A stretch of 64,000 nt of DNA, from contig PNAS01000021.1 in assembly GCA_003169695.1 (NCBI GenBank), positions 11,861 to 75,860 on the forward strand, written 5' to 3'. Position numbers and translations under genes: made by a program. A model generated the notes under the pieces. The model made no database searches and had not been told where the DNA came from. It saw nothing but the letters and a program-made list of their open reading frames with translations. The stretch is from Spartobacteria bacterium (GTDB lineage Bacteria; Verrucomicrobiota; Verrucomicrobiia; Chthoniobacterales; UBA10450). Shown here piece by piece: positions 1 to 64,000 of the stretch. Every line of letters begins with the position of its first letter. Positions within the stretch are counted from its first letter, which is position 1.

Positions 1-228
1 GAAGAACTCGTCGAATTGCAGAAGAAATTCAGCGAGATCAAACACGCCATCAATAACGCCCTCGCCGTGATGATGGCACTCTCCGAGATGTCGCAGCGCC
101 GCCCGGATTACTCGGAAAAGCTTGCGAGCACTGTGCTTACGAAGGCCCCGCAGATCGTCTCCAGTCTGCAGGAATTCACCCAGGCCTTGAACGACAAAGC
201 CGGTCCGAAGCCGGAAGTCGTTCCCTGA
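1..228 (+). CDS. C-terminal part of a small conserved protein, 5' end outside window
   Basis: The frame is open from the first base, so at least 76 codons of a gene starting upstream are seen; the TTG at 16 is not a convincing start. The protein is mostly helical. It contains HAINNALAVMMAL, which resembles the H-x-x-N-N-x-L pattern of histidine-kinase dimerisation and phosphotransfer helices, followed by a second amphipathic helix and a proline-rich end. A four-helix-bundle or phosphotransfer-like role is only a guess. It ends 55 bases before the convergent secG stop. Confidence 0.55.
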   Translation, partial: EELVELQKKFSEIKHAINNALAVMMALSEMSQRRPDYSEKLASTVLTKAPQIVSSLQEFTQALNDKAGPKPEVVP

Positions 229-283
229 CCAACGGGGACATCTTTCTTAGACAGAGGATAAACTGAGCGGGCTTCCGCTGAAT

Positions 284-832
284 TTATCGTTTTGGCCTTC
301 GCTTTGCGCGGACGGACGGCGTGGCGCTGGGCGCAGGCGAACTGAGCGGGCTTGCAGAACTTATCGGGCTTGAGATTGGCGCCACGGAACTGGTCGTGGG
401 CGGAACGGCTCCGACCGCGAGATCTGCCGGCTTCACCGAAGGCGCCGGATCGGTCGAGGCGGGAGTTGGATTCGTGACCGTGCCGGGTGGGCCCACGGCC
501 GATGATGGACCCGGGCTAGGTGTGGGCGAAGTGGTCACTGCTGCCGGGGGCAGGTCTTTCATCAGCTCGCGGCGAAGTCCGCTTTGGGTGTTACCCTTAT
601 GCGCGTAAAGAATCGAGAGAACAAACGTCAGAAGAAAGAATAGAGCCGCGAGCCAAGCGGTGATTCTTGTGAGCACATTGGTCGTTTGCGCGCCGAAGAT
701 GTTTTCGGTCACGCCGCCCCCGAAGGCGGCGCCCAGGCCCTCACTTTTCGGGCGTTGCATCAAGATCACAAGGACCATGAGCAACGCGATGAAAACGTAG
801 AATCCAAGCAGGATATTAATCAAAATGGTCAT
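284..832 (-). CDS. secG: Preprotein translocase subunit SecG
   Basis: SecG is the small, two-helix subunit of the SecYEG export channel in the inner membrane. The start chosen is the ATG at 832 (MTILINILLGFYVF), because the longer frame upstream runs through a dispersed repeat and is basic and unstructured. Two hydrophobic segments (about residues 2-24 and 52-73) flank the family loop with ILMQRPKSEGLGAAFGGG. Usual SecG proteins have 75-110 residues; here about 100 extra residues form a Pro/Ser/Thr/Ala-rich tail ending in basic RAKRRPKR, a known feature of SecG in several phyla. The family assignment is firm; the role of the tail is unknown. Confidence 0.9.
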   Translation of the reverse strand: MTILINILLGFYVFIALLMVLVILMQRPKSEGLGAAFGGGVTENIFGAQTTNVLTRITAWLAALFFLLTFVLSILYAHKGNTQSGLRRELMKDLPPAAVTTSPTPSPGPSSAVGPPGTVTNPTPASTDPAPSVKPADLAVGAVPPTTSSVAPISSPISSASPLSSPAPSATPSVRAKRRPKR

Positions 833-915
833 CGGGACGGGCAATATCGTCAACCGGCGCAATTTGTAAACGGGGGATTGGCGCCAAGCGGAGAGGCGTC
901 GGCGCTGGAGAGTGG

Positions 916-949
916 TGTCATCCCGAGCCGCGCCGACGGCGAGGGACCT
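916..949 (+). repeat. Dispersed intergenic repeat, family 1
   Basis: This is one copy of a roughly 34-base element with consensus CATCCCGAGCCGCGCAGA followed by CGGCGAGGGACCT. It lies just upstream of secG. Related copies occur at 3333, 6958, 7065, 12868, 12949 and 17100 in both orientations. Confidence 0.75.
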
Positions 950-1034
950 GCCCTTGTCCCTTGGTGTGCTGATTACCAATATGCGATGACTTCGCAGTAT
1001 GCCTCATCGGTCCGGAAATCGACACTGCGGACGT

Positions 1035-1069
1035 GGGGTCTCTCGCCGTCTGCGCGGCTTGGGACAACA
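1035..1069 (-). repeat. Dispersed intergenic repeat, family 1 (inverted copy)
   Basis: This is an inverted partner of the copy at 916. The pair lies between secG and mazG and could fold into a long imperfect hairpin or act as a transcript boundary. Confidence 0.7.
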
Positions 1070-1088
1070 GGCGGACGAGGGCCAAACT

Positions 1089-1934
1089 TTAACTCGGCGT
1101 CCCGTGTCGCGCTTCGACTTTAAGCGCGTTCCAAATATCGTCGAGCTCCTCCAACCCCACTTCGCCTAGTTTTTTGCCACGCGCGCGCAATTCATCCTCG
1201 ACCCCGCTAAACCGCGAGACGAACTTGTCGGTTGCAGTTTGCAACGCCATTTCCGCATCGAGTTTGCTTTTGCGCGCGAGATTGACAACGGCAAAGAGCA
1301 GGTCGCCGATTTCATCCCCAATCGCGCTGGGATCGCGCGACGCGATCGCCTCTTTCGCTTCCGCTAATTCCTCATCAACCTTCGCGACGACATCGGAGAT
1401 TTCGGTCCAGTCAAAATTGACCCGCGCCGCTTTCTTTTGCGCTTTCTGCGCCCGCATCAAGGCGGGGAGTGCCGCGGGAAGATCGGCGAGGTAATGGCGG
1501 CCGGCATCGCTCTTCTCCTCGCGCTTGATCGCCTCCCACTGTTTTACCACGCCATCCGTGTCACGCACTCCGCTCTCGCCGAAAACATGCGGATGCCGGC
1601 GAATAAGTTTTGCCGTCACGTTCGCCAGCACCTCGCCGATATTGAACCGGCCTTTTTCCTCGGCGATTTGCGCATGCATTACGGCAAGCAGAATAAGGTC
1701 ACCGAGCTCTTCGCACAGATTTTGATCATCACGCGCGCGGACGGCGCCCGCGACTTCGTACGCCTCCTCGATCAGGCCCGGAAGCAGCGTCTCATTAGTC
1801 TGCTCGCGGTCCCACGGACAGCCATCGGGCGCGCGGAGCTTGGCGACGATATCGCATAGACGCTGGAAGAGGTTGATGATCGATGGTTGATGGTTGATCG
1901 AGGTGGCATCCACGTCTTCTCCATCAACCATCAA
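1089..1934 (-). CDS. mazG: Nucleoside triphosphate pyrophosphohydrolase MazG
   Basis: MazG hydrolyses (d)NTPs to NMP and PPi in the cytosol and helps clear damaged nucleotides and ppGpp-related pools. The diagnostic LRAPDGCPWDREQT motif lies near residues 33-46, followed by the EExxE...ExxD metal-binding helices (EEAYEVAG, EELGDLILL). A second MazG repeat follows (DEELAEAKEAI, GDEIGDLLFAVVNLAR). The length, about 260-280 residues, fits the double-domain class. The first 20 or so residues (NHQPSIIN and neighbours) come from an ATCAACCATC repeat, so the true start may be the internal GTG at codon 8. Confidence 0.93.
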   Translation of the reverse strand: MMVDGEDVDATSINHQPSIINLFQRLCDIVAKLRAPDGCPWDREQTNETLLPGLIEEAYEVAGAVRARDDQNLCEELGDLILLAVMHAQIAEEKGRFNIGEVLANVTAKLIRRHPHVFGESGVRDTDGVVKQWEAIKREEKSDAGRHYLADLPAALPALMRAQKAQKKAARVNFDWTEISDVVAKVDEELAEAKEAIASRDPSAIGDEIGDLLFAVVNLARKSKLDAEMALQTATDKFVSRFSGVEDELRARGKKLGEVGLEELDDIWNALKVEARHGTPS

Positions 1935-1952
1935 CCACTCACCATCAACCCT
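1873..1952. repeat. ATCAACCATC iterated inverted repeat
   Basis: Multiple copies of TTGATGGTTGATGG on one side and CCATCAACCATCAACC on the other flank a short centre. The inverted repeat covers the 5' end of mazG and the gap to the upstream gene and supplies the codons of the mazG N-terminus. Confidence 0.7.
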
Positions 1953-1958
1953 TCTGCT

Positions 1959-2678
1959 TCAGATCCGCCAAAGCGACCGGTGCGTGCGGAATTCGGAAAC
2001 TTCACCCGTCGTTTTCTTGCCCACGTAAATCGTGATGCCGATAACGATCGCCAAAGTGCCCACGAAAACAAAAGCGACGAGCCAGGAGGGAATATGTCCC
2101 ACCCGCAACGCGTGGTAAAAGGCCGGCAAACCTTGCACAGGCGCGCTGGCATGGAGAAAGATTTTCGTGATCCACGCCAACATGATCAGGATGAAAATGA
2201 AGACATAATTGCGTTTCAGACGCCGCCCGACTGCTTCCAAGATTGTGATCTTGAACGAAGGCAGGATAAGATCTTCGCAGACGAGTTTTTTCCATTCGCC
2301 CTGCAGCATTTCGCGGTTTTCCATTACCATCGGAACCAGAAAATGAGCTTCGAGCATGCGGACACGCGCGCGGAAAGCGTCATAAAAACGGTAACGCCGC
2401 GCTTCGATCCAGAGCATGCCCCAGACGATCGCGAGATTGAAAAAGAAGATGATGTGCGGAACTTCGCGGTTCGAAAAAGCGATGGTGATAATCGCCGTGC
2501 TGCTCGTGATCGCCCAATTCGTCGTAATATCGAGCCGCTGACGCCAGACCATGATGCGCCCGAGTTCCCCCCGGTAAAAGTGCGACATCGCATTGACGTA
2601 GCCTGGATCGTAAAGGCTCTTTTGGAGCGAGATGGTCGCTTCTTCACTTAGCCCGCCGGGATTGTTTTCAGTTGCCAC
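1959..2678 (-). CDS. DUF2270-family integral membrane protein
   Basis: Uncharacterised inner-membrane protein of about 240 residues. The conserved N-terminal block SHFYRGELGRIMVWRQRLD is followed by two closely spaced membrane helices (about residues 54-90), a cytosolic helical segment with FRARVRMLEAHFLVPM, and two C-terminal membrane helices (about 160-177 and 200-220). This layout matches the DUF2270 family, whose function is not known. It is transcribed toward mazG with a short gap filled by a repeat. Confidence 0.8.
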   Translation of the reverse strand: MATENNPGGLSEEATISLQKSLYDPGYVNAMSHFYRGELGRIMVWRQRLDITTNWAITSSTAIITIAFSNREVPHIIFFFNLAIVWGMLWIEARRYRFYDAFRARVRMLEAHFLVPMVMENREMLQGEWKKLVCEDLILPSFKITILEAVGRRLKRNYVFIFILIMLAWITKIFLHASAPVQGLPAFYHALRVGHIPSWLVAFVFVGTLAIVIGITIYVGKKTTGEVSEFRTHRSLWRI

Positions 2679-2745
2679 GTGTCCCTGGATAATTCGATAA
2701 CTCGGATTAGCCCGTCAATCCAATCAATCGCTTAGGTATTCTCCG

Positions 2746-3213
2746 ATGTCTGCGCTGCTCTCTGAAATTCTTGATCCCAATCTGGTCGTACTCGAGCTGC
2801 GCGCTATCACGGAGGGCGACGCGATTCTGGAAATTGCAGAGCTGTTTCGCAAAAATGGGCAGGTCCAGAAGTATTATGAATTTGCCGATGCGGTCATGGA
2901 ACGTGAGGGGCGAAGTTCGACCAACACGGGCGAGGGAGTGGCTTTTCCGCACGCGCGCACGGATCTGGTGGAGCGAATTGTCCTGGGTATCGGTCGCAGC
3001 CAGGCGGGCATCCGTTTTGGCGAAGCGAAAGAGCCGGCGCACCTGATCTTTTTGGTCGGCGTTCCGCGACGGATGGTGAACGACTATCTCGTGTGCGTTG
3101 GCGCGTTGGCGCGTATGGTGAAAGACAAAGCGAGACGAGACGCGCTCATGGCGGCCACGAGTGCGGAGGAACTAGTCGAACAGCTCCGTGCCGGGGCGCT
3201 CCTGGTCGAGTGA
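2746..3213 (+). CDS. PTS EIIA-type (fructose/nitrogen class) phosphocarrier protein
   Basis: A 155-residue single-domain EIIA of the PtsN/fructose family. The phosphorylatable histidine lies in GVAFPHARTD (His69), followed by the family pattern GIGRSQAGIRFG and LIFLVGVP. In bacteria without a full sugar PTS such proteins are usually regulatory, sensing the PEP/nitrogen state through NPr and EI. No EI, HPr or permease gene is nearby, so a regulatory role is more likely than transport. It is divergent from the DUF2270 gene. Confidence 0.85.
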   Translation: MSALLSEILDPNLVVLELRAITEGDAILEIAELFRKNGQVQKYYEFADAVMEREGRSSTNTGEGVAFPHARTDLVERIVLGIGRSQAGIRFGEAKEPAHLIFLVGVPRRMVNDYLVCVGALARMVKDKARRDALMAATSAEELVEQLRAGALLVE

Positions 3214-3332
3214 GAGGACGCGTCGCGCCTGTTTGTGCTACAAACGAGTTTGGCGAAGCAGGCCGAAGTGGCCTCGCACTCGCTGATAGATCACGCTTTT
3301 TGAAGAACTCGTGTGGTTCGCGTGGAATTGGG

Positions 3333-3367
3333 GAGGTCTTTCCGCGTCTGCGCGCGTCAGGATGACA
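3333..3367 (-). repeat. Dispersed repeat, family 1, forming the end of a gene
   Basis: The inverted family-1 copy overlaps the last codons and stop of the neighbouring glycosyltransferase gene (the tail VLSS plus stop is read from the repeat). Confidence 0.7.
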
Positions 3368-4109
3368 GCACTGCGTCGCGCTCCGGATCCCTTTTCATGG
3401 CGCCGTAATACCAGCGATGGAGTCGATGGGGTGAGACGCCGAGGTTGTAGAGAACAATGAACAAGCCGTTTTGAATGCTCGTCCGCCACGCACCTTTGCG
3501 CAGGTGACGACGGGCAGATGATCGCACGGGCGGGTCGAGCACCGCGATCTTTCCGGCTGCGCGCAGCCGACGCGAAAACTCGACGTCTTCCATAATGGGA
3601 ATTTTCGCGAAGCCATGTAGCGTCATGAAGACGTCGCGCCGGATGAAGATGGATTGATCGCCATAGAGCGTCCCGCCGTGGCGGGTCAAAAAGCGCGCCA
3701 CCGATTCGAGCCACATCAAGCGCGGATGGCGGCCATCGAACTTGCGAAAGAAGGCGCCTCCGATGATTTGCGGATCGGACAATGTCGCTTCGATTGCCGC
3801 GAGGTGTGCATTTTCCAAATCGGTGTCGGAATGTTGGAAAACGATCACGTCGCCGCTGGCCGCTTCCGCCCCGAGGTTCATCTGCTCACCGCGATTCGGC
3901 GCTGGAGAAGCGATGAAGGTTGCGCCGCAGGAAAGGACGATGCGTTCCGATTCGCCATTGTCTAAAGCGTCCACGACGATTGTTTCAGCTACGCGATCGA
4001 GCCGGGACAACACTGGCAGCAGCGCCGCGAGATTCTCCGCGTCACGCCAGGAAGGAACGACAACACTGATTCGTAAACGGGTGTCGCGACCCTCCGCGCG
4101 CCCATTCAC
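3357..4109 (-). CDS. Family 2 glycosyltransferase (TIGR04283-like)
   Basis: A GT-A fold glycosyltransferase of about 250 residues. It opens with ISVVVPSWRDAENLAALL, has an incomplete nucleotide-sugar site with HSDTDL in place of the usual DxD loop, and the family signatures GGAFFRKF, GDQSIFIRR and IMEDVEFSRR. This pattern matches the 'selenodomain-associated transferase 2' family, whose acceptor is unknown. Its ATG overlaps the stop of the upstream rhomboid-like gene by four bases (ATGA), so the two are translationally coupled. Its C-terminus is made from a dispersed repeat. Confidence 0.85.
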   Translation of the reverse strand: MNGRAEGRDTRLRISVVVPSWRDAENLAALLPVLSRLDRVAETIVVDALDNGESERIVLSCGATFIASPAPNRGEQMNLGAEAASGDVIVFQHSDTDLENAHLAAIEATLSDPQIIGGAFFRKFDGRHPRLMWLESVARFLTRHGGTLYGDQSIFIRRDVFMTLHGFAKIPIMEDVEFSRRLRAAGKIAVLDPPVRSSARRHLRKGAWRTSIQNGLFIVLYNLGVSPHRLHRWYYGAMKRDPERDAVLSS

Positions 4110-4942
4110 TGTGACTTTTTCAAGAGGCGAGCTCGCGCCCGGTCGAGCGCTCGCCGTTCCGACGCGGTCAAGCTGTTGATTCCTTGCTTGGAAATTTTTT
4201 CCAACACCGGGTCGATGGACTCATGGACGTTCTCCGGCTCCACGACGCGACGCGGAGCTGAGCGAGGGACCACGTGGAATTTGGCTTTCGGCTGCCAACG
4301 CGACTTCAAGTTACCCCACCAAACCAGTTCGGGACCGACCCCGCGCAGCCGGATGAAAAAAAACGCCGCAGCGATGCTAACCCATAGCACGGCCATGGCC
4401 GACCAATCGCGATAGGCGAGCAACTGCAATGTGGAAATGGCTGCGAGGGCCAACGCCACCCATTTCGCCTGAATCCGCAGGAGCAGTTCGATATTTGGAT
4501 AAATGGTTGCGAACGCTATGAAGATTCCGAAATGCAGGGCGGGGGAGCCGGCGAGGCCGGCACGGTCCCAGAGTCCCCAGAGCGAGAGGAGCACAGTCGG
4601 CGCAAGGAGAAGAAAGAGATAGAGAACGATGAAGGCGCGGCGGCCGATGAAACGTTCCACTTCGCGTCCGAAAACAAAGAGCATGTACATCTCGACCGCG
4701 AACCAAAGAAGCGCCGACGGCGAATGGACAAAGGCGTAAGTCGCGAGCTGCCAGAATTCTCCGCGCTGCCAGACGAGCGCGCTGTCAAAAGCGAGATGTC
4801 CCAGAATGCCAGCGCCACCAAGGAAACACGCCACGATGGCGGCAAATACGTGCACCGCGACGAGCAGCGTCGTGACATGAACGGGATGACGTCCCACCCA
4901 TGTTACCGGCTGGTAGTCATCGGAGGTGGTGACTCCGAACAT
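4106..4942 (-). CDS. Rhomboid-family membrane protein, probably inactive
   Basis: A 278-residue protein with about six membrane helices and a basic cytosolic tail containing EKISKQGINSLTASERRALD, the C-terminal module (DUF6576-like) found on many bacterial rhomboid homologues. The L1-loop feature RGEFWQLATYAFVH is kept. The catalytic GxSG motif is not: the equivalent segment reads AGSPALHFGIF, and no clear catalytic histidine is seen in the last helices. It may be a pseudoprotease or chaperone-like relative. It is the first gene of a two-gene unit with the glycosyltransferase and divergent from pckG. Confidence 0.8.
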   Translation of the reverse strand: MFGVTTSDDYQPVTWVGRHPVHVTTLLVAVHVFAAIVACFLGGAGILGHLAFDSALVWQRGEFWQLATYAFVHSPSALLWFAVEMYMLFVFGREVERFIGRRAFIVLYLFLLLAPTVLLSLWGLWDRAGLAGSPALHFGIFIAFATIYPNIELLLRIQAKWVALALAAISTLQLLAYRDWSAMAVLWVSIAAAFFFIRLRGVGPELVWWGNLKSRWQPKAKFHVVPRSAPRRVVEPENVHESIDPVLEKISKQGINSLTASERRALDRARARLLKKSQ

Positions 4943-5096
4943 GCTTCAATTAAGTGCGCGCGTTCATTCCGCGCAAGCACCGTTCGCTTCCTCGAACCTA
5001 CGACCCCGCGAAAATTTGCTTGGAGAAGCGACCGAAGCGTTGAAAATGACCATCCTCCCTGCGCCACTCGGGAATGACGCGGAGGGCCGCACTTTT

Positions 5097-6908
5097 ATGG
5101 ATAACCTCGCGCCAGCCATTTTGCCGCCGGGCGGAATCGGGAATTCGAAGCCGTCAAACCAAGCGGTGCTCGATTGGGTGCAGGAGGTCGCCCGCCTGAC
5201 CGAACCGGAAAACATTTTCTGGTGCGACGGTTCGGAAAACGAGAACGCCTGGTTGCTCGACCAAGCCCAACGCCAGGGCGTGTTGATCAAACTAAACGAG
5301 GAAAAAAAGCCCGGCTCCTATTTACACCGCTCGAATCCGAATGACGTCGCGCGGGTCGAACAATTCACCCTGATCTGCACGCCGACGAAGGAAGAAGCCG
5401 GCCCCACAAATAACTGGGCTGCTCCGGCTGAGACGTACACAAAACTCCACGGCATGCTCGCGGGGGCAATGCGCGGGCGAACGATGTTTGTCGTTCCCTA
5501 CATTATGGGCCCGCCGGATTCGACCCTGACGAAGGTCGGCTTTGAAATCACCGACTCGATCTACGTCGTCTTAAGCATGCGGATCATGACGCGAATGGGA
5601 TCCGTCGCGGTCAAGCGCCTGGGTGCTGACGCCAAGGCGGAATGGAACCGAGGCGTCCATTCGTTGCTTGATGTGAATCCCGACCGGCGGTTTATCTGCC
5701 ATTTTCCGCAGGACAACGCGATCATCTCAGTCGGCTCAGGTTACGGCGGGAACGTTTTGCTGAGCAAGAAATGCCTCGCGCTCCGGATCGGTTCTTATCT
5801 CGCGCGGAAGCAAGGCTGGCTCGCGGAGCACATGCTTATTCTCGGCGTGGAATCGCCGGAAGGCCGGAAGCATTACGTCGCGGCGGCGTTTCCAAGCGCA
5901 TGCGGCAAAACCAATTTCGCGATGCTCATTCCGCCCGCGCATTTCAAGGGCTGGAAGGTCACAACAGTCGGCGACGACATCGCGTGGATGCAGATCGGCA
6001 AGGACGGACGGCTCTACGCGGTCAATCCGGAAAACGGATATTTCGGCGTCGTTCCGGGGACCAGTTACAAATCGAATCCGAACGCGATGAAGTCGATCGA
6101 GCGCGATACGCTCTACACGAATGTCGCGCTGACCGATGATGGCGACGTCTGGTGGGAAGGCACGGACGGCGCGCCGCCGGCTTCGTGCATCGATTGGAAA
6201 GGAAACCGTTGGACGCCGGAGTCGAAGGAAAAGGCCGCGCATGCAAATAGCCGCTTTGCCGTTCCGATGCGGAACAATCCAGTGCTCGATCCTGACGTCG
6301 AAAAGGGAGAAGGCGTGCCGATCAGTGCGATCATTTTCGGCGGACGTCGGAGCGACACGATGCCGCTCGTTTTTGGTGCCTTGGATTGGACTCACGGCGT
6401 TTATGTCGGTGCGACGATGGCTTCGGAAACCACCGCCGCCGCGACGGGCACGGTCGGTCAGGTCCGACGCGATCCGATGGCGATGCTGCCGTTTTGCGGA
6501 TACAGCATGGGCAAGTATTTCCAGCACTGGCTTGAGATCGGTCCACGGCTTTCGAATCCGCCGCTCATCTTCCACGTAAACTGGTTCCGCAAAAGCGCCG
6601 ACGGAAAATTTCTCTGGCCGGGTTTTGGCGATAACATGCGCGCGCTGAAGTGGATCATCGACCGCTGCGAGGGCAAAGGCGGCGCGAAGAAAACTTCCAT
6701 CGGTTGCATTCCGCAGTCTGAGGACCTCGATCTCGAAGGACTTGGGAGCGTTTCCAAAGAGCAATTGAAAGAATTGTTCTCGGTGAAACCTGAAGAATGG
6801 AAAACGGAGCTCGAGGGCCAGAAAAGGTTCTTCGAGACGCTCCAGCCCGACATGCCTGAGGCGCTGCTCGCGGAACGCGAAAAGGTAGCGCAACGTTTCG
6901 CCAGTTGA
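5097..6908 (+). CDS. pckG: Phosphoenolpyruvate carboxykinase (GTP)
   Basis: PckG converts oxaloacetate and GTP to PEP, CO2 and GDP, the entry to gluconeogenesis, in the cytosol. All hallmarks are visible: the substrate-site stretch GSGYGGNVLLSKKCLALR, the P-loop FPSACGKTNFAM, the metal-binding VGDDIAWM and the guanine-pocket segment GFGDNMRALKW. The frame is open from 4926 but that start overlaps the divergent rhomboid gene. The ATG at 5097 gives 603 residues, the normal family length, with a GGAGG about 10 bases upstream; 5046 is an alternative. Confidence 0.95.
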   Translation: MDNLAPAILPPGGIGNSKPSNQAVLDWVQEVARLTEPENIFWCDGSENENAWLLDQAQRQGVLIKLNEEKKPGSYLHRSNPNDVARVEQFTLICTPTKEEAGPTNNWAAPAETYTKLHGMLAGAMRGRTMFVVPYIMGPPDSTLTKVGFEITDSIYVVLSMRIMTRMGSVAVKRLGADAKAEWNRGVHSLLDVNPDRRFICHFPQDNAIISVGSGYGGNVLLSKKCLALRIGSYLARKQGWLAEHMLILGVESPEGRKHYVAAAFPSACGKTNFAMLIPPAHFKGWKVTTVGDDIAWMQIGKDGRLYAVNPENGYFGVVPGTSYKSNPNAMKSIERDTLYTNVALTDDGDVWWEGTDGAPPASCIDWKGNRWTPESKEKAAHANSRFAVPMRNNPVLDPDVEKGEGVPISAIIFGGRRSDTMPLVFGALDWTHGVYVGATMASETTAAATGTVGQVRRDPMAMLPFCGYSMGKYFQHWLEIGPRLSNPPLIFHVNWFRKSADGKFLWPGFGDNMRALKWIIDRCEGKGGAKKTSIGCIPQSEDLDLEGLGSVSKEQLKELFSVKPEEWKTELEGQKRFFETLQPDMPEALLAEREKVAQRFAS

Positions 6909-6957
6909 CGACGCCCGCCAGATTGGGGCACGATCCGTTTGGGTGGTGCCGCCGCTT

Positions 6958-6993
6958 TGTCATTCCCAAGCCGCGCAGACGGCGAGGGACCTC
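6958..6993 (+). repeat. Dispersed intergenic repeat, family 1
   Basis: A family-1 copy (CATTCCCAAGCCGCGCAGAC, then GGCGAGGGACCT) downstream of pckG. With the inverted copy at 7065 it brackets the pckG-uvrA gap. Confidence 0.75.
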
Positions 6994-7064
6994 ATATAAG
7001 ATAATCAACCCTTCTTGCTCGGGAGGATGATCAAAAGCTCCGGAGGGGAGTCAACGCTCCTCCC

Positions 7065-7098
7065 GAGGTCGCGATCCCGTCTGCGACTCGGGATGACA
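7065..7098 (-). repeat. Dispersed intergenic repeat, family 1 (inverted)
   Basis: Inverted partner of the copy at 6958, ending about 50 bases before the uvrA start. Confidence 0.7.
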
Positions 7099-7151
7099 TG
7101 TTTATTGCGTGCAAAATTTGCGAACTGCTGCGCTCAACCGGATAGTCTCCG

Positions 7152-10100
7152 GTGGGTTCAAAGACCGCCGAAAAGCCATGCGTCACCGCTCCTCCTGACC
7201 CGCCTGAGGCGGGCCGCATCGAGATTCGCGGCGCGTGCCAAAACAACCTGAAAGGGATCGATCTCGATCTCCCGCTCGGAAAGTTAACCGTCGTTACCGG
7301 GCCCAGCGGCAGCGGCAAATCGAGTCTGGCTTTCGACACGATCTACGCGGAAGGCCAACGCCGTTACGTGGAGACCTTCAGTCCATACATGCGGCAGTTC
7401 CTCGACCGTATGGACAAGCCGCGCGTCGACGAAATCCGGGGCATTCCCCCAGCCATCGCAATCGAGCAGGCGAACCCGGTGAAAAGCTCGCGTTCCACCG
7501 TCGGCACGATGACGGAGATCAACGACTACCTGAAACTCTTGATGCCGCGCATCGCCCGCGCCTTTTGTCCCGGCTGCGGCCGCGAGATCCGCCCCGAAAC
7601 CGCGCGCTCGATCGCGGACGACGTTGTGCGCGAGTTCGCCGGCGAAACGGTCCTGCTCACCTTCTGGGTCGGAGTGCCGGCGAAGACCGATCCGCGCGAG
7701 TTCTTTGAATTTCTGCAGCAGCAAGGATATCTGCGCGTTTGGTTGAATGATGAAATCGTCCGTGCCGATACCGACAAAAAAGTCGGACGACTCGGCGCGC
7801 GCGTGCAGGTCGTTCAGGACCGCCTGACGATCGGAGAGGAAACACGCGCGCGCCTGGTGGAGTCGATCGAAATCGCGCTTCGATTCGGCAAAGACCGGAT
7901 CAATTTTGTCCTCCTTAAGACCAAAAAGGAATCGCCCTTCTCGACTGGCTGGCATTGCGCGCATTGCGACCTCGATATCCGCCCGCCGACTCCTGGACTC
8001 TTCAGTTTCAACAATCCGCTCGGCGCCTGTCCGACGTGCCGTGGCTTCGGCAGGACGATCGCGATCGATCTGAACCGCGCGATCCCCGATCGCAGTTTGA
8101 GCATCGCCGGCGGCGTGGTGCGCGCCTTTCAAGGCCAGCAATTTGGCGAATCGCAGAAAGACCTGCTGCGTGCCTGCGCCCGCGAAGAGATCGACGTGCG
8201 CGCACCGTTTGAGGATCTGCCAAAAGCCGATCAGGATTTTGTCATCAACGGCGAGGCGCGGGAGGCCGACACCGATGTCGAAGAGCTCGCGGAGAACGAC
8301 CGCTGGTATGGCGTGCGCGGCTTTTTCAAATGGCTGGAAAGCAAAACCTACAAAATGCACGTGCGCGTCTTGCTCAGCCGCTACCGCGCTTACACCACTT
8401 GTCCTGATTGCAGGGGCGGACGCTTTCAACCCGCTTCGCTGAACTATCGGATCGTTTCGCGCGCACGAGGCGAAACCAGGGAAACTGCGCGGACTCTGCC
8501 GGAGATCGCGCTGCTTTCCGTTGCCCATGCCCGGAAGCTTTTCGCTGATCTGGTTCTGCCGCCTAACGACTCGACCGCTGTGATGTTGCGTAGCGAAGTC
8601 GTCACGCGGCTCCGTTATTTGTGCCAGGTCGGGCTGGGCTATCTGACGCTCGATCGCTCCACGCGCACGCTCAGCGGTGGCGAAGTCCAGCGGGTGAATC
8701 TCACCACCTGTCTAGGTGCGTCGCTCGTGAACACACTTTTTGTCATGGACGAGCCAAGCGTCGGGCTTCATCCGCGTGATATCGGCCGCCTTGTGCGCGT
8801 CATGCACGATTTGCGGGACAAAGGCAACACGCTGCTCGTCGTCGAACACGAAGAAGCGATCATCCGCTCGTCCGATCACGTGATCGATATCGGCCCGGGC
8901 CGAGGCGAGCGTGGAGGTGAATTGGTTTTCACCGGAGCGCTCAATGAACTTCTGCAAGGCGCGCGCAGTGGTATTGGAAGGGAAGCCCGCGCTCCCCAAT
9001 CACTCACGCGCGATTACCTCGCAGGACGGAAAAGGATTCCAGTTCCGAAGTCGCGCCGGAAATCAACCGCTTCGATCAGAATCACCGGCGCCCGCGAGCA
9101 CAATCTCAAGAACCTCGATGTCGAAATTCCGCTCGGCATTTTCAACTGCGTCACCGGCGTTTCCGGATCTGGCAAGTCAACGCTCATTCACGAAGTTCTT
9201 TATCGGAACCTGCTTCAGGCGAAAGGACAGCCGAGTGAGCAGGAACCCGGGGCGTGCAAGTCGGTCACTGGCGCGCACCGCATCGACGACGTGGTGATGG
9301 TCGATCAATCGATGCTCGCGCGCACACCACGTTCGACGCCGATTCTTTATCTCGGGCTCTACGATCGTGTTCGCGAGCTTTTCGCCGCGCAACCGGAAGC
9401 GATGGCGCAAGGACTGACAGCGAGTGCGTTCTCCTTTAACTCCGGCAGCGGTCGCTGCGAGCGTTGTTGCGGCACCGGCTTCGAAAAGATCGAGATGCAA
9501 TTCCTGAGCGATCTTTACGTGCGTTGCGCCGAGTGCGAAGGGCGCCGCTTTCAGCCACATGTCCTGCGCGTGAAACTGCACGAGAAGTCAATTCACGACA
9601 TCCTCCAATTGACCGTCAATGAAGCGATCCAGTTTTTCGCGCAGATTGGCGAATCCGAGAAGCTCGGCTGTCCGCTCGACGTTCTGGACGAGGTCGGCCT
9701 CGGTTATCTGCGACTCGGTCAGCCTTTGAACACGCTTTCCGGCGGCGAATCGCAGCGGCTTAAACTCGTCCGGCATCTGGCGGACGAAAGTGCCGACACG
9801 AAGCAGAATGGCTCCGCCCGCGGCAATCTCCTTATCTTCGACGAACCGACGACGGGGTTGCATTTCGACGATGTCGCGATGCTGGTGAAGCTGTTTCAAC
9901 GACTCGTTGAAGCCGGCAACACCATCATCGTGGTCGAGCACAATCTCGAGGTCATCAAGTGCGCCGATTGGGTGATTGATCTCGGGCCTGAGGCTGGCGA
10001 CGAAGGCGGAAAACTCGTCGCCGGCGGAACTCCGGAGGCTGTGGCGCGGGTAGATGCGTCGCATACGGGCATGTTCCTGCGCGAAGTGTTGCGGAAGGTT

Positions 10101-12884
10101 CACGGCATCCTGCCGCGAAGCCTTCAGGCCCGATACGAATTGGACGATTCTGATTTGGCTTTGCGCGCGGCGGAAGAACCGTCCCGCAAGGCGCAGGGCG
10201 GAACGGGCTGGAAGCCCGCGCTCCCCAACGGACATCGCAACGCGGCGAATAACGCCATCCGCATTCATGGCGCTCGCGAACACAATTTGAAGAATATCTC
10301 GCTTGATATTCCGCGGGACAAAATGGTGATCATCACCGGCCTCAGCGGTTCCGGAAAATCGACCGTCGCGTTCGATATTCTGTTCGCAGAAGGGCAGCGC
10401 CGCTTTCTCGACAGCATGTCGCCGTACGCGCGTCAATTCGTCGAGCAACTCGAAAAACCGGACGTCGATCTCGTTGAAGGCGTACCGCCAAGCATTGCGA
10501 TCGAACAACGTGTCACACGCGGTGGCGGCAAATCTACCGTCGCCACTGTGACCGAGGTTTACCATTTTCTCCGGCTCCTTTTCGCCAAAACCGGAACGCA
10601 GTTCTGCCCCGATTGTGATCTCCCGGTCGAGAAACAAAGTCTGGCCGCGATCGTAAAACAACTGGAGACCGCGGTGAAGCGCGGCCCGCTCAAGGTTCTG
10701 GCGCCACTGGTCAAAGCACGCAAAGGATTTCACACGGACGTCGCGCGCTGGGCGGAGCGGCAGGGCTTCGACACGCTTTTTGTCGATGGAGTGCTCGTGC
10801 CGATCGCTCAGTTCCGAAAACTCGAGCGCTTCAAGGAACACACTATCGACGTCGTGGTCGGAGCGATCGATGCGAAACGAATTTTGAAAGCGCGGAATTT
10901 GGTCCAGCGCGCGCTCGATATCGGCCGCGGCACCGCGCACCTGCTCGACGCGAAACACCGCCTCACGGTCATGAGCACGGAGATGAGCTGCCCGGGGTGC
11001 GGACGCGCCTTTGAAGAACTCGATCCTCGCTTATTCTCATTCAATTCGCCGCACGGCGCCTGCCAAGAATGCGGCGGTTTCGGCGAAATTTGGAATCGCG
11101 CCAAGCAAACGGGCACGGAGGATACCGGCGATTCCGTTCTGGAAAATGAGCTGGCCGCGGATCGCGAATTCGAGTGGGTCGATGAAGACGCGGCGGCACC
11201 CTGCCCGGCGTGTCACGGATCACGCCTGAATCCGATCGCGCGGCACGTGCGGCTGCAGAATCAGACGATCGATAATTTCACTGCTCTTTCGGCCGGCGAA
11301 TCGTTGCAGTTGATCGGCAAGCTTCGTTTTCGCGGCAACCAGAAAACCGTGGCCGACGATCTCGTTCCGGAAATTTCGCAGCGTCTTCGGTTTATGGAAA
11401 ACGTTGGGCTCGGTTATCTCGCGCTCGGACGTTCCGCGAAAACTCTCAGCGGTGGCGAGTCGCAGAGAATTCGTCTCGCGGCGCAGCTCGGCTCGAATTT
11501 ACGCGGCGTTCTTTACGTTCTGGATGAGCCAACGATCGGTCTCCATCCGCGCGATAATCTTCGACTGCTCGAGACCCTGACGGCGCTACGAGAGAAAGGA
11601 AACTCGCTCGTGATTGTCGAGCACGACGAGGCGACGATGCGCCGCGCCGATCATATTATCGATCTCGGTCCAGGCGCGGGGATGCACGGCGGCGAAGTCG
11701 TCGTGCAAGGGACACTGGGCGACATCCAAAGGCACGCGAGCTCGGAGACGGGCCGTTGCCTGAAAAATCCTTTGTGTCATCCCACGCGAAAGACGCGGCG
11801 TTCGTTAGGCGAGGTCGAGCGATGGATCGAGATTCGCGGAGCGCATGCGCACAATCTCAAAAACGTCGACGTGCGTTTTCCGGTCGGCCGGCTCTCGGTC
11901 ATCACCGGCATCTCTGGCTCTGGAAAATCGACGCTGATGCGTTCGGTTCTGCTGCCGGCGGTGAAGGAACGTTTGACAAAGGAACCGGGCAAACAGCGGG
12001 AATTATTCTCAGCGATCACCGGTGCCGACTCTTTCGAGACTGTCTACGAAGTGGATCAGTCGCCGATCGGGAAGACGTCGCGCTCCACGCCGGCGACTTA
12101 CATCAAAGTTTTCGACGAGATTCGCAAGCTCTATGGCCAACTGCCGGTGTCGCGCGTGCGCGGGTATTCGGCGAGCCGCTTTTCCTTCAACGCGGAAGGC
12201 GGCCGTTGCGAAACGTGCAGCGGCCAGGGCGCCATCAAGCTGGAAATGAGTTTTCTGCCGAGCAGTTATGTGCCGTGCGAGGACTGCGGCGGCCGTCGCT
12301 ATAATCCGCAGACCCTCGAAGTGCTCTACAATGAAAGGAGCATTGGCGATGTCATGGAGATGACGATCGAGCAGGCCGCCACGTTCTTCGCCACGAACCA
12401 GAAGATTGCGCGCCCCCTTTCGCTCCTGGTCGATACCGGATTGGGATATTTAAAGCTGGGACAGCCGAGTCCGACGCTGAGTGGCGGTGAAGCGCAACGG
12501 TTGAAGCTCGCGACGGAGCTAACGCGCGGAATCGCGCGTGCGCAGAACGAGCGCATTCGCAAGATGCGCAAACCGAAATCGACGCTCTATCTCCTCGAGG
12601 AGCCGACGATTGGCCTTCACATGGCGGACGTGGAGTTGCTCTTGAAAGTGCTGCACCGGCTCGTGGATGAAGGCAACACGGTGATCGTAATCGAGCATAA
12701 TCTCAGCATCATCGCGGAAGCTGATTATATCGTGGATATCGGACCGGAGGCTGGGGTGGGTGGCGGGGAAATTGTTGCGACCGGTACGCCTGAAGAAGTC
12801 GCGAAGAGTCGAATCAGCCGAACGGCACCGTTCTTGCGCGATGTGTTGGAAGTGACGCGCCACAGCGTGTCATCCCGAGCATAG
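7152..12884 (+). CDS. uvrA: Double-length excinuclease ABC subunit UvrA
   Basis: UvrA is the damage-sensing ATPase of nucleotide excision repair. This protein has 1910 residues, twice the usual length, and holds two complete UvrA units in tandem. Four Walker A loops are seen (GPSGSGKSS near 50, GVSGSGKST near 670, GLSGSGKST near 1063, GISGSGKST near 1586), with four LSGGExQR signatures. Walker B regions read [33 protein letters not shown] and [11 protein letters not shown]; the last has Glu for the usual Asp. Both C-terminal zinc fingers are intact (CERCCGTG...CAECEG and CETCSGQG...CEDCGG). Chlamydiae have the same tandem form. The start is GTG. Repeat-derived sequence fills the linkers and the C-terminus. 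Confidence 0.96.
8970..8998 (+). repeat. Dispersed repeat, family 2, inside uvrA
   Basis: An in-frame copy of a GGAAGCCCGCGCTCCCCA element sits in the linker before the second ATPase module of UvrA. A second copy lies at 10199. Confidence 0.65.
10199..10228 (+). repeat. Dispersed repeat, family 2, inside uvrA
   Basis: GGGCTGGAAGCCCGCGCTCC is read in frame as GWKPALP at the junction of the two UvrA units. It is more complete than the copy at 8970. Confidence 0.7.
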
Positions 12885-12893
12885 CGAGGGACT
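12868..12893 (+). repeat. Dispersed repeat, family 1, supplying the uvrA stop codon
   Basis: TGTCATCCCGAGCATAGCGA with the bases after it includes the last codons (VSSRA) and TAG stop of uvrA. With the inverted copy at 12949 it could form a hairpin between uvrA and lgt. Confidence 0.7.
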
Positions 12894-12948
12894 TCTCAAC
12901 TACGAAATGAGCGCATTCCATTTCCCGCGTGACGCAATTTCCAAGAGA

Positions 12949-12983
12949 GAGGTCCCTGGCCGTCTGCGCGGCTCGGGATGACA
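12949..12983 (-). repeat. Dispersed repeat, family 1 (inverted)
   Basis: Near-consensus inverted copy (read on + as GAGGTCCCTGGCCGTCTGCG, then CGGCTCGGGATGACA) in the uvrA-lgt gap. Confidence 0.75.
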
Positions 12984-13038
12984 GAGCGTCGCGTTTTTAT
13001 TGCCGCTCGCGTGAAGATCGCTGAGTATCGCTCGCCGC

Positions 13039-13977
13039 ATGCTCTCCTATTACCTCCACAATCTCGATCCGTTTATCTTCAGACTCTGGGATAATGTCGG
13101 CCCGCGTTGGTACGGCATGGCATACGTGCTCGCGTTCGTTTGCGGTTTCGTGCTGTTGAGCTGGCTGTCCAAGCGCGGCTACCTGGATCTGAGCCAATCC
13201 GCCGTCGGCGACTTCGTTACCTGGGTGGCGCTTTTCGGAGTGATGGTCGGCGGCCGTCTTGGTTACGTCATTTTTTATAGGCCCGAAATGCTCCGCGAGC
13301 CGCTCTCCATATTGCGTGTTTGGGAAGGCGGAATGTCGAGTCACGGAGGAATGCTCGGGGTGGTGCTGTTCTCGCTCTACTACGCGCGCCGGCATAAGAT
13401 TTCGTGGACGAACCTCGGTGACAATCTGGTGGTCGCCGTGCCGATAGGTTTATTTCTTGGCCGCTGCGCTAATTTCATCAATGGCGAACTTTACGGCCGA
13501 ATCGCAAGCGTCGCGTGGGCGATGCAGTTTCCGAAAGAATTACTCGAGCCGGCGAATGCTGCGGAAGCCGAGCGCGCGCTCGCCGCCTGCCAGCAAGTCG
13601 ATCCGTCTCTAAGTTCTCCCGAAGCGATCGTTGAGGCGGTGCGGAGAAATCCGCAGATCGCAACAGTTTTGCGCGGGATCCTCACACCCCGGCATCCTTC
13701 GCAGCTTTACGAGGCGCTTCTCGAAGGGATCGTATTGTTTGCGATCTTGTGGTTTGTGCGCACTCGCGCGCGCACACCAAACGGTTTCCTGACGGGACTA
13801 TTCATGATCTGCTATGCGATCTTCCGGATCGTTGTGGAATATTTCCGGGAACCGGACGCGCCTTTGATTGGCTCATTTACGCGCGGCCAATTTTTCTCAT
13901 TTTTCGTCGTCGCCCTTGGGATCGGCTTCATTGTAGTCGCGAAACGGCGCCTGACGTATCCGCGGCAAGAAAGGTAG
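13039..13977 (+). CDS. lgt: Prolipoprotein diacylglyceryl transferase
   Basis: Lgt transfers diacylglycerol from phosphatidylglycerol to the lipobox cysteine of prolipoproteins, the first step of lipoprotein maturation, in the inner membrane. The 312-residue protein has about seven membrane helices. It shows the family signatures RWYGMAYVLAF, GVMVGGRLGYVIFY, EGGMSSHGGMLG (catalytic His), the Lgt signature GRCANFINGELYGR and HPSQLYEALLEG. A loop of about 50 residues before HPSQLYE is longer than in E. coli. It is a single-gene unit after uvrA, followed closely by the ExbB-like gene. Confidence 0.95.
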   Translation: MLSYYLHNLDPFIFRLWDNVGPRWYGMAYVLAFVCGFVLLSWLSKRGYLDLSQSAVGDFVTWVALFGVMVGGRLGYVIFYRPEMLREPLSILRVWEGGMSSHGGMLGVVLFSLYYARRHKISWTNLGDNLVVAVPIGLFLGRCANFINGELYGRIASVAWAMQFPKELLEPANAAEAERALAACQQVDPSLSSPEAIVEAVRRNPQIATVLRGILTPRHPSQLYEALLEGIVLFAILWFVRTRARTPNGFLTGLFMICYAIFRIVVEYFREPDAPLIGSFTRGQFFSFFVVALGIGFIVVAKRRLTYPRQER

Positions 13978-14047
13978 GGACGGTTTTCCGAAGTCCGACT
14001 TTCCCTTTCCCGGAAAGTCCGGTATTACTCCAGGCAAGCTGGCGCAC

Positions 14048-14803
14048 ATGCTACTTCCGAAGATTCTCGCGGCTGGCGGTCTTCTCTTCGCGTTCGAACA
14101 CTCGACTGTCGCCGGCAAGATCGTTCTCGCGCTGCTTGGCATCGTCTCCATTTTCAGCTGGTCGATCATGATCACGAAGTTGCGCGTGATTCAGTTCGCG
14201 CGAAAACAGACGGCGCGATTTCGCTCGGCCTTCCGGAAAGACCGGCAACCGCTGCGCTTGTTTGAGAATCATGCGCGATTTCCGGGCGCGCCCCTCTTCA
14301 ATGTCTACCGTGCCGGCTGCGAGGAAATGACTTTTCAGCTGCTCGGCTCGGCGGAAGTGGATGAAACATTTCGCGCGCGGCTCGGGATCGCAGACAAAAT
14401 CACGCCTGCGCAAATGCACGCCGTGAATGCCGCGATGGAGCGGGCGGTGGGTGAGGCCGCGCTCGGGCTGGAGTCGCAAATGATCCTGCTCGCGACCGCC
14501 GTGAGCGGCTCGCCGTTCCTGGGATTGCTCGGAACGGTCTGGGGCGTGATGGACACGTTCACGGATGTTGCGGTCGCGGGCTCACCGAATCTGGCGACGA
14601 TGGCGCCCGGTGTTTCGGGTGCGTTGATTACGACGGTCACGGCTCTCTGCGTCGCGATCCCGGCGATGTTCGGTTACAATTTTCTCGTCACCAGTATTCG
14701 CGGGATGATTGTGGAGATGGATAACTTCGCCGCGGAGCTGGCATCGGAGTTTGAGCACAAATACGTGGATCACAATGCGCGTGATCCAGAGTTTCGCCGA
14801 TGA
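14048..14803 (+). CDS. ExbB/TolQ-family proton channel protein
   Basis: A 251-residue inner-membrane protein of the MotA/TolQ/ExbB family, which forms the proton-driven motor that energises TonB or TolA. There is one N-terminal helix (about 20-42) and a C-terminal pair carrying the family core SPFLGLLGTVWGVMDTF and GVSGALITTVTALCVAIPAM. It is followed by exbD-like and tonB-like genes in the same direction, giving a three-gene energy-transduction operon. Whether it serves Tol-Pal or TonB-dependent uptake cannot be decided, since no tolB, pal or receptor gene is adjacent. Confidence 0.92.
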   Translation: MLLPKILAAGGLLFAFEHSTVAGKIVLALLGIVSIFSWSIMITKLRVIQFARKQTARFRSAFRKDRQPLRLFENHARFPGAPLFNVYRAGCEEMTFQLLGSAEVDETFRARLGIADKITPAQMHAVNAAMERAVGEAALGLESQMILLATAVSGSPFLGLLGTVWGVMDTFTDVAVAGSPNLATMAPGVSGALITTVTALCVAIPAMFGYNFLVTSIRGMIVEMDNFAAELASEFEHKYVDHNARDPEFRR

Positions 14804-14850
14804 GCACAGAAGAGGGGAAGCGTCCAACGCCTAACTCGGAGAGCTGAGAC

Positions 14851-15267
14851 ATGCGCCGCTACTCCCAACGACAGAGTCTGTCCACCCTCTCCGAAATCAA
14901 CATCACACCTCTGCTCGACCTGGCATTCGTCCTGTTGATCATTTTTATGATCACCACACCACTGTTGGAAAACAGCGTGAGTTTGGTCATCCCATCAAGT
15001 GGCGCGGCGAACGCACCAGTCAATCCGGCGCAGGTCCAGACGATTTCCATCGATCGTCAGGAGACGATCCGGTTCAACAACGAACTGGTCGATACTCAGA
15101 CACTCGTCGCACGACTCACGGAATTGAAACGAGCGAATCCGGATGTGGCTGTCGTCATTCGTCCCGATCGCGAGCTGCCGGTGCAGAGGTTGATCGCGTT
15201 GATGGATGCTTTGCAACGCGCGCAAATCACGAAAGTGGGCATTGCGACGAAAGCTGAAACGAAATAG
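14851..15267 (+). CDS. ExbD/TolR-family protein
   Basis: A 138-residue single-helix protein. The N-terminal cytosolic stretch LSEINITPLLDLAFVLLIIF carries the conserved, functionally essential Asp of ExbD/TolR in the membrane helix. The rest is the periplasmic domain, ending in DALQRAQITKVGIAT. It lies 47 bases after the exbB-like gene and three bases before the next gene, so co-transcription is almost certain. It partners ExbB/TolQ in the proton channel. Confidence 0.93.
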   Translation: MRRYSQRQSLSTLSEINITPLLDLAFVLLIIFMITTPLLENSVSLVIPSSGAANAPVNPAQVQTISIDRQETIRFNNELVDTQTLVARLTELKRANPDVAVVIRPDRELPVQRLIALMDALQRAQITKVGIATKAETK

Positions 15268-15270
15268 TCG

Positions 15271-16143
15271 ATGCCGCGAGACGCACGCTTTTGGCGCAAC
15301 GTCACGATCATCGCGGTCGCTCACCTCGCAATTATTATCGGGCTCGTTCGTTGGAGCCGCGAGACGCGAAAAGTGAACCTGCAGAGCATTGTGTGGATGA
15401 GCGGTGAAGTCGCCGCGATTAGCCCACCGTCGCGGGCTGAGACTGCGAGTGAGGCAAATCCTCCGCCGGAAGTCCCCCCGTCCGCGCCCGACAAACAAAA
15501 CGAGCCGCCCCTCCAGACCTCCGCGACGAGCGACATACAGCTATCGACTCCTACTCCCTCGCGAACTCCAGTCGCTTCGCCGTCTACGAAGCGGACCGTC
15601 ACATCGACGCCCATTCCGAAAGCGTCAGCGAAACCCACGGCAAAGCCGACGCCCAAATCGACACCGAAGAAACCTGTAGAGGCAAAAACCGCGCCGAAGC
15701 CTTCGCCGAAAAAGAGCGCCACGCCGTCGGAGCAGGAAAAGAAAAACGACGAAGCCCGGAAGGAGTCGGTGAAGGTCGCGCCCGCCAACGCGGAACGCGC
15801 AGGTGAAAAATCGGGCTCAACGGAAACCAGCGGGGCGGCACGATCCTCGGAATTCAGCTGGTACGGAAAAATGCTGCACGACCGATTTTACAGCGAATGG
15901 ATCCAGCCAACGACCAGCGTCGCCATCGGAGCCAAGATGTCCGTGCTGGTCAGAATTCGCATCGAGAAGGATGGCCGCGTCTCGAAGTTCACCATCATGA
16001 GACCCTCCGGCAATGTGGTGGTGGATGAATCAGTCACTGCGGTTGCGAAGCGGGTGACGCAAGTTGATCCGCTGCCAAAGGGCCTTGGTGGCGGCGCCTA
16101 CTACGAGGTGAATATCAACTTCGAGTTAAACCCTGAACAGTAG
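15271..16143 (+). CDS. TonB/TolA-like energy transducer
   Basis: A 290-residue protein built as a TonB-type transducer: one N-terminal membrane anchor (about residues 11-28), a long Pro/Ala/Lys/Thr-rich periplasmic spacer (about 45-185), and a C-terminal domain from WYGKMLHDRFYSEW to the end with VLVRIRIEKDGRVSKF, the beta-strand pattern of the TonB C-terminal fold. It would couple the ExbB/ExbD motor to an outer-membrane receptor or to Tol functions. The start ATG follows the exbD stop by three bases. Confidence 0.88.
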   Translation: MPRDARFWRNVTIIAVAHLAIIIGLVRWSRETRKVNLQSIVWMSGEVAAISPPSRAETASEANPPPEVPPSAPDKQNEPPLQTSATSDIQLSTPTPSRTPVASPSTKRTVTSTPIPKASAKPTAKPTPKSTPKKPVEAKTAPKPSPKKSATPSEQEKKNDEARKESVKVAPANAERAGEKSGSTETSGAARSSEFSWYGKMLHDRFYSEWIQPTTSVAIGAKMSVLVRIRIEKDGRVSKFTIMRPSGNVVVDESVTAVAKRVTQVDPLPKGLGGGAYYEVNINFELNPEQ

Positions 16144-16410
16144 ATTACCAAAGCGTTGACCAAAAAATTCGAACAGATTCGCAGCGCCGACTGCGTGGTC
16201 GGTCGGCCGTTTCCATTATGCCACCGCCTCGCGGCTGCTGGGCAGCGGAATCCGTCCCACTTCGGCTCGTATTGCCAGTTTTCGCCGACGGGAATTTCAT
16301 CGATGGAACGCCTCCATCGGCGGGAGCGGGAGCTTTAGTGAAAGCGGCATGATTGTATAGGTAGGGATGCATCTCCAAGGGATCCGTCGAATTTGCTTTG
16401 CGCCGGTACA
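16144..16410. other. Intergenic stretch with no supported gene
   Basis: Only weak overlapping frames are present on both strands; none looks like a protein. It separates two convergent transcription units. Confidence 0.6.
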
Positions 16411-17061
16411 TCAAGAAGTCGGACGTTTCCGAGAAACGTCCCTACCTGTATATCTTCGCGGCTCAAGTTTAGCCGGACGTTTTCCTTTTCGGACCGCACC
16501 GGCTACCGAGATGTACGGCAGTTCCATGCGATCGACCGCGCAGCGCTGCAATAGTCCGCCGCGACTCATGTCCCCGCGCCCAACGAAATCTGCCGGAAAG
16601 CGAAGCCGTTTCCCAAAATGCGCGAGGAGAATATCGACATATTTTCCGGTGGCAACGCTTCCGAGCAGGACGACTTCGCAATCCGCCGTCAATTCCTTGG
16701 CCAGCTTCTTCACGTCGCGCTCGAGCGGCCTGCGATAACGAGGATCATCTTCGTCTATGTCCACCGTGCCGAAGTCGCGAAGATCCTCGATCCCGATCCG
16801 TGTCGCGGCGGGGACCAGGCCGCGATTGGGCGTGATGACAAGCACGCCGGATATCTTGGGCACCGGTTGCGCGAAAACATTCGCGTAAGCGAGTTTTCCG
16901 CGAAAATAGAGGCCGCTCAGAAAAGCAAAGACTTCGCCGAGGGTCGGACGGTTTTCGCCGCGCAACCGCCGCGCGAGCTCAAACTGCGCCCGCTCGCTCA
17001 TGATCATGCGTGCGCGCTGGCCGCCTGCATAAGCGGGCGACAAGAGGAAAATGCGCCTCAT
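16411..17061 (-). CDS. Conserved hypothetical protein, possible nucleotide-binding fold
   Basis: A 216-residue soluble protein that I do not assign to a family. It begins RRIFLLSPAYAGGQRARMI, has an acidic centre (GTVDIDEDDPRYRRPLERD), then CEVVLLGSVATGKYVDILL and FPADFVGRGDMSRGGLLQRC. The strand-turn-helix with GSVATGKY and the late GRGDMSRGG suggest a Rossmann-like or sugar-nucleotide-processing fold, but this is inference. The last dozen residues (DVSRKRPTS) come from a dispersed palindromic repeat at 16421-16447 and are unlikely to matter for function. Confidence 0.75.
   Translation of the reverse strand: MRRIFLLSPAYAGGQRARMIMSERAQFELARRLRGENRPTLGEVFAFLSGLYFRGKLAYANVFAQPVPKISGVLVITPNRGLVPAATRIGIEDLRDFGTVDIDEDDPRYRRPLERDVKKLAKELTADCEVVLLGSVATGKYVDILLAHFGKRLRFPADFVGRGDMSRGGLLQRCAVDRMELPYISVAGAVRKGKRPAKLEPRRYTGRDVSRKRPTS
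16421..16447. repeat. Palindromic repeat GGACGTTTCC-GAGAAACGTCC
   Basis: A near-perfect palindrome (GGACGTTTCCGAGAAACGTC plus C) followed by CTACC. It is read as the C-terminal codons of the gene ending at 16411. Confidence 0.65.
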
Positions 17062-17084
17062 CCGGGAGCGAAGCCAAAAGGCCG

Positions 17085-17501
17085 TTACTGGCCGAGTGCG
17101 AGGTTCCTCGGCGTCTGTGCGACGCGGGATGGGGGTTGCTCGAGCATGCGCGCGCGAGTTCGGTTCTCTTGCAGTTCAGGCAGATGTCTCTCCGACCATC
17201 GGCAAAGCGCGTGCAGAGGATCGATCAACGTGCGTCCGAGGCGAGTGAGCGAGTATTCGACTTTAGGCGGGACGACCGGATGAACTTTGCGCAGGACCAA
17301 GCCGTCGCGCTCCAGGCTGCGGAGTGTTTGCGTGAGCATCTTCTGAGAAATCTCACCGATTTCCCGTTGTAACGCTGCGTATCGCTGAGTCCCGTTCGCC
17401 AGGACCTGGATGATGAGCGCAGTCCATTTATCCGCGATCCGGTCCAGTACGATGCGCGAAGGACATTGGGGTTTTAAGACTGAAGCGCGCGAAGATTTCA
17501 T
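17085..17501 (-). CDS. HxlR-family winged-helix transcriptional regulator
   Basis: A 138-residue DNA-binding protein. It has the HxlR pattern: CPSRIVLDRIADKWTALII, then the recognition helix region RYAALQREIGEISQKMLTQTLRSLERDGL (about residues 40-68) and the wing VPPKVEYSLTRLGRTL. HxlR regulators often sense aldehyde or redox stress and control adjacent genes, but the first cysteine alone does not show that here. The last 15 residues (SRVAQTPRNLALGQ) are read from a family-1 dispersed repeat. It is divergent from purD. Confidence 0.88.
   Translation of the reverse strand: MKSSRASVLKPQCPSRIVLDRIADKWTALIIQVLANGTQRYAALQREIGEISQKMLTQTLRSLERDGLVLRKVHPVVPPKVEYSLTRLGRTLIDPLHALCRWSERHLPELQENRTRARMLEQPPSRVAQTPRNLALGQ
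17100..17131 (-). repeat. Dispersed repeat, family 1, inside the HxlR gene tail
   Basis: A diverged family-1 copy (GAGGTTCCTCGGCGTCTGTG, then CGACGCGGGATG) coding for the end of the HxlR regulator. Confidence 0.6.
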
Positions 17502-17562
17502 CCGCCATCTTTAGAATCAATCGGGCGCGGCGCAAGTGGAGAGTAACGAACCAAAAGGGTGG

Positions 17563-17568
17563 TATAAT
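17563..17568 (+). promoter_or_regulatory. Possible -10 box for purD
   Basis: A perfect TATAAT stands 107 bases before the purD start in the divergent gap with the HxlR gene. No clear -35 hexamer is seen, so this is weak. Confidence 0.3.
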
Positions 17569-17674
17569 CTGGCGCCTCTTCACCGTTGGACTCAAGAGTC
17601 ACTGACGGCTTGCGTTCACTCGATTTCGCTAGGACGATTCGATCGGATATGTCCCACCGAGGCACCCCACCGCT

Positions 17675-18961
17675 GTGAAAATTCTTGTAGTCGGCAGCGG
17701 TGGCCGGGAACACGCGCTCGCATGGAAGTTGAAGCAATCCTCCCGCGCTGACCGGATTTTTTGCGCGCCGGGGAATGCGGGCACAGCGGAGGTGGGAGAA
17801 AACGTTATGATCCCGGCGAACGATCTGCCGGCATTGGCCCACTTCGCCAAAGAAAACCAAATCGGATTAACGGTGATTGGACCGGATGATCCGCTCGCGG
17901 CCGGCATCGCGGACCTTTTCGAGGCCGAGGGGCTCCGTGTTTTCGGCCCGGCAAGGTCCGCGGCGCGCCTCGAATCTTCGAAAATCTTCGCGAAAGAATT
18001 GATGCGGAAAAACAAGATCCCGACGGCGCGCGGCGCCGCTTTTTCCAAGCGCGAGGCGGCGTTTGCCTTCGTGGAAGAGTCGCGATTTCCCCTCGTGATC
18101 AAGGCCGACGGGCTTGCGCTCGGCAAAGGCGTGATCATTGCCCAGGATGCGGCAGAGGCGCGAGTGGCGATCGATTCGATGCTGACGAAACGCCGCTTCG
18201 GCGATGCGGGAACGCGTCTCCTGATCGAAGAATGCCTCGCCGGCTCGGAGTGCTCGTTGCATGCGCTCGTGGATGGGAAGAACTATCGCATGCTCGCAAC
18301 GGCTCGAGATCACAAGCGGGCATTCGACGGAGATACGGGGCCGAACACCGGTGGAATGGGCGCGTTCAGCCCGGCGAATAATTTCGGCACCGAACTTCGG
18401 GCGCAGTTCGATCGAGAGGTCATGCGTCCTTTACTGAATGGCTTGAACGAAGACGGCGTCATTTTTCGCGGATTGCTCTTTCCCGGTCTCATGGTTACGG
18501 GAGACGGGCCACGAGTTCTGGAGTTCAACTGCCGGTTCGGCGATCCGGAGACGCAAGTAATCCTGCCGCGCTTGAAGTCGGATTTGCTGGAGCTCCTCGA
18601 GGCGACGATCGACGGAACGCTGGATCGCCGGGTTATCGAGTGGGATGAGCGTGCGGCGGTCACTGTTGTGCTCGCTTCTGGCGGTTATCCGGACAAGTAC
18701 GATATCGGAAAACCAATCCATGGTTTGGAGCTCTCGGCGAGTGCAAAGGACGTTCATGTTTTCCACGCCGGCACTCGAAAGAAGAACGGAACGGTTATAA
18801 CAGCCGGCGGCCGGGTCCTGGCCGTGACCGCACTCGGCGAGAGTGTGGCGACGGCGCGCGCGCGCGCTTACGAAGCGGTCTCGCAGATCGATTTCGAAGG
18901 CTGTCATTACCGGCGGGATATTGCTCTTGGCGCAGTTGCGGCTAAGGTCGTGGGCCACTGA
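17675..18961 (+). CDS. purD: Phosphoribosylamine-glycine ligase
   Basis: PurD joins glycine to 5-phosphoribosylamine using ATP, step two of purine synthesis. The 428-residue protein has the full family order: the N-domain GSGGREHALAWKL, the ATP-grasp loop PLVIKADGLALGKGVII, DHKRAFDGDTGPNTGGMGAFSP, and the metal site EFNCRFGDPETQVILPRL. The start is GTG at 17675, giving the standard MKILVVGSGGREHA opening. Its TGA overlaps the ATG of the following S41-like gene (ATGA-type), so the two are translationally coupled although their functions are unrelated. Confidence 0.96.
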   Translation: MKILVVGSGGREHALAWKLKQSSRADRIFCAPGNAGTAEVGENVMIPANDLPALAHFAKENQIGLTVIGPDDPLAAGIADLFEAEGLRVFGPARSAARLESSKIFAKELMRKNKIPTARGAAFSKREAAFAFVEESRFPLVIKADGLALGKGVIIAQDAAEARVAIDSMLTKRRFGDAGTRLLIEECLAGSECSLHALVDGKNYRMLATARDHKRAFDGDTGPNTGGMGAFSPANNFGTELRAQFDREVMRPLLNGLNEDGVIFRGLLFPGLMVTGDGPRVLEFNCRFGDPETQVILPRLKSDLLELLEATIDGTLDRRVIEWDERAAVTVVLASGGYPDKYDIGKPIHGLELSASAKDVHVFHAGTRKKNGTVITAGGRVLAVTALGESVATARARAYEAVSQIDFEGCHYRRDIALGAVAAKVVGH

Positions 18962-20079
18962 TGTCCCGGCGCGCCCTTCAGTTTATTGTCGTCCTCTTGG
19001 GTTGGAGTGCGGTGGCGAATCTGTCTGCACAATCTCCGGCAAAGCCGGGCGTCGCGTCGCCATCGCCAGTCGCATCGGTAACGCCGCAAACTGCACCGAC
19101 GCCCACGACGACGTCGCTCGTTGATTCGATGGATTCCGCGGACCTGAAAGAAGCGATCCAGCTGCTGAAGAACAACTATATCAAGCCGGAGGCGCTTAAC
19201 GAGACCGAACTGAATCGGGCAACATTTGAAGGAATCCTCACGCGCCTGGGGCGCGGTGTGGTTCTGCTCTCCGATTCCGCGGCCGAACCGACCGAATCCG
19301 CCGCCCCGTTTTTCGGTGAAATCCTCGAAGGTCACATTGGTTATCTTCGGCTCGGTGCTCTCATCCGTCCCAACCTCGACGCGCTCGATGCGAACCTGAA
19401 AACTTTCGCAGCGAAGAAAGTGGATGCGCTCGTGATCGATTTGCGGGCGAGCACGGCAACGAACGATTTTGCGACAGCGTCGGAATTCGCGAAGTATTTT
19501 TGTCCGAAAGGGAAACCGCTCTTTAGCCTGCGCAAGACAACCGTCCGACAGGAACGGACCTTCACCTCGGATCGCGATCCTTCCTATCAAGGTTTGACGA
19601 TCATCCTGGCGGACGGTGATACGGCCGGAGCGGCTGAAGCGATCGCGGGCACGATACACCTTTATGACAGAGCGCTCGTCATCGGTCAGCCAACCGCCGG
19701 TCGTGCCGTGGAATATTCCGATCTGAAACTTCCCAGCGGAAAGGTTCTCCGCGTAGCAGTGGGTGAAGCAGTCTTGCCCGAAGACCGACCGCTCTTTCCC
19801 GGCGGACTCAAACCGGATGTGCCTGTGGAGATGCCGGCGGCGGATAAGCGTGAAATCTTTCAACAAAGCCGGGAAAAGGGGATGACTCCTTTCCTCGTCG
19901 AGAATGAGCGACCACATCTAAATGAAGCCGCTCTTATTTCCGGAAAAAATCCTGAGCTCGAAGCTATGGAAGCGGCGCAACGGCGGGGCCGTGGTCCCGA
20001 AAAAACAACGGTGCGCGACCCTGTGCTCCAGCGTGCCCTCGATCTAGTCACCTCCATCGCGATTTTTGAGAAGCGGTAG
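18961..20079 (+). CDS. S41 (C-terminal processing) peptidase homologue, probably inactive
   Basis: An exported protein of 372 residues with a signal peptide (about 1-24), a Pro/Thr-rich linker, and an S41-like tail-specific protease domain. The fold is recognisable from GHIGYLRLGALIRPN, VDALVIDLRAS, and the stretch LADGDTAGAAEAIAGTI...GQPTAGRAVEY. In active S41 enzymes the corresponding segments carry the nucleophile Ser (G-x-S-A-S-A-x-E) and a catalytic Lys; here these positions read T/A and R. No PDZ domain is visible. It may be a substrate-binding or scaffold protein of the envelope. It is coupled to purD. Confidence 0.8.
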   Translation: MSRRALQFIVVLLGWSAVANLSAQSPAKPGVASPSPVASVTPQTAPTPTTTSLVDSMDSADLKEAIQLLKNNYIKPEALNETELNRATFEGILTRLGRGVVLLSDSAAEPTESAAPFFGEILEGHIGYLRLGALIRPNLDALDANLKTFAAKKVDALVIDLRASTATNDFATASEFAKYFCPKGKPLFSLRKTTVRQERTFTSDRDPSYQGLTIILADGDTAGAAEAIAGTIHLYDRALVIGQPTAGRAVEYSDLKLPSGKVLRVAVGEAVLPEDRPLFPGGLKPDVPVEMPAADKREIFQQSREKGMTPFLVENERPHLNEAALISGKNPELEAMEAAQRRGRGPEKTTVRDPVLQRALDLVTSIAIFEKR

Positions 20080-20080
20080 A

Positions 20081-20136
20081 GTAGCGCGAGCTTCCAGCTT
20101 GCGTCGTACTATTCGCAAGCTGGAAGCTCGCGCTAC
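20081..20136. repeat. Perfect 23-bp inverted repeat (hairpin)
   Basis: The left arm at 20081-20103 (GTAGCGCGAGCTTCCAGCTT, then GCG) and the right arm at 20114-20136 are exact reverse complements around a 10-base loop. It lies between the S41-like gene and rnc and is not followed by a T run, so it is a repeat-type palindrome rather than a classic terminator. Confidence 0.9.
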
Positions 20137-20166
20137 TTAATGGAAAAATCGCTTTGGGGGCGTAGG

Positions 20167-20892
20167 ATGCCCTTCTCGGTGAGCCCGCTCGAAGACCGCA
20201 TTGATTACAAGTTCCGCAACCCGCTCTTGTTGGCGGAAGCGCTTACGCATCCGAGCGTGAGACATGAGACGCAGCAGCATCATTTCGATAATCAACGTTT
20301 GGAGTTTCTGGGCGATGCGGTTCTGCAACTCGTGATGACGGAGCATCTCTATGGACATTTCAAGGACGAGGCTGAAGGAAAGCTGACGAAGCTTCGATCA
20401 CGGCTGGTTTCGCGGGAGGCACTCACAGTTCATGCGGCGGCGCTCGAACTGGGACGCTATCTGATGATGGGACGAGGCGAAGAGGCGAGCGGCGGCCGCG
20501 AACGCAATTCAACCCTCGCCGACGCTTTCGAAGCGCTCGTCGGAGCCATCTATCTCGATAGTGATCTGGCCACGGTGCGGCTGTTCATTTTGGCACAAGC
20601 GGCCGGTGATCTTGCGCAGCTCGTGGAGGAGCCGATCGATATTAACCCGAAAGGTCATCTGCAGGAATTGCTCCAATCGATTTCACCGCGCAGTCCTGCT
20701 TATGAGGTGATCTCGCGAAGCGGGCCGGAGCACGAGAAAACGTTTGTTGTTCGCGCCGTTTGGGAAGGCATCACGCTCGGAGAAGGAACGGGACGAAGTA
20801 AGAAACAAGCTGAGACGGCCGCTGCGATTGAAGCGATGCGGGAGAAGCGCTGGGAGCAGAACGAAGCCGTAGATGTAACGATGCGAGCGTGA
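20167..20892 (+). CDS. rnc: Ribonuclease III
   Basis: RNase III cleaves double-stranded RNA in rRNA maturation and mRNA control. The catalytic signature NQRLEFLGDAVLQLVMTE lies at about residues 40-57, with the second acidic pair in TLADAFEALVGAIYLD. The C-terminal dsRNA-binding domain (about 155-235) has HLQELLQSI, PAYEVISRSGPEHEKTF and GTGRSKKQAETAAA. The ATG at 20167 (MPFSVSPLEDRI) has a G-rich site just upstream and is preferred over 20140, which starts next to the inverted repeat. Confidence 0.95.
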   Translation: MPFSVSPLEDRIDYKFRNPLLLAEALTHPSVRHETQQHHFDNQRLEFLGDAVLQLVMTEHLYGHFKDEAEGKLTKLRSRLVSREALTVHAAALELGRYLMMGRGEEASGGRERNSTLADAFEALVGAIYLDSDLATVRLFILAQAAGDLAQLVEEPIDINPKGHLQELLQSISPRSPAYEVISRSGPEHEKTFVVRAVWEGITLGEGTGRSKKQAETAAAIEAMREKRWEQNEAVDVTMRA

Positions 20893-20942
20893 GCAACGCA
20901 TGCCGAAGGTGGCGCGCTCGATCCGTCGGTAATCGCGAGTTC

Positions 20943-21785
20943 CTATTGCCAGTCGTTAGGCGAATGGTTGAGGGCGTGCAGGGACGGCCCCGACGCCGTT
21001 TCCCAATTGAGATATTGCGTGATGGTCGCTGTCACGAATTTTTTTGCGCGTCGCACTGAGCCTTCGAGTGAGAGCCCGCTCGCCAAGCCGGCGGCGATCG
21101 CGGCGGAGTAAGTGCACCCCGTCCCGTGTGTGGCTATCCCGCGCGAGAAGGGAGCCGAGAATTCAACGACGTTTCCTGCAACGAAAAGAAGATCGATCGC
21201 ATTCTGGCCGGAGAGGTGACCACCTTTTAATAACACTGGGATCCGATATTTTTCCGTCAGTCTCGCGCCAGCAGTGCGCATGGCCTGCAAATCGCCAATC
21301 GGTTCTCCCAGTAACCGGGCCGCTTCGTCGAGATTTGGTGTAACGACCGCCGCGAGTGGAAATAATTCGTGCTCGTAAGCTTCCACCGCATCATCGCGCA
21401 GAAGAAGATCGCCGCTTGTTGCGACCATAACCGGATCAATCACGAGAGTTGATGTCGCTCTCGTCGCATGCGCGCGAAGCGTCCGTGCGACCGCCGACAC
21501 GATCTCGCCCGAGAAAAGCAATCCCGTTTTGATCGCGGCGACAGGAAAGCTTTTGAAGAGAACCTCCATCTGCGCGCAGACCATCTCCGCGCTCACAGCG
21601 TCAATTTCCGATACAAGCCCGGGCGTCTCTGCCACGACGCAGGTGATCGCGGTCAGTCCGTAAACGCCAAGCGCGCTAAACGTTTTCAGGTCGGCCTGGA
21701 TGCCGGCTCCGGCGCTGCTGTCGGATCCGGCGATGGTGAGAGCAACCGGGACTTCAGGGTTTGCCGCCATTTTATCCCAACGCAT
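20943..21785 (-). CDS. thiD: Hydroxymethylpyrimidine (phosphate) kinase
   Basis: ThiD phosphorylates HMP and then HMP-P for thiamine synthesis. Ribokinase-fold hallmarks are present: LTIAGSDSSAGAGIQADLK at the N-terminus, then VYGLTAITCVVAETPG, VVTPNLDEAARLLGE, LLKGGHLSG, and the anion-hole and catalytic GIATHGTGCTYSAAIAAG. The length (275-280) is standard. The start may be 21785 or the ATG at 21770. No other thiamine genes adjoin, and no TPP riboswitch is visible upstream. Confidence 0.95.
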   Translation of the reverse strand: MRWDKMAANPEVPVALTIAGSDSSAGAGIQADLKTFSALGVYGLTAITCVVAETPGLVSEIDAVSAEMVCAQMEVLFKSFPVAAIKTGLLFSGEIVSAVARTLRAHATRATSTLVIDPVMVATSGDLLLRDDAVEAYEHELFPLAAVVTPNLDEAARLLGEPIGDLQAMRTAGARLTEKYRIPVLLKGGHLSGQNAIDLLFVAGNVVEFSAPFSRGIATHGTGCTYSAAIAAGLASGLSLEGSVRRAKKFVTATITQYLNWETASGPSLHALNHSPNDWQ

Positions 21786-21820
21786 GGGCCCCGGGCCCGT
21801 GACTACATCAGCGGGCCGCG

Positions 21821-22054
21821 CTAAGCGCCGTCGCTGCCGATCGCTTCCACTGGGCAGCCTTCCATGGCTTCTTTGCAGAGCGCTTCTTCTTCGGGAGTCT
21901 CCGGTTGTTTGTAAACGAAGGAATGTCCGCCGTCATCGTTCCGTTTGTAATTGGCGGGCGCGGTTTCCCGGCAAAGGTCACAGTCGATGCACTGATCATC
22001 GACGTAGAACTTTCCCTCTACGTTTTCCGGATACTTGTTTGCGACGTCGGCCAT
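21821..22054 (-). CDS. Small 4Fe-4S ferredoxin
   Basis: A ferredoxin of about 77 residues, an electron carrier. One cluster site is clear: CIDCDLC with a distal C-P in EGCPVEAIG (CxxCxxC...CP). The second half carries the acidic loop TPEEEALCKEAME typical of Fdx proteins with a single 4Fe-4S cluster and an extra cysteine. The frame extends to 22138, but the ATG at 22054 (MADVANKYPENVEGK) gives the usual family N-terminus. It is transcribed in the same direction as thiD, about 35 bases away. Confidence 0.88.
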   Translation of the reverse strand: MADVANKYPENVEGKFYVDDQCIDCDLCRETAPANYKRNDDGGHSFVYKQPETPEEEALCKEAMEGCPVEAIGSDGA

Positions 22055-22189
22055 ACTTTGCCCGTAAGCGAAGTGGAAGGTAGGACGAAACACCTCTGGC
22101 GCAATCGGATTTTTGTTCGTTGACGTGCTTTTGCGCAACCGGCAGAAAGGTCAACGGCGAACAGTGTGTAATGCGCGCCGCAGTTTACG

Positions 22190-22432
22190 ATGAAAGCTGA
22201 AGTTTCCAGGACGTTGCGAGCGTTTCTTATCGAGCTGGCTCTCTACGCCGTGCTCGTGACCGGATATTTTTTCCTCGTCCTTCATTTTCTTTCTGGATGG
22301 TTGCAAAATCTGCACCTGCATCATGTGAAACTCTACGCGCTGATTGCGATTGCGCTCATCATCGGACAAGCCGTTGTCCTCGAATCTGTCACGACGTGGT
22401 TGCTGCGGTTGCTCCGAGGACGCTCGGAATAG
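22190..22432 (+). CDS. Small two-helix membrane protein
   Basis: An 80-residue hydrophobic protein with two membrane helices (about 11-32 and 45-66), a histidine-containing loop (NLHLHHVKLY) and a basic end. No family recognised. It ends four bases before the permease start at 22437 and is almost certainly co-expressed with it and the Usp gene, so a role alongside the permease is plausible. Confidence 0.7.
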   Translation: MKAEVSRTLRAFLIELALYAVLVTGYFFLVLHFLSGWLQNLHLHHVKLYALIAIALIIGQAVVLESVTTWLLRLLRGRSE

Positions 22433-22436
22433 TTTT

Positions 22437-23363
22437 ATGTTTTTTCCGATCTCGGGCGCGCACATCAGTCCGATCTATCTCGTGATCATCGGATTTTTGA
22501 TCGGCGTAATGGGCGGATTTTTTGGCGTCGGCGGCAGTTTCATCGCGGGGCCCGCGCTCCGGGCCGTTGGCCTGGATTGGAATTTCGCCGTCGGAACGGA
22601 CCTCGCACACATTGTGGGAAAATCTGTCGTGGCGGCGAAGCGGCATCGCGCGCTTGGCAATGTTGATTTGCGCCTCGGGTTTATCATGGCGATCGGAACG
22701 ATGGGCGGCGCGGAAGTCGGAGCGCAGTTAATTCAAATGTTAAAACGCGCGGACAACGTGAATCTCGTCGTGAGCGTCGTCTCGATCGCAATCTACGTGA
22801 GCATTTCCAGCTTCATGATCTGGGAAGCCTGGCGGACGCTGCTTTTTCAGAAAAGGCGCAGGCCTCGAAGCAAAGTGCCCGGCACGGCCGCCAAACAAGA
22901 CGAGTCCTCCTTCAGCCACAGGACGGAAGCGATTCAAAGTCTTCGTTTGTGGCCAATGATTTCTTTGCCCACGTCCGGCGTGAGGGCCATCTCACTTTGG
23001 GTTATCATTTTGGTCTCCTTTATCGGCGGATTGTTCAGCGGTTTTCTCGGCGGAGGCGCCGGTTACATCCGGATGCCGATGATGGTTTATGTTCTCGGAA
23101 TTCCCACGCATCTCGCGGTTGGGACAGACCTCTTCGAAATCATCATTTCCGCCAGCTACGGCACTTTCAGTCACGCCCTCAAAGGCAACGTCGATATCCT
23201 GATCGCGCTGGTCATGAACACGGGCGCGGCAATCGGCGCGCAGATCGGCGCGATCTCCACTCAGTATTTTGCGGGCCCCAAAATCCGGCTCGCGTTCGTG
23301 CCGCTGCCGCTCATTGGCGCGGCTATTGTTATTTACACCATGTGGACAGGCCACAAGATTTAG
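22437..23363 (+). CDS. TauE/SafE-family permease (sulfite exporter-like)
   Basis: A 308-residue membrane protein with two related halves of about four helices each: GFLIGVMGGFFGVGGSFIAGPAL near the N-terminus and the matching GGLFSGFLGGGAGYIRMPMMVYVLGIPTHLAVGTDLFEI in the second half, the TauE/SafE duplicated signature. Relatives move sulfite, sulfoacetate or other organic anions; the substrate here is unknown. The ATG at 22437 is used because upstream codons overlap the small membrane gene. The central loop (about 145-185) is long and charged. Confidence 0.88.
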   Translation: MFFPISGAHISPIYLVIIGFLIGVMGGFFGVGGSFIAGPALRAVGLDWNFAVGTDLAHIVGKSVVAAKRHRALGNVDLRLGFIMAIGTMGGAEVGAQLIQMLKRADNVNLVVSVVSIAIYVSISSFMIWEAWRTLLFQKRRRPRSKVPGTAAKQDESSFSHRTEAIQSLRLWPMISLPTSGVRAISLWVIILVSFIGGLFSGFLGGGAGYIRMPMMVYVLGIPTHLAVGTDLFEIIISASYGTFSHALKGNVDILIALVMNTGAAIGAQIGAISTQYFAGPKIRLAFVPLPLIGAAIVIYTMWTGHKI

Positions 23364-23366
23364 CTC

Positions 23367-24275
23367 ATGCGCATTTTGATTTGCAGCGACGGGACCGACC
23401 CGGCTGACAAACCGATACGACTCGGTGGCCTGTTGGCAGGCCCGTGTCAGGCCGAGACGACGCTGCTCGGAATTGCGGAGGTACCGGGCGACGAGGGGCC
23501 GTTGCGCGGGGCGCTCGAAAGCGAGGCGGAGAAGCTTCGTGGCTTCGGTGTTTCGCCGGAACTTGTCTTGCGAACCGGCGAACCGATCCGCGAAATCCTG
23601 CACCAGACGATCTCCACGCAGTATGATCTCACGATCATCGGCGCGGAGCGCAAAGGGACCACCGGCCTTTATTGGCGCGCTGAAAAAAGCTATGAAGTAA
23701 TCAAAGCGATCCCGTCCCCCGTTTTGCTCGCGACCGGCGCGTGCGAAACCCTGAAGAGCTTCGTCGTTTGTACTGGCGGGAAAAATTTCATCGACGCAGC
23801 CGTTGAGTTGACGGGCAAAGTCGCGGTGGCTGTGGGCGCATCGGTTACACTTCTGCACGTCATGGCGGAACCGCCCGCCATCTACACCGATCTCGTGCGG
23901 CTCGAGGAAGATGTTGATCAACTCTTGCGATCTGGCTCCGAGCTCGGTCGCAACTTGCTTGCGCAAAAACAAAGTCTCGAGCGGCTCGGAGTGGCGACTG
24001 AGGTGCGCGTGCGTCATGGACTCGTCCTCAGTCAGGTCTTCGCGGAAGTGGACGAAAGAAAACACGATTTGATCGTAACCGGCTCTTCCCCGACGCGCGG
24101 CCCCCTCGGGCACTACATCATGGGTGATCTGACTCGGAGCATCGTGAATCGCGCGAACGTGCCGGTGCTGGTGGCAAGGGCTGCGAAATCGAGTGAAGCC
24201 AAGCGGCCGCGCTTTTGGACGGCACTCAAACAGATATTCGTTTCCCGGAACGCCGAAGAAGCGCGCGAGCCTTAG
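23367..24275 (+). CDS. Tandem universal stress protein
   Basis: A 302-residue cytosolic protein with two Usp domains. The first (about 1-130) is diverged, with TIIGAERKGTTGLYWR in place of the ATP loop. The second (about 133-280) keeps the ATP-binding pattern GSSPTRGPLGHYIMGDLTRSIVNRANVPVLV. It starts three bases after the permease stop, so permease and Usp form one unit, a pairing seen with transporters where Usp proteins tune activity or bind adenine nucleotides. Confidence 0.88.
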   Translation: MRILICSDGTDPADKPIRLGGLLAGPCQAETTLLGIAEVPGDEGPLRGALESEAEKLRGFGVSPELVLRTGEPIREILHQTISTQYDLTIIGAERKGTTGLYWRAEKSYEVIKAIPSPVLLATGACETLKSFVVCTGGKNFIDAAVELTGKVAVAVGASVTLLHVMAEPPAIYTDLVRLEEDVDQLLRSGSELGRNLLAQKQSLERLGVATEVRVRHGLVLSQVFAEVDERKHDLIVTGSSPTRGPLGHYIMGDLTRSIVNRANVPVLVARAAKSSEAKRPRFWTALKQIFVSRNAEEAREP

Positions 24276-24709
24276 CCGGTGCTCGACTCGTTGGCCGAAC
24301 TCGCCGTGAAAGCGATGCCCAACTTCTGGATCTCAGCATAGGGCAGCAGCCAGACCAGCGATTCATCGTGGAGATCGACCACTTGGATGCGATTGCCAAA
24401 TGGATCTCGGAAATCGCAGCGAAACCCGGGGATTAGCTCGATCCCGTATTTCGTGGTGAGTTTCTCGCGCACCTCACTGAGTTGCTCTGCATCGCGCACG
24501 ATCAAACCAAAATGACGCATGCGGTCGGGCCTTAGTTCATCCACCTTGAACATCGCTAAAAATTGGTGCTCTCCGAGTTTGAAGAAAGCGTCACCCTCGC
24601 CCTCGTCGAGTTTCTCGAGGTTGAAGACGTCCTGGTAGAATATCGATGCCTTGTCCACGTCATCCACCTCGATCACGACATGGTTGCAGCCATACACCTG
24701 GACACCCAT
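24272..24709 (-). CDS. VOC-superfamily (glyoxalase/dioxygenase-like) protein
   Basis: A 145-residue protein with the paired beta-alpha-beta-beta-beta layout of the vicinal-oxygen-chelate fold: CNHVVIEVDDVDKASIFYQDVFNLE, then RMRHFGLIVRDAEQL and the closing FRDPFGNRIQVVD. Potential metal ligands (His in NHVV, His in RHFG, Glu and Asp late) are present. The substrate cannot be told. It overlaps the Usp gene tail to tail by four bases and is divergent from the alcohol dehydrogenase gene. Confidence 0.85.
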   Translation of the reverse strand: MGVQVYGCNHVVIEVDDVDKASIFYQDVFNLEKLDEGEGDAFFKLGEHQFLAMFKVDELRPDRMRHFGLIVRDAEQLSEVREKLTTKYGIELIPGFRCDFRDPFGNRIQVVDLHDESLVWLLPYAEIQKLGIAFTASSANESSTG

Positions 24710-24826
24710 ACGCTTGCTTTTTATTGTATCAGCTCGCGTGTGTGCAAACCCAATCGCAGTGGAGAACCGATTTTTTGGGAGCGCCGAGTTCGAGGCGAAT
24801 TGGGTTGGGCGGAACAGTTTGACGTG

Positions 24827-25834
24827 ATGCGCGCAATGGTCTTAATGCAGCGAAAACCGGTGAGCGAGTCGCCGCTGGTTTTGCGCGACCTCGCTGAACC
24901 GCAGGCGGCGGCCGACGAAGTGCGAGTCAAGGTGAGCGCTTGTGCGGTGTGCCGGACGGACATCCATATCGTCGAGGGCGACCTGGCGCCGCATCGAACT
25001 CCGATGATTCCTGGCCATCAGGTCGTCGGCCGGATTGACCAGGTGGGAGAAGGCGTCACGCGATTGCATGTTGGGCAGCGGATCGGAATCGCGTGGCTTC
25101 GTCACGTGGATGGGTCCTGCCCGTTCTGCCGGCGTGGGCGCGAGAATCTGTGTCTCGGCTCACGCTATACCGGCTACGATGTGGATGGCGGATATGCGGA
25201 ATACGCCGTGGCGCCGGAGGACTTCGCTTACGAATTACCCGATATTTTCGACGATGAGCGCGTTTCCCCGCTGCTCTGCGGCGGCTTGATCGGGTATCGC
25301 GCCCTCGAGCGGGCGGAGGTCCCGGAGAAGGGCCGATTGCTCCTCGTCGGGTTTGGTAGCTCAGCCCGTATCGTCATTCAAATCGCGCTTCACCGCGGTT
25401 ACGAAGTCCATGTCGTTACGCGCAGCGAAAACCACATCCGTCAGGCGAAAAAACTAGGCGCGGCCTGGGCGGGCGCTGATTTCCGTGATCTCCCAGGCAA
25501 AGTGGATTCGGCAATTCTCTTCGCTCCGTCGGGCAAGCTCGTTCCGCCGACGCTGGAAGCTCTTGATCGGGGAGGAATCTGCTCCATCGCGGGCATTCAT
25601 CTCAGCGACGTGCCAGCTATCAACTACGACCGCCATCTTTATCAGGAACGCCAGTTGCGAAGTGTCACGTCCAATACGCGCGATGACGCTCGCGCATTGT
25701 TCGCCGAAGCGAGTGCCGCGGGCATTCGATTGCGAACGACCGCCTACCCATTGCAAGACGCAAACCGCGCCCTGACGGACATGAAACACAGCAACGTCGA
25801 TGGAACACCGGTGCTGATAGTAGCCGAGAACTGA
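24827..25834 (+). CDS. Zinc-dependent alcohol dehydrogenase family protein
   Basis: A medium-chain dehydrogenase of 335 residues. Catalytic-zinc ligands lie in CAVCRTDIHIVEGDL and GHQVVGRID; the structural-zinc cysteine set is present as CPFCRRGRENLC. The NAD(P) Rossmann core reads LLLVGFGSSARIVIQIALHRG, with the usual GxGxxG altered to GFGSSA. This matches the class of zinc-binding alcohol dehydrogenases with FAxSG and CGG-IGYRAL motifs. The start ATG at 24827 matches the family; the longer frame to 24563 overlaps the divergent VOC gene. Confidence 0.88.
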   Translation: MRAMVLMQRKPVSESPLVLRDLAEPQAAADEVRVKVSACAVCRTDIHIVEGDLAPHRTPMIPGHQVVGRIDQVGEGVTRLHVGQRIGIAWLRHVDGSCPFCRRGRENLCLGSRYTGYDVDGGYAEYAVAPEDFAYELPDIFDDERVSPLLCGGLIGYRALERAEVPEKGRLLLVGFGSSARIVIQIALHRGYEVHVVTRSENHIRQAKKLGAAWAGADFRDLPGKVDSAILFAPSGKLVPPTLEALDRGGICSIAGIHLSDVPAINYDRHLYQERQLRSVTSNTRDDARALFAEASAAGIRLRTTAYPLQDANRALTDMKHSNVDGTPVLIVAEN

Positions 25835-26041
25835 GGGGTCGCTGCAGTCGGCGATTCGCGGGAGTTGTTCGCCTCGCACCCTCGACACGCCGAAAGCGGA
25901 CGTTGCCGATGACAGATGTCTCCTTGCCTAACGAGTAAAGATGCGTTGCAAGCACAAGAACGCTCATGCATTGCAAAACTACCGCACCTGCTTACGCTTC
26001 TGGTTGAAACGCTCTCTCTTTTGCCTCTCACTCGCCGCTGT

Positions 26042-26128
26042 CGCGAGCGCTTCGAAACTGCGCTGCAAAACGAGCCGCAACGCATCGCGCTCCGCGAGAT
26101 CGGCGAGACATATGTGCTGCCGCTTTAG
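26042..26128 (+). pseudogene. 3' remnant of an MBL-fold hydrolase gene
   Basis: Only the last 28 or so codons survive, reading ERFETALQNEPQRIAL and REIGETYVLPL before the stop. They match the C-terminus of the intact MBL-fold protein at 35078-36001 (ERFETALQKTPERLAL and REIGETFVLPI). No upstream part is detectable in any frame. It ends about 150 bases before tRNA-Thr. Confidence 0.8.
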
Positions 26129-26276
26129 CTGGTCCGCTCGCACCGGTCGCCGAAGCAGCTTTGGCGCGGCAGGAGGCTGACGGGGCTTCTTCGGAAACAC
26201 TGTGGGTGCATGCGGCCATTGCCGCAGCTTGCGGCTTGGCGACTGGATGGCATGTTCCCCCGGGTTCTGCATTCAG

Positions 26277-26352
26277 GCCGAAGTAGCTCAGCTGGTAGAG
26301 CAGCTGATTCGTAATCAGCAGGTCACGGGTTCGAGTCCCGTCTTCGGCTCCA
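26277..26352 (+). tRNA. tRNA-Thr (CGT anticodon)
   Basis: A complete 76-base cloverleaf with encoded CCA. The acceptor arms GCCGAAG and CTTCGGC pair; the D arm is GCTC/GAGC; the anticodon stem is GCTGA/TCAGC with loop TTCGTAA; the T arm is ACGGG/CCCGT around TTCGAGT. The anticodon CGT reads ACG (Thr). Two partial copies of its 3' end lie downstream at 28873 and 34874, marking it as an integration site. Confidence 0.96.
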
Positions 26353-26602
26353 TTTATATACTATTGGTGTTGAGCATATTACATTTCATAGCCAAATTGA
26401 TTCTGCGCTAAATATTTTCTTACTTGGACAGATATTGGACGCTTTATTTGTTCGACAATGCGCAAAACCCCGGATTTCTGTAGATGGCAGGTTGACGGAA
26501 AATCGAATCGCTAGAAGTCGCGAACTCAGTCAGCGTGGATACTTTGCCCCTCGGCCTTAACTACGGCGAGTATCGCGGGGAAGTTGCTCGAAGACTTTTC
26601 GG

Positions 26603-27175
26603 ATGAACAAAGGACGAGAGAACCGACGCGAACGGGAGTCGCGGGGGATTGGCGATTACGTATTGCCGATGTTGCTCTCGGCGGCGGCAGGAGCGGCGGT
26701 GATGTGGCTGGTGATGTCGCAACGGTCCAGCCCGGTGGAGAAGCCGGCAGCGTTCGTTACCCCGAGCGCGGCGCAGAACACAACGGCGGCGCCCGATCTG
26801 TCCGGATTATCGGCCGCGGACGCGGGGGTGGTGCGCGGGAACCTGGCTTACGATCATCAACAGTGGGCGGAAGCGATCCGGCAATACCAGGAGGCGATCG
26901 CGCAAGGTCGCGATAACGCCGATGTGCGGACCGACCTTGGGAACGCGTTCCGGTTTTCCGGGCAGCCGGAGAAAGCGCTCGAGCAATATAGGATCGCGCA
27001 ACGGCAGAATCCCCAGCATGAAAACAGCCTGCTCAACCAGATCGGTCTCTTTATCGAGGTAATGCACGATCCGATCCGTGCGATCCCGGTCTGCGAAGAA
27101 TTCATCCGCCGTTTTCCTTCCAGCGACAAGGTAGCGAAGGTGAAACAACAGCTTCAGGAAGCGAAAAGCCTCTAG
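26603..27175 (+). CDS. Membrane-anchored TPR protein
   Basis: A 190-residue protein with a basic N-terminus, one membrane helix (about 20-38, VLPMLLSAAAGAAVMWLVM), a short flexible linker, then TPR helices from about 70 onward (GNLAYDHQQWAEAIRQYQEAI, DVRTDLGNAFRFSGQPEKAL, SLLNQIGLFIEVMHDPIRAI). It has the layout of CcmH/YbgF-like accessory proteins anchored in the inner membrane. Partner unknown. It is the first gene of the island. Confidence 0.8.
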   Translation: MNKGRENRRERESRGIGDYVLPMLLSAAAGAAVMWLVMSQRSSPVEKPAAFVTPSAAQNTTAAPDLSGLSAADAGVVRGNLAYDHQQWAEAIRQYQEAIAQGRDNADVRTDLGNAFRFSGQPEKALEQYRIAQRQNPQHENSLLNQIGLFIEVMHDPIRAIPVCEEFIRRFPSSDKVAKVKQQLQEAKSL

Positions 27176-27334
27176 GGGGAAAATGCTACCGTAACGGATG
27201 CGCAGCAACGGCCGGGCTTTCAAAAGCTGAAACGCTGAAATTATTTTAGTTTTTGAAACTCGTTCGCTGCCCGCGCTCACTCGCTCCTGCCCTCGCCGTT
27301 TTACCTTCTATGTCGCTCGTCCCGCTCGCTCCAT

Positions 27335-27724
27335 TCAGTTTTTCCGTGTTTCAGCATTTGCTCCCTTAAGCTCGACGAGGATCATGTGCAGGGTGGTGTC
27401 GCCGATGTTTTCCGCCGCGTGGGTCAAAGGCTCGCGATAGAGGACGTCGCCGGTCTTCAGCTCAGCTTCGGTGATCTTGCCATCGGCCGCGTAGTTCCGG
27501 ACCTTCCCGCCCGCCAGAACATAAATCACGTAGGCTGGATGGGAGTGCACCTGCTCTTTGACGCCGGGCGGCAATTCGGCTTCGAGCACGCGCACTTTCT
27601 CGTTCTCGAACTTCAGTTTTACCGTCTTCGATTGTACCACCGCCGGATCCTGCGCCCAGACAGAGCTCGTCGGGACGATGAAAGTAACCGCTGCTGCTGT
27701 AACTGCAGAAATAATGAATCGCAT
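27335..27724 (-). CDS. Exported cupin-domain protein
   Basis: A protein of about 129 residues with signal peptide MRFIISAVTAAAVTFIV to AQ, then a single cupin barrel: the histidine pair HSHPAYVIYVLAGGKV and the later GDVLYREPLTHAAENIG, which together could hold a metal. A secreted sensor or small-molecule-binding role is typical. The ATG at 27724 is preferred; codons upstream to 27760 are in frame but precede the signal peptide. Its 5' region, including the signal peptide, is a near copy of that of the gene at 28306. Confidence 0.82.
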   Translation of the reverse strand: MRFIISAVTAAAVTFIVPTSSVWAQDPAVVQSKTVKLKFENEKVRVLEAELPPGVKEQVHSHPAYVIYVLAGGKVRNYAADGKITEAELKTGDVLYREPLTHAAENIGDTTLHMILVELKGANAETRKN

Positions 27725-27765
27725 GCCTGCGAGAAAGCCTTTCTCGAACGCGAATTGCAAGAAAA

Positions 27766-27782
27766 TGTCGAGATTCTAGGAC
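27766..27782 (-). promoter_or_regulatory. Shared upstream box, copy 1
   Basis: GTCCTAGAATCTCGACA lies 42 bases before the cupin start on the minus strand. The same box precedes the next two minus-strand genes at similar distances. TAGAAT could serve as a -10 element. Confidence 0.4.
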
Positions 27783-27831
27783 TGACGCGGTTGCCTCACC
27801 GCCCTTTTGCGGGATGAGACTCTCCGAGCGC

Positions 27832-28215
27832 TTATTTATCGGCCGTGCAGTCGGCGACGATGACTTCACAGTCTTTGCCTTTTTCCTTGCAAGACTTCAT
27901 CGCGGTCTCTTTCGCTTCATCCTTGGTCTTCGCCGCGCCCCAGCCGAAGTAACCATCTTTTGAGACGGCGAACGCGGCGCAATTATTCCAGTATTCGAGC
28001 AGAACCTCACAATCTGCCTTCTCACAGAACTTGATGGCGTTCTTCTTTGCTTCTTTTTTGGTATCACCAGTACCCACATCATACTGCCCACTCTTCCATG
28101 AATAGGCGATAGCCCCAAAAACGTTCTTTTCATCCGCCCTGGCGCCGACGAGCGGCAAGAGCGCGATCAAGGCTGCAAGCAGGCAGATGGACGCTAAGAT
28201 AGTTTTGTTCTCCAT
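27832..28215 (-). CDS. Exported DUF4189-family protein
   Basis: A 127-residue secreted protein: signal peptide (about 1-27), then two short repeats with the DUF4189 pattern VFGAIAYSWKSGQYDVGTG...AKKNAIKFCEKADCEV and AFAVSKDGYFGWGAAKTKDEAKETAMKSC. Cysteines are paired (CEKADC, CKEKGKDC, DC), consistent with disulfides outside the cytosol. Function unknown for the family. Confidence 0.85.
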   Translation of the reverse strand: MENKTILASICLLAALIALLPLVGARADEKNVFGAIAYSWKSGQYDVGTGDTKKEAKKNAIKFCEKADCEVLLEYWNNCAAFAVSKDGYFGWGAAKTKDEAKETAMKSCKEKGKDCEVIVADCTADK

Positions 28216-28259
28216 ATGATTAAATTCGTCGGTCCTATTAATCGCGGATGCCCAAGCTT

Positions 28260-28284
28260 GACTAAACTGCCGAGATTCTAAGAC
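28260..28284 (-). promoter_or_regulatory. Shared upstream box, copy 2
   Basis: A 25-base element identical to the one at 28812-28836 (minus strand: GTCTTAGAATCTCGGCAGTT, then TAGTC), placed 45 bases before the DUF4189 start. It may be a common promoter or operator carried along by duplication. Confidence 0.5.
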
Positions 28285-28305
28285 GGACTGCTTCGCCTTA
28301 CCGGG

Positions 28306-28755
28306 TCAATGTGGCAACGCTCTCGTGAGATTTTTGGCGGCTACATTCGCCGTCTCCACGAGGACAGCTTGCTGCTCTTTGGAGAGCTTCTCCAAGCTCT
28401 TCGACGAGATCACAATCCCACCACCGCTGCCTGGTATCTCAAAGCGGTGAACCGGTTGAGAGACCTGGCTTAGACCGCTTGAGGTCAATAAGGCGCCGTC
28501 CAGACTACCGTCCTTCAAACGCTTAATAAAAGAATCTTCATCGCCCCCCTCCTCGTTCCAATCGAAGTCGAGTTGAACAGCGCCATTCGTCCTAAAGTCC
28601 ACAGCCTTCACCCAATTCCGAAAGACCCTTCCCACACCACTGTCGGCGGGGTAGAGCGTGGCGATCTTGATGACCGCCGAATCCTGCGCCGAGATGGAGC
28701 TTGTCGAGACGATGAAAGCAAACGCCGCCATAACCGCAGAAATGAAGAATCGCAT
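28306..28755 (-). pseudogene. Internally deleted DctP-type solute-binding protein
   Basis: About 149 residues. The signal peptide is followed by the N-terminal lobe of a TRAP (DctP) binding protein: IKIATLYPADSGVGRVFRNW, RTNGAVQLDFDWNEEG and DGSLDGALLTSSGLSQV. The sequence then jumps to a C-terminal family segment, GGIVISSKSLEKLSKEQQAVL. Full DctP proteins have about 330 residues, so the middle ligand-binding region is missing. The frame is intact, so a short product may be made, but it cannot form a normal two-lobed site. Confidence 0.7.
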
Positions 28756-28811
28756 GCCTACGAGAAAAGCTTTCTCGAGAGCGAATTGCAAGCCGTTAGT
28801 TCAGAGCAACA

Positions 28812-28836
28812 GACTAAACTGCCGAGATTCTAAGAC
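28812..28836 (-). promoter_or_regulatory. Shared upstream box, copy 3
   Basis: Identical over 25 bases to the box at 28260, here 57 bases before the start of the DctP-like gene. Confidence 0.5.
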
Positions 28837-28872
28837 TGCCCCCTTTTTGCTTCCTAACGAGACAAAGCTCAG

Positions 28873-28900
28873 TCACGGGTTCGAGTCCCGTCGTCGGCTC
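28873..28900 (+). repeat. tRNA-Thr 3'-end copy (internal att remnant)
   Basis: TCACGGGTTCGAGTCCCGTC and the following GTCGGCTC match the T arm and acceptor end of the tRNA-Thr at 26277 with one mismatch. It is bounded by TAACGAGA and TCTCGTTA, an inverted repeat of eight bases. Confidence 0.85.
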
Positions 28901-29241
28901 TCTCGTTATTGAATTTCGTAGGCCGTCCGGCCTGCTTTGCCAAGGGCAGTTGTCCATTCTCGCACTCGATCGTTTTCAAACGAATATCCATGCTGTTTGC
29001 CAACAAACGCAAAAAGCCGATCGGCCATTGCATTTTAGGCTCGCTCTCGCCAGCGGTGGCTGATCTTCTTCTCGTTAGGACTTCGCCGCCATGGATTCTA
29101 AATCTTCGCCCAACCGAAGTGACGCACCGAACAAAAGGAAGGCCGGTTCCAACGGTGACGACGACAGGCAGAATGCTGTCGTCAGACCCGCGGCCGAGCT
29201 CCTTCTCGTTAGGGGTCACATTCTCTCACCTATAGCACCCT
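28901..29241. other. Gap with a dispersed 40-base motif, no gene
   Basis: No convincing frame. It holds one copy (29039-29079) of a motif ending GCTGATCTTCTTCTCGTTAG that recurs at 47250 and 49243. Confidence 0.5.
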
Positions 29242-29631
29242 ATGAATCAATCCCAATCCGCAGGCTATCCGTACACCACTTACCTCAACGTGCAGTTTGC
29301 GCCCTTGGAGCTAGTGGACGTGCCGGCCCTGGTGGCCGCTTGCACCGACCGCTGGTATAACCAGACACTTTGCCGGGTCAACGGCTCGGTGGTGCGCTTG
29401 GGCGTGATGCAGGGCGAGTATCACTGGCACAAGCACGACAACGATGATGAGTTCTTCTTTGTGCTCACCGGCCGCTTTTTCATTGACTTGGAAGAGCAAG
29501 GCACCGTGGACTTAGGCCCGCAGCAGGGCTTCGTCGTGCCAAGAGGGATTGTTCACCGCACGCGCGCCCCGGAGCGTACGGTCATCCTGATGGTGGAAAA
29601 CGCCGGCATCATCCCCACCGGCGACGCTTAA
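29242..29631 (+). CDS. Cupin-domain protein
   Basis: A 129-residue cytosolic single-cupin protein. The metal-binding pattern YHWHKHDNDDEFFFVLTGRF (about residues 59-78) and the second motif VPRGIVHRTRAPE (about 99-111) are complete, so it probably binds a divalent metal. Reaction unknown. It is the first gene of the second island sub-segment. Codon use and GC look like the host. Confidence 0.85.
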   Translation: MNQSQSAGYPYTTYLNVQFAPLELVDVPALVAACTDRWYNQTLCRVNGSVVRLGVMQGEYHWHKHDNDDEFFFVLTGRFFIDLEEQGTVDLGPQQGFVVPRGIVHRTRAPERTVILMVENAGIIPTGDA

Positions 29632-29881
29632 CCCAGCGTTGCAAAGATCACTTCATTGCCTACGATCCCGCGCTGGCGCTTGTCTGCATTGCAATCAAAG
29701 CGGCAGTGGAGGCCATCGAGGAAAGTAATTATGGCCTCGTGTTGCCGTTGCAGTTTGTGCTGCGCTACATACCCAAAAACGGACTTCCCGCGATTAATCC
29801 TGCCGCCATGGAAATTAAACCTGGGATGCGCGTTCGGGATTTCAAATCACAAGAACTGCGATTGACAGTTGACGCCAACTA
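29632..29881 (+). pseudogene. Open C-terminal gene remnant without a start
   Basis: A frame reading HFIAYDPALALVCIAIKAA, ESNYGLVLPLQFVLRYIPK and a short end up to TAG at 29879-29881 has protein-like composition but no ATG/GTG with a ribosome site; it runs back into the cupin gene in another frame. Probably the tail of a lost gene. Family not recognised. Confidence 0.35.
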
Positions 29882-29896
29882 GGATCGACTGAAAGA

Positions 29897-30322
29897 ATGA
29901 AAACCCAACGATTCATCATAACACTGTTTGCGTTGGCGTTTACCTTCGCTCCGCAATCGTTTAGAACAGCATCCGCGGAGCCTAAGGGATCCAAGTACCA
30001 TGTCGAACTGATTTCGCCAAGGGCGGGAGAGGTTTTAATGCCTGGACAGGTTGTCAGGGTTGAATGGAAGTCGGTATTTCCGGACGTGTACGTGGACCTG
30101 TCGTGGTGTGAGACGGAGATTCGCCTGTCGCTCGATGGCGGCACAACATTTACGTGGATTACAGGTGAGCGTGACCCGAGGGAGAAACATTTCGATTGGA
30201 CCGTCCCGAATACGCCCACCAACGCGGCGGTGCTGGACATCCGCTTCGGGTGTCTGGGATATTACCCGGAGACCGAAGGTCTTCAGGTTCAATCCGCTTT
30301 TGTGATCAGCGCGCTGAAGTGA
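29897..30322 (+). CDS. Exported beta-sandwich protein
   Basis: A 141-residue protein with signal peptide (about 1-27, ending TASA). The mature part opens with VELISPRAGEVLMPGQVVRVEW, the start of the Ig-like module (Ser-Thr-rich/Kre9-Knh1 type) found at the ends of bacterial secreted proteins, and includes IRLSLDGGTTFTWI and FDWTVPNTPT. It appears to be a stand-alone binding domain. Two cysteines may form a disulfide. Partner unknown. Confidence 0.75.
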   Translation: MKTQRFIITLFALAFTFAPQSFRTASAEPKGSKYHVELISPRAGEVLMPGQVVRVEWKSVFPDVYVDLSWCETEIRLSLDGGTTFTWITGERDPREKHFDWTVPNTPTNAAVLDIRFGCLGYYPETEGLQVQSAFVISALK

Positions 30323-30411
30323 TTCTCCGCCGCCGGGACTCGCACTAAAATGAAGAGCAAGCTGGGAGAAGTCGCCTTTAAGTAAGCTCTTTTGCGTGCC
30401 ACCATCCCGAG

Positions 30412-30849
30412 TTATTTGTTCTCCACTTTCGGCGCGCTCGATGCGAGTTTTTGGAAACGCGGATCATTCCGAAGCGGATCAAACATTGGGTCGAGCCGGA
30501 GGAGCGCAGGGGTGATCGGCGCGGCTTCACCCAGCGCGCCATAGCAGGGCATCGAGAGTAGTTTCTGTAAAGCGGCGGCGGCGCGGTCGGGTTCCCCCAT
30601 CTGTGCTGCCACTCGGGCGAGGACCTCGATCGGAATGGGACCATCTATCGCGTCTTTCTCGATCGGATTCGCGGCGATGGCCCGTTCCGACAGAGCGAAC
30701 GCGGCGGCTTTGTCACCGAGACCCATATTGGTTAGCGCGAGGTCTCCAATGAGGATATAATTTTCCGGCTGTTCTTTGAGAAAAAGTTCCAGTTTGCTGC
30801 GGGCCTGTCGCAAACTTTCTTGCGCGGTGGCATGGTCGCTGGCGACTTA
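30412..30849 (-). pseudogene. C-terminal fragment of a TPR signalling protein
   Basis: About 145 codons are open to a stop at 30850 with no good start. The sequence ASDHATAQESLRQARSKLE, then NPIEKDAIDGPIPIEVLARVAA and LLRLDPMFDPLRNDPRFQKL, is the C-terminus of large proteins that join a kinase, cyclase or winged-helix domain to TolB/TPR repeats. Everything before the final TPRs is missing. Confidence 0.7.
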
Positions 30850-31122
30850 CCGGAACATGCGGACACCAAGAGCGGAAAACGGAGCGATATGGCGGCTCCC
30901 TGAGCTGGCAAGTGGCGTGCACCCTTGGCTTTCCTGTAAGCCTCGGAGAATGGGAGCGGCTGATGGGTGCCGCGGCCAAACGGTGATTCTGAATCGCGCT
31001 CGAGAAGCCAACAAGTTCGAATAAAGCGTTGAAGGTTTCGTCTGTTTTAGCTCGAAAACAATAAATCCGCTTGAGCCGGACAAAGCGAATACGAGGCTGA
31101 TACGCAGTATGCGATTTAAAAC

Positions 31123-31464
31123 TTGGCGACAACTGTTCAGGGAAACCTTCTACCTCTTTGGGGTAATCGAGGCGTGAGTAAACGGATCGAGGATATCTGC
31201 CTCATCGTCGAAGTGAGGTACGACTGCGAGGCAAAGCACGAATGCTCCGTTCCCGTCATTGAAATGTACGGGAAGGACGAGATTTGGGAAGGCGTGGTGG
31301 AAATGTTTGCCTTAATAGGACATCCGAAAGCCAAGCGCTGTTACGCTTGGAGTTTTGCGGATGACGACGCGCAGCCGCGCTATGTCGCCGTCTTGGAACT
31401 GCCGCCTGTTTACTCCCCGCACACTGCTGTTCGCGCCGCTATTGCGAGCGGCCAGCACAGGTGA
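31123..31464 (+). CDS. Hypothetical protein
   Basis: Up to 113 residues; the GTG at 31174 (VSKRIEDICLIVEVRYDC) is a likelier start and gives 96. A small, mixed alpha/beta, acidic protein with MYGKDEIWEGVVEMFALIGH and AKRCYAWSFADDDAQPRYVAVLEL. The strand pattern looks like a real folded domain, but no family is recognised. Confidence 0.5.
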   Translation: MATTVQGNLLPLWGNRGVSKRIEDICLIVEVRYDCEAKHECSVPVIEMYGKDEIWEGVVEMFALIGHPKAKRCYAWSFADDDAQPRYVAVLELPPVYSPHTAVRAAIASGQHR

Positions 31465-31881
31465 TGACCGGTGTTAGCAACCTGCCCGTTAAAGAATTCG
31501 GCGCGTGGCTGTGCGATATCGAGCAAGGCAGCGAAGCACGTCCTCCCGTGTCAAATGGCGGGGTTCGTGGACTCTTGCTGCCCTGTAAAATCTGACAATC
31601 AATTTCATGAAACGCTGCCGCATGGATCAGTTAGCAGCAGGGGGACATGTCCCGTCAATAGGGTCCTTCGAAGGAGTCATAAACGTAATCTGCCGTTAAT
31701 CCCAGCGTTAGCTTTGGCGGAGATATTTGAAGTGTGAGCGAACGAACACGGAAGCTGAACCCTCCGCCGAATCAGCGGTTCGGGTGAGCCATTGCGAGGG
31801 GCCAATAGCATTGAAAAATGCCTTGCGGGCGTTAACCGCTTTCTTCACCCCTTAGAGAGTCAACTGACCGGGGGAACGTAA
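31465..31881. other. Gap without a supported gene
   Basis: Frames here are short, cysteine- and proline-rich and unlike real proteins. Nothing else recognised. Confidence 0.5.
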
Positions 31882-32215
31882 ATGCCAGCGCCTATTCGTG
31901 ACGAGTTTACGGACCTCCCTCTTACTCGACAGCGCAAGTGGCAGCTGTGCAGGATGAGTGATGGTCTGTGTTCGATCTTGCGGGTAGAAAGGCTGCGGCT
32001 CACGTTTCCGGTAGAGATCGCGGCAGCGCAAACAAAATCGAAACCGATGAACGCAAGCGCAACTGCGCGTGCTTCATCCACATCATGACTGAGGAAAAAC
32101 TGAGAGAATTTCAAGAGCGTCACCGTGCTGTGCTGGAATCCAGCGCGCAATCCCTGTGTGACGTTGATGAGATGGCAGCCCTCTCGCGCTACGGCGCCCC
32201 GAGGTCGTAAACTTC
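31882..32215 (+). pseudogene. Frameshifted small basic protein gene
   Basis: The opening MPAPIRDEFTDLPLTRQRKW resembles a family of small proteins that begin MPxPIRDEYTxLPxSRQRKWQL and continue with a CxxC knuckle. Here the frame changes near 31970 (one frame ends in LRVERLRLTFPV, the next reads FDLAGRKAAAHVSG and later MTEEKLREFQERHRAVLE). It looks like a decayed copy. Confidence 0.4.
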
Positions 32216-34636
32216 AACCAGGCCGATGCCAGTGCCGTTGTTTAGTCCCGCGAGCAACGCGGTGTAAAGCCCCGGTGGCAGCGTCGCGGCTATGCCAGAC
32301 TCGAGATTGTCTGTCGGCGCGAGACCGTCGGCAGTGAGTTCCGCGGCTTGAGCCGGGTCATCCTGCCAATTGTTATTCGCGATCAGAAGCGTTCCACTAC
32401 CGTCGCGCAGCTCCAGCGTTGGATCTGCCAGCGTGTTAGACCCACCAAAGGCAGGGAGGCTGGGGCCAAGACCACGAACCACGATTCTGTCAGCGCCGCC
32501 ACCGCTGCCCAGGATGAAGCCCGCAATGACGATGTTGTCAGCCGTGCTCACAAAGGCGCGCGTGCTGATATCGGCCAGTGTCGAGGCAGCTGATGGACTA
32601 AGGTCGTAGACTTCAATCAAGGCCACACCGTTAGGGTCAGGCGTCGGCGTCCTCGGCGGCGGCGGCGCCGTATTGCCTCTCACAATAGCGGTATACGCTC
32701 CGGGAGCTAAGGTGGCATCAATCGCTGATTCGAGATCATTGGTCGGCGCGAGGCCGTCTGCTATGATTGCGGCCTCCTGCATGGGGTCGTCTCTCCAGTT
32801 GTTGTTCGTGATCGTGACAAATGCGCCCGGACCGTGCAGCTCGAGCACCGGATCACCCAGCACACCGGTGAGGCCGTTGCGCGTCAACGACGGTCCAATG
32901 GCCCGGAGGACCACATGTTTGGGAGTGCTTCCCGTAATGATGAAGCCGCCGATGCCAACGTTATCGCCGGTCTGAACCCGCATACGCGTCGAGAGGTTGA
33001 TGGCCTGTGCCGCTGGCGTCGGAGTTGGAGTCGGTGTTGCTGTTTCTGTCGGCGTAGCTGTAGGTGTCACTGAAGGTGTCGTTGTCGGCGTAGCCGTGGC
33101 GGTAGCTGTTGGGGTCGGTGAAGGTGTCGGCGTGGGTGCAATTGTGGCTGTCGCTGTCGGGGTGGCTGTGGCGGTAGCTGTTGGTGTCGGTGAAGGTGTC
33201 GGCGTCGGTGCTCCCCCCGGAGCGACGCGAACGTAATAAATATCTTCCTCGAGATTGAACGTTGCCGCATAGGCAACATTGCCTCCGGTATTGTCTGAAA
33301 CCATTGTGATGTAATCGCCCATCTTGTTCTGATTCGGATAACCGAGGAAAGGATTGAACGGATTGCTCACCGCCACGTTGGGCGACCACGTATCGCCCCC
33401 GTCCGTGCTGAAAGAATAGAAGAGCTGCGAATCGGTGTTGTTCGCCGCGTTGCGTGTATCCAGCCAAACGGAATCTATGCGCCCATTGGGCGCTACCGAA
33501 AACGTGCCGAGCCAGTGCCATTTGTTGTGATTAACGGGATCGTCGTTGATACGCGTAGGGGCGCTGAAGGTCTGTCCGCCGTCCGTGCTGCGCACGAACA
33601 TCACGTCGGTCCCGGTGCCGAAGCCGGTCGGTTGCACGCTCGCCAGCATGTAAATATTGTTATTAGAATTGGTGCCCGAACGGTCCACCGCTAAGAAAAC
33701 CTGCCCATCTAGTCCGGCCGGATTTATCGCGCCGGAAGTTATGCTGCCGCCAAGGTTGACTGGGGTGCTTTGGTCAAAACTTGGTGTAACGCCCCCGTTC
33801 TTCGCATCGGTCGAACGAATGCACCAAAACACGCCCGTGTTATCATTTACCCCGCCGATGAAGAGGTTGCCGTTCGTGTCCACATCGGGCGTTCCAAATA
33901 TGGGAGAGTTGGGAATGAAGACCGGGTCTATCCAGGTGACCCCGCCATCGGTGGAGCGGCTGAACTGCCGGCCGCCGTAATTGTTGGCGGTGTCCCAACA
34001 CTGGTATTGGAATCCGTGACCGGTGCTACTTGTGTTATCTACCGTGAACCACTGCTTGTCGCCTCCCGTCGCGGGTCCAAGGTTCGTCCAGGTCTGGCCG
34101 CTGTCGAGCGAGCGCCACATGTTGTCAAAAAGTGTCTCCAGAAGGCTGAGATAGAAAAAGTGCCCCGTGTCATCGGAGCCCAGCACCGGGTCGCTGCGGA
34201 AGACATTGCTCTCGAGAACGCCGGGGAACGTCCATGTGGCACCGCCATCGCTGGTGTATCCCCAGCCGGCCTGCCGGAAGTTGGAACTAACGCTGTTGAA
34301 CTGTCTCCAACCGATTACCATCCTGCTGCCGTTTGTTGGGTCTACGGCGATGGACGGCTCGTTCGCGGCGTCGCCGAGGATATTCATGCCGCTCGCATCG
34401 ACGTTAACCTGATGACTTGTGAAGGGGCCTTCCCGCGAGAGCATTCCCGGCGAAACCCCTATTCCCCACAAGGGGACAGGGGCAGGCGGGTTGTCGTATT
34501 TTTCCAGTGGCACGGTCGGAAGTGGCTTCGGTAGCTCGGTCTGGCTCGAAGCCACGGCAACGACAGATAGCAAAACCAGACAAGTGAAAGAGCTCGCTTT
34601 TGACACTCTAAAACACCTCAAGCTGAATAGGGACAT
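32189..34636 (-). CDS. Secreted BNR/sialidase-like protein with TP-rich linker and tandem C-terminal domains
   Basis: 815 residues from the ATG at 34636. Signal peptide ([18 protein letters not shown]), then a propeller-type region (about 60-480) with many Asp-box-like repeats such as [42 protein letters not shown] and [11 protein letters not shown] Thr/Pro linker follows, then two copies of a roughly 120-residue beta-rich domain ([20 protein letters not shown]...NNNWRDDP...[10 protein letters not shown] and a second starting [20 protein letters not shown]). I know the latter as repeated modules in secreted Chthoniobacter-type proteins. Catalytic residues of true sialidases were not identified. 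Confidence 0.85.
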
Positions 34637-34711
34637 TGGGCAAAATAGACGGGGCGTGCGTTTTGACAATAACGAGTCCGCGCCTGCCATCAGGCGGATC
34701 ATCTTGCTCAC

Positions 34712-35077
34712 CGGCCAGTAAGTGTGTCGTTTACGTCATTTCCGGCTGTAGCTACGCGTGAACCCGAATCCCTGGCATTCGAACAAATTCGGACACAAAA
34801 AGTGCGTAATGCTGCGCGACTCCGGCATATTGTCCATTTGCTCGGGTCGCGGTTTACGCGAAGTTACGAGATTGGGTTCGAGTCCCGTCTTCGGCTCCAA
34901 TAGTCCCCGTGATTCCGATTCGGCGAACTACTTGCATTCTACAAAAAGGCATCACCTTTTTTTGCACCGGCGACACTACGTGAGAGCAAAACAAGAAGCC
35001 GCCATGCGCTGAACCGTGACTGCTAATTGAGAAATGCTGCTGTTTGTTTACGCTACGCTACCTTACTGATTGGAGTG
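34712..35077. other. Gap with the right end of the tRNA-Thr island
   Basis: No gene. Contains the 26-base tRNA-Thr 3'-end copy at 34874-34899; sequence beyond it is presumed to be the old chromosome. Confidence 0.6.
34874..34899 (+). repeat. tRNA-Thr 3'-end copy (distal att site)
   Basis: GGGTTCGAGTCCCGTCTTCG followed by GCTCCA is identical to the last 26 bases of the tRNA-Thr including CCA. Same orientation as the tRNA. Confidence 0.9.
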
Positions 35078-36001
35078 CTACATTATCGGCAAGACAAACG
35101 TCTCGCCGATTTCGCGGAGCGCGAGGCGTTCCGGCGTTTTCTGCAAGGCCGTTTCGAAACGCTCGATCGGTTCCCGGAGCGGCTCGAAACTCAGGCGGAA
35201 GGTCTGGTGATGCACTGGCATGATGAACTGCGCACCGGCGTCATTGGCCATTTGCACCGCTTCTTCCGGATTACAATGAGTCCGGATCCAAGGGTTGTAA
35301 CAACCAATCGACATGATCGCTAAATCGATGGGACCATGGCTGCGCAATTCGGCAAAGCCGCTCGTCATCGCCGTGTCCCCGCCGAAAATAATTCGGCGCC
35401 CCTTTCTCTCGAGAATGTAGCCGTTGTACCCGCGATGATTATCACGTTGCATGCGCGCACCCCAGTGCTCCACGCGAAACGCGGACACATTGATGTTTCC
35501 GGCGAGCGTGCTGATAGATTTTTTTTCTCCCCAGCGGAGTTCGGTCACTTCGCGCAATCGCGACCAGCGGAGCAGATCCTTGGTGTGCGGCGCGGTGACG
35601 ACTTTGGTCGCAAAATCAAACCGATGAAGCGTTTGCAGATCAAAGTGATCGAAGTGTGCGTGTGAGAGAAGGACGAGATCGATCCTGGGCAGTTCATGCA
35701 TCGACAAGGCCGGTGCAGTGAGGCGCTTCGGCCCGATCGTGAATCCAGGCAATCGGATTCCGACGCGCGCGAAGAAGGCCGGGTCGGTAACAATCCATAC
35801 GCCAAAGAAGTTGATCAGAACGGTCGCGTGCCCGAGCCAGGCCGCAGTAAGTCGTTCGCCACTCCATTGCGTCGGTTTCGGCTTGGTAAAGGCCGGGGCA
35901 ATCGTTCGCCGGCCGTCGAATATCGCTTCGCGCCAAAGATAGGCTGACCAACGGCGCACGCGTGAGCTGCGAAAGCTCGGCTGTCGAGAGGCATCCTTCA
36001 T
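35078..36001 (-). CDS. MBL-fold hydrolase (NAPE-PLD/UlaG-like)
   Basis: A 307-residue metallo-beta-lactamase-fold enzyme. It has WLGHATVLINFFGVWIVTDP, the metal motif LLSHAHFDHFD, later HWGARMQRDNHRGYNGYIL, FGGDTAM and the terminal PVHHQTFRLSFEPL. This order is that of the beta-lactamase_2 family that includes phospholipase-D-type NAPE-PLD and bacterial UlaG lactonases. All metal ligands appear present. A fragment of a close paralogue lies on the far side of the tRNA-Thr island in opposite orientation. Confidence 0.9.
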   Translation of the reverse strand: MKDASRQPSFRSSRVRRWSAYLWREAIFDGRRTIAPAFTKPKPTQWSGERLTAAWLGHATVLINFFGVWIVTDPAFFARVGIRLPGFTIGPKRLTAPALSMHELPRIDLVLLSHAHFDHFDLQTLHRFDFATKVVTAPHTKDLLRWSRLREVTELRWGEKKSISTLAGNINVSAFRVEHWGARMQRDNHRGYNGYILERKGRRIIFGGDTAMTSGFAELRSHGPIDLAIMSIGCYNPWIRTHCNPEEAVQMANDAGAQFIMPVHHQTFRLSFEPLREPIERFETALQKTPERLALREIGETFVLPIM

Positions 36002-36381
36002 TGTAATCTATTAACCCCGAAACCGTTCGAGTGCTGCGCTTTCACCGGATCCCGCTACGCAAATTTCGTTCCGCAACCAAGGATCCCCCCAGATGAATTC
36101 ATGCTTCAAGTAAGGCGCAACCCTACATTTCGACGCGTGGCTTCTTCGAAGGGCGGCGGTTGAACGGAATCGGCCTTCTCATGTCCAACTTGCACGCGGG
36201 CCGTCCGGGATATTGACGCTGAAAGAAATTTTGAACTTCCATAAGCGAAAGCACGCCTCGCGCGACACCGCGGAATTGCCCATTAATGCTCTTAATTTTC
36301 GGATTTTAATAGGCTTCCGTCCGGCAATTTTTTTGCTCCGATTTTTCCGGTTCTCGGTCCCACGTCTTTAGTGATTAGAAC
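36002..36381. other. Divergent promoter region, no gene
   Basis: 380 bases between the MBL-fold gene and the monooxygenase gene, AT-rich near 36220-36330. Presumed to hold both promoters; no clear box pair was identified. Confidence 0.4.
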
Positions 36382-37521
36382 ATGGGCACCGAAAGCGTTG
36401 GGATTGTCGGAGGAGGAATTGGCGGAATCGCCACTGCGGTAGCTCTTCATCAAGTTGGCATCAACGCGGTCGTCTACGAAAAGGCGGCGGGTCTGCACGA
36501 AGTCGGCGCAGGGATGATGTTATGGCCCAACGCCACCCGCGTGTTACGCGAAATGGGCCTGCTCGAAAAAATGTTGGCTTGCAGCGGTCCGAACACGCAC
36601 TTCCTAGTCCGGGCGACTTGCGGTAAAGTTCTGATGAACATTGCGCTTGGAAAATTTGACGTCCCCGCTGTTTGCATGCGGAGGTCCGACCTGTTGGCCG
36701 TGCTTCTGATGGCTCTGCCGCGGGAACGTGTCCGCCTTGGATACGACCTAAAGTGTCTAAAGCAGTCGAGAGGTAAAGTGCGACTTTTCTTTAGCGATGG
36801 CCTTGTTGCGGAACACGACGCCGTGGTCGGTGCCGACGGCATTCGTTCGCGCGTGCGGTCGGAGTTATTCGGGGATTCCTATCCGATTTACCGGGGTTAT
36901 ACCGTTTGGCGTGGCCTGGCGCGATACGATGGCAATGCAGTTCCGCCTGGCTCCAACAGCGAAACTTGGGGAGTTGGGAAAAGGTTTGGAATTCTCAATA
37001 CCGGCCATGAAAGGTTCACCTGGTACGCCACCGCGAACGTGCCTTCCCGCCATCTTGACGCGCCTTGTGGACGGAAACGAGAGCTTCAAAATATGTTCGC
37101 CGGATGGCACGAACCCGTTGCGGATCTTATCGATGCGACCGCGAATGACGGAATCCTAAAAAATGGCGCCCGCGACTTTGCCCCACTTCGGCGATGGGGT
37201 GATGGGATGGTCACATTGTTGGGCGATGCGGCGCATCCCTGCACTCCGAATCTGGGACAGGGCGGATGCATGGCACTGGAAGATGCGCTCGTCCTGGCTA
37301 AGTGCGTCGATCGGGAGGCCTCTCTGCAGAGCGCGCTTCGGCGCTATGAGTCGCTGCGATTTCACCGCACCAAGGGAATCCAGCAACGCTCTCTCTTGAT
37401 GGGGCACATCGGACAATGGCAGAACCCTCTGCTGGTGACGGGACGCCGGGTTGTAACAAGGCTGCTTTCTCCCAAGCTGATCGAACGCAACTTGAGACGC
37501 GTCTACTCTTACAAAACTTAG
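36382..37521 (+). CDS. FAD-dependent monooxygenase (UbiH/zeaxanthin-epoxidase-like)
   Basis: A 379-residue group A flavoprotein hydroxylase. The FAD-binding GIVGGGIGGIATAVALHQVG is at the N-terminus, the DG motif reads VVGADGIRSRVRSELFGD (about 151-168), and the second FAD motif is LLGDAAHPCTPNLGQGGCMALEDA (about 279-302). It hydroxylates or epoxidises an aromatic or isoprenoid substrate with NAD(P)H and O2. It is followed three bases later by a secreted TPR gene and then a methyltransferase of the tocopherol/quinone type, suggesting a small lipid- or quinone-tailoring unit. Confidence 0.9.
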   Translation: MGTESVGIVGGGIGGIATAVALHQVGINAVVYEKAAGLHEVGAGMMLWPNATRVLREMGLLEKMLACSGPNTHFLVRATCGKVLMNIALGKFDVPAVCMRRSDLLAVLLMALPRERVRLGYDLKCLKQSRGKVRLFFSDGLVAEHDAVVGADGIRSRVRSELFGDSYPIYRGYTVWRGLARYDGNAVPPGSNSETWGVGKRFGILNTGHERFTWYATANVPSRHLDAPCGRKRELQNMFAGWHEPVADLIDATANDGILKNGARDFAPLRRWGDGMVTLLGDAAHPCTPNLGQGGCMALEDALVLAKCVDREASLQSALRRYESLRFHRTKGIQQRSLLMGHIGQWQNPLLVTGRRVVTRLLSPKLIERNLRRVYSYKT

Positions 37522-37523
37522 TT

Positions 37524-38378
37524 GTGACGCGCATTGTTGTTCCCGTTCTCCTGAGTGTCATTACCTGCATCTCGCCGATCGTGGCGGCGGACTCGATCCT
37601 CCTTCGATCCGACGACATTTATCAAGGCTGGCTCAAGATGTATGACTTGGAGTTCGATGAGGCGCACCGAATTTTCGGGCAATGGATCCAGAGCCATCCT
37701 GCCGATTCGTTGGGACCCGCCTCTGATGCAGCAGGCTACCTTTTCTCCGAGTTAGCCCGTTTGGGAGCGCTCGAATCCGAGCTATTTGTCGACGCCGCAC
37801 GATTCGCGGACCGGAAGAAGCTGCAGCCGGATCCACAAGTAAGGTTGCATTTCAACCAACAGATCAACCAGGCAGATAGCTTGGCCGATTCCACCCTTCA
37901 GAAATCACCCAATGACGGGAATGCGCTGTTTGTAAAAACTCTCACCTACGGCCTGCGCGCCGATTATGCCGCGCTTGTGGACAAACAGAACCTCGTCGCG
38001 CTGAGCTACACGAAAGAAGGTCGCCCTTATGCCGACAAACTCCTGTCGGTTGATCCGGGCGCATTTGACGCCTACCTCGGTTCGGGCGTTGAGAATTATC
38101 TGCTGAGTCTAAAGCCAGCCCCGTTGCGCGTTTTGCTCAGACTGACGGGATCGAGAATCGATCGTGAAAAAGGACTCGAACACCTTCGGATTACCGCCCT
38201 CCACGGTTATTACCTAGAGCCCTTCGCGAAGCTCTTACTGGCGGTTGCGGCGCTGCGCGACAAGAATCTGGAACAGGCCGCTGAACTTTTGAGAGGACTG
38301 CGCGATCGCTTCCCTAATAACAAACTGTATTCACGTGAGCTGGACCGCATCAGCTCGAAAACTCCGGTAAATCGTTAG
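37524..38378 (+). CDS. Exported helical-repeat (TPR-like) protein
   Basis: 284 residues from GTG at 37524, with signal peptide VTRIVVPVLLSVITCIS to VAA. The mature protein is helical: the first TPR (IYQGWLKMYDLEFDEAHRIFGQWI) is clear, then LQKSPNDGNALFVKTLTYGLRADY and a C-terminal repeat NLEQAAELLRGLRDRFPNN. It follows the monooxygenase stop by two bases, so it is translated from the same mRNA. Its role there is unknown. Confidence 0.8.
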   Translation: MTRIVVPVLLSVITCISPIVAADSILLRSDDIYQGWLKMYDLEFDEAHRIFGQWIQSHPADSLGPASDAAGYLFSELARLGALESELFVDAARFADRKKLQPDPQVRLHFNQQINQADSLADSTLQKSPNDGNALFVKTLTYGLRADYAALVDKQNLVALSYTKEGRPYADKLLSVDPGAFDAYLGSGVENYLLSLKPAPLRVLLRLTGSRIDREKGLEHLRITALHGYYLEPFAKLLLAVAALRDKNLEQAAELLRGLRDRFPNNKLYSRELDRISSKTPVNR

Positions 38379-38404
38379 GCCGCTCCTCGCAAGAATTATC
38401 CAAC

Positions 38405-39253
38405 ATGCCCCCATCACCACAATTCCATGTCGATCTCGATCACATCCGAAAACATTACGACCGATTGTCATTCTTGTACCGGCTGTTGTGGGGAGAACAT
38501 CTTCATCATGGTTATTGGGACAATGATCAATCTGTCCAGCAAGCCCAAGTTCGACTGATGGAGCGCCTGGCCGAACGGGCCGGTGTGGTTCGTGGCACTC
38601 ACGTGCTGGATATTGGGTGCGGCCTCGGGGGATCTGCCTTCTGGCTGGCTGATCAGTTCGACTGCCAAGTGACTGGCCTCACGATAAGTCCAGTTCAGGC
38701 AAGAATGGCGACCAAGAAGGCAAAAGCACGAGGTCTAAGCGATCGGGTTCAATTTCAAGTCACGGATGCAAATCAGTGGCAGCCCGTGCCCGAGAGCGTG
38801 GACATGGTCTGGATCATGGAAAGCAGCGAACACTTTCAGGACAAGAAAGGGTTTTTCAAACGTTGTGCTTCCGTCTTGAGACCCGGGGGGATCCTGGCCG
38901 TCTGCGCCTGGCTTCGACGCGATGGACCGATGCCGGAAGATGAACAGAAACTGGTGGCGACCATCGCAGAGGCCATGCTCAGTGCAAGCCTCGACAGTCT
39001 TAGCGATTACCAAAGGTGGATGCGGGAGAGCGGCCTCATGGTCGCGACCGCCGAAGACATCACCCGTCGCATCGAGCCGACGTGGACCCATTGCTCGCGT
39101 ATTGCCGATCGTTTGGCGATGAGGTGCTTGCTGCGTTTTGCTGATGCTTCCACACGTCGTTTTGTGAGATCTTTTCCTCTAATGACACAGGCCTACGCCC
39201 AGGGAGCGATGGCTTTCGGGCTCTTTATCGCAAAAAAATACAGGTCAAGCTAA
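38405..39253 (+). CDS. SAM-dependent methyltransferase (tocopherol/sterol class)
   Basis: A 282-residue class I methyltransferase. SAM motif I is VLDIGCGLGGSAFWLADQF (about 68-86), then TGLTISPVQARMATKKAK, DMVWIMESSEHFQDKKGFF and LRPGGILAVCAWLRRDGP. The N-terminal YDRLSFLYRLLWGEHLHHGYW is typical of gamma-tocopherol, sterol and cyclopropane-type enzymes. With the FAD monooxygenase upstream it probably modifies a lipid-soluble substrate. It is the third gene of the unit. Confidence 0.9.
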   Translation: MPPSPQFHVDLDHIRKHYDRLSFLYRLLWGEHLHHGYWDNDQSVQQAQVRLMERLAERAGVVRGTHVLDIGCGLGGSAFWLADQFDCQVTGLTISPVQARMATKKAKARGLSDRVQFQVTDANQWQPVPESVDMVWIMESSEHFQDKKGFFKRCASVLRPGGILAVCAWLRRDGPMPEDEQKLVATIAEAMLSASLDSLSDYQRWMRESGLMVATAEDITRRIEPTWTHCSRIADRLAMRCLLRFADASTRRFVRSFPLMTQAYAQGAMAFGLFIAKKYRSS

Positions 39254-40065
39254 TGATAGAGTTCAATAAGACACCCCGCCTGTTCAATATGGTTCGAGAT
39301 CATGGCGGTTAAAATAGTTTCCACTACCGCATACGCGACTGCGACGACGATCCCCCAACATTCGCAAAACGGCGTGGCGAGCTAAATCACTCCAGCTCGG
39401 GCGAGCAATCGGCGTCGGGAGAGTAATTTCGTTTTCTGCGCCAGAGTGTCGTGAGGATGACGCTCCAATTACGATTCCGTTATGATCTGAACGCACTAAT
39501 CCAAAGACGATAGGGATCAGAGTGGGGTTACCCTGATTTGACGAACAGTGGGCTTGGGACCAAACCCAAGGAGAGCCCACATGAAGACGCAATTATCGAA
39601 GCCTGCTCGCGGCAGAGCGAGCTACCCTGCACTCCAGTCTTGCTTATCGCAGCCCCGTCACCTTTGAATCAGCACTGAACTAAATAATCCCTAACTCACT
39701 GCCCGAACAATTGGGGCAACCTCAGAGCTTACTCTTGACACTGGATAGCCAGCTTTGAGGACAGCTTTGCCGCAGATCGCCTAACGACCAAGTAGAAGTA
39801 GTATCAATAGTAAGCTCTGCCCCCTGTTTCTGCTGTTCCAAGATTTTGATCTGGGAAGATGCTCAGGGAAGAGTTTGGCTTACTTATAATAGCCCGGCCT
39901 ATCTGCAGGAGCGGCACGAGCTGCCATCGGGAGTGCTTCCGAACATCGCGGTAATCGAATCGCTGGCGGCGAAGGCTGCGGAATAAATTTTCCGAACCTC
40001 CCGACTTCAACGGCAGGCGAAGCAATTCCGATGTTGGATTTTTTCGTTGTTCGCCACGCCACTAG
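39254..40065. other. Long non-coding or decayed region
   Basis: No supported gene over 810 bases. At 39521-39600 there is a stretch like the start of an insertion sequence (CCTGATTTGACGAACAGTGG, then a GGAGAGCCCAC site before ATGAAGACGCAA), followed by a dispersed GCTCGCGGCAGAGCGAGC palindrome. Confidence 0.5.
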
Positions 40066-40647
40066 ATGGCTATCCTCCGATTCATCGTGAAAAAGCAAAT
40101 GTCTATCAATGATTGTGATGGATCCGGAGTTTCGGTTCGAGCGTTGGCAGCCTCAGGCGGAATTCAGTTTGAAGACCTTCAGGCCGAAGTGTATCGACTG
40201 CGCGGCAAGCTTGGGCCGGACCGGAAGAAAGGCTACAACGAAGCCATTCGCCGAATGGTCCGCGGCGGAGCCATGTCGGAGAAGGAACAGCGCACGCTGC
40301 TCGAACTGGGAACGCGCGGCTTCGCCGTGGGAACGGACGCCGAGTTCGAGAAGTTTCTCCGTTACGCGCAGGCCTTGCATAAGCGCATGTTAGGCGATCC
40401 CAAGGCCAGTCCGGTCGCGCTGGCGATCGTCGGCGTGATCGCCAACTACGCCGTTCCTTCGCCGACAAAGGCTGGCCGTCGCGGCCAGATCCTGGCGAAA
40501 CAGTCAGGACATCCGGTCCGTGATATCCTGCTGGGTGTAGCCGGTGGTGCCTTCGGTGGTCTTCAGATGAGCGGTTGGAACCCGATCGGTGGCATAGTAG
40601 GCGGCGTGGTGGGTGGCGTCATCGCTGGGATCAAAGGGCTCTGCTAA
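40066..40647 (+). CDS. Hypothetical protein with glycine-zipper C-terminus
   Basis: 193 residues (160-180 if the start is an internal ATG such as 40099). The N-terminal half is helical and charged (GPDRKKGYNEAIRRMVRGG, EKEQRTLLELGTRGFAVG). The end is a glycine-rich hydrophobic segment, LLGVAGGAFGGLQMSGWNP followed by IGGIVGGVVGGVIAGIKGL, which resembles glycine-zipper membrane segments of two-peptide bacteriocins, holin-like proteins and OmpA-associated lipoproteins. No family assigned. Confidence 0.6.
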   Translation: MAILRFIVKKQMSINDCDGSGVSVRALAASGGIQFEDLQAEVYRLRGKLGPDRKKGYNEAIRRMVRGGAMSEKEQRTLLELGTRGFAVGTDAEFEKFLRYAQALHKRMLGDPKASPVALAIVGVIANYAVPSPTKAGRRGQILAKQSGHPVRDILLGVAGGAFGGLQMSGWNPIGGIVGGVVGGVIAGIKGLC

Positions 40648-40974
40648 GATTTCGAAGAATCTGCGCACTAAAATAAAAAGGGATTCGCTCGTGGTTTCTC
40701 TCTCATGAGCAAAGAGCGAGCGACGCGATCTTTTCGCCGTGAGCATGAAGACGAACTCAAGCTCGATGGGACTGCCAGGGAAATTTCCGGCAAGCCGGTT
40801 GGCGACGAGATCTTGTCGTCCTTTTGAACGGACCAGCTCGATATTCTCATCAACAATGCCGGCATCATGCCGGTGTCTCCCTGGACGACCTGTGGGTTGA
40901 GGATTGGGGGGACATGATCGACATCAACATCAAAGGTGATGTTCGTGGCACGTGAGGCTGCGAAATATTTGCTA
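40648..40974 (+). pseudogene. Short-chain dehydrogenase remnant
   Basis: From about 40831 to 40942 the sequence encodes DQLDILINNAGIMPV and, after a frame change, WVEDWGDMIDINIKG, the classical SDR NNAG motif and the following helix. The Rossmann start and catalytic YxxxK are missing. No start codon is available, so this is a dead fragment of about 40 codons. Confidence 0.75.
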
Positions 40975-41823
40975 ATGGAAACAACCAACGATCTCATATT
41001 AAATGTCCCCATGAATCCAAACAAAGCACTCTGGGAAAAAGGCGACTTCACGCGCATTGCCGCGACCATGCGCGAGAGCGGCGAGGCGCTCGTGCAGCGA
41101 CTCGGAATAAAAAAAGGGCTTAAGGTCCTGGATCTCGGATGCGGCGATGGCACCACGGCATTGCCCGCGGCGAAACTCGGAGCGGACGTGTTGGGCGTCG
41201 ATATCGCGGGCAACCTCGTCGAGGCTGGGAATAAGTGGGCTGCGGAGCAGGGCCTGACTAACTGCACGTTTCAGGAAGGCGATGCGTCTAATCTGGGGCA
41301 GTTGCCGGATCAGGCGTTTGATCTCGTCGTCAGTATTTTCGGGGCGATGTTTGCGCCCAAGCCGTTTGAGGTCGCGAAGGAGATGGTGCGCGTGATCCGG
41401 CCGGGAAGTCGGATCGTGATGGGCAACTGGATACCTAACGACCCGACATTGGTGGCGCAGATTTTAAAGATCAGCTCGAGCTACACGCCGCCGCCGCCGG
41501 AAGGTTTCGTCAGCCCGATGACTTGGGGGATCGAGAGCAACGTGATCGAGCGGTTTGCCGGCGCAGGAGTGCCGGCAGAGAAGATCTCCTTCGCGCGGGA
41601 CACGTTTACCTTCAACTTCCCCGGCGCACCGTCAGCCTTCGCGGATGAATTCAGGAAATACTACGGGCCGACCATGAATGCATTCGAAGCCGCAGAAAAG
41701 AACGGCCGAGCGGCTGACCTGCAGAAACAGCTGGAAGAGCTGTTCAATAGCCAGAACAAAAGCCCGAGCAGGGATGCCACTTCCATTCCTGCAACCTTCC
41801 TGCGCGTTACGGTTGCACTCTGA
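40975..41823 (+). CDS. Class I SAM-dependent methyltransferase
   Basis: 282 residues from ATG at 40975 (METTNDLILNVPMNPNKALWEKGDFTRIA). SAM motif I is VLDLGCGDGTTALPAAKLGADVLGVDI (about 63-89); the later motifs read FDLVVSIFGAMFAPKPFEVAKEMVRVIRPGSRIVMGNW. It belongs to the Methyltransf_11/25 group of small-molecule methyltransferases; substrate unknown. It sits between an SDR fragment and a decayed transposase. Confidence 0.88.
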   Translation: METTNDLILNVPMNPNKALWEKGDFTRIAATMRESGEALVQRLGIKKGLKVLDLGCGDGTTALPAAKLGADVLGVDIAGNLVEAGNKWAAEQGLTNCTFQEGDASNLGQLPDQAFDLVVSIFGAMFAPKPFEVAKEMVRVIRPGSRIVMGNWIPNDPTLVAQILKISSSYTPPPPEGFVSPMTWGIESNVIERFAGAGVPAEKISFARDTFTFNFPGAPSAFADEFRKYYGPTMNAFEAAEKNGRAADLQKQLEELFNSQNKSPSRDATSIPATFLRVTVAL

Positions 41824-41838
41824 AACAATTTTAGTCCT

Positions 41839-41886
41839 CGTGCCCAAGTTGCACTTGGGCACGCGCTTGTCCTGAAGCTGAGCTTC
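41839..41886. repeat. Left REP palindrome pair of the RAYT element
   Basis: CGTGCCCAAGTTGCACTTGG with the next bases GCACG is a near palindrome (41839-41863), followed by GAAGCTGAGCTTC (41874-41886). Both motifs recur in inverted order after the transposase remnant. Confidence 0.85.
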
Positions 41887-41901
41887 CTCCATCTTAAGAA
41901 T

Positions 41902-42440
41902 ATGCGCAGCTGCTATCACGTGTATGACAAGGAGCGCGCGCACTTCGTCACCTCCACTACCGTAGCCTGGGCTGCCGATCTTCACTACGGCGTCGCGATG
42001 CGACGTCCTTGTGCAATCGCTCGGCTACTGCCGAGTGCATAAACAGCTGAAGATTCATGGGTGGGTCATTCTCGATTCTCACTTCCATGCGATCCTCTCT
42101 TCGCCCGATCTGCCGCAAGTCATGGCCGATCTAAAACGACACACTGCGCGGCGACTGCTCGAGTTACTGAAGGAGGAGAAAGCCGAATGGCTCTTGAACC
42201 AGCTGCGGTACCATTGTGCTTCGCACAAGAAAGAGAATGAGTATCAGGTTTGGCAGGAGGGGCTTTCACCCGCAATCGATTCCGACAGATGAGATCATGC
42301 TGCAGAAACCGGAATATCTGCATAATAATCCGGTGAAGCGCGGCCTTGTCGCTTCCCCGGAGCATTGGCGATATTCATCCGCGCACGAGTGGCTGCCCGG
42401 AGCGATACAATTGCTCGGATGCGATGACTGGCGGCAATAG
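41902..42440 (+). pseudogene. REP-associated tyrosine transposase (Y1/HUH), frameshifted
   Basis: The gene starts MRSCYHVYDKERAHFVTSTT, then shifts frame near 41971 into LPIFTTASRCDVLVQSLGYC and HGWVILDSHFHAILSSPD (HFH is the HUH metal motif). It shifts again near 42261 (a G run) into GFHPQSIPTDEIMLQKPEYLHNNPVKRGLV and ends WLPGAIQLLGCDDWRQ. All Tnp_Y1 landmarks of the RAYT class are present across the three frames, so it is recent but inactive. Confidence 0.9.
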
Positions 42441-42489
42441 AAGCTCAGCTTCAGAGATAGCGTGCGTCCCCAAGTCCAACTTGGGAACG
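42440..42489. repeat. Right REP palindrome pair of the RAYT element
   Basis: GAAGCTCAGCTTC (42440-42452) and CGTCCCCAAGTCCAACTTGG plus GAACG (42465-42489) mirror the left pair in reverse order, the expected REP/inverse-REP bracket of a RAYT unit. Confidence 0.85.
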
Positions 42490-42571
42490 AGGATCGGAAC
42501 CTTGGGCAAAACGCCGCCAGACCGGAGTCTCGGGCAAATGGCGGAAAGATGAGCTAGTTCGCGGCGGCAGC

Positions 42572-44281
42572 TTAACCGCGATCGGCCGATGCGGCGAGGG
42601 CCACTTGGACACCCGCGATGGCCATGCCGCCTTCACCGACAGCGGCTGCGCAACGTTTCACCGAGCCGGACCGGACATCGCCCGCGGCAAAAACGTTCGG
42701 AAGGCTGGTCTCGAGCGGCCCCGGTTGACGGTTGTTCTCTTTCCAAGCGGGCGAATCCGTCACGTCGGATCCCGTTTTGATAAATCCTTTTTCGTCGCAT
42801 TCGATTTCGCCCGGCAGCCATTCGGTACACGGATTGGCGCCAATCATGGAAAAAATCGCGGGCGTTCGAACAACGCGCCGTTCGCCGGTCTTCGTGTTTT
42901 CCAACTCGGCTTCTTCCAGCGTTTTTCCGCCAGACATTTTGCGAATCTGAGTGCAAAAGAGAATCTCGATGTTCTCTTTCGCTTCCACCCGTCGCGAAAG
43001 ATAGGTCGACATTTTGGAGAGATCGTCGCCGCGGATGACGAGCAACACTTTGTCGGCGCCATCAGAAAGGAACATTGCGGCCTGGCCGGCCGAATTGCCA
43101 CTACCAGCGACGATGACAGTTGCCCCCCGACAAATCTGACCTTCGAGCGCGGTCGCAGCATAATAAACGCCCATGCCTTCAAATTGTTCGCATCGCTCCG
43201 CATCCAATCGGCGGTAATTCGCGCCGGTCGCGATCAGGACGCTCTTCGCTCGCAGCACGGCCGAGCAACCATCGACTTGAAGACAGGCGGCGTATTCATC
43301 GGCGCCGTCGTAATGGAGGGAGAGCGCCTGTGCCGGCGTGGAAAATTTCGCACCGAACCGATAGGCCTGAAGCTGGGCGAGCCAGGTCAAATCGCCACCA
43401 CTGATCCCGGTCGGGAAACCAAAAAAGTTTTCGATCAAAGAGGAGGAACCAGCCTGGCCGCCCGGAGCATAACTTTCCAGCACGACTGTTTTTAATCCTT
43501 CGGAGGCGGCATAAACGGCCGCGGCAAGACCCGCCGGACCTGCGCCGACGATAGCCAGGTCCGACATGATTTCGGTTTCGTCCTCGAACGCGAGTGGACG
43601 AAGCAACCCCACCACTTGCGCGACTTCGCGTAATGAAGGTCTACGCAAAGGAGCGCCTCCCGGCGTAATCAGCGCGGGCAAATCGCGACTGGTCAGGTGC
43701 AGACGTTTGCCCAGGAACTGTCCCTGTTCGCTCTCAAAGTCGATGAGCCGATGCGGGATATGATTCTTGTCGAGGAAATCATCGAGCTGATGTCCTTCGC
43801 GGGCGTCGCGCGCCGCGAGAACGCGCAACCCGGCAAATTCCGGATCGCGTCGCAGCCGGCGGCGACGCATGATGAGTGCATTCACGATGGTCCCGCTGAC
43901 ACCGGGCAATTCGGCAAACGCGCGCCGAAGTTTAGCCGCAGGCACGTAAAGTATCTCGCATGCCGGTGAGGTCACACGCGCGCTGGCCAGGGCTGACGTG
44001 CCCTGTAACATGGCGACGTCGCCGACGAAGTCGCGCTCGCGTGCGGTGGCGAGAATTTGTTCGGTCCCATCGCGCTGCTCGAAGGCCTGGATCTCGCCGC
44101 GCAAGACAATGGTCAGGCCAAGATCGCGCTGCCCGGCCTTGTAAACCAGCTCACCCTGCTTCAGGACGCGTCGTTCCGCCAATGGCTCCAGCAGAGAAAG
44201 CTGGTGATCGTCCAGCTTCGGGAAGGCGATACTTTCCGTGTCGCGATAGAACTGTTCGTCTCGCTGTTCGTCGGGCGTCAC
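42572..44281 (-). CDS. cNMP-binding domain fused to a thioredoxin-reductase-like flavoprotein
   Basis: 569 residues. The N-terminal part (about 15-140) is a cyclic-nucleotide-binding fold (ILATARERDFVGDVAMLQGTSALASARV). A short thioredoxin-like linker follows, then a pyridine-nucleotide disulfide reductase region from about 240: DLAIVGAGPAGLAAAVYAASEG, GGQAGSSSLIENFFGFP, VIVAGSGNSAGQAAMFL and FAAGDVRSGSVKRCAAAVGEG. The redox CxxC of true thioredoxin reductase is absent; the site reads GVYYAATALEGQICRG. This matches a known but uncharacterised subgroup. It stands alone between mobile-element remnants. Confidence 0.88.
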   Translation of the reverse strand: MTPDEQRDEQFYRDTESIAFPKLDDHQLSLLEPLAERRVLKQGELVYKAGQRDLGLTIVLRGEIQAFEQRDGTEQILATARERDFVGDVAMLQGTSALASARVTSPACEILYVPAAKLRRAFAELPGVSGTIVNALIMRRRRLRRDPEFAGLRVLAARDAREGHQLDDFLDKNHIPHRLIDFESEQGQFLGKRLHLTSRDLPALITPGGAPLRRPSLREVAQVVGLLRPLAFEDETEIMSDLAIVGAGPAGLAAAVYAASEGLKTVVLESYAPGGQAGSSSLIENFFGFPTGISGGDLTWLAQLQAYRFGAKFSTPAQALSLHYDGADEYAACLQVDGCSAVLRAKSVLIATGANYRRLDAERCEQFEGMGVYYAATALEGQICRGATVIVAGSGNSAGQAAMFLSDGADKVLLVIRGDDLSKMSTYLSRRVEAKENIEILFCTQIRKMSGGKTLEEAELENTKTGERRVVRTPAIFSMIGANPCTEWLPGEIECDEKGFIKTGSDVTDSPAWKENNRQPGPLETSLPNVFAAGDVRSGSVKRCAAAVGEGGMAIAGVQVALAASADRG

Positions 44282-44396
44282 TTCCAGGACTTTACGCGCG
44301 GGAACGCGCGGTCAAAACGCGAAGATTCCGGTAACGAAAGAGCGATTGGGCAGCGGAGGATGGGGTCGCGCCTAAAACATTTTAACATTCAATCCG

Positions 44397-44533
44397 GTGA
44401 GCAGCAACGTTACCGACGGTGGCATTGGACCATCGCTTACCGGTTTCGGCATTAGCGACGCGCTGACCGACCCAACACTTGAGCTGCGCGACGGCAGCGG
44501 CGCGTTGCTCACGGACAATGATGATTGGCGGAG
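44397..44533 (+). pseudogene. Fragment of the Chthoniobacter-type C-terminal domain
   Basis: GIGPSLTGFGISDALTDPTL and ELRDGSGALLTDNDDWR match the conserved core of the repeated domain at the end of the secreted protein at 32189 ([20 protein letters not shown], then NNNWQDDP). Only about 40 codons remain, with unrelated sequence on both sides. Confidence 0.75.
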
Positions 44534-44833
44534 CTTCCTGCCGCATTGCGACGATCTTCTCCACTGTCGCCCTGTCGCAGACCAGCAACTTGTTGCCATC
44601 GCCCTGGACGAGCGACTGATGAGCGCCCGGTGTCTTGACCTTCGCCGGCATATGGGCCCCGCAGGATCATCGTCATGGTCCTGGCTCGTAGGAACTCTCG
44701 CGCAGATTCAAATTCTCTTTGAGGGGCGTTCACCGGACTGCATGTCTGGCGCGGTTGAGAGTGAATTTACGAAGGAAAATCGGACAAGACATGCCGAAAC
44801 TTCAGCGGTAGGATACGAGCGAATCAGAGAGCG
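44534..44833. other. Gap without a supported gene
   Basis: Between the domain fragment and the tRNA-Leu half. Frames on both strands are Arg- or Ser-rich shadows; nothing recognised. Confidence 0.4.
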
Positions 44834-44873
44834 ACCAGGGTGGCGAAATTGGCAGACGCGCCAGACTTAGGAT
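44834..44873 (+). pseudogene. 5' half of a tRNA-Leu (TAG), truncated in the anticodon arm
   Basis: ACCAGGG acceptor strand, then TGGCGAAATTGGCAGACGCG and the anticodon stem-loop CCAGA-CTTAGGA (anticodon TAG). The 3' strand of the anticodon stem should be TCTGG but reads TTGCG, and no variable arm, T arm or CCCTGGT acceptor partner follows within several hundred bases. Confidence 0.8.
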
Positions 44874-45129
44874 TGCGAAATCATCGATTTCACAGCATCG
44901 CTTTTCGTTGCAAAACGAAGCGTCTTTACGTAGGAAAAACATCGATTTTGGCGAAATCCGGCAATGCGGCGAATGGCCAGCAGAATGGCGCTCATTCTAG
45001 CACAAATCCTAGCACACTGACGCTCCAGACTTAGCCTGATTCGTGTCCGGTTTCTCCTCGATTGCGATTGAGAGCACCCGCACGAGCAGGAAATTGAGGA
45101 AGCGCGAACCTTGGTTGGCTTGGATTTTG

Positions 45130-47115
45130 GCGAGGCTGCAGCCCCGGTCGATCGGGCTTCGGACCGCAACTTTCACTCGGCTACGATTCCGGCGCAGGTA
45201 ACGGGCCTTTCGGCATTGGCTGGCACCTTTCGCTCCCCTCCATTACGCGCAAGACCGACAAGGGCTTGCCGCGTTATTTTGACTCGAATGATTCAGATGT
45301 TTTCATTCTGTCCGGCGCAGAAGACCTCGTACCACTGCTGGTTCAAAATGGTGTCTCCTGGTTCCGCGAGAGATTGCCAGTTCGCCCCGTGAATGGCGTT
45401 AGTTTCCGAATCGACCGCTACCGTCCGCGAATCGAAGGGCTCTTTGCCCGCATTGAACGCTGGTCAAACGTTGCAGACCCGACCGATGTTCGCTGGCGCT
45501 CGATTTCCAAGGACAACCTCACCACTTGGTATGGAGCGGACGCGACATCCCGTATCGCCGATCCGACTGATCCGAGTCACATCTTCAGCTGGCTCATTTG
45601 CCAAACCCATGACGACAAGGGCAACGTCATGGTTTACGAATACTTAAATGAAGACTCACAGGGAGTCGACCTAGCCCGACCGCAGGAACGCAACCGGTCC
45701 GACGCGGCGCGAATCACCCAACGCTACCTCTGGCGCATTCGTTACGGCAACCGGACATCCTATTTCCCAGATTTCGACCCAGCCAGGCACGCAACGTCGC
45801 TTCCCGGCGACGAGGATTGGATGTTTTCCGTAATCTTGGATTACGAGGAAGGCCGATACCGGACAGTCTCCGCCGCAGGCGACGATCCGGAGATTGTTCA
45901 AATCAATTACGACGCAGCAAAACCGTCGGGCTGGCCGGTCAGACAGGATCCGTTTTCCACCTACCGGTCTGGCTTTGAAGTGCGCACTCAGCGGTTATGC
46001 CGGCGGGCACTCATGTTCCATCACTTTCCTGCCGAACTGAGGACAGCGGCCTGCGTGGTCCGCTCAACGGAATTTAACTATCAAGATGAACCCGTGGGGT
46101 CGTTCATCACTTCAGTTGTGCAGTCGGGTTATGTTCGCCAAACGGAAGGCGTCTACCGAAAGAAGTCCCTTCCGCCGCTGGAGTTTGAATACTCAGCCGC
46201 GGAAATCAGTTCGGTAATTCTCGACGTCGATCCGTCTTCGCTGGAGAATTTGCCAATCGGCCTCGATGGAAGCACCTACGAATGGGTGGATCTCGACGGC
46301 GAAGGTCTCAAGGGGGTCCTCGCAGACACGCCGGGGCCTGGTACTATAAACGCAATCTTAGCGCGCTGCCACAACTGACCGCCTCTGGCTCGTCGGAGGT
46401 CCGCGCGTGCTTTGCTCCCGTTGAGTCGGTGGCACGACTTCCCGCGACCGCTGGTGTCAGCGGACGCCACCACCAGTTCCTCGATCTCGCAGGCGATGGC
46501 AATCTCGACTTGGTGGAGTTCGGCGGACCGACTCCCGGTTTCTACAAGCGCACCCCCGACGAAAATTGGAGATCGTTCGCTCCATTTGGGTCCCTGCCCA
46601 ACCTGCCTTGGGAGGACCCCAATCTGCGTTTCGTCGACCTCACCGGCGACGGGTTTGCCGATGTCCTCATCACAGAGAACAACGTTTTCACGTATTACCG
46701 TTCGCTAGCGGAGGACGGCTTCGACCAAGGAGACCGAGTGAATCAACCGTTCGACGAGGAGACTGGCCCGCGCGTCGTGGTCGCAGACGCCGCTGCATCG
46801 ATTTCTGTTGCTGACATGTCCGGCGACGGTCTTGCAGATCTCGTTCGCATCCGCAATGGCGAAGTCTGTTTCTGTTTATTGGCCAAATCTCGGCTACGGC
46901 CGATTTGGCGGCAAGGTAACGTTGGATAACTCACCGTGGTTCGACCTGCCCGACCAGTTCGACCCCAAGCGTCTCCGCCTCGCCGATATCGACGGCTCGG
47001 GTACGACCGATGTGATTTATCTCGGACGCGACTGTATCACGATCTACCTCAACCTCGCCGGAAACAGCCTGAGTGACGCCGAGCCGCTGGACCTTTTTCC
47101 TCCGGTCGATAATCA
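45130..47115 (+). pseudogene. Decayed TcaC/TcdB-SpvB type toxin-complex gene
   Basis: A truncated central piece of an insecticidal toxin-complex B-subunit (SpvB plus TcdB middle domains). It opens in frame with PGRSGFGPQLSLGYDSGAGN and GPFGIGWHLSLPSITRKTDK, then SNDSDVFILSGAEDLVPLL. Near 46331-46335 a base missing from a G run shifts the frame into GAWYYKRNLSALPQL and FG-GAP repeats (DLAGDGNLDLVEFGG, DLTGDGFADVLI). Near 46868 a small duplication shifts it again into YWPNLGYGRFGGKVTLDNSP. Homology stops after DLFPPVDNHAAVQ near 47110. N- and C-terminal domains and Rhs repeats are missing. Confidence 0.88.
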
Positions 47116-47450
47116 TGCCGCGGTCCAGACCTCGCGGTCGCGATCCCTATCCAGAAAGCTTGTTCTGGGGGGAACAAAACGATTGGGCACCGCGAATCAT
47201 CGGTTTTCGGTGCCAACCGCCGCGCGATCACACTTCCCACATTTCTGGTTGGCGCTTGCCCCGCTGGCCGTCGCTCATCTTGCTCTCGTTAGCTTCGTGT
47301 TCTTGACCGGCTCAAAAGCGCGCACTCCTCTTCCGAATTTTTTTCTTTGCCGCGCGGCATCCATTTGATAAAAGGCCCTCAGGACAAACGTGAGCAGCGC
47401 CAGAGCGAAGCTCTTGAGAAAAGCCTAAACACCCATAAGCCCCCTCCCAA
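47116..47450. other. Gap with toxin-gene tail junction, no gene
   Basis: Unrelated sequence after the toxin remnant. It contains a copy of the dispersed motif at 47250-47290 (GCTGGCCGTCGCTCATCTTG, then CTCTCGTTAG) and the presumed promoter of the next gene. Confidence 0.45.
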
Positions 47451-49091
47451 ATGAAACTAGTTATCTCAGTAATATGTGTCGCGGCTTCATTGTGCTTATT
47501 ATCTCTTGCACTTGGCCAGACGCCAACCCCTTCGACATCGCAGCCGCTTGCACCAGCGACGAACAAGGCTGGACCGGATAGCGAGCCGAATCAATCTCCA
47601 AACACATCAACAAGTCCGCCATCCAAAGACCGCTCTGGTGAAGTAGGCAAACCGGCTTCTGCCTACGCAGCCGAACGAACACTCGCAAACGAACGGGCTG
47701 CCGCGGTAGCCCAGGTTTTGAAGGCGATCGGAGAGTTTCATCAGCAGCACATCGTCTGGGCGGTCCTCTTGGATTTTATTGCGTTCTGCCTCGCTTTCGT
47801 CGTTCTCGCCAACGTCATCGCCAGCTGTGGGAACTACACGTGGTACCCCTTCATAATCCTTACTGTCTGGTCTTGGACGTGGTTCTCGGGGCAAACGGAT
47901 TACTTCTGGGTTTTTGTCCTTGGGATGGCGACAGCCTTGGCCGAAATCATCGGCAAGTTTCCCGATGAGCCGCTGAAGTCGGTTAAGACGGGACACGCTG
48001 TTGCCTATCACGTTTTCAACGGCGCAGTTGCGGTCTTTGCGCTCTATGTCCTGAACCTCTTCACCGCTTACCCGACAGATGCCGGCGGTCATTTAAAGAA
48101 CGTTCTTGCCGCTGGCCTGGGTGCAATGCTGGTGATGCGGTCGAAATTGTTTAACATCAAAGTTCAGGGAGAGGATGTCTCCTTTGGTCCTGAGCAGGTC
48201 GTAAAAATCTTTCTCTCATTCATGGAGGAGGCCATCGATCGAATCCGGGCACGTAATCGCATTAATTTGCTCAAACCGCATGTCGAACTACTGAATTTCA
48301 GCAAACTCACACAATTCAGTGAATACATGAAAACGATGATGCGATCGTCCCAGACTCGCACGATGGAGCAGGAGAAAGCCTTCTTAGCCAATATCACAGC
48401 GATCAACGATTCTACCAACGGAGTCGTGACCGAGAGAAACAAGGCGTTTGCGCTCGGTTTTGTGCTTCTCAATGCGATGGGCGAGAACTTTACGATTGAG
48501 GTGTTTGAGAATATGCCCTCGGATCTGCGGCAGATCGCGCCACCCGCGACGGCAACGCCCACGTTGATCGACAAGCTGTTGTTCAAGGCTTCTTCGCCGG
48601 CCGAGGCTACACAATATTATATGACATACGGAACAGACATGTCAGGTGCGCGTTTTCGAGAGCGCCTCAGGTGGTCCGAAGAGCAGTTTCGTGTAATGCC
48701 AGCCCCGAGTAATGGTGTGCTAAGTAAATATCGAATTATCTTCAACAAGCCGGAGGACGCTCGACGCACCGGCTGTGCAAACATTGTTCCGGACGAAAAT
48801 GAAAACGTCGAGGGTGTCGTGTACACCCTTTCGAAGGATCAGATCCACTTCCTCGATAACCAGGCCCCAGGTTACCAGCGCAAGACAGTGAGCGTAATGG
48901 TCGATAACAAACCTCTGGATGCTGAAGTATATCTGGCTACGACAACTGACGATACACTGACGGCGGATCCGATTGCACTGAACGACGTTATCAAGGGCGC
49001 GGAGGAGCATAAGCTTAGTTCGGCCTACATCGCCAAACTGCAAAAATTCGCTGCTACACAGCACGTGGACGAGAGCACCAGCTCCATTTAG
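47451..49091 (+). CDS. Membrane protein with C-terminal gamma-glutamylcyclotransferase-like domain
   Basis: 546 residues. Signal peptide or first helix (about 1-22), a Pro/Ser/Thr linker, then about four membrane helices (roughly 100-230, including VLLDFIAFCLAFVVLANVI and VFVLGMATALAEIIGKF). A cytosolic helical segment (about 250-380) is followed by a GGCT/AIG2-type barrel: YMTYGTDMSGARFRERL (about 390), LSKYRIIFNKPEDARRTGCA, NENVEGVVYTLSKDQIHFLD, and SSAYIAKLQKF at the end. The catalytic Glu of GGCT (LDxxEG) is replaced: the site reads LDNQAPGYQ. I know no described protein with this layout. It may be a ligand sensor or a transferase on lipid or protein gamma-glutamyl amines. Confidence 0.75.
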   Translation: MKLVISVICVAASLCLLSLALGQTPTPSTSQPLAPATNKAGPDSEPNQSPNTSTSPPSKDRSGEVGKPASAYAAERTLANERAAAVAQVLKAIGEFHQQHIVWAVLLDFIAFCLAFVVLANVIASCGNYTWYPFIILTVWSWTWFSGQTDYFWVFVLGMATALAEIIGKFPDEPLKSVKTGHAVAYHVFNGAVAVFALYVLNLFTAYPTDAGGHLKNVLAAGLGAMLVMRSKLFNIKVQGEDVSFGPEQVVKIFLSFMEEAIDRIRARNRINLLKPHVELLNFSKLTQFSEYMKTMMRSSQTRTMEQEKAFLANITAINDSTNGVVTERNKAFALGFVLLNAMGENFTIEVFENMPSDLRQIAPPATATPTLIDKLLFKASSPAEATQYYMTYGTDMSGARFRERLRWSEEQFRVMPAPSNGVLSKYRIIFNKPEDARRTGCANIVPDENENVEGVVYTLSKDQIHFLDNQAPGYQRKTVSVMVDNKPLDAEVYLATTTDDTLTADPIALNDVIKGAEEHKLSSAYIAKLQKFAATQHVDESTSSI

Positions 49092-49783
49092 GCTTCAAAC
49101 GGCTCATCAGCCTGCTAGCGAATAACGCATACATCACAGCTAGTCCGATAGCTTTCGCCCACGGCGACGGGCTGGCTGAACAGGCTGACTACCTGTTGCG
49201 CGACCACGTTTTCCGATGATTAAAACACCTCCACTTCGATTGGCGCTCGCTGCCGGTAGCCGTCGCTGATCTTATTCTCGTTGATATGGCTGTGTAGTTG
49301 TCAAGGGGCAAAAGCAGGATGGTGCGAGTGTTTGCATCGCTCGGAATTCAAAATAGGAGCGGGTTTGAGGCGGCTGATCAGTCGGGGTGAGTTAGGTTCC
49401 CGGCGGTTGGTGATGCTGATATTCGCGGGCTATCCCGCCGCAAGGCGGGACCTATCCGGCATTCTTTTTATTCACCGCAGCCTTTGTCCGACAGTCTAGA
49501 TGACGCGTGCTCGGGTCGAGCCGCCCTGGGCCAAACCTTAACGCTAAACGAGGGTCGTGGATTGGCTACCGTGATCTACCGCCTCAGATCCGCTCCTTAG
49601 GTATAACTGGGTGAGTTGAGTTACGTTAAGACGTGTCCTCCTGGTTGGTGGTGGTCCGCTGTTTCTCCTTGCCTTCTTAACAAGACGCCGGTCGCGCTTC
49701 CTGGTATCAGTGTTGTGTGCGCAGTAGTTCCCACACAAAACCGCACAACTCCCGGGCTATGGCCACCAGTGCTGCGCGAAGCA
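49092..49783. other. Gap with short repeats, no gene
   Basis: Contains the dispersed motif at 49243-49273 and a small palindrome TCCCGCCGCAAGGCGGGA at 49434-49451. No protein-like frame. Confidence 0.5.
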
Positions 49784-50134
49784 ATGAATAGCGGCTTAGA
49801 GAAGGATCGCGCAGAGAGTGAATCTGTGAGGAATTCTGAGGAATGTCGCCGATCGTTCCCGTGGAAAGAAGTCATGTACCGCGATTATTTTGACCGCCTT
49901 TTCGAGTATTTCTCCCAGAGCAATAATTGCCTGCGAATGGAAATGCTTGAAGCTAACGATTTGGAGCAATTGGGGTATTGGCTTTCCAAAGTGTTAGAAG
50001 AACACAAAGACATTTTCATGCCATTCTTAACGAAGTACAAATATGATCAGGTCTCTGAGCTGTTTGAGAAATTGAACAAAGCCAGGCCACGAGCGCGGAA
50101 AAGGAATTTGGCAAGATCGACAGCGTTGTCTTGA
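49784..50134 (+). CDS. Hypothetical helical protein
   Basis: About 116 residues from the ATG at 49784 (the longer frame upstream is not protein-like). Charged and helical: YFDRLFEYFSQSNNCLRMEMLEANDLEQL and LSKVLEEHKDIFMPFLTKYKYDQVSELFEKLNKA. AT-richer than the surroundings. No family recognised; moderately likely to be real. Confidence 0.5.
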   Translation: MNSGLEKDRAESESVRNSEECRRSFPWKEVMYRDYFDRLFEYFSQSNNCLRMEMLEANDLEQLGYWLSKVLEEHKDIFMPFLTKYKYDQVSELFEKLNKARPRARKRNLARSTALS

Positions 50135-51270
50135 CGCCGGCATTCAGGTTTAACTCGCGATGGCGCGGATGAGCGAACCGCAATGGAAAGACGTTTTCGA
50201 CATGGCGGCGCGTGAATGCCCCTCACGGCTTAGACGGTTGAAGACCGGACGGAGTTCGTGAGCAGGGCGCTGGCGACATGGAGAGCCGATGCGATTGTGG
50301 GGGGCAGGGAGGGACGGCGATTGGGCGAAGAGTTTCCCCGCGGGGGGGGTAAATCGTGGCAAGGACTGCGATGCACACAGCAGGAAAAAGTTTCTTGTGT
50401 TCACAGATATTTTCTGTGGATTTAGGTTGATGGAACCGCCGCGGTCTAGGGGGTGAAGAACGAAACGCGCGGATTGTGAGGGGAGCGGCGTTTTTCTGTC
50501 TAGTGGGAGAATTCCATTCACCCCGGCTAAGCTGCTAGGCGGGTGATGGTTGTACACGCCCTTTTTACCGCAGCCAACGGTTGTGTTCATATTGAATCTA
50601 TACGTTATTTGCGCGGCATTCTTGCTTCCTTGATCCGACGTGAAATCGGCAGCTGAACCGTCCGAGTATTTTTAGCTGACGAAATATATTGCCTTCGCTT
50701 GCGCTAAGTTTCATAAGCGGTCTATGCGTATGAATCGACGGTTCCAGTTCTGGCGCCGCACCCATACGGCACTGAATCAACGCGTTGTGGGAAAGATTTT
50801 TATGTTTGGGATACTCCGGCTATCTGTAGCCTCCTGTTTTTCTGGGGACATTGTCGATGTCAAGACTCCCATCCTCGTTTCTCATTTTTCTCAGAGGATA
50901 AAGGAACCGCTCTGTGTCAGTTACACCCTGTGTAAAGGGGGCGGAGATTGTTCGCGAAGCGGAATGAGGTTCAAGAACGTACCGCAGACCCATAATCTCA
51001 ATCGTGGAGTCAGCGCCACAGCCGGAGTGATCCCCGAATGAATTTCCTTCGAAACGGACAGACACTGGCGCAGCAAGACTTTACACCCGCTAAAGTTGAA
51101 GTGGCTCAATAGCTAGTCTCCGCCTCTGACTTAATCGAATGAGACCAACGGTTGCTGAAATGACATATCCCGACATCAGCGATTTCCTCCAGCACAGGAT
51201 GCAGGTGTCGCACAGATGCCTTTCCCGGTCGACTCTGTGAAGAACCCCTAAACTAAGACGGTAAAGCTAA
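50135..51270. other. 1.1 kb region without a supported gene
   Basis: Long frames exist on both strands but lack plausible starts and look like low-complexity or repeat-derived text (for example SFHCGSLIRAIAS on the minus strand near 50150). No RNA gene recognised. Confidence 0.45.
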
Positions 51271-52230
51271 ATGAAAATACTAATACTGACCCTAAGTCTC
51301 TTGTTGTCGGTGTATCGGTCGACGTTTGCTTATTCGCAGCCCGGGCACCAGGCAATAGCGAAAGCCGCCTTCAAGATGCTGCAAGGGACTTCTACTGCAG
51401 CAAAGCTCAAAAATATATTGGGAAGCGAGCAGGAGACTTACGCTGCCGTGTGGTTGGATAATGTTCGAGAAAACACGCTTACGACAGTGGCGGAGAAGGC
51501 CGAGGCGATGGAGTTTAACCAAAATTTCCCCCAGAATTCAGAATGGCATTTCACTAACTTCATAGTTGGATCCACCACATACAGCTTCCACAGCACATTC
51601 TCCAAGACTGACGATGTCGTCCACGCTCTCGAGAACGCCATCTCTGTCTTGGAGGGTGCGTCCTCTACCATGACACAGCGTGAGGCGCTCCGGACAGTTA
51701 TTCACTTGGTTGGCGATATCCACCAGCCGCTTCACTGCATCACAGGCTATTATGATTTAAGTGATATGGCCCACCCCAAATTGCTAACCAGCGTGTCCGA
51801 TCCGGCTAATATCCCGGAAGATCGCGGCGGAAATCAGCTTTATTATACAAAAACCGAAGAGCTACATGCTCTCTGGGATCTTGGACTGCCTAATATGGTC
51901 TCGCCGAATGTAGATCAGCTAGCAGTCATAATCGCTGGCAACGGGATAAGCTCAGAGCAGGCGACTCCGGGCGATTACCATCGGTGGGCAGAAAGCTGGG
52001 CGAGCGATTCCATGAAGCAGGCGAACGCAGCATACCAGGGAATCTCTTTCAATAACGCTGAATATGTCCCAAATCCTCGGAAACCTGGGAAAATGCAGCT
52101 GAAGATTTACATCGCTCTACCGAATGGAACTGTTGGTTATAAAAATAGTCAAAAGAATCGAACGCAAATGCAGTTACACCTAGCAGCTGTTCACCTCGCA
52201 CAACTTTTAGCGAATATTAAGTACCAATAG
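51271..52230 (+). CDS. Exported S1/P1-family nuclease
   Basis: A 319-residue zinc-dependent single-strand nuclease/phosphatase. Signal peptide (about 1-20); the mature start is YSQPGHQAIAKAAFKML, where the usual first residue Trp is replaced by Tyr. Other zinc ligands are in place: WLDNVRE (Asp), WHFTNF (His), VIHLVGDIHQPLH (His, Asp, His) and ELHALWDLGL (His, Asp). Family members degrade nucleic acids and 3'-nucleotides outside the cell. It is followed after 42 bases by the haem-protein gene in the same direction. Confidence 0.9.
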   Translation: MKILILTLSLLLSVYRSTFAYSQPGHQAIAKAAFKMLQGTSTAAKLKNILGSEQETYAAVWLDNVRENTLTTVAEKAEAMEFNQNFPQNSEWHFTNFIVGSTTYSFHSTFSKTDDVVHALENAISVLEGASSTMTQREALRTVIHLVGDIHQPLHCITGYYDLSDMAHPKLLTSVSDPANIPEDRGGNQLYYTKTEELHALWDLGLPNMVSPNVDQLAVIIAGNGISSEQATPGDYHRWAESWASDSMKQANAAYQGISFNNAEYVPNPRKPGKMQLKIYIALPNGTVGYKNSQKNRTQMQLHLAAVHLAQLLANIKYQ

Positions 52231-52272
52231 TTCCAGTTTGCCCCGGTAGAATCAATTAACCCTCCGCGAAAA

Positions 52273-53643
52273 ATGAGAACCCTAGCTATCAGCGTAATCC
52301 TAATCATCAGCGTTTTGTCGAGCTTGGCTAAGCCGCCCGCGACACCGCCAACTAAGAATGGGGAACTGACAAGGCTGCTTCCGCGGTTTCCAGATTTCGG
52401 TTCCCTGCCGCAGCCGGGAGAGTACAACAGTCGAATTTTTAAATTGAGTCAGGCGTTCCCTACGGAGAAACCGCCCATGGAGCCCGCCATCCAAAAGATT
52501 CTATTAATTGATTTTACCAAAGACTGGCAACGCTACATGGAAGCGGTGCGCGACTACATTTACGAGGGAAACATCGAAGCGGAGGGTGTTGCCAATGATT
52601 TCTATCTTGAGGATAACAAGGTTCGGCGCTGGTACCATGTGCCGTGGCAGCATTACGGACCATTTGGCAGAGAAGGCATTCACGGGTTGACAAAGGAGGG
52701 GCCGGTGAATCCTTTTGTGCTCGGTCCAGCTCAACCGAGCAATTGGCAAACCTACGCTGTCGGCTTTTACAACCCCCCCGGAGGTTACATGATTGGAAAG
52801 GTGTGGGCGGATGCCGAGAATCCGAATGTGAAGGTGATGCAGGAGGAAGGGTTTCCAGTCGGCACGGTCGTCGGCAAAGTGCTCTTCACGACCGCGACCC
52901 CGGCCGAAGCGCCATTTCTTACCAATCCAATCGAATGGCTAGCCTACACGACGCCGACCTTCGGCGAGATGAATAAGCGGGTCATGAACACGGTGCGCTT
53001 TATTCAGATGGATATCATGGTGCGCGATCCTCGCGCCAACCCGACAGGCGGCTGGGTCTTCGGAACCTTTGTCTACAATGGGGCGCTCGCGAAGCCAAAC
53101 CTCTGGCACAATGTCGTGCCCGTGGGGTTGATGTGGGGCAACGACCCAACCGTCTCGAGCCACGCCGAATCGAATCCGAAGCCGATCAAGACGCTGATTA
53201 ACGATGACCTTACGCACACCATAATCAATACCTCGAAGGACATGCCAGCGATGCATTTGGGTTGGGGGCTCCGGCTCAATGGCCCTGTCGATAATGTCTA
53301 TTCCTCGTGTATGTCGTGCCACTCGACGGCACAATATCCTGCCATCACCCCAATTCTTCCGTTCATGGGATCGAAAGACGGCAAAGCTCTGACCTGGAAC
53401 GACCCGGAATGGAAGCGTTGGTTTCGGGATGTGCCGTGTGCCACGCCGTTTGACGATCAGGCAACGTCGACGGATTACTCGCTTCAACTCGCGGCCAGTA
53501 TCCAACAATTCTTGAAAGCCAGATCCACGTCTAACGGCGGCTTGTATAACGTCCAATATTGGAATGGCCTACCGCTCAAACCAATTCGCGGTTTGCGGGG
53601 GGCGGAACCAGAAGATGCCAAACAAACAGAAGGAGCAGAGTAA
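52273..53643 (+). CDS. Exported protein with one c-type haem motif
   Basis: A 456-residue secreted protein. Signal peptide (about 1-19). The body has RRWYHVPWQHYGPFGREGIHGLTKEGPVNP, a TTPTFGEMNKRVMNTVRFIQMDIMV segment and GWVFGTFVYNGAL. A single CMSCH haem-attachment site lies in DNVYSSCMSCHSTAQYPAI (about residue 350). This arrangement occurs in uncharacterised periplasmic proteins of many Proteobacteria and Verrucomicrobia, presumed redox enzymes. It shares a message with the downstream SnoaL-like gene, whose start lies a few bases beyond its stop. Confidence 0.8.
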   Translation: MRTLAISVILIISVLSSLAKPPATPPTKNGELTRLLPRFPDFGSLPQPGEYNSRIFKLSQAFPTEKPPMEPAIQKILLIDFTKDWQRYMEAVRDYIYEGNIEAEGVANDFYLEDNKVRRWYHVPWQHYGPFGREGIHGLTKEGPVNPFVLGPAQPSNWQTYAVGFYNPPGGYMIGKVWADAENPNVKVMQEEGFPVGTVVGKVLFTTATPAEAPFLTNPIEWLAYTTPTFGEMNKRVMNTVRFIQMDIMVRDPRANPTGGWVFGTFVYNGALAKPNLWHNVVPVGLMWGNDPTVSSHAESNPKPIKTLINDDLTHTIINTSKDMPAMHLGWGLRLNGPVDNVYSSCMSCHSTAQYPAITPILPFMGSKDGKALTWNDPEWKRWFRDVPCATPFDDQATSTDYSLQLAASIQQFLKARSTSNGGLYNVQYWNGLPLKPIRGLRGAEPEDAKQTEGAE

Positions 53644-53647
53644 GTTT

Positions 53648-54034
53648 ATGTCGCAGGTGTCCGATTCTAACAAGTCCCTTACGGTCAAATTGTTCGAGCA
53701 GGTCTTCAACCAGCAGAACTATGACATCGTCCCGAGTATGCTCAGCTCGGATTACAAATACAATGGAAGCTCGACTTCCGCGGCCGAAACCGTAGCGTGG
53801 GCGCAGGGGCTCCATCAGAAATACCCAGACTTACACTTCATCATCGAAGCGATTCTTGGCGAGGATGAGAAAGTAGCCCTCCGGTGGCGGATGACAGTTA
53901 CGGACCCCGCGCTCAAGACAAAAGGTTATATGAGCGGCACAAACATCATCGTGTTCGTGGATGGCAAGGCTCTCACGAACGACCAAGGCGGTGGAGAGCA
54001 ATTTATTCCCAATCCGACGCCACCGGCGAGCTAA
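53648..54034 (+). CDS. SnoaL-like (NTF2-fold) protein
   Basis: 128 residues from ATG at 53648 (MSQVSDSNKSLTVKLFEQVF), preceded by AGAAGGAG. The ester-cyclase/SnoaL pattern is clear: NQQNYDIVPSMLSSDYKYNG, ETVAWAQGLHQKYPDLHFII, EDEKVALRWRMTVTD and the final FIPNP tail. Such proteins are small cavity-bearing hydratases, cyclases or binding proteins. It starts four bases after the haem-protein stop, suggesting coupling. Confidence 0.8.
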   Translation: MSQVSDSNKSLTVKLFEQVFNQQNYDIVPSMLSSDYKYNGSSTSAAETVAWAQGLHQKYPDLHFIIEAILGEDEKVALRWRMTVTDPALKTKGYMSGTNIIVFVDGKALTNDQGGGEQFIPNPTPPAS

Positions 54035-54129
54035 GACGGTGGAGCACGCGGCGATCCCTTTTTTAAACAAACGGCTGGCAGCCTCGCGGGCACAGAGCAT
54101 GCCATCCTCTGTCACATGATCCGAAAAAT

Positions 54130-54372
54130 ATGCAAACCTTCACTATTCCATTCCAAGGCGACCCAGCGGGGCTGGTCAAGCGCGCAAAGCAGATTGCGCA
54201 GAATCAAGCTCAATTCGATGGCGATGAGCACTGCGGAAATTTTTCCGGTAGCGGGGTGGCGGGCGTTTACACTGTCGAAGGCCACAATGTTACCGTCACG
54301 ATCAATCGCAAACCTTTTTATATACCGATAGCGATGATCCTGAAACAGGTCAGAAATGTTTTCGCCGCGTAA
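54130..54372 (+). CDS. Small conserved hypothetical protein
   Basis: 80 residues, beta-rich: MQTFTIPFQGDPAGLVKRAK, then FDGDEHCGNFSGSGVAGVYTVEG and VTVTINRKPFYIPIAMILKQVRN. This fits a recurring family of small proteins with the pattern GxFSGxGVxGxYxVxGxxVxVTIxxKPFxxP, often polyhydroxyalkanoic-acid-system-like in appearance. Function not known. Confidence 0.65.
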   Translation: MQTFTIPFQGDPAGLVKRAKQIAQNQAQFDGDEHCGNFSGSGVAGVYTVEGHNVTVTINRKPFYIPIAMILKQVRNVFAA

Positions 54373-54395
54373 ACCGCGTCGTTACATCCGCGGTA

Positions 54396-54700
54396 TCACA
54401 CGTTTGCCTCCACCCATGCGGCAATCGTGCGTTGATCGTGCACGGCGCCGAAGAGTTTGTCCGGGCAACTCGTGCCGCCGGGGCGACTGTAACCCGGAGT
54501 AAAATCATGACCGTAAACGTTGGTGCGTGAGATATCGTATTGCTCCAGCATCCATCGAATCAGCTTGGCTGAAGCTTTGGACTGCGCCGGTATCAGCGGA
54601 TCGGTTTCGCTGGGGTTGGGGTAGGCGTCGGAGTCGGGGTTGGCGTTGGTGTTAGGGTAGGTGTTGGGGTCGATGGATTCCCTGGATTGTCTTCATTCAT
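54396..54700 (-). pseudogene. C-terminal fragment of an N-acetylmuramoyl-L-alanine amidase with TP-rich linker
   Basis: On the minus strand an ATG at 54700 starts a TPTP-type linker (MNEDNPGNPSTPTPTLTPT) that ends at a stop. In the next frame follow SKASAKLIRWMLEQYDISRT and NVYGHDFTPGYSRPGGTSCP, the C-terminal zinc-amidase (Amidase_2) segment including the YGH and CPD motifs, to a stop at 54396. The N-terminal two thirds of the domain are gone. Confidence 0.7.
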
Positions 54701-54808
54701 AGTTTAGGTTCGGCTCGGATTTATCGAGGAGATGCCGGCAGCCAGCGCGCCCCACTCTGCCTGTAGCTTGTTCTGGTTAGATGGCGAGCGCACGTGATGG
54801 TCAGAGAT

Positions 54809-55549
54809 TTACTGGTCTTCTAAATTCTGCCAATTGGCGTCGCTGTCAGCTCCGCAGGTTTCTCCATCCGCGCAATACTCCAGCTTGAGAACAGGGTGTA
54901 TTTCCCAATTGGTGTCTCGTTTTAAGGGATTTTCGAGAAAGTGTTGCGAGTCAAACATCAGCAGGCCGGTTACACGCACTAACAGTTTTCCGTTAGGCGC
55001 GGTTTTCCCAGAGGACTTCCATGCGGGATCAATTAAGCGATTTAACTTCTCCATCGTGAAGTTCGGATGGTCCAGGCGAACACGTGGAGTAAATTCTGCC
55101 GTTACAGAACAACACTCGGCCGCGGTAAGTGTCGGTTTCTTCAGCGTGGGATCAACCAACACTATGTGATTATCGGTATCCTTTTTGGTTGTAAGTCCGC
55201 AATTGCAGGTCTCAGCGCCTTCTTGTTTAGCGAAGAGGGCATAGGCCACGACAGTGATTTTCTGCCCTTCGCCTAGCTGTTTCAATTCGTCACGATTTCG
55301 ATTGTCCTTGTTGAAATGTGTCGGATTCTCGAGACCTTTCATCCACCGGTAACTTCGTAGGACTGGCTGTTGATCGTCGGATCGAATATTCTTTCGTCTA
55401 TTCAATTCGGGGTCAAACGGGTGATCACCGCACCCTTCATCCGTGCATTGGGTAATGTCGTTGATGTCGCCCGAGCAAGGCTGCTGCGTGTGAACGGTTG
55501 AACTGACGGCAAAGAGAACGGCAAACAGCACTATCAGGGATCGTTTCAT
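54809..55549 (-). CDS. Exported hypothetical protein
   Basis: A 246-residue secreted protein with signal peptide (about 1-21). Cysteine-rich N-terminal part (CSGDINDITQCTDEGCGDH), a central GEGQKITVVAYALFAKQEGAETCNCGL and an end with VRVTGLLMFDSQHFLENPLKRDTNWEIHPVLKLEYC. The last motif recurs in uncharacterised secreted proteins of soil bacteria; an OB- or Ig-like beta fold is likely. No enzymatic motif seen. Confidence 0.7.
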   Translation of the reverse strand: MKRSLIVLFAVLFAVSSTVHTQQPCSGDINDITQCTDEGCGDHPFDPELNRRKNIRSDDQQPVLRSYRWMKGLENPTHFNKDNRNRDELKQLGEGQKITVVAYALFAKQEGAETCNCGLTTKKDTDNHIVLVDPTLKKPTLTAAECCSVTAEFTPRVRLDHPNFTMEKLNRLIDPAWKSSGKTAPNGKLLVRVTGLLMFDSQHFLENPLKRDTNWEIHPVLKLEYCADGETCGADSDANWQNLEDQ

Positions 55550-56243
55550 AAATATGCTCCTATGGACTTAGTCGGCTTTGAGGAACTTGATTCTCCGCCC
55601 TTGCTTCCCATGAAGCGCCCTCTATCAGTAATTACGGGAATAGTTGGGCGAAGTTGTCAAAAATCTGCGGTTTCTTCATCCGAGGCCGCAAGATCGATGT
55701 ACGCGCACTAAGGACGCTATTTTTCAACACTTTCAAAAAGATGCGTCAAGACGCTTGTTCATTAAACGAATGTTTTATGAACCAGTTGATTGGCAAAGAT
55801 TTTGCTTCGGATCAGTTTTACCCCCTTTTCTGAACATAAGGCGACGGACCGATGGGAGTAAACGCGTTGCGAATGTCCAAGCATCGTTGCCAGTTATTAT
55901 TCTCGACGAGGAGCTCAGTTTACATCACCCTGGCGTGACCTTCGAATGGTCAGCCCAGCATCCTCATCGAAAGCCGCTAAATCGGAAGTCTGTAGCGCGG
56001 CAAGTTTCCGAGAACCGGTTTTCATCCCTTTCAATGCATCCCCCTCGATTCAAGTGTTTTCCTTTCTGGTGGTGCTGTTTTCTTTTTGGAGGCGGAATCT
56101 GGTTCCTGCTGGGTCTGTGCATGGCTGATATGGTACTTCAATAGGGAGCGAACTGGTCCCCATATGGAGCAACCAGGGTCCTGGCACTCACATAGTCTCG
56201 TCATCGCCTGTCGGGGTGACTCCTCCGGCGCGTGGTTAGTCAA
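55550..56243. other. Gap without a supported gene
   Basis: One long frame (55644-56144) has a poor composition and no clear ribosome site. The region probably carries the promoter of the downstream cluster. Confidence 0.45.
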
Positions 56244-57416
56244 ATGCGAGTATTGATTTACAACTCTAGCGCCAGAGGTTCGGGGCAATACGTTAGATCC
56301 CTGAAACTTGCGGGAATCATCACTGACTCAATTACCGATTCGCATTGTCTCATCCTTGCTGGCAACAGCATTGTGGAAAAGCCCTTACCAGTGCGCACCG
56401 AAGTGCGTGAGTTGCCACCGATTCACAAATCCATTGTCGGCGATTTTGTCATTTCCACTCCTTCCAGTGGACTGGAAAAGCAGGCAAGCGACTTACCCCA
56501 AGCTTTTGCGGAGCGGAAGCGGATCATTGATGACACGATAAAAGCATTCGACCCCGATGTCTTCCTGGTGGACTCGAGACCGAGCGGCCTGAATGCCGAG
56601 CTAATGGATGGCTTGCGCCGCCTTTCATCGTCGCAAAAGTGCAAGACGGTTCTCATGCTTCGGGACATCGTTGACGATCCTGCTCGCGTGCGAAAGCGCT
56701 GGGCCCACGAGGGTACCTACGAGCTGATTGATGCATTATACGACGACGTCATCATCTTTGGTACACAATGCGTGTATGATGCGATTGAGGCGTATCAGAT
56801 GTCCAGATCAAAGACCAAGGTATCTTTTCTTGGCCTGCTCGGCGATCCGTGCGTCGACGCGTCGGAGTGCAAGACCTCCAACACTGATGCAGCACTCAGG
56901 CGAATTCTGGTGACGGTTGGAGGAGGATTTGACGGTGACAGGATCGTTGACGTGGCCTGCGAATACGCGTTGCGTGCTGGGGATGAACAGCGAAATCTCG
57001 AGTTCGACATCGTCCTAGGGAGCAACTCACACCTCTGCGCACAGGATCTCACTGCGCGATACGTCGGTCTCACGCGAAACACCAGGATCATCGAGCATAC
57101 CCCCGACTTCAGCGCTTTGATGATGAACGCTAACGTCGCCATTTCGATGTGCGGATACAACACGATTTGTGAACTAGTCCAGAGGAGGAAGAAGATCATC
57201 GGGATCCCTCGATCACATCCCGGCCGAGAACAGACTATCCGGGCGGAGTTCCTGACCAAAACATACAACGGTATTTGGGTTCTCCGAGAGCCCGAACTAA
57301 CGACGGCAGCGCTTGCCACCCTAATCGATACCGTGTTGGCCGCACCTGAACCGCAGGTGCGCCTTGAGATGAGCGGCGCATCCAACCTCGTTGCCTTCCT
57401 ACTCACACCACGCTGA
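56244..57416 (+). CDS. MurG-like (GT-B fold) glycosyltransferase
   Basis: 390 residues from ATG at 56244. GT-B fold of the COG4671/MurG type: the N-domain has LIYNSSARGSGQYVRSLKLAG and FDPDVFLVDSRPSGLNAELMDGLRRL; the C-domain has ILVTVGGGFDGDRIVDVAC, RIIEHTPDFSALMMNANVAISMCGYNT (nucleotide-sugar site) and IIGIPRSHPGREQTIRAEFL. It likely transfers a sugar from a UDP- or other NDP-sugar. It is followed by one base and then the pyruvyl-transferase-like gene, so the two are one unit. Confidence 0.85.
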   Translation: MRVLIYNSSARGSGQYVRSLKLAGIITDSITDSHCLILAGNSIVEKPLPVRTEVRELPPIHKSIVGDFVISTPSSGLEKQASDLPQAFAERKRIIDDTIKAFDPDVFLVDSRPSGLNAELMDGLRRLSSSQKCKTVLMLRDIVDDPARVRKRWAHEGTYELIDALYDDVIIFGTQCVYDAIEAYQMSRSKTKVSFLGLLGDPCVDASECKTSNTDAALRRILVTVGGGFDGDRIVDVACEYALRAGDEQRNLEFDIVLGSNSHLCAQDLTARYVGLTRNTRIIEHTPDFSALMMNANVAISMCGYNTICELVQRRKKIIGIPRSHPGREQTIRAEFLTKTYNGIWVLREPELTTAALATLIDTVLAAPEPQVRLEMSGASNLVAFLLTPR

Positions 57417-57417
57417 T

Positions 57418-58611
57418 ATGAGGACCAAGGAACTGATCAACTGGGGATCATATGACGTCGACAATTTCGGCGACTTGTTGTTCCCGTTTCTTGTCGAGCA
57501 CTTTCTCGGACGCGAGTACAGCGACATCCTTCATGTATCCCCCACCGGCACTCCATCGATCTGGCCCGATGCAAAGCAGAGCCTTACGATAATCGAGGCG
57601 CTTGGTCGGGTTTCTCAGCCAGAGCTGATTGTGGGTGGTGGCAATCTCATCAATACGAGTGCATCTAGCTCCATCAATTACGTCGAAAAGCCCGCTTTCG
57701 CAAAGATCGTTCATGAATCGTTTGCCTGGGTGCCATACGTACTCCTCGCGAATTACGGAATACCATACGCCTACAATTGCATCGGAGTCGCGAAGTCTAT
57801 CCCCCCCGCGAAGCGGCAATTGATCAGATGCGCGCTCGAGGCGGCGTCCTTCATCTCATGTCGGGATGAGGCGAGTCTTTCTCACCTTCGATTGGCAGGC
57901 GTGAGGTCACCGATTGTGGTTGCGCCTGATTCCGCGGTTGATGTAGCTCGCGTCTTTCCGATAGAAGCGATGCGAGTGCATTATGCAACCGAGGTGAGGC
58001 TCAAGTATGCACTTCCCTCGGATGGGACCACTGCAGTCATCCATGTGAAAGAACGGTACCTGAAGGACGACTTCCCAGCGTTTGTGATGGTACTCGAGCT
58101 TCTCTGCGCTTCCGGAGTTCATCCAATCCTCGTTCCTCTTGGGATGTGCCACCGGGATGACCGAGTGCTGACGGAGCCGCGACTCCGGGACCTTCGTGTG
58201 ACATGCATTCAGAAGCCTGAACGGATACTCGATATTCTCTCCATGCTCGCGGTGTCGCGATACTACCTTGGCTCGTCGCTACATGGGGCAATCACCGCGC
58301 TCGCATACGGCAATGGAATTGCTATTGTCGCTGACGAGGAGGCCTCGCGATTGAAGAAGTTCTCCGGATTCCTTTCCCATGTGAGTCTTGGCCACTGCCT
58401 ATTCGATAGTTGGAAGGACGCGTGTGCGAGTTTGGCCGTTGCCGGGATGGACATCTGCGAAACGATGTCCGATGCGACGGCCAGGGCGATGGCCACGAGG
58501 CCTGATCCATGGGAGGCAATTATTCGAGGCTTCCGCACGGAACGTCCAGCGCTGCGACTGACCGTCGACGTTGATTTGGCGCGAACCGCGCGAGAGCATT
58601 ACCTAATCTGA
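57418..58611 (+). CDS. Polysaccharide pyruvyl transferase-family protein
   Basis: 397 residues. The family start is NWGSYDVDNFGDLLFPFLVEHFLG (about 7-30), with ELIVGGGNLINTS and the family end YYLGSSLHGAITALAYGNGIAIVADEEASRLKKFSGFL carrying the SLHG motif. Enzymes of this fold add ketal pyruvate to sugars of surface polymers, but many homologues are unassigned. It overlaps no gene but starts directly at the stop of the glycosyltransferase and ends seven bases before the PRT-HAD gene. Confidence 0.85.
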   Translation: MRTKELINWGSYDVDNFGDLLFPFLVEHFLGREYSDILHVSPTGTPSIWPDAKQSLTIIEALGRVSQPELIVGGGNLINTSASSSINYVEKPAFAKIVHESFAWVPYVLLANYGIPYAYNCIGVAKSIPPAKRQLIRCALEAASFISCRDEASLSHLRLAGVRSPIVVAPDSAVDVARVFPIEAMRVHYATEVRLKYALPSDGTTAVIHVKERYLKDDFPAFVMVLELLCASGVHPILVPLGMCHRDDRVLTEPRLRDLRVTCIQKPERILDILSMLAVSRYYLGSSLHGAITALAYGNGIAIVADEEASRLKKFSGFLSHVSLGHCLFDSWKDACASLAVAGMDICETMSDATARAMATRPDPWEAIIRGFRTERPALRLTVDVDLARTAREHYLI

Positions 58612-58618
58612 GGGGCCA

Positions 58619-59464
58619 ATGCGATTCAAGTCACTTAGCAACCTTAGTGTCGACATTCAAGTGAAGCTGCTGCCGCAACTGCCTAGAGACGTCGGGGTCG
58701 TCTACGGAATACCTCGTTCCGGTATGATCCCCGCCACGATCATTGCAACGGCGATTGGAGCGAAGTTGGGCACGCTTGGCGGTGCGTCCTACTTCGGGAG
58801 TCGGCAAAAGCACCGGTTGCTCCCAGCGGGTACGAAGGCCCTCCTTGTCGACGACAGTTCCCATACGGGCAAGGCGATGGCTGCAGCGAGCGCGGCCCTC
58901 CGACGAGAGCGGGTGGATCACTACACCTGTGCCGTCTACGCGCATACAGATTCATCGAGCGGGTTGGACTTCTACGCTGAAGTGCTCGATGGCGGTCGCA
59001 TCTTTCAGTGGAACTTCACTGGCGTGAAGGCCACCGAGCGATTCTGCTGGGACATGGACGGGGTCATTTGCACGAATCCAACGGTGTTCGACGACGATGG
59101 TGATGGCTACCGGAACCACATCCTGAACGAGGTACGCCCATTGTACCTCCCGCAAGTCATGGTCAAAGCGATCGTCACCAACCGGCTCGAGCGATGGCGG
59201 AGCGAAACGGAGACATGGCTACGTCGATATGGTGTCCAGTATCGGGAGTTGCTTATGCAGCCATGGCCGACGGCGGCTGAGCGCCGACAGAAGAGCAGTG
59301 CAGAAGAATTTAAAGTCAAACATTTTATTGATCGGGATGGTTCCATATTCATCGAAAGTCATGATCGCCAGGCCGAGACGATTGCGGCGCTTTCGAGGCG
59401 ACCCGTACTGAGCGTGGAATCGATGCAACTATTCGGCGGCGAGCGCGTTGAAACAGGCCTGTAG
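58619..59464 (+). CDS. Phosphoribosyltransferase-HAD phosphatase fusion
   Basis: 281 residues with two domains. The first (about 1-135) is a type I PRTase: GVVYGIPRSGMIPATIIATA and the PRPP loop KALLVDDSSHTGKAMAAAS (DDSSHTG about 77-83). The second (about 140-275) is a HAD domain: FCWDMDGVICTNP (nucleophile and acid/base Asp about 145-147), VTNRLERW, the lysine in SSAEEFKVKHFI and a degenerate IFIESHDRQ end. PRPP-dependent ribosylation followed by dephosphorylation is the obvious combined activity. GGGGC precedes the start. Confidence 0.85.
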   Translation: MRFKSLSNLSVDIQVKLLPQLPRDVGVVYGIPRSGMIPATIIATAIGAKLGTLGGASYFGSRQKHRLLPAGTKALLVDDSSHTGKAMAAASAALRRERVDHYTCAVYAHTDSSSGLDFYAEVLDGGRIFQWNFTGVKATERFCWDMDGVICTNPTVFDDDGDGYRNHILNEVRPLYLPQVMVKAIVTNRLERWRSETETWLRRYGVQYRELLMQPWPTAAERRQKSSAEEFKVKHFIDRDGSIFIESHDRQAETIAALSRRPVLSVESMQLFGGERVETGL

Positions 59465-60025
59465 GATGGCCTGGATTTCGACCCAGGACACAGCAACACA
59501 GATGTGTTCGCAGGGCGGCTGGGGCTTGTGAGGAGAAGCACAAAAAAGCACGCGTTTAACCCCTCTCGCTTCTTCCGTCGGCCCAAGGTGGCGGATGTCA
59601 TCGTCCACAAGGGCGCTCATGTTGCCTGCCTGACACCAGGCAAGTTTACTGCCCGATGGCCCCAGAAATACGATTTCAGATACCTGGTCAATCAAGCCGT
59701 GCCGCCTTAGCCAACTACGTGTGAGCGCGCGCTGGGCGTCGGTGCGCGATGTAAGAATGAAGATACGAAACCGTCTCGACAGGTTGCTGCACACGCGTCT
59801 CACCCCGGCCACTGGTCGACGGCACCTGACGTTAGCATCATTGTACACTTCGGCGGCCATTCGTTCGTACAACGCCTCGTCTCCGTTGATTTGGTCGATG
59901 ACCTCTCGTCGCGAGCGTGGCCATCGTCCGAGATCGAAACCCTGCGCCGCGAACCACGACCGCTTGCTGCCCCAGCTATCCTCGATCGTGCCGCCCAGAT
60001 CAATGGCGATCCCCGGGACTGTCAT
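59429..60025 (-). CDS. HAD-superfamily protein with altered motif I
   Basis: 198 residues from ATG at 60025 (MTVPGIAIDLGGTIEDSW); the longer frame to 60190 is Arg-rich and unlikely. HAD motif I is DLGGT, not DxDGT, so the usual acid/base Asp is Gly. Motif II is FILTSRTDAQRAL, motif III the Lys in GPSGSKLAWCQ, motif IV ALVDDDIRHL. This may be a phosphatase with altered mechanism, a phosphonatase-like enzyme or a binding protein. It overlaps the PRT-HAD gene tail to tail by 36 bases. Confidence 0.8.
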   Translation of the reverse strand: MTVPGIAIDLGGTIEDSWGSKRSWFAAQGFDLGRWPRSRREVIDQINGDEALYERMAAEVYNDANVRCRRPVAGVRRVCSNLSRRFRIFILTSRTDAQRALTRSWLRRHGLIDQVSEIVFLGPSGSKLAWCQAGNMSALVDDDIRHLGPTEEARGVKRVLFCASPHKPQPPCEHICVAVSWVEIQAILQACFNALAAE

Positions 60026-60478
60026 TTGGGTAGAATCCGGTCCCGAACGAACAACAGCCCCAGCTGTCATCGCGCACGTCTGCGACAGATATGACTGCCT
60101 CGTTGATTTGCCAATCGAAGGGGCGCGTCCGACACGACCGTTCGCGTCCCGTGCATCTACGCCAAAGCCGGAAAATCGACACCTCGCCATGATTGCAACT
60201 CCGAAGGACTCCTATTTTGGGAAATTAGTGGTGTTCAAAACAAGCCTTTTCCGGTAACAGCTAAATCCCCAGTAGAACCCTCTCTTTTTGCAAGCCACCA
60301 ATGAACATATTTCCGGTAAGGTCACCACGACGGGTCGTTCCCCGCGTCCGGGCGTCGAAACACCATTTTGCAGTAACAGCGCATCCCTCGATCACTATTG
60401 TTAGGCAGGCAATCGCCTTACATTACTACCTCAACAAACATACTGGACTTGTTCTGTAACTAGAAGGAAGGCCAAACA
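60026..60478. other. Divergent control region, no gene
   Basis: Separates the HAD gene (minus) from the phosphatase/SIR2/flavoprotein trio (plus). AAGGAAGG stands 8-15 bases before the ATG at 60479, a good ribosome site. Base composition changes from GC-rich to AT-richer across this gap. Confidence 0.5.
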
Positions 60479-61270
60479 ATGCTCCATCTTATTGAAGAAA
60501 CCCTTCGTGCATCCGGCGATCTCTTGCTCCATGATAGTGAGAAGCGTACCCGCTCAGTCTATCCGCGGACGCCTCAGATAGTCGCCAGAGTAAAGGAGCG
60601 GATAGTTACGGACGACGATTTAAGGCTAAATGATTTTATCATGCGTGCGATCCGGACACAATTTCCTCACCACAACATTGTATCTGAGGAGAATAACGAC
60701 AAGACCTGGAATCTAATGGAGCCCACCTGGATAATTGATCCCATTGACGGTTCCCTCAACTTCTCACGTGGAATCGACTACTACTGTATTTCCATCGGTC
60801 ATTGGAACCAAGGTGCCCCAGTCGTGGGGGGGGTTTATTGTCCAAGAAACCAAGAGCTCTTCCTGGCGGAGCGAGGAGCAGGCGCGACGCTCAACGGACG
60901 TTCGATTGCAGTTTCTCAAACGCGGGAACTCGAAGCAGCTCTAATCCTCAGTTCAGGCTGGGAATCCTTCCGACATGCCAACCAAGAAACAGTTTTGTTA
61001 CGTGCGCTCAAGAATATTGGCAATTTGCGCATCTTTTCCGCTTCGGCGCTAGATATGTGCCAGGTAGCCGCTGGCCGAGCTGATGGACGCATTTACGCTG
61101 ACTGCAGGCTGTGGGACATATCGGCCGCTATGCTAGTCCTTTTAGAGGCGGGCGGGAAGGTTACAGACTGGCGTAATAATCAATGCCCTACTGCCGAAAC
61201 ATTAGTCGCCTCAAATGGTCTACTCCACGAACAACTATTAGCCCTGGCGAATGACACTGACAATTCCTGA
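60479..61270 (+). CDS. Inositol-monophosphatase-family phosphatase (CysQ/SuhB-like)
   Basis: 263 residues. All metal-site motifs of the Li-sensitive phosphatase family are intact: NIVSEENND (Glu about 70), WIIDPIDGSLNFSRGI (about 84-99) and LWDISAAMLVLLEAGG (about 211-226). Substrates in the family are myo-inositol phosphates, PAP/PAPS, fructose-bisphosphate or histidinol phosphate. The first gene of a three-gene overlapping unit; its stop lies 20 bases inside the SIR2 gene. Confidence 0.88.
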   Translation: MLHLIEETLRASGDLLLHDSEKRTRSVYPRTPQIVARVKERIVTDDDLRLNDFIMRAIRTQFPHHNIVSEENNDKTWNLMEPTWIIDPIDGSLNFSRGIDYYCISIGHWNQGAPVVGGVYCPRNQELFLAERGAGATLNGRSIAVSQTRELEAALILSSGWESFRHANQETVLLRALKNIGNLRIFSASALDMCQVAAGRADGRIYADCRLWDISAAMLVLLEAGGKVTDWRNNQCPTAETLVASNGLLHEQLLALANDTDNS

Positions 61271-62912
61271 GGAGATAAGGGACGCTATTCGACAGGATCG
61301 TCTCGTGCTTTTTGTAGGGTCTGGTTTCTCCCGCCCACTCGGTTACCTAGATTGGCGCCGCCTCGCTCTCAAGGCAATTGCAGAGTTTTTGCCCGAGTAT
61401 CCCGTTGTGGCGCCACTCGCCGAATGCCTCCGATTGGGCGCGCTCAGTGAGGTTCTGGTCTTTGATGCCCTAAAAGAAATCAACGAAGACAGGGTTCACG
61501 GTATTATTAAGCGAGCGAATAGTATTACTGTTTCGAAAGATTCTTTGGACAGCCATAACACTTTGTGGGCAATCGCTAGGAAAATTATTACGACCAACTA
61601 CGACACGTCATTAGAGGGCGCCCACGGCAACATTATTCCAATATGCGTAGATCACGAATTCGAACTAAAGCAAAATCTCAAAAAGCAAGAGTGGCTATTT
61701 AAGATTCACGGTACGGTGGACAACATTCGTGGCTGCGTAATTTTCAGCTCCGATTATGCGAAGCTCTATTCTACAGAAAGTCTTGCCACGCATCAACTGA
61801 AGGCCATCGCCGCCAATAATACCATATTGTTCTTGGGATTTAGCCTCAAAGATCGTTATGTATCGACCCTTTTTGAAAACTTGCAGAGATTGCTAACAAC
61901 CGACGTTAATAACGATTTGTTTATAGTACTCGAAAAGAGTGCACCTTTTGCCTTCCGCTTCATTCGTCGAATTGACATTCCCAACTATAAATCGCTTCCG
62001 TTGCTCCTACAGGAGCTCGCTGCGATCAAACGGGCTACACCAAAGGAAGCGATTCGCGTTACTCGTTTTCTTAGACGACGGTGCAGGACGTTTGAAAGGG
62101 GCTCGGCGAGCTTTAATTCTCTGGTAATCAAAGCGGCATCGGAGGAGGTTATGGAGGATGAGTTTGATGCGTTAGAAGCGAAAGTAGGCACTTTAGTGGA
62201 TTCCTACGAACGGTGCGTAGCCTCAGCAGCACTACACGAGAATTCCGGAAATATCGAAACGATGGTTAAGGTGTTGGAGAGCGCGCGCTTTTCTGGCAAC
62301 AAGGAGCTTTCGCGCCTTTTGTACCTTGCATTGGGCTTAGAGAAACTCGACGAACTAAGAGCGGCGATAGGGTACTATGAAACAATTATCGAAAGACCGG
62401 TAATCAATGAGTTTACGATGTCCGCACGGTTCAATAAGTGTATATGCCATGAGAAGCTCGAAGAATACAGCCATGTGGACTTCGAGCAGTTCATTAGGAG
62501 TAAACGCAAAGTGCTTTTTGGGCGGGAACGAGTGGCTCATAAGGCGCTGTCCAACCATTTAATCGTGTGTCATAAACTGGGTAGCCAGTTTCTCTACACG
62601 AAAGAACTTGATGCATTATTGGAGTTTGAGGTGCATAACTCCCCAAAATCTTTTGTGAAATCCTTTATTAATTATTTGACCTATAAACACGAGGCGATTG
62701 ACCGCAGCAAATACGACGAGATTTTGGGGTTGGCAAACAGCATGAGCGTTCAGGCAAGGATCGCAGGAGTTTGCAAGCTTCTTAAACACCTGGACCAGGA
62801 AACCCTTGCTTTAGTGAAAGGAGAGGCGTTGGCGATGGTGGAGCGTCTTTACACCGCCGCACCATCTTATTCGAGCAGGAAGTATATTGACGAATTTCGG
62901 GAGAGTGTCTAA
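61251..62912 (+). CDS. SIR2-domain protein with long C-terminal helical region
   Basis: 553 residues. An N-terminal SIR2_2-type NAD-binding domain: LVLFVGSGFSRPLGYLDWRRL (GSGFS 23-27), KIITTNYDTSLEGAHG (about 112-127), and the catalytic His in FKIHGTVDNIRG (about 150-161), then NNTILFLGFSLKDRYV. The rest (about 260-553) is helical and TPR-like (LSRLLYLALGLEKLDELRAAIGYYETI). In prokaryotic defence systems such SIR2 proteins (DSR, Thoeris ThsA, prokaryotic Argonaute partners) act as NADases. The start ATG overlaps the phosphatase gene. A defence role is inference. Confidence 0.85.
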   Translation: MTLTIPEEIRDAIRQDRLVLFVGSGFSRPLGYLDWRRLALKAIAEFLPEYPVVAPLAECLRLGALSEVLVFDALKEINEDRVHGIIKRANSITVSKDSLDSHNTLWAIARKIITTNYDTSLEGAHGNIIPICVDHEFELKQNLKKQEWLFKIHGTVDNIRGCVIFSSDYAKLYSTESLATHQLKAIAANNTILFLGFSLKDRYVSTLFENLQRLLTTDVNNDLFIVLEKSAPFAFRFIRRIDIPNYKSLPLLLQELAAIKRATPKEAIRVTRFLRRRCRTFERGSASFNSLVIKAASEEVMEDEFDALEAKVGTLVDSYERCVASAALHENSGNIETMVKVLESARFSGNKELSRLLYLALGLEKLDELRAAIGYYETIIERPVINEFTMSARFNKCICHEKLEEYSHVDFEQFIRSKRKVLFGRERVAHKALSNHLIVCHKLGSQFLYTKELDALLEFEVHNSPKSFVKSFINYLTYKHEAIDRSKYDEILGLANSMSVQARIAGVCKLLKHLDQETLALVKGEALAMVERLYTAAPSYSSRKYIDEFRESV

Positions 62913-63999
62913 TGTTGTGAATCAAATAGCGTGCGATGAGGTGTGCTTTTTGGGAGCAGGATTGAGCGCACGAATCGGCGCGATTCTTGCGAGGCAGACA
63001 GGGTTGCGACCGCTAGTTCTGGAGGAGGCCCCTTCGTTCGGCCAGTTTGCATTGCAACTCTCAACTGGACCTATAAGCCCGATTCCCATTTTTCCATTGA
63101 CGGATGGCTTTCTTTCAGCCCGGTTGGGATTCGCGAACGGTCGCGGTGAAAATGTTGAGGTCCATCGAACCGCCGTTAGCAAATGTAATTGGAATTCGGT
63201 AGATATTCGAGACGACTCTCTTGGAGCCTTTCTACTACGGCGGCATCATTCGCCTGATGAGGCGTTAGTACTAAGTATCAAGCAATGGGGATCCAAAGTT
63301 TGGCGTGAGCCATTGCTCCAGATTCAATACAAAATTATTCGTCACTATTTAGGAGGGCACGTTAATACTCGTTGCGGATTCCATGCTGGGCTTTCTCCAT
63401 ATCATCGCTTGGCTCAGGCAGCAACTGAAGGGCTGCTGCATATTGGGACGCTGCAGTGTGTTGATTTGAAGAAACGCGCCGTCGTAGGAAGCAAACAAAC
63501 TGTACACTTCAGGAAACTCGTCTCAACAATTCCACTTCCGCGTCTCTTACTGCTTTGTAATTGCGCGTACGGTGGCTTTGGGGAAGCGGCACCTGCGTAT
63601 TTTCAGTATTATCGGCACACGGCTGCCCTGCAGGAGAACCATCTCCTATATGACTGCGATCCCGACTCTCCGATTTTGAAGGTGTTTTCCCCTACGTGCA
63701 ATGTGCTGATGGTACAAGTGGCAGATCGTGGACGGCAGCCATCGACATATGAAGTTTCCCAAAGATTGCCCGTTTTGTTTCCCGGACTCTCGGGATTGTT
63801 TTTCGAACGGGAGTTGCGAATACCTGCGGCCTATCCGCTTGACTTTGTTGACCAAACGGGCTCTCGCCGCGGCTTTCTAAGGGAAATGGACATCCTCACC
63901 TTCGGACGTCTTGGCGACTGGGAATATCGCGATCTTCATGAATTGGACTGGAGCGGTATGCTTTCATTCATTAGGAGTGGAAGTTGCATTCTTGGTTAG
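62905..63999 (+). CDS. UDP-galactopyranose-mutase-like FAD protein
   Basis: About 365 residues ending at TAG three bases before the window edge. Start uncertain: TTG 62887, GTG 62905 or GTG 62917, all overlapping or abutting the SIR2 stop. It has DEVCFLGAGLSARIGAILARQ (FAD-binding Rossmann start), REPLLQIQYKIIRHYLGGHV, KLVSTIPLPRLLLLC and ILTFGRLGDWEYRDLHELDW; the G-R-x-G-x-W-E-Y segment is the flavin contact typical of UGM/protoporphyrinogen-oxidase-like enzymes. It may be a mutase making a furanose sugar or an oxidase. The third gene of the overlapping unit. Confidence 0.8.
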   Translation: MSNVVNQIACDEVCFLGAGLSARIGAILARQTGLRPLVLEEAPSFGQFALQLSTGPISPIPIFPLTDGFLSARLGFANGRGENVEVHRTAVSKCNWNSVDIRDDSLGAFLLRRHHSPDEALVLSIKQWGSKVWREPLLQIQYKIIRHYLGGHVNTRCGFHAGLSPYHRLAQAATEGLLHIGTLQCVDLKKRAVVGSKQTVHFRKLVSTIPLPRLLLLCNCAYGGFGEAAPAYFQYYRHTAALQENHLLYDCDPDSPILKVFSPTCNVLMVQVADRGRQPSTYEVSQRLPVLFPGLSGLFFERELRIPAAYPLDFVDQTGSRRGFLREMDILTFGRLGDWEYRDLHELDWSGMLSFIRSGSCILG

Positions 64000-64000
64000 C

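Follow-up and report, generated by a model that had tools for sequence, protein, structure and literature searches.

The window, the whole 64,000-nucleotide stretch that was analysed, ends in a compact gene cluster, and all seven open reading frames described there in an earlier note are present. The first is a plus-strand gene for a GT28_C-type glycosyltransferase (56232..57416), whose match to Glyco_tran_28_C (Pfam, E 7.8e-8) bears out its proposed GT-B class and in which an in-frame ATG at 56244 agrees with the start given earlier. It is followed on the same strand by a gene for a polysaccharide pyruvyl transferase family (PF04230) protein (57418..58611; TTG 57391 is the start in the ORF list), with a PS_pyruv_trans match (Pfam, E 8.6e-15) in line with the suggested function, and by the gene of PRT-HAD (58619..59464, plus strand), a protein with an N-terminal type I phosphoribosyltransferase (PRT) domain and a C-terminal Pnkp-like HAD phosphatase domain. 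Convergent with the latter is a minus-strand gene for a weakly recognised HAD-like protein (59429..60190). The largest gap within the cluster (60191..60478) lies between this gene and the divergent, plus-strand gene of an inositol monophosphatase family phosphatase (IMPase; 60479..61270), whose identification is upheld by a Pfam match (E 4.4e-52) and whose motifs DPIDGSLNF and WDISAA we take to be those of this family. Further plus-strand genes encode a SIR2_2-domain protein (61251..62912), again as proposed (Pfam, E 6.8e-21) and also matched by PADLOC, and a flavoprotein-like protein with a GAGLS motif (62887..63999; start possibly GTG 62917). The cluster extends beyond the window end with a minus-strand GHMP-kinase-like gene, the 3' end of which occupies 63964..64000 and which runs on to window-equivalent 64800 (L002:9824-10660), and then with a 162-aa orphan (L002:10661-11149).

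Packing of these genes is very tight. The GT28 gene stops at 57416 and the ATG of the pyruvyltransferase frame lies one base after it at 57418, while the pyruvyltransferase stop and the PRT-HAD start are seven bases apart. There are overlaps of 36 bases between the convergent HAD-like and PRT-HAD genes, 20 bases between the SIR2 and IMPase genes and 36 bases between the GHMP-kinase-like gene and the flavoprotein ORF; IMPase, SIR2 and flavoprotein form a tightly packed run with SIR2 in the middle. A promoter and terminator scan of the cluster gave a signal no higher than that of shuffled sequence. In L002 a single tandem repeat pair of 24 bases was found and inverted repeats were absent, and the edge of the island is therefore unmarked. 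No flippase (which the earlier note had proposed to look for beyond 64 kb), Wzy or priming glycosyltransferase was seen among the 30 Pfam-scanned proteins of the contig, and PF02397 occurs at two places in the genome, on contigs C7 and C57, neither of which is the island contig. Genes with TIR, patatin and EVE domains are located downstream on the same contig.

Two of the products proved difficult to classify. The gene described as a HAD phosphatase is present, on the minus strand, but recognition of its product is weak, with matches to PHROG 420 (unknown function; 5.8e-8) and PHROG 415 (3.3e-5) and to no Pfam family at E<=0.01. It was found in 4 of 357 genomes of the phylum, the other three copies having 26–28% identity and neighbourhoods that are unrelated by eye. 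The flavoprotein had been thought to be a UDP-galactopyranose mutase (UGM)-type enzyme, an identity that we reject. PF03275 does not match it, its single hit in the genome being a different gene on contig C72, the true UGM of this genome; a profile of nine UGMs likewise failed (E 1.1 with hmmsearch; 2.6% probability over 33 columns with hhalign). The two proteins have in common only the N-terminal GAGxS-type nucleotide-binding motif (GAGLS). Searching the flavoprotein against Pfam at a maximum E of 10 gave a stray DUF only, at a setting where HMMER filters hide most weak matches, there were no NCBIfam matches at 0.01, and its single-sequence structure prediction had a pLDDT of 28.6.

PRT-HAD is the fusion that was first supposed, having its PRT domain (residues ~1–132) and HAD domain (~137–270) in one chain. 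The PRT half matched Pribosyltran with an E of 3.3e-5 and 23.7 bits, slightly below the Pfam cut-off of 26.3, and has an ordinary purine-type PRT fold; the PDB profile matches listed were ordinary PRTs, with purine PRTs the closest among them. The HAD half matched PHROG 415 (polynucleotide kinase; 5.6e-7, residues 144–238) and is also modelled as a HAD in structure prediction. None of the 50 matches listed in a BFVD fold search was convincing over the full length. In an alignment of 45 hand-chosen cellular rows, the PRPP-loop and HAD residues were conserved in 44–45 of the rows: the PRPP-binding acidic pair D78, D79 and the catalytic D145, T187, K232 and E246 in all 45, and D147 in 44. The positions aligned with purine contacts were not conserved in this alignment, and W131-N132, in the same region, was conserved in every row. 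R127 is invariant among the cellular rows, and 32 of the 73 viral rows have Arg at this position. The window protein forms a long branch (2.55) among the cellular rows.

Judged from its sequence, PRT-HAD is a member of a widespread, unnamed two-domain enzyme family, for which no specific curated family model was found. Relatives were identified in many phyla, in 446 coding stretches of GTDB representatives, in 41 plasmid records and in 123 stretches on contigs of uncultivated viruses; carriers include Paracoccus marcusii with pMARC4 and Rhizobium phaseoli. Neighbourhoods were analysed for 80 of the 446 cellular and 80 of the 123 viral relatives, reaching up to 10 kb and 6 kb per side, respectively. 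Cellular labels came from a greedy ORF caller and one Pfam-scanned representative per cluster (cluster 20 from record annotation), and the PRT-HAD ORF itself was missing from the caller output in 7/80 loci of each set. Genes for glycosyltransferases and PS_pyruv_trans proteins are recurrent neighbours of these relatives. A glycosyltransferase neighbour or fusion was present at 61 of the 80 cellular loci, a count made without a random-gene baseline, and 19 had none by the labels used. In some members the chain also includes a GT2, Capsule_synth or FkbM domain.

On the viral side, the window protein pairs with a viral-contig protein at 49% identity. Glycosyltransferases were detected by BLAST to the cellular glycosyltransferase clusters in 9/80 viral loci. 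Of three viral glycosyltransferase clusters, two were labelled through one Pfam-scanned member each (one below the Pfam cut-off) and the third by reading, and the viral methyltransferase label was given by BLAST to a cellular cluster. With the window protein and the L182 protein as queries there was no match in named phages, and the L125 protein matched only polynucleotide kinases from six phages of Arthrobacter, with 43% of its length covered.

The enzymology of ribofuranose in bacterial glycans is recent and comprises a lipid-linked route and a single type of cytoplasmic enzyme with two domains. A HAD-first order and a divergent PRT-like transferase fold were reportedly described by Kelly in 2022. 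Dual-domain PRPP-dependent ribofuranosyltransferases have already been described (PMC11231755, PMC11127046, PMC12096443, PMC10299916), and the remark in the earlier note that no system with this set was known to it has to be toned down, although no paper on a glycan enzyme of PRT-then-HAD order was found in the open-access literature searched. The gPRT-PRP enzymes of Klebsiella O4/O7, Haemophilus influenzae b (Bcs3 CriT/CrpP) and Campylobacter jejuni (Cj1432) resemble PRT-HAD in combining a PRT-type domain with a HAD phosphatase, in lying in polysaccharide loci and in sometimes sharing one chain with other transferases. However, Bcs3 and Cj1432 have the HAD before the transferase and a transferase of divergent PRT-like fold (PMC10299916, PMC12096443), whereas PRT-HAD starts with a PRT of purine-PRT fold and ends with a Pnkp-like HAD. 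No gPRT/PRP enzyme was among 60 of the 70 PDB matches of the full profile or the five of the HAD-only profile, which still leaves room for kinship. The polyprenyl-phosphoribose synthase ORF15 of Citrobacter youngae shares with PRT-HAD a HAD (PRP) domain and a PRPP donor (PMC11127046), the latter a predicted one for PRT-HAD, but the transferase there belongs to the UbiA family of membrane proteins while PRT-HAD is modelled as a soluble PRT fold. In Ter systems, too, a nucleobase-type PRT acts together with a HAD enzyme (PMC7824862), but both belong to a larger set of components that includes TerB, TerC and TerD, in contrast to the single fused chain of PRT-HAD at glycosyltransferase loci; no TerB, TerC or TerD gene was found among the 30 Pfam-scanned proteins, which cover part of the contig.

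Given the glycosyltransferase and PS_pyruv_trans genes that recur beside its relatives and the residues kept in both domains, the ribose transfer from PRPP and dephosphorylation proposed earlier, in a surface-glycan setting, is the best reading of PRT-HAD. The PRT half would move ribose-5-phosphate from PRPP onto a glycan and the HAD half would then remove the phosphate from the transferred ribose-5-phosphate; the PRPP donor, the sugar acceptor, this order of steps and ribofuranose in the product are all probable. For the locus as a whole we favour, with modest confidence, an accessory glycan-modification island, absent from the genomes of the same genus that were searched, with PRT-HAD as its informative member. 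The IMPase–SIR2–flavoprotein run and the GHMP-kinase-like gene belong to this island too, but they were not seen to recur as part of the PRT-HAD pathway. Several observations count against the favoured reading: the PRT fold and the conserved W131-N132, the varying R127 position in viral rows, the 19 cellular loci with no labelled glycosyltransferase and the small number of viral loci with one, the long branch of the window protein, and the lack of flippase, Wzy and priming glycosyltransferase genes among the scanned contig proteins.

The proposal that the set forms one recurring system was not borne out. Co-occurrence in other genomes, the refuting check named in the earlier note, came out negative for the IMPase, SIR2, flavoprotein and GHMP-kinase-like genes, which were beside PRT-HAD in 0/80 cellular and 0/80 viral loci (phmmer, E<=1e-3). 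This is the first point for a somewhat doubtful but real possibility, namely a pile-up of separately acquired pieces in a variable region (GT28–PST–PRT-HAD, where PST is the pyruvyltransferase; IMPase–SIR2–flavoprotein; GHMP–162-aa), the seven genes having no common pathway. GC content is 57–58% over PRT-HAD against 45–50% from SIR2 through the GHMP gene, which agrees with such a history, as does distribution: GT28, PST and an upstream nuclease protein had no matches in seven other genomes of the genus, and SIR2 was found in 1 of 58 relatives (E<=1e-6), its own genome, being unmatched in the other 57. The phylum searches also returned the own genome only, for the flavoprotein (1/387, E<=1e-5), SIR2 (1/367, E<=1e-10) and the GHMP-kinase-like protein (1/367, E<=1e-5). 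The flavoprotein, GHMP and HAD-like proteins had no plasmid matches at 1e-3, and viral relatives of the flavoprotein, SIR2 and GHMP proteins were not found in single-protein searches, which reach close relatives only. On the other hand, the very tight packing with overlapping units argues against a pile-up, as does the fact that work on sugar phosphates would be a plausible role for IMPase, GHMP kinase and HAD alike. A pile-up and the favoured reading of PRT-HAD itself could both be true.

For PRT-HAD, an unlikely alternative to glycan ribosylation is the making of a free nucleoside-like metabolite, in which the PRT would attach a base to ribose-5-phosphate and the HAD would dephosphorylate the product, a route already proposed for the PRTase and HAD proteins of Ter systems; the nucleoside would then serve as a signal or be glycosylated or methylated. 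Enzymes with this PRT fold form N-glycosidic bonds and W131-N132 is kept in all 45 cellular rows, and a base-like acceptor is therefore possible; the nearness of the PRT half to purine PRTs, a weak PRTase_2 match in 3/45 members and the pairing of nucleobase PRTases with HAD-fold phosphoesterases in Ter systems (PMC7824862) point the same way. Against it are the lack of conservation at the purine-contact positions, the members fused to GT2 and Capsule_synth domains and the absence of Ter families among the scanned contig proteins.

The SIR2 protein conserves the catalytic Asn of TTNYD and His of KIHG and matches the PADLOC models of LmuA, ThsA and Dsr1 over residues 5–227, its C-terminal half having no confident family match; its matches in 17 plasmid records are all confined to roughly the first half. 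It thus has the SIR2 domain and catalytic Asn/His in common with the defence NADases LmuA, ThsA, Dsr1, DSR2 and KomC, but these systems have partner genes and none was recognised here, SIR2 alone being matched by PADLOC among ten proteins scanned. It is most simply read, from its motifs and model matches, as a NADase-type effector carried within the island. The one paper found that joins SIR2 with capsule and NADase concerns gut Bacteroidales and phages. That the SIR2 protein guards the island as an abortive-infection effector, responding to phages that disturb or exploit the glycan, would accord with these matches and residues, its place between the IMPase and flavoprotein genes and the TIR, patatin and EVE-domain genes further downstream, but is very unlikely, as no relative in the same setting and no sensor were found and similar SIR2 genes on four plasmids lie near recombinase, integrase or conjugation genes rather than glycan genes.

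Returning to glycan ribosylation by PRT-HAD, a more far-reaching version is put forward tentatively, as a good possibility short of probable. PRT-HAD may be a second PRPP-dependent glycan ribosyltransferase of independent origin, made of a purine-type PRT turned to O-glycosides and an RNA-repair-type Pnkp-like phosphatase. It would circulate between bacterial exopolysaccharide loci and, in uncultivated phages, runs of glycosyltransferase and methyltransferase genes, where it would ribosylate virions or the host surface, and the window copy would come from the phage-side lineage. If glycan ribosylation is correct, a further family of such enzymes, with another domain order and another fold, would give more places in which to look for ribose-containing glycans, and PRT-HAD would offer a small soluble enzyme for testing. 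The copies on viral contigs would then suggest that ribosylation genes are carried by phages.

PRT-HAD, the window gene at 58619–59464 (+), encodes an N-terminal phosphoribosyltransferase (PRT) domain followed by a C-terminal Pnkp-like HAD phosphatase domain. Among plasmids, 41 records matched it over at least 80% of the protein length, 33 of them from Rhizobium or Sinorhizobium. In the GTDB representatives, a seven-sequence profile returned 446 coding stretches among 495 pattern matches, of which 80 loci were examined. The protein is rare in its own phylum: of 387 genomes, its own and one other gave a match at E ≤ 1e-6. Forty-five cellular sequences were chosen for an alignment, from Pseudomonadota, Bacteroidota, Planctomycetota, Bacillota, Elusimicrobiota, Fusobacteriota, Spirochaetota, a melainabacterium and the window. 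The Pfam Pribosyltran model matched all 45, the HAD half gave a weak HAD match in one, and NCBIfam returned assorted PRT models; therefore, the two-domain protein as such has no curated model in Pfam or NCBIfam.

Glycan genes recur in the cellular neighbourhood of PRT-HAD. A glycosyltransferase (GT) cluster member or GT fusion was identified in 61 of the 80 loci and in 44 of the 51 loci of at least 15 kb (the seven exceptions being L019, L025, L033, L038, L057, L071, and L083). Single-chain fusions joined PRT-HAD to GT2 (L015, L067, L092), to GT2 and Capsule_synth (L068) and to an FkbM methyltransferase (L038, L040). Annotations of plasmids from Paracoccus (two), Bosea and Rhodobacter also place lipopolysaccharide biosynthesis proteins and GTs near PRT-HAD. 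In 7/80 loci, all Bacteroidota by title, a same-strand gene of the PS_pyruv_trans cluster, a label based on one Pfam-scanned member, lies 21–177 bases from PRT-HAD. This is the same pairing as that of the window, whose own PS_pyruv_trans-family protein (PST) gave no match to the profile of the Bacteroidota cluster at E ≤ 10. Another genome, G289, has two adjacent paralogues in an exopolysaccharide cluster (L008:8957–9907 and 10014–10964). One copy retains VVDDCIGRG, but its HAD motif is missing the second Asp, and the other retains DIDGV without the PRPP loop; these complementary losses suggest a two-chain enzyme, with the two reactions split between the chains. On a Rhizobium indigoferae plasmid (L009:9819–16136), a caspase-family gene immediately precedes PRT-HAD, and genes for a glycosyltransferase and a T6SS VgrG come next; a caspase-like cluster (by eye) and a GT cluster are each present in seven loci.

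Relatives were also found in viral contigs. Searching IMG/VR with the profile of the 45 cellular sequences gave 123 coding stretches, 80 of which were examined. Viral PRT-HAD genes were directly adjoined by a methyltransferase (14/73), a GT (9/73) or either (21/73), 39/80 loci carried one or more of six glycan-type clusters, and a GT neighbour was present in only 9/80 (BLAST to the cellular GT clusters); these counts are not independent, because several loci are near-identical, and proviruses or wrongly assigned fragments may be among the IMG/VR contigs. Methyltransferases of the type seen beside the viral genes directly adjoin 6/73 cellular PRT-HAD genes. The best viral match, on a 111-kb contig (L125), shares 49% identity with residues 1–275 of the window protein, the closest cellular sequence in the tree sharing 41%. 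A FastTree phylogeny of 118 sequences paired the two with a support of 99, separate from the 44 other cellular sequences; this pairing is only a lead, as FastTree readily joins long branches. Reading of its translations indicates that L125 carries genes for a DNA polymerase, a subunit of the clamp loader and a dUTPase-like protein. Next to its PRT-HAD are genes for two GTs and for a sulfotransferase-like protein; their Pfam scores are modest, and that of the sulfotransferase-like protein falls below the cut-off. Together with a methyltransferase gene, they form a run with PRT-HAD that adjoins the replication genes. Three queries of a named-phage collection found no full-length relative.

The window comprises bases 11861–75860 of contig C41 (113,129 bases) in a 4.14-Mb draft genome of 85 contigs, and the island containing PRT-HAD is arranged in four units. 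GT28, PST and PRT-HAD form a plus-strand unit with gaps of 1 and 7 bases, followed by a convergent minus-strand HAD gene, a plus-strand IMPase–SIR2–flavoprotein unit and, past the window end, a convergent minus-strand pair comprising a GHMP-kinase-like gene and a 162-aa orphan. The SIR2 gene sits within a tightly packed run, overlapping the IMPase gene by 20 bases and ending close to the flavoprotein start (GTG 62917, with GGGAG upstream, by eye). GC content is 57–58% in PRT-HAD versus 45–50% from SIR2 through the GHMP gene, a hint of two sources. In seven other genomes of the genus, no match was found to the GT28 and PST proteins (E ≤ 1e-6) or to the upstream S1/P1 nuclease (E ≤ 1e-20), nor to SIR2 among 57 relatives (E ≤ 1e-6). 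Each species was represented by a single genome in these comparisons, so it is at the species level that the region is accessory.

The earlier note had proposed that seven of these genes, among them a UGM-like flavoprotein gene, are a candidate new glycan- or nucleotide-linked system. As a recurring unit the set is not supported: IMPase, SIR2, flavoprotein and GHMP genes were not found beside PRT-HAD in the 80 cellular and 80 viral loci (phmmer, 1e-3), and profile comparison rejected the flavoprotein as a UGM, the genome's only PF03275 match (a true UDP-galactopyranose mutase) being on another contig (G000:C72:4227–4823). The IMPase is an ordinary family member, and the GHMP-like protein weakly resembles mevalonate kinase (1.8e-4; 0.0011). 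In PADLOC, SIR2 matched LmuA best (6.4e-22), then ThsA (2.3e-20), inside its first ~230 residues. Its TTNYD and KIHG motifs align with solved SIR2 proteins, the KIHG His with that changed in DSR2(H171A) entries (manual count), and no relative was found at E ≤ 1e-10 among 366 other genomes of the phylum. Downstream of the island, a metallo-beta-lactamase-like ORF (by eye; no Pfam match at 0.01) overlaps a patatin-like phospholipase gene (L002:12584–15123). Genes for an SDH-type ClpP-like protease (L002:18171–19367), an EVE-domain protein (L003:1877–2302) and a TIR-domain protein (L003:10098–11132) lie further downstream on this contig, possibly forming a defence-rich stretch. Elsewhere in the window, an ORF at 45266–46378 has a strong SpvB-domain match (PF03534, 4.1e-75).

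Both active sites of PRT-HAD are conserved. The PRPP-loop DDS and, in the HAD domain, D145, T187, R189, K232, and E246 are invariant in the 45 cellular sequences, with D147 an Asp in 44. In the 73 viral sequences, D79, D145, D147, R189, K232, and E246 do not vary; position 78 is occupied by Asp in 68 of them and position 187 by Thr in 71. In a profile alignment with the archaeal purine PRT GpT-2, P126-R127 of the family stands opposite W-I of GpT-2, and the position opposite its K is variable (Pro 42/45, Lys 1/45); in GpT-2, these residues stack on and bind the purine. From these conserved and changed positions, the family appears to have retained PRPP binding and lost the recognition of purines. 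Speaking against so simple a reading, W131 and N132 are invariant in all 45 cellular sequences, as is R127 (Arg in 32/73 and His in 27/73 viral sequences).

The founding paper on PRPP-dependent ribofuranose transfer enzymes is reportedly that of Kelly in 2022. Ribofuranose transfer from PRPP followed by HAD dephosphorylation is established chemistry in Klebsiella O4/O7 (PMC11231755), H. influenzae b Bcs3 (PMC10299916) and C. jejuni Cj1432 (PMC12096443), and a lipid-linked variant is known (PMC11127046). The likeness failed on one tested feature, the domain order: in Cj1432 the HAD domain (357–573) precedes the transferase (574–914), whereas in PRT-HAD the transferase comes first. The transferase half of PRT-HAD also resembles an ordinary PRT, and the protein is not classed as a member of that group. 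PRT-HAD is a real, widespread, unnamed and glycan-linked enzyme family, which would work like the known PRPP-dependent ribofuranosyltransferases.
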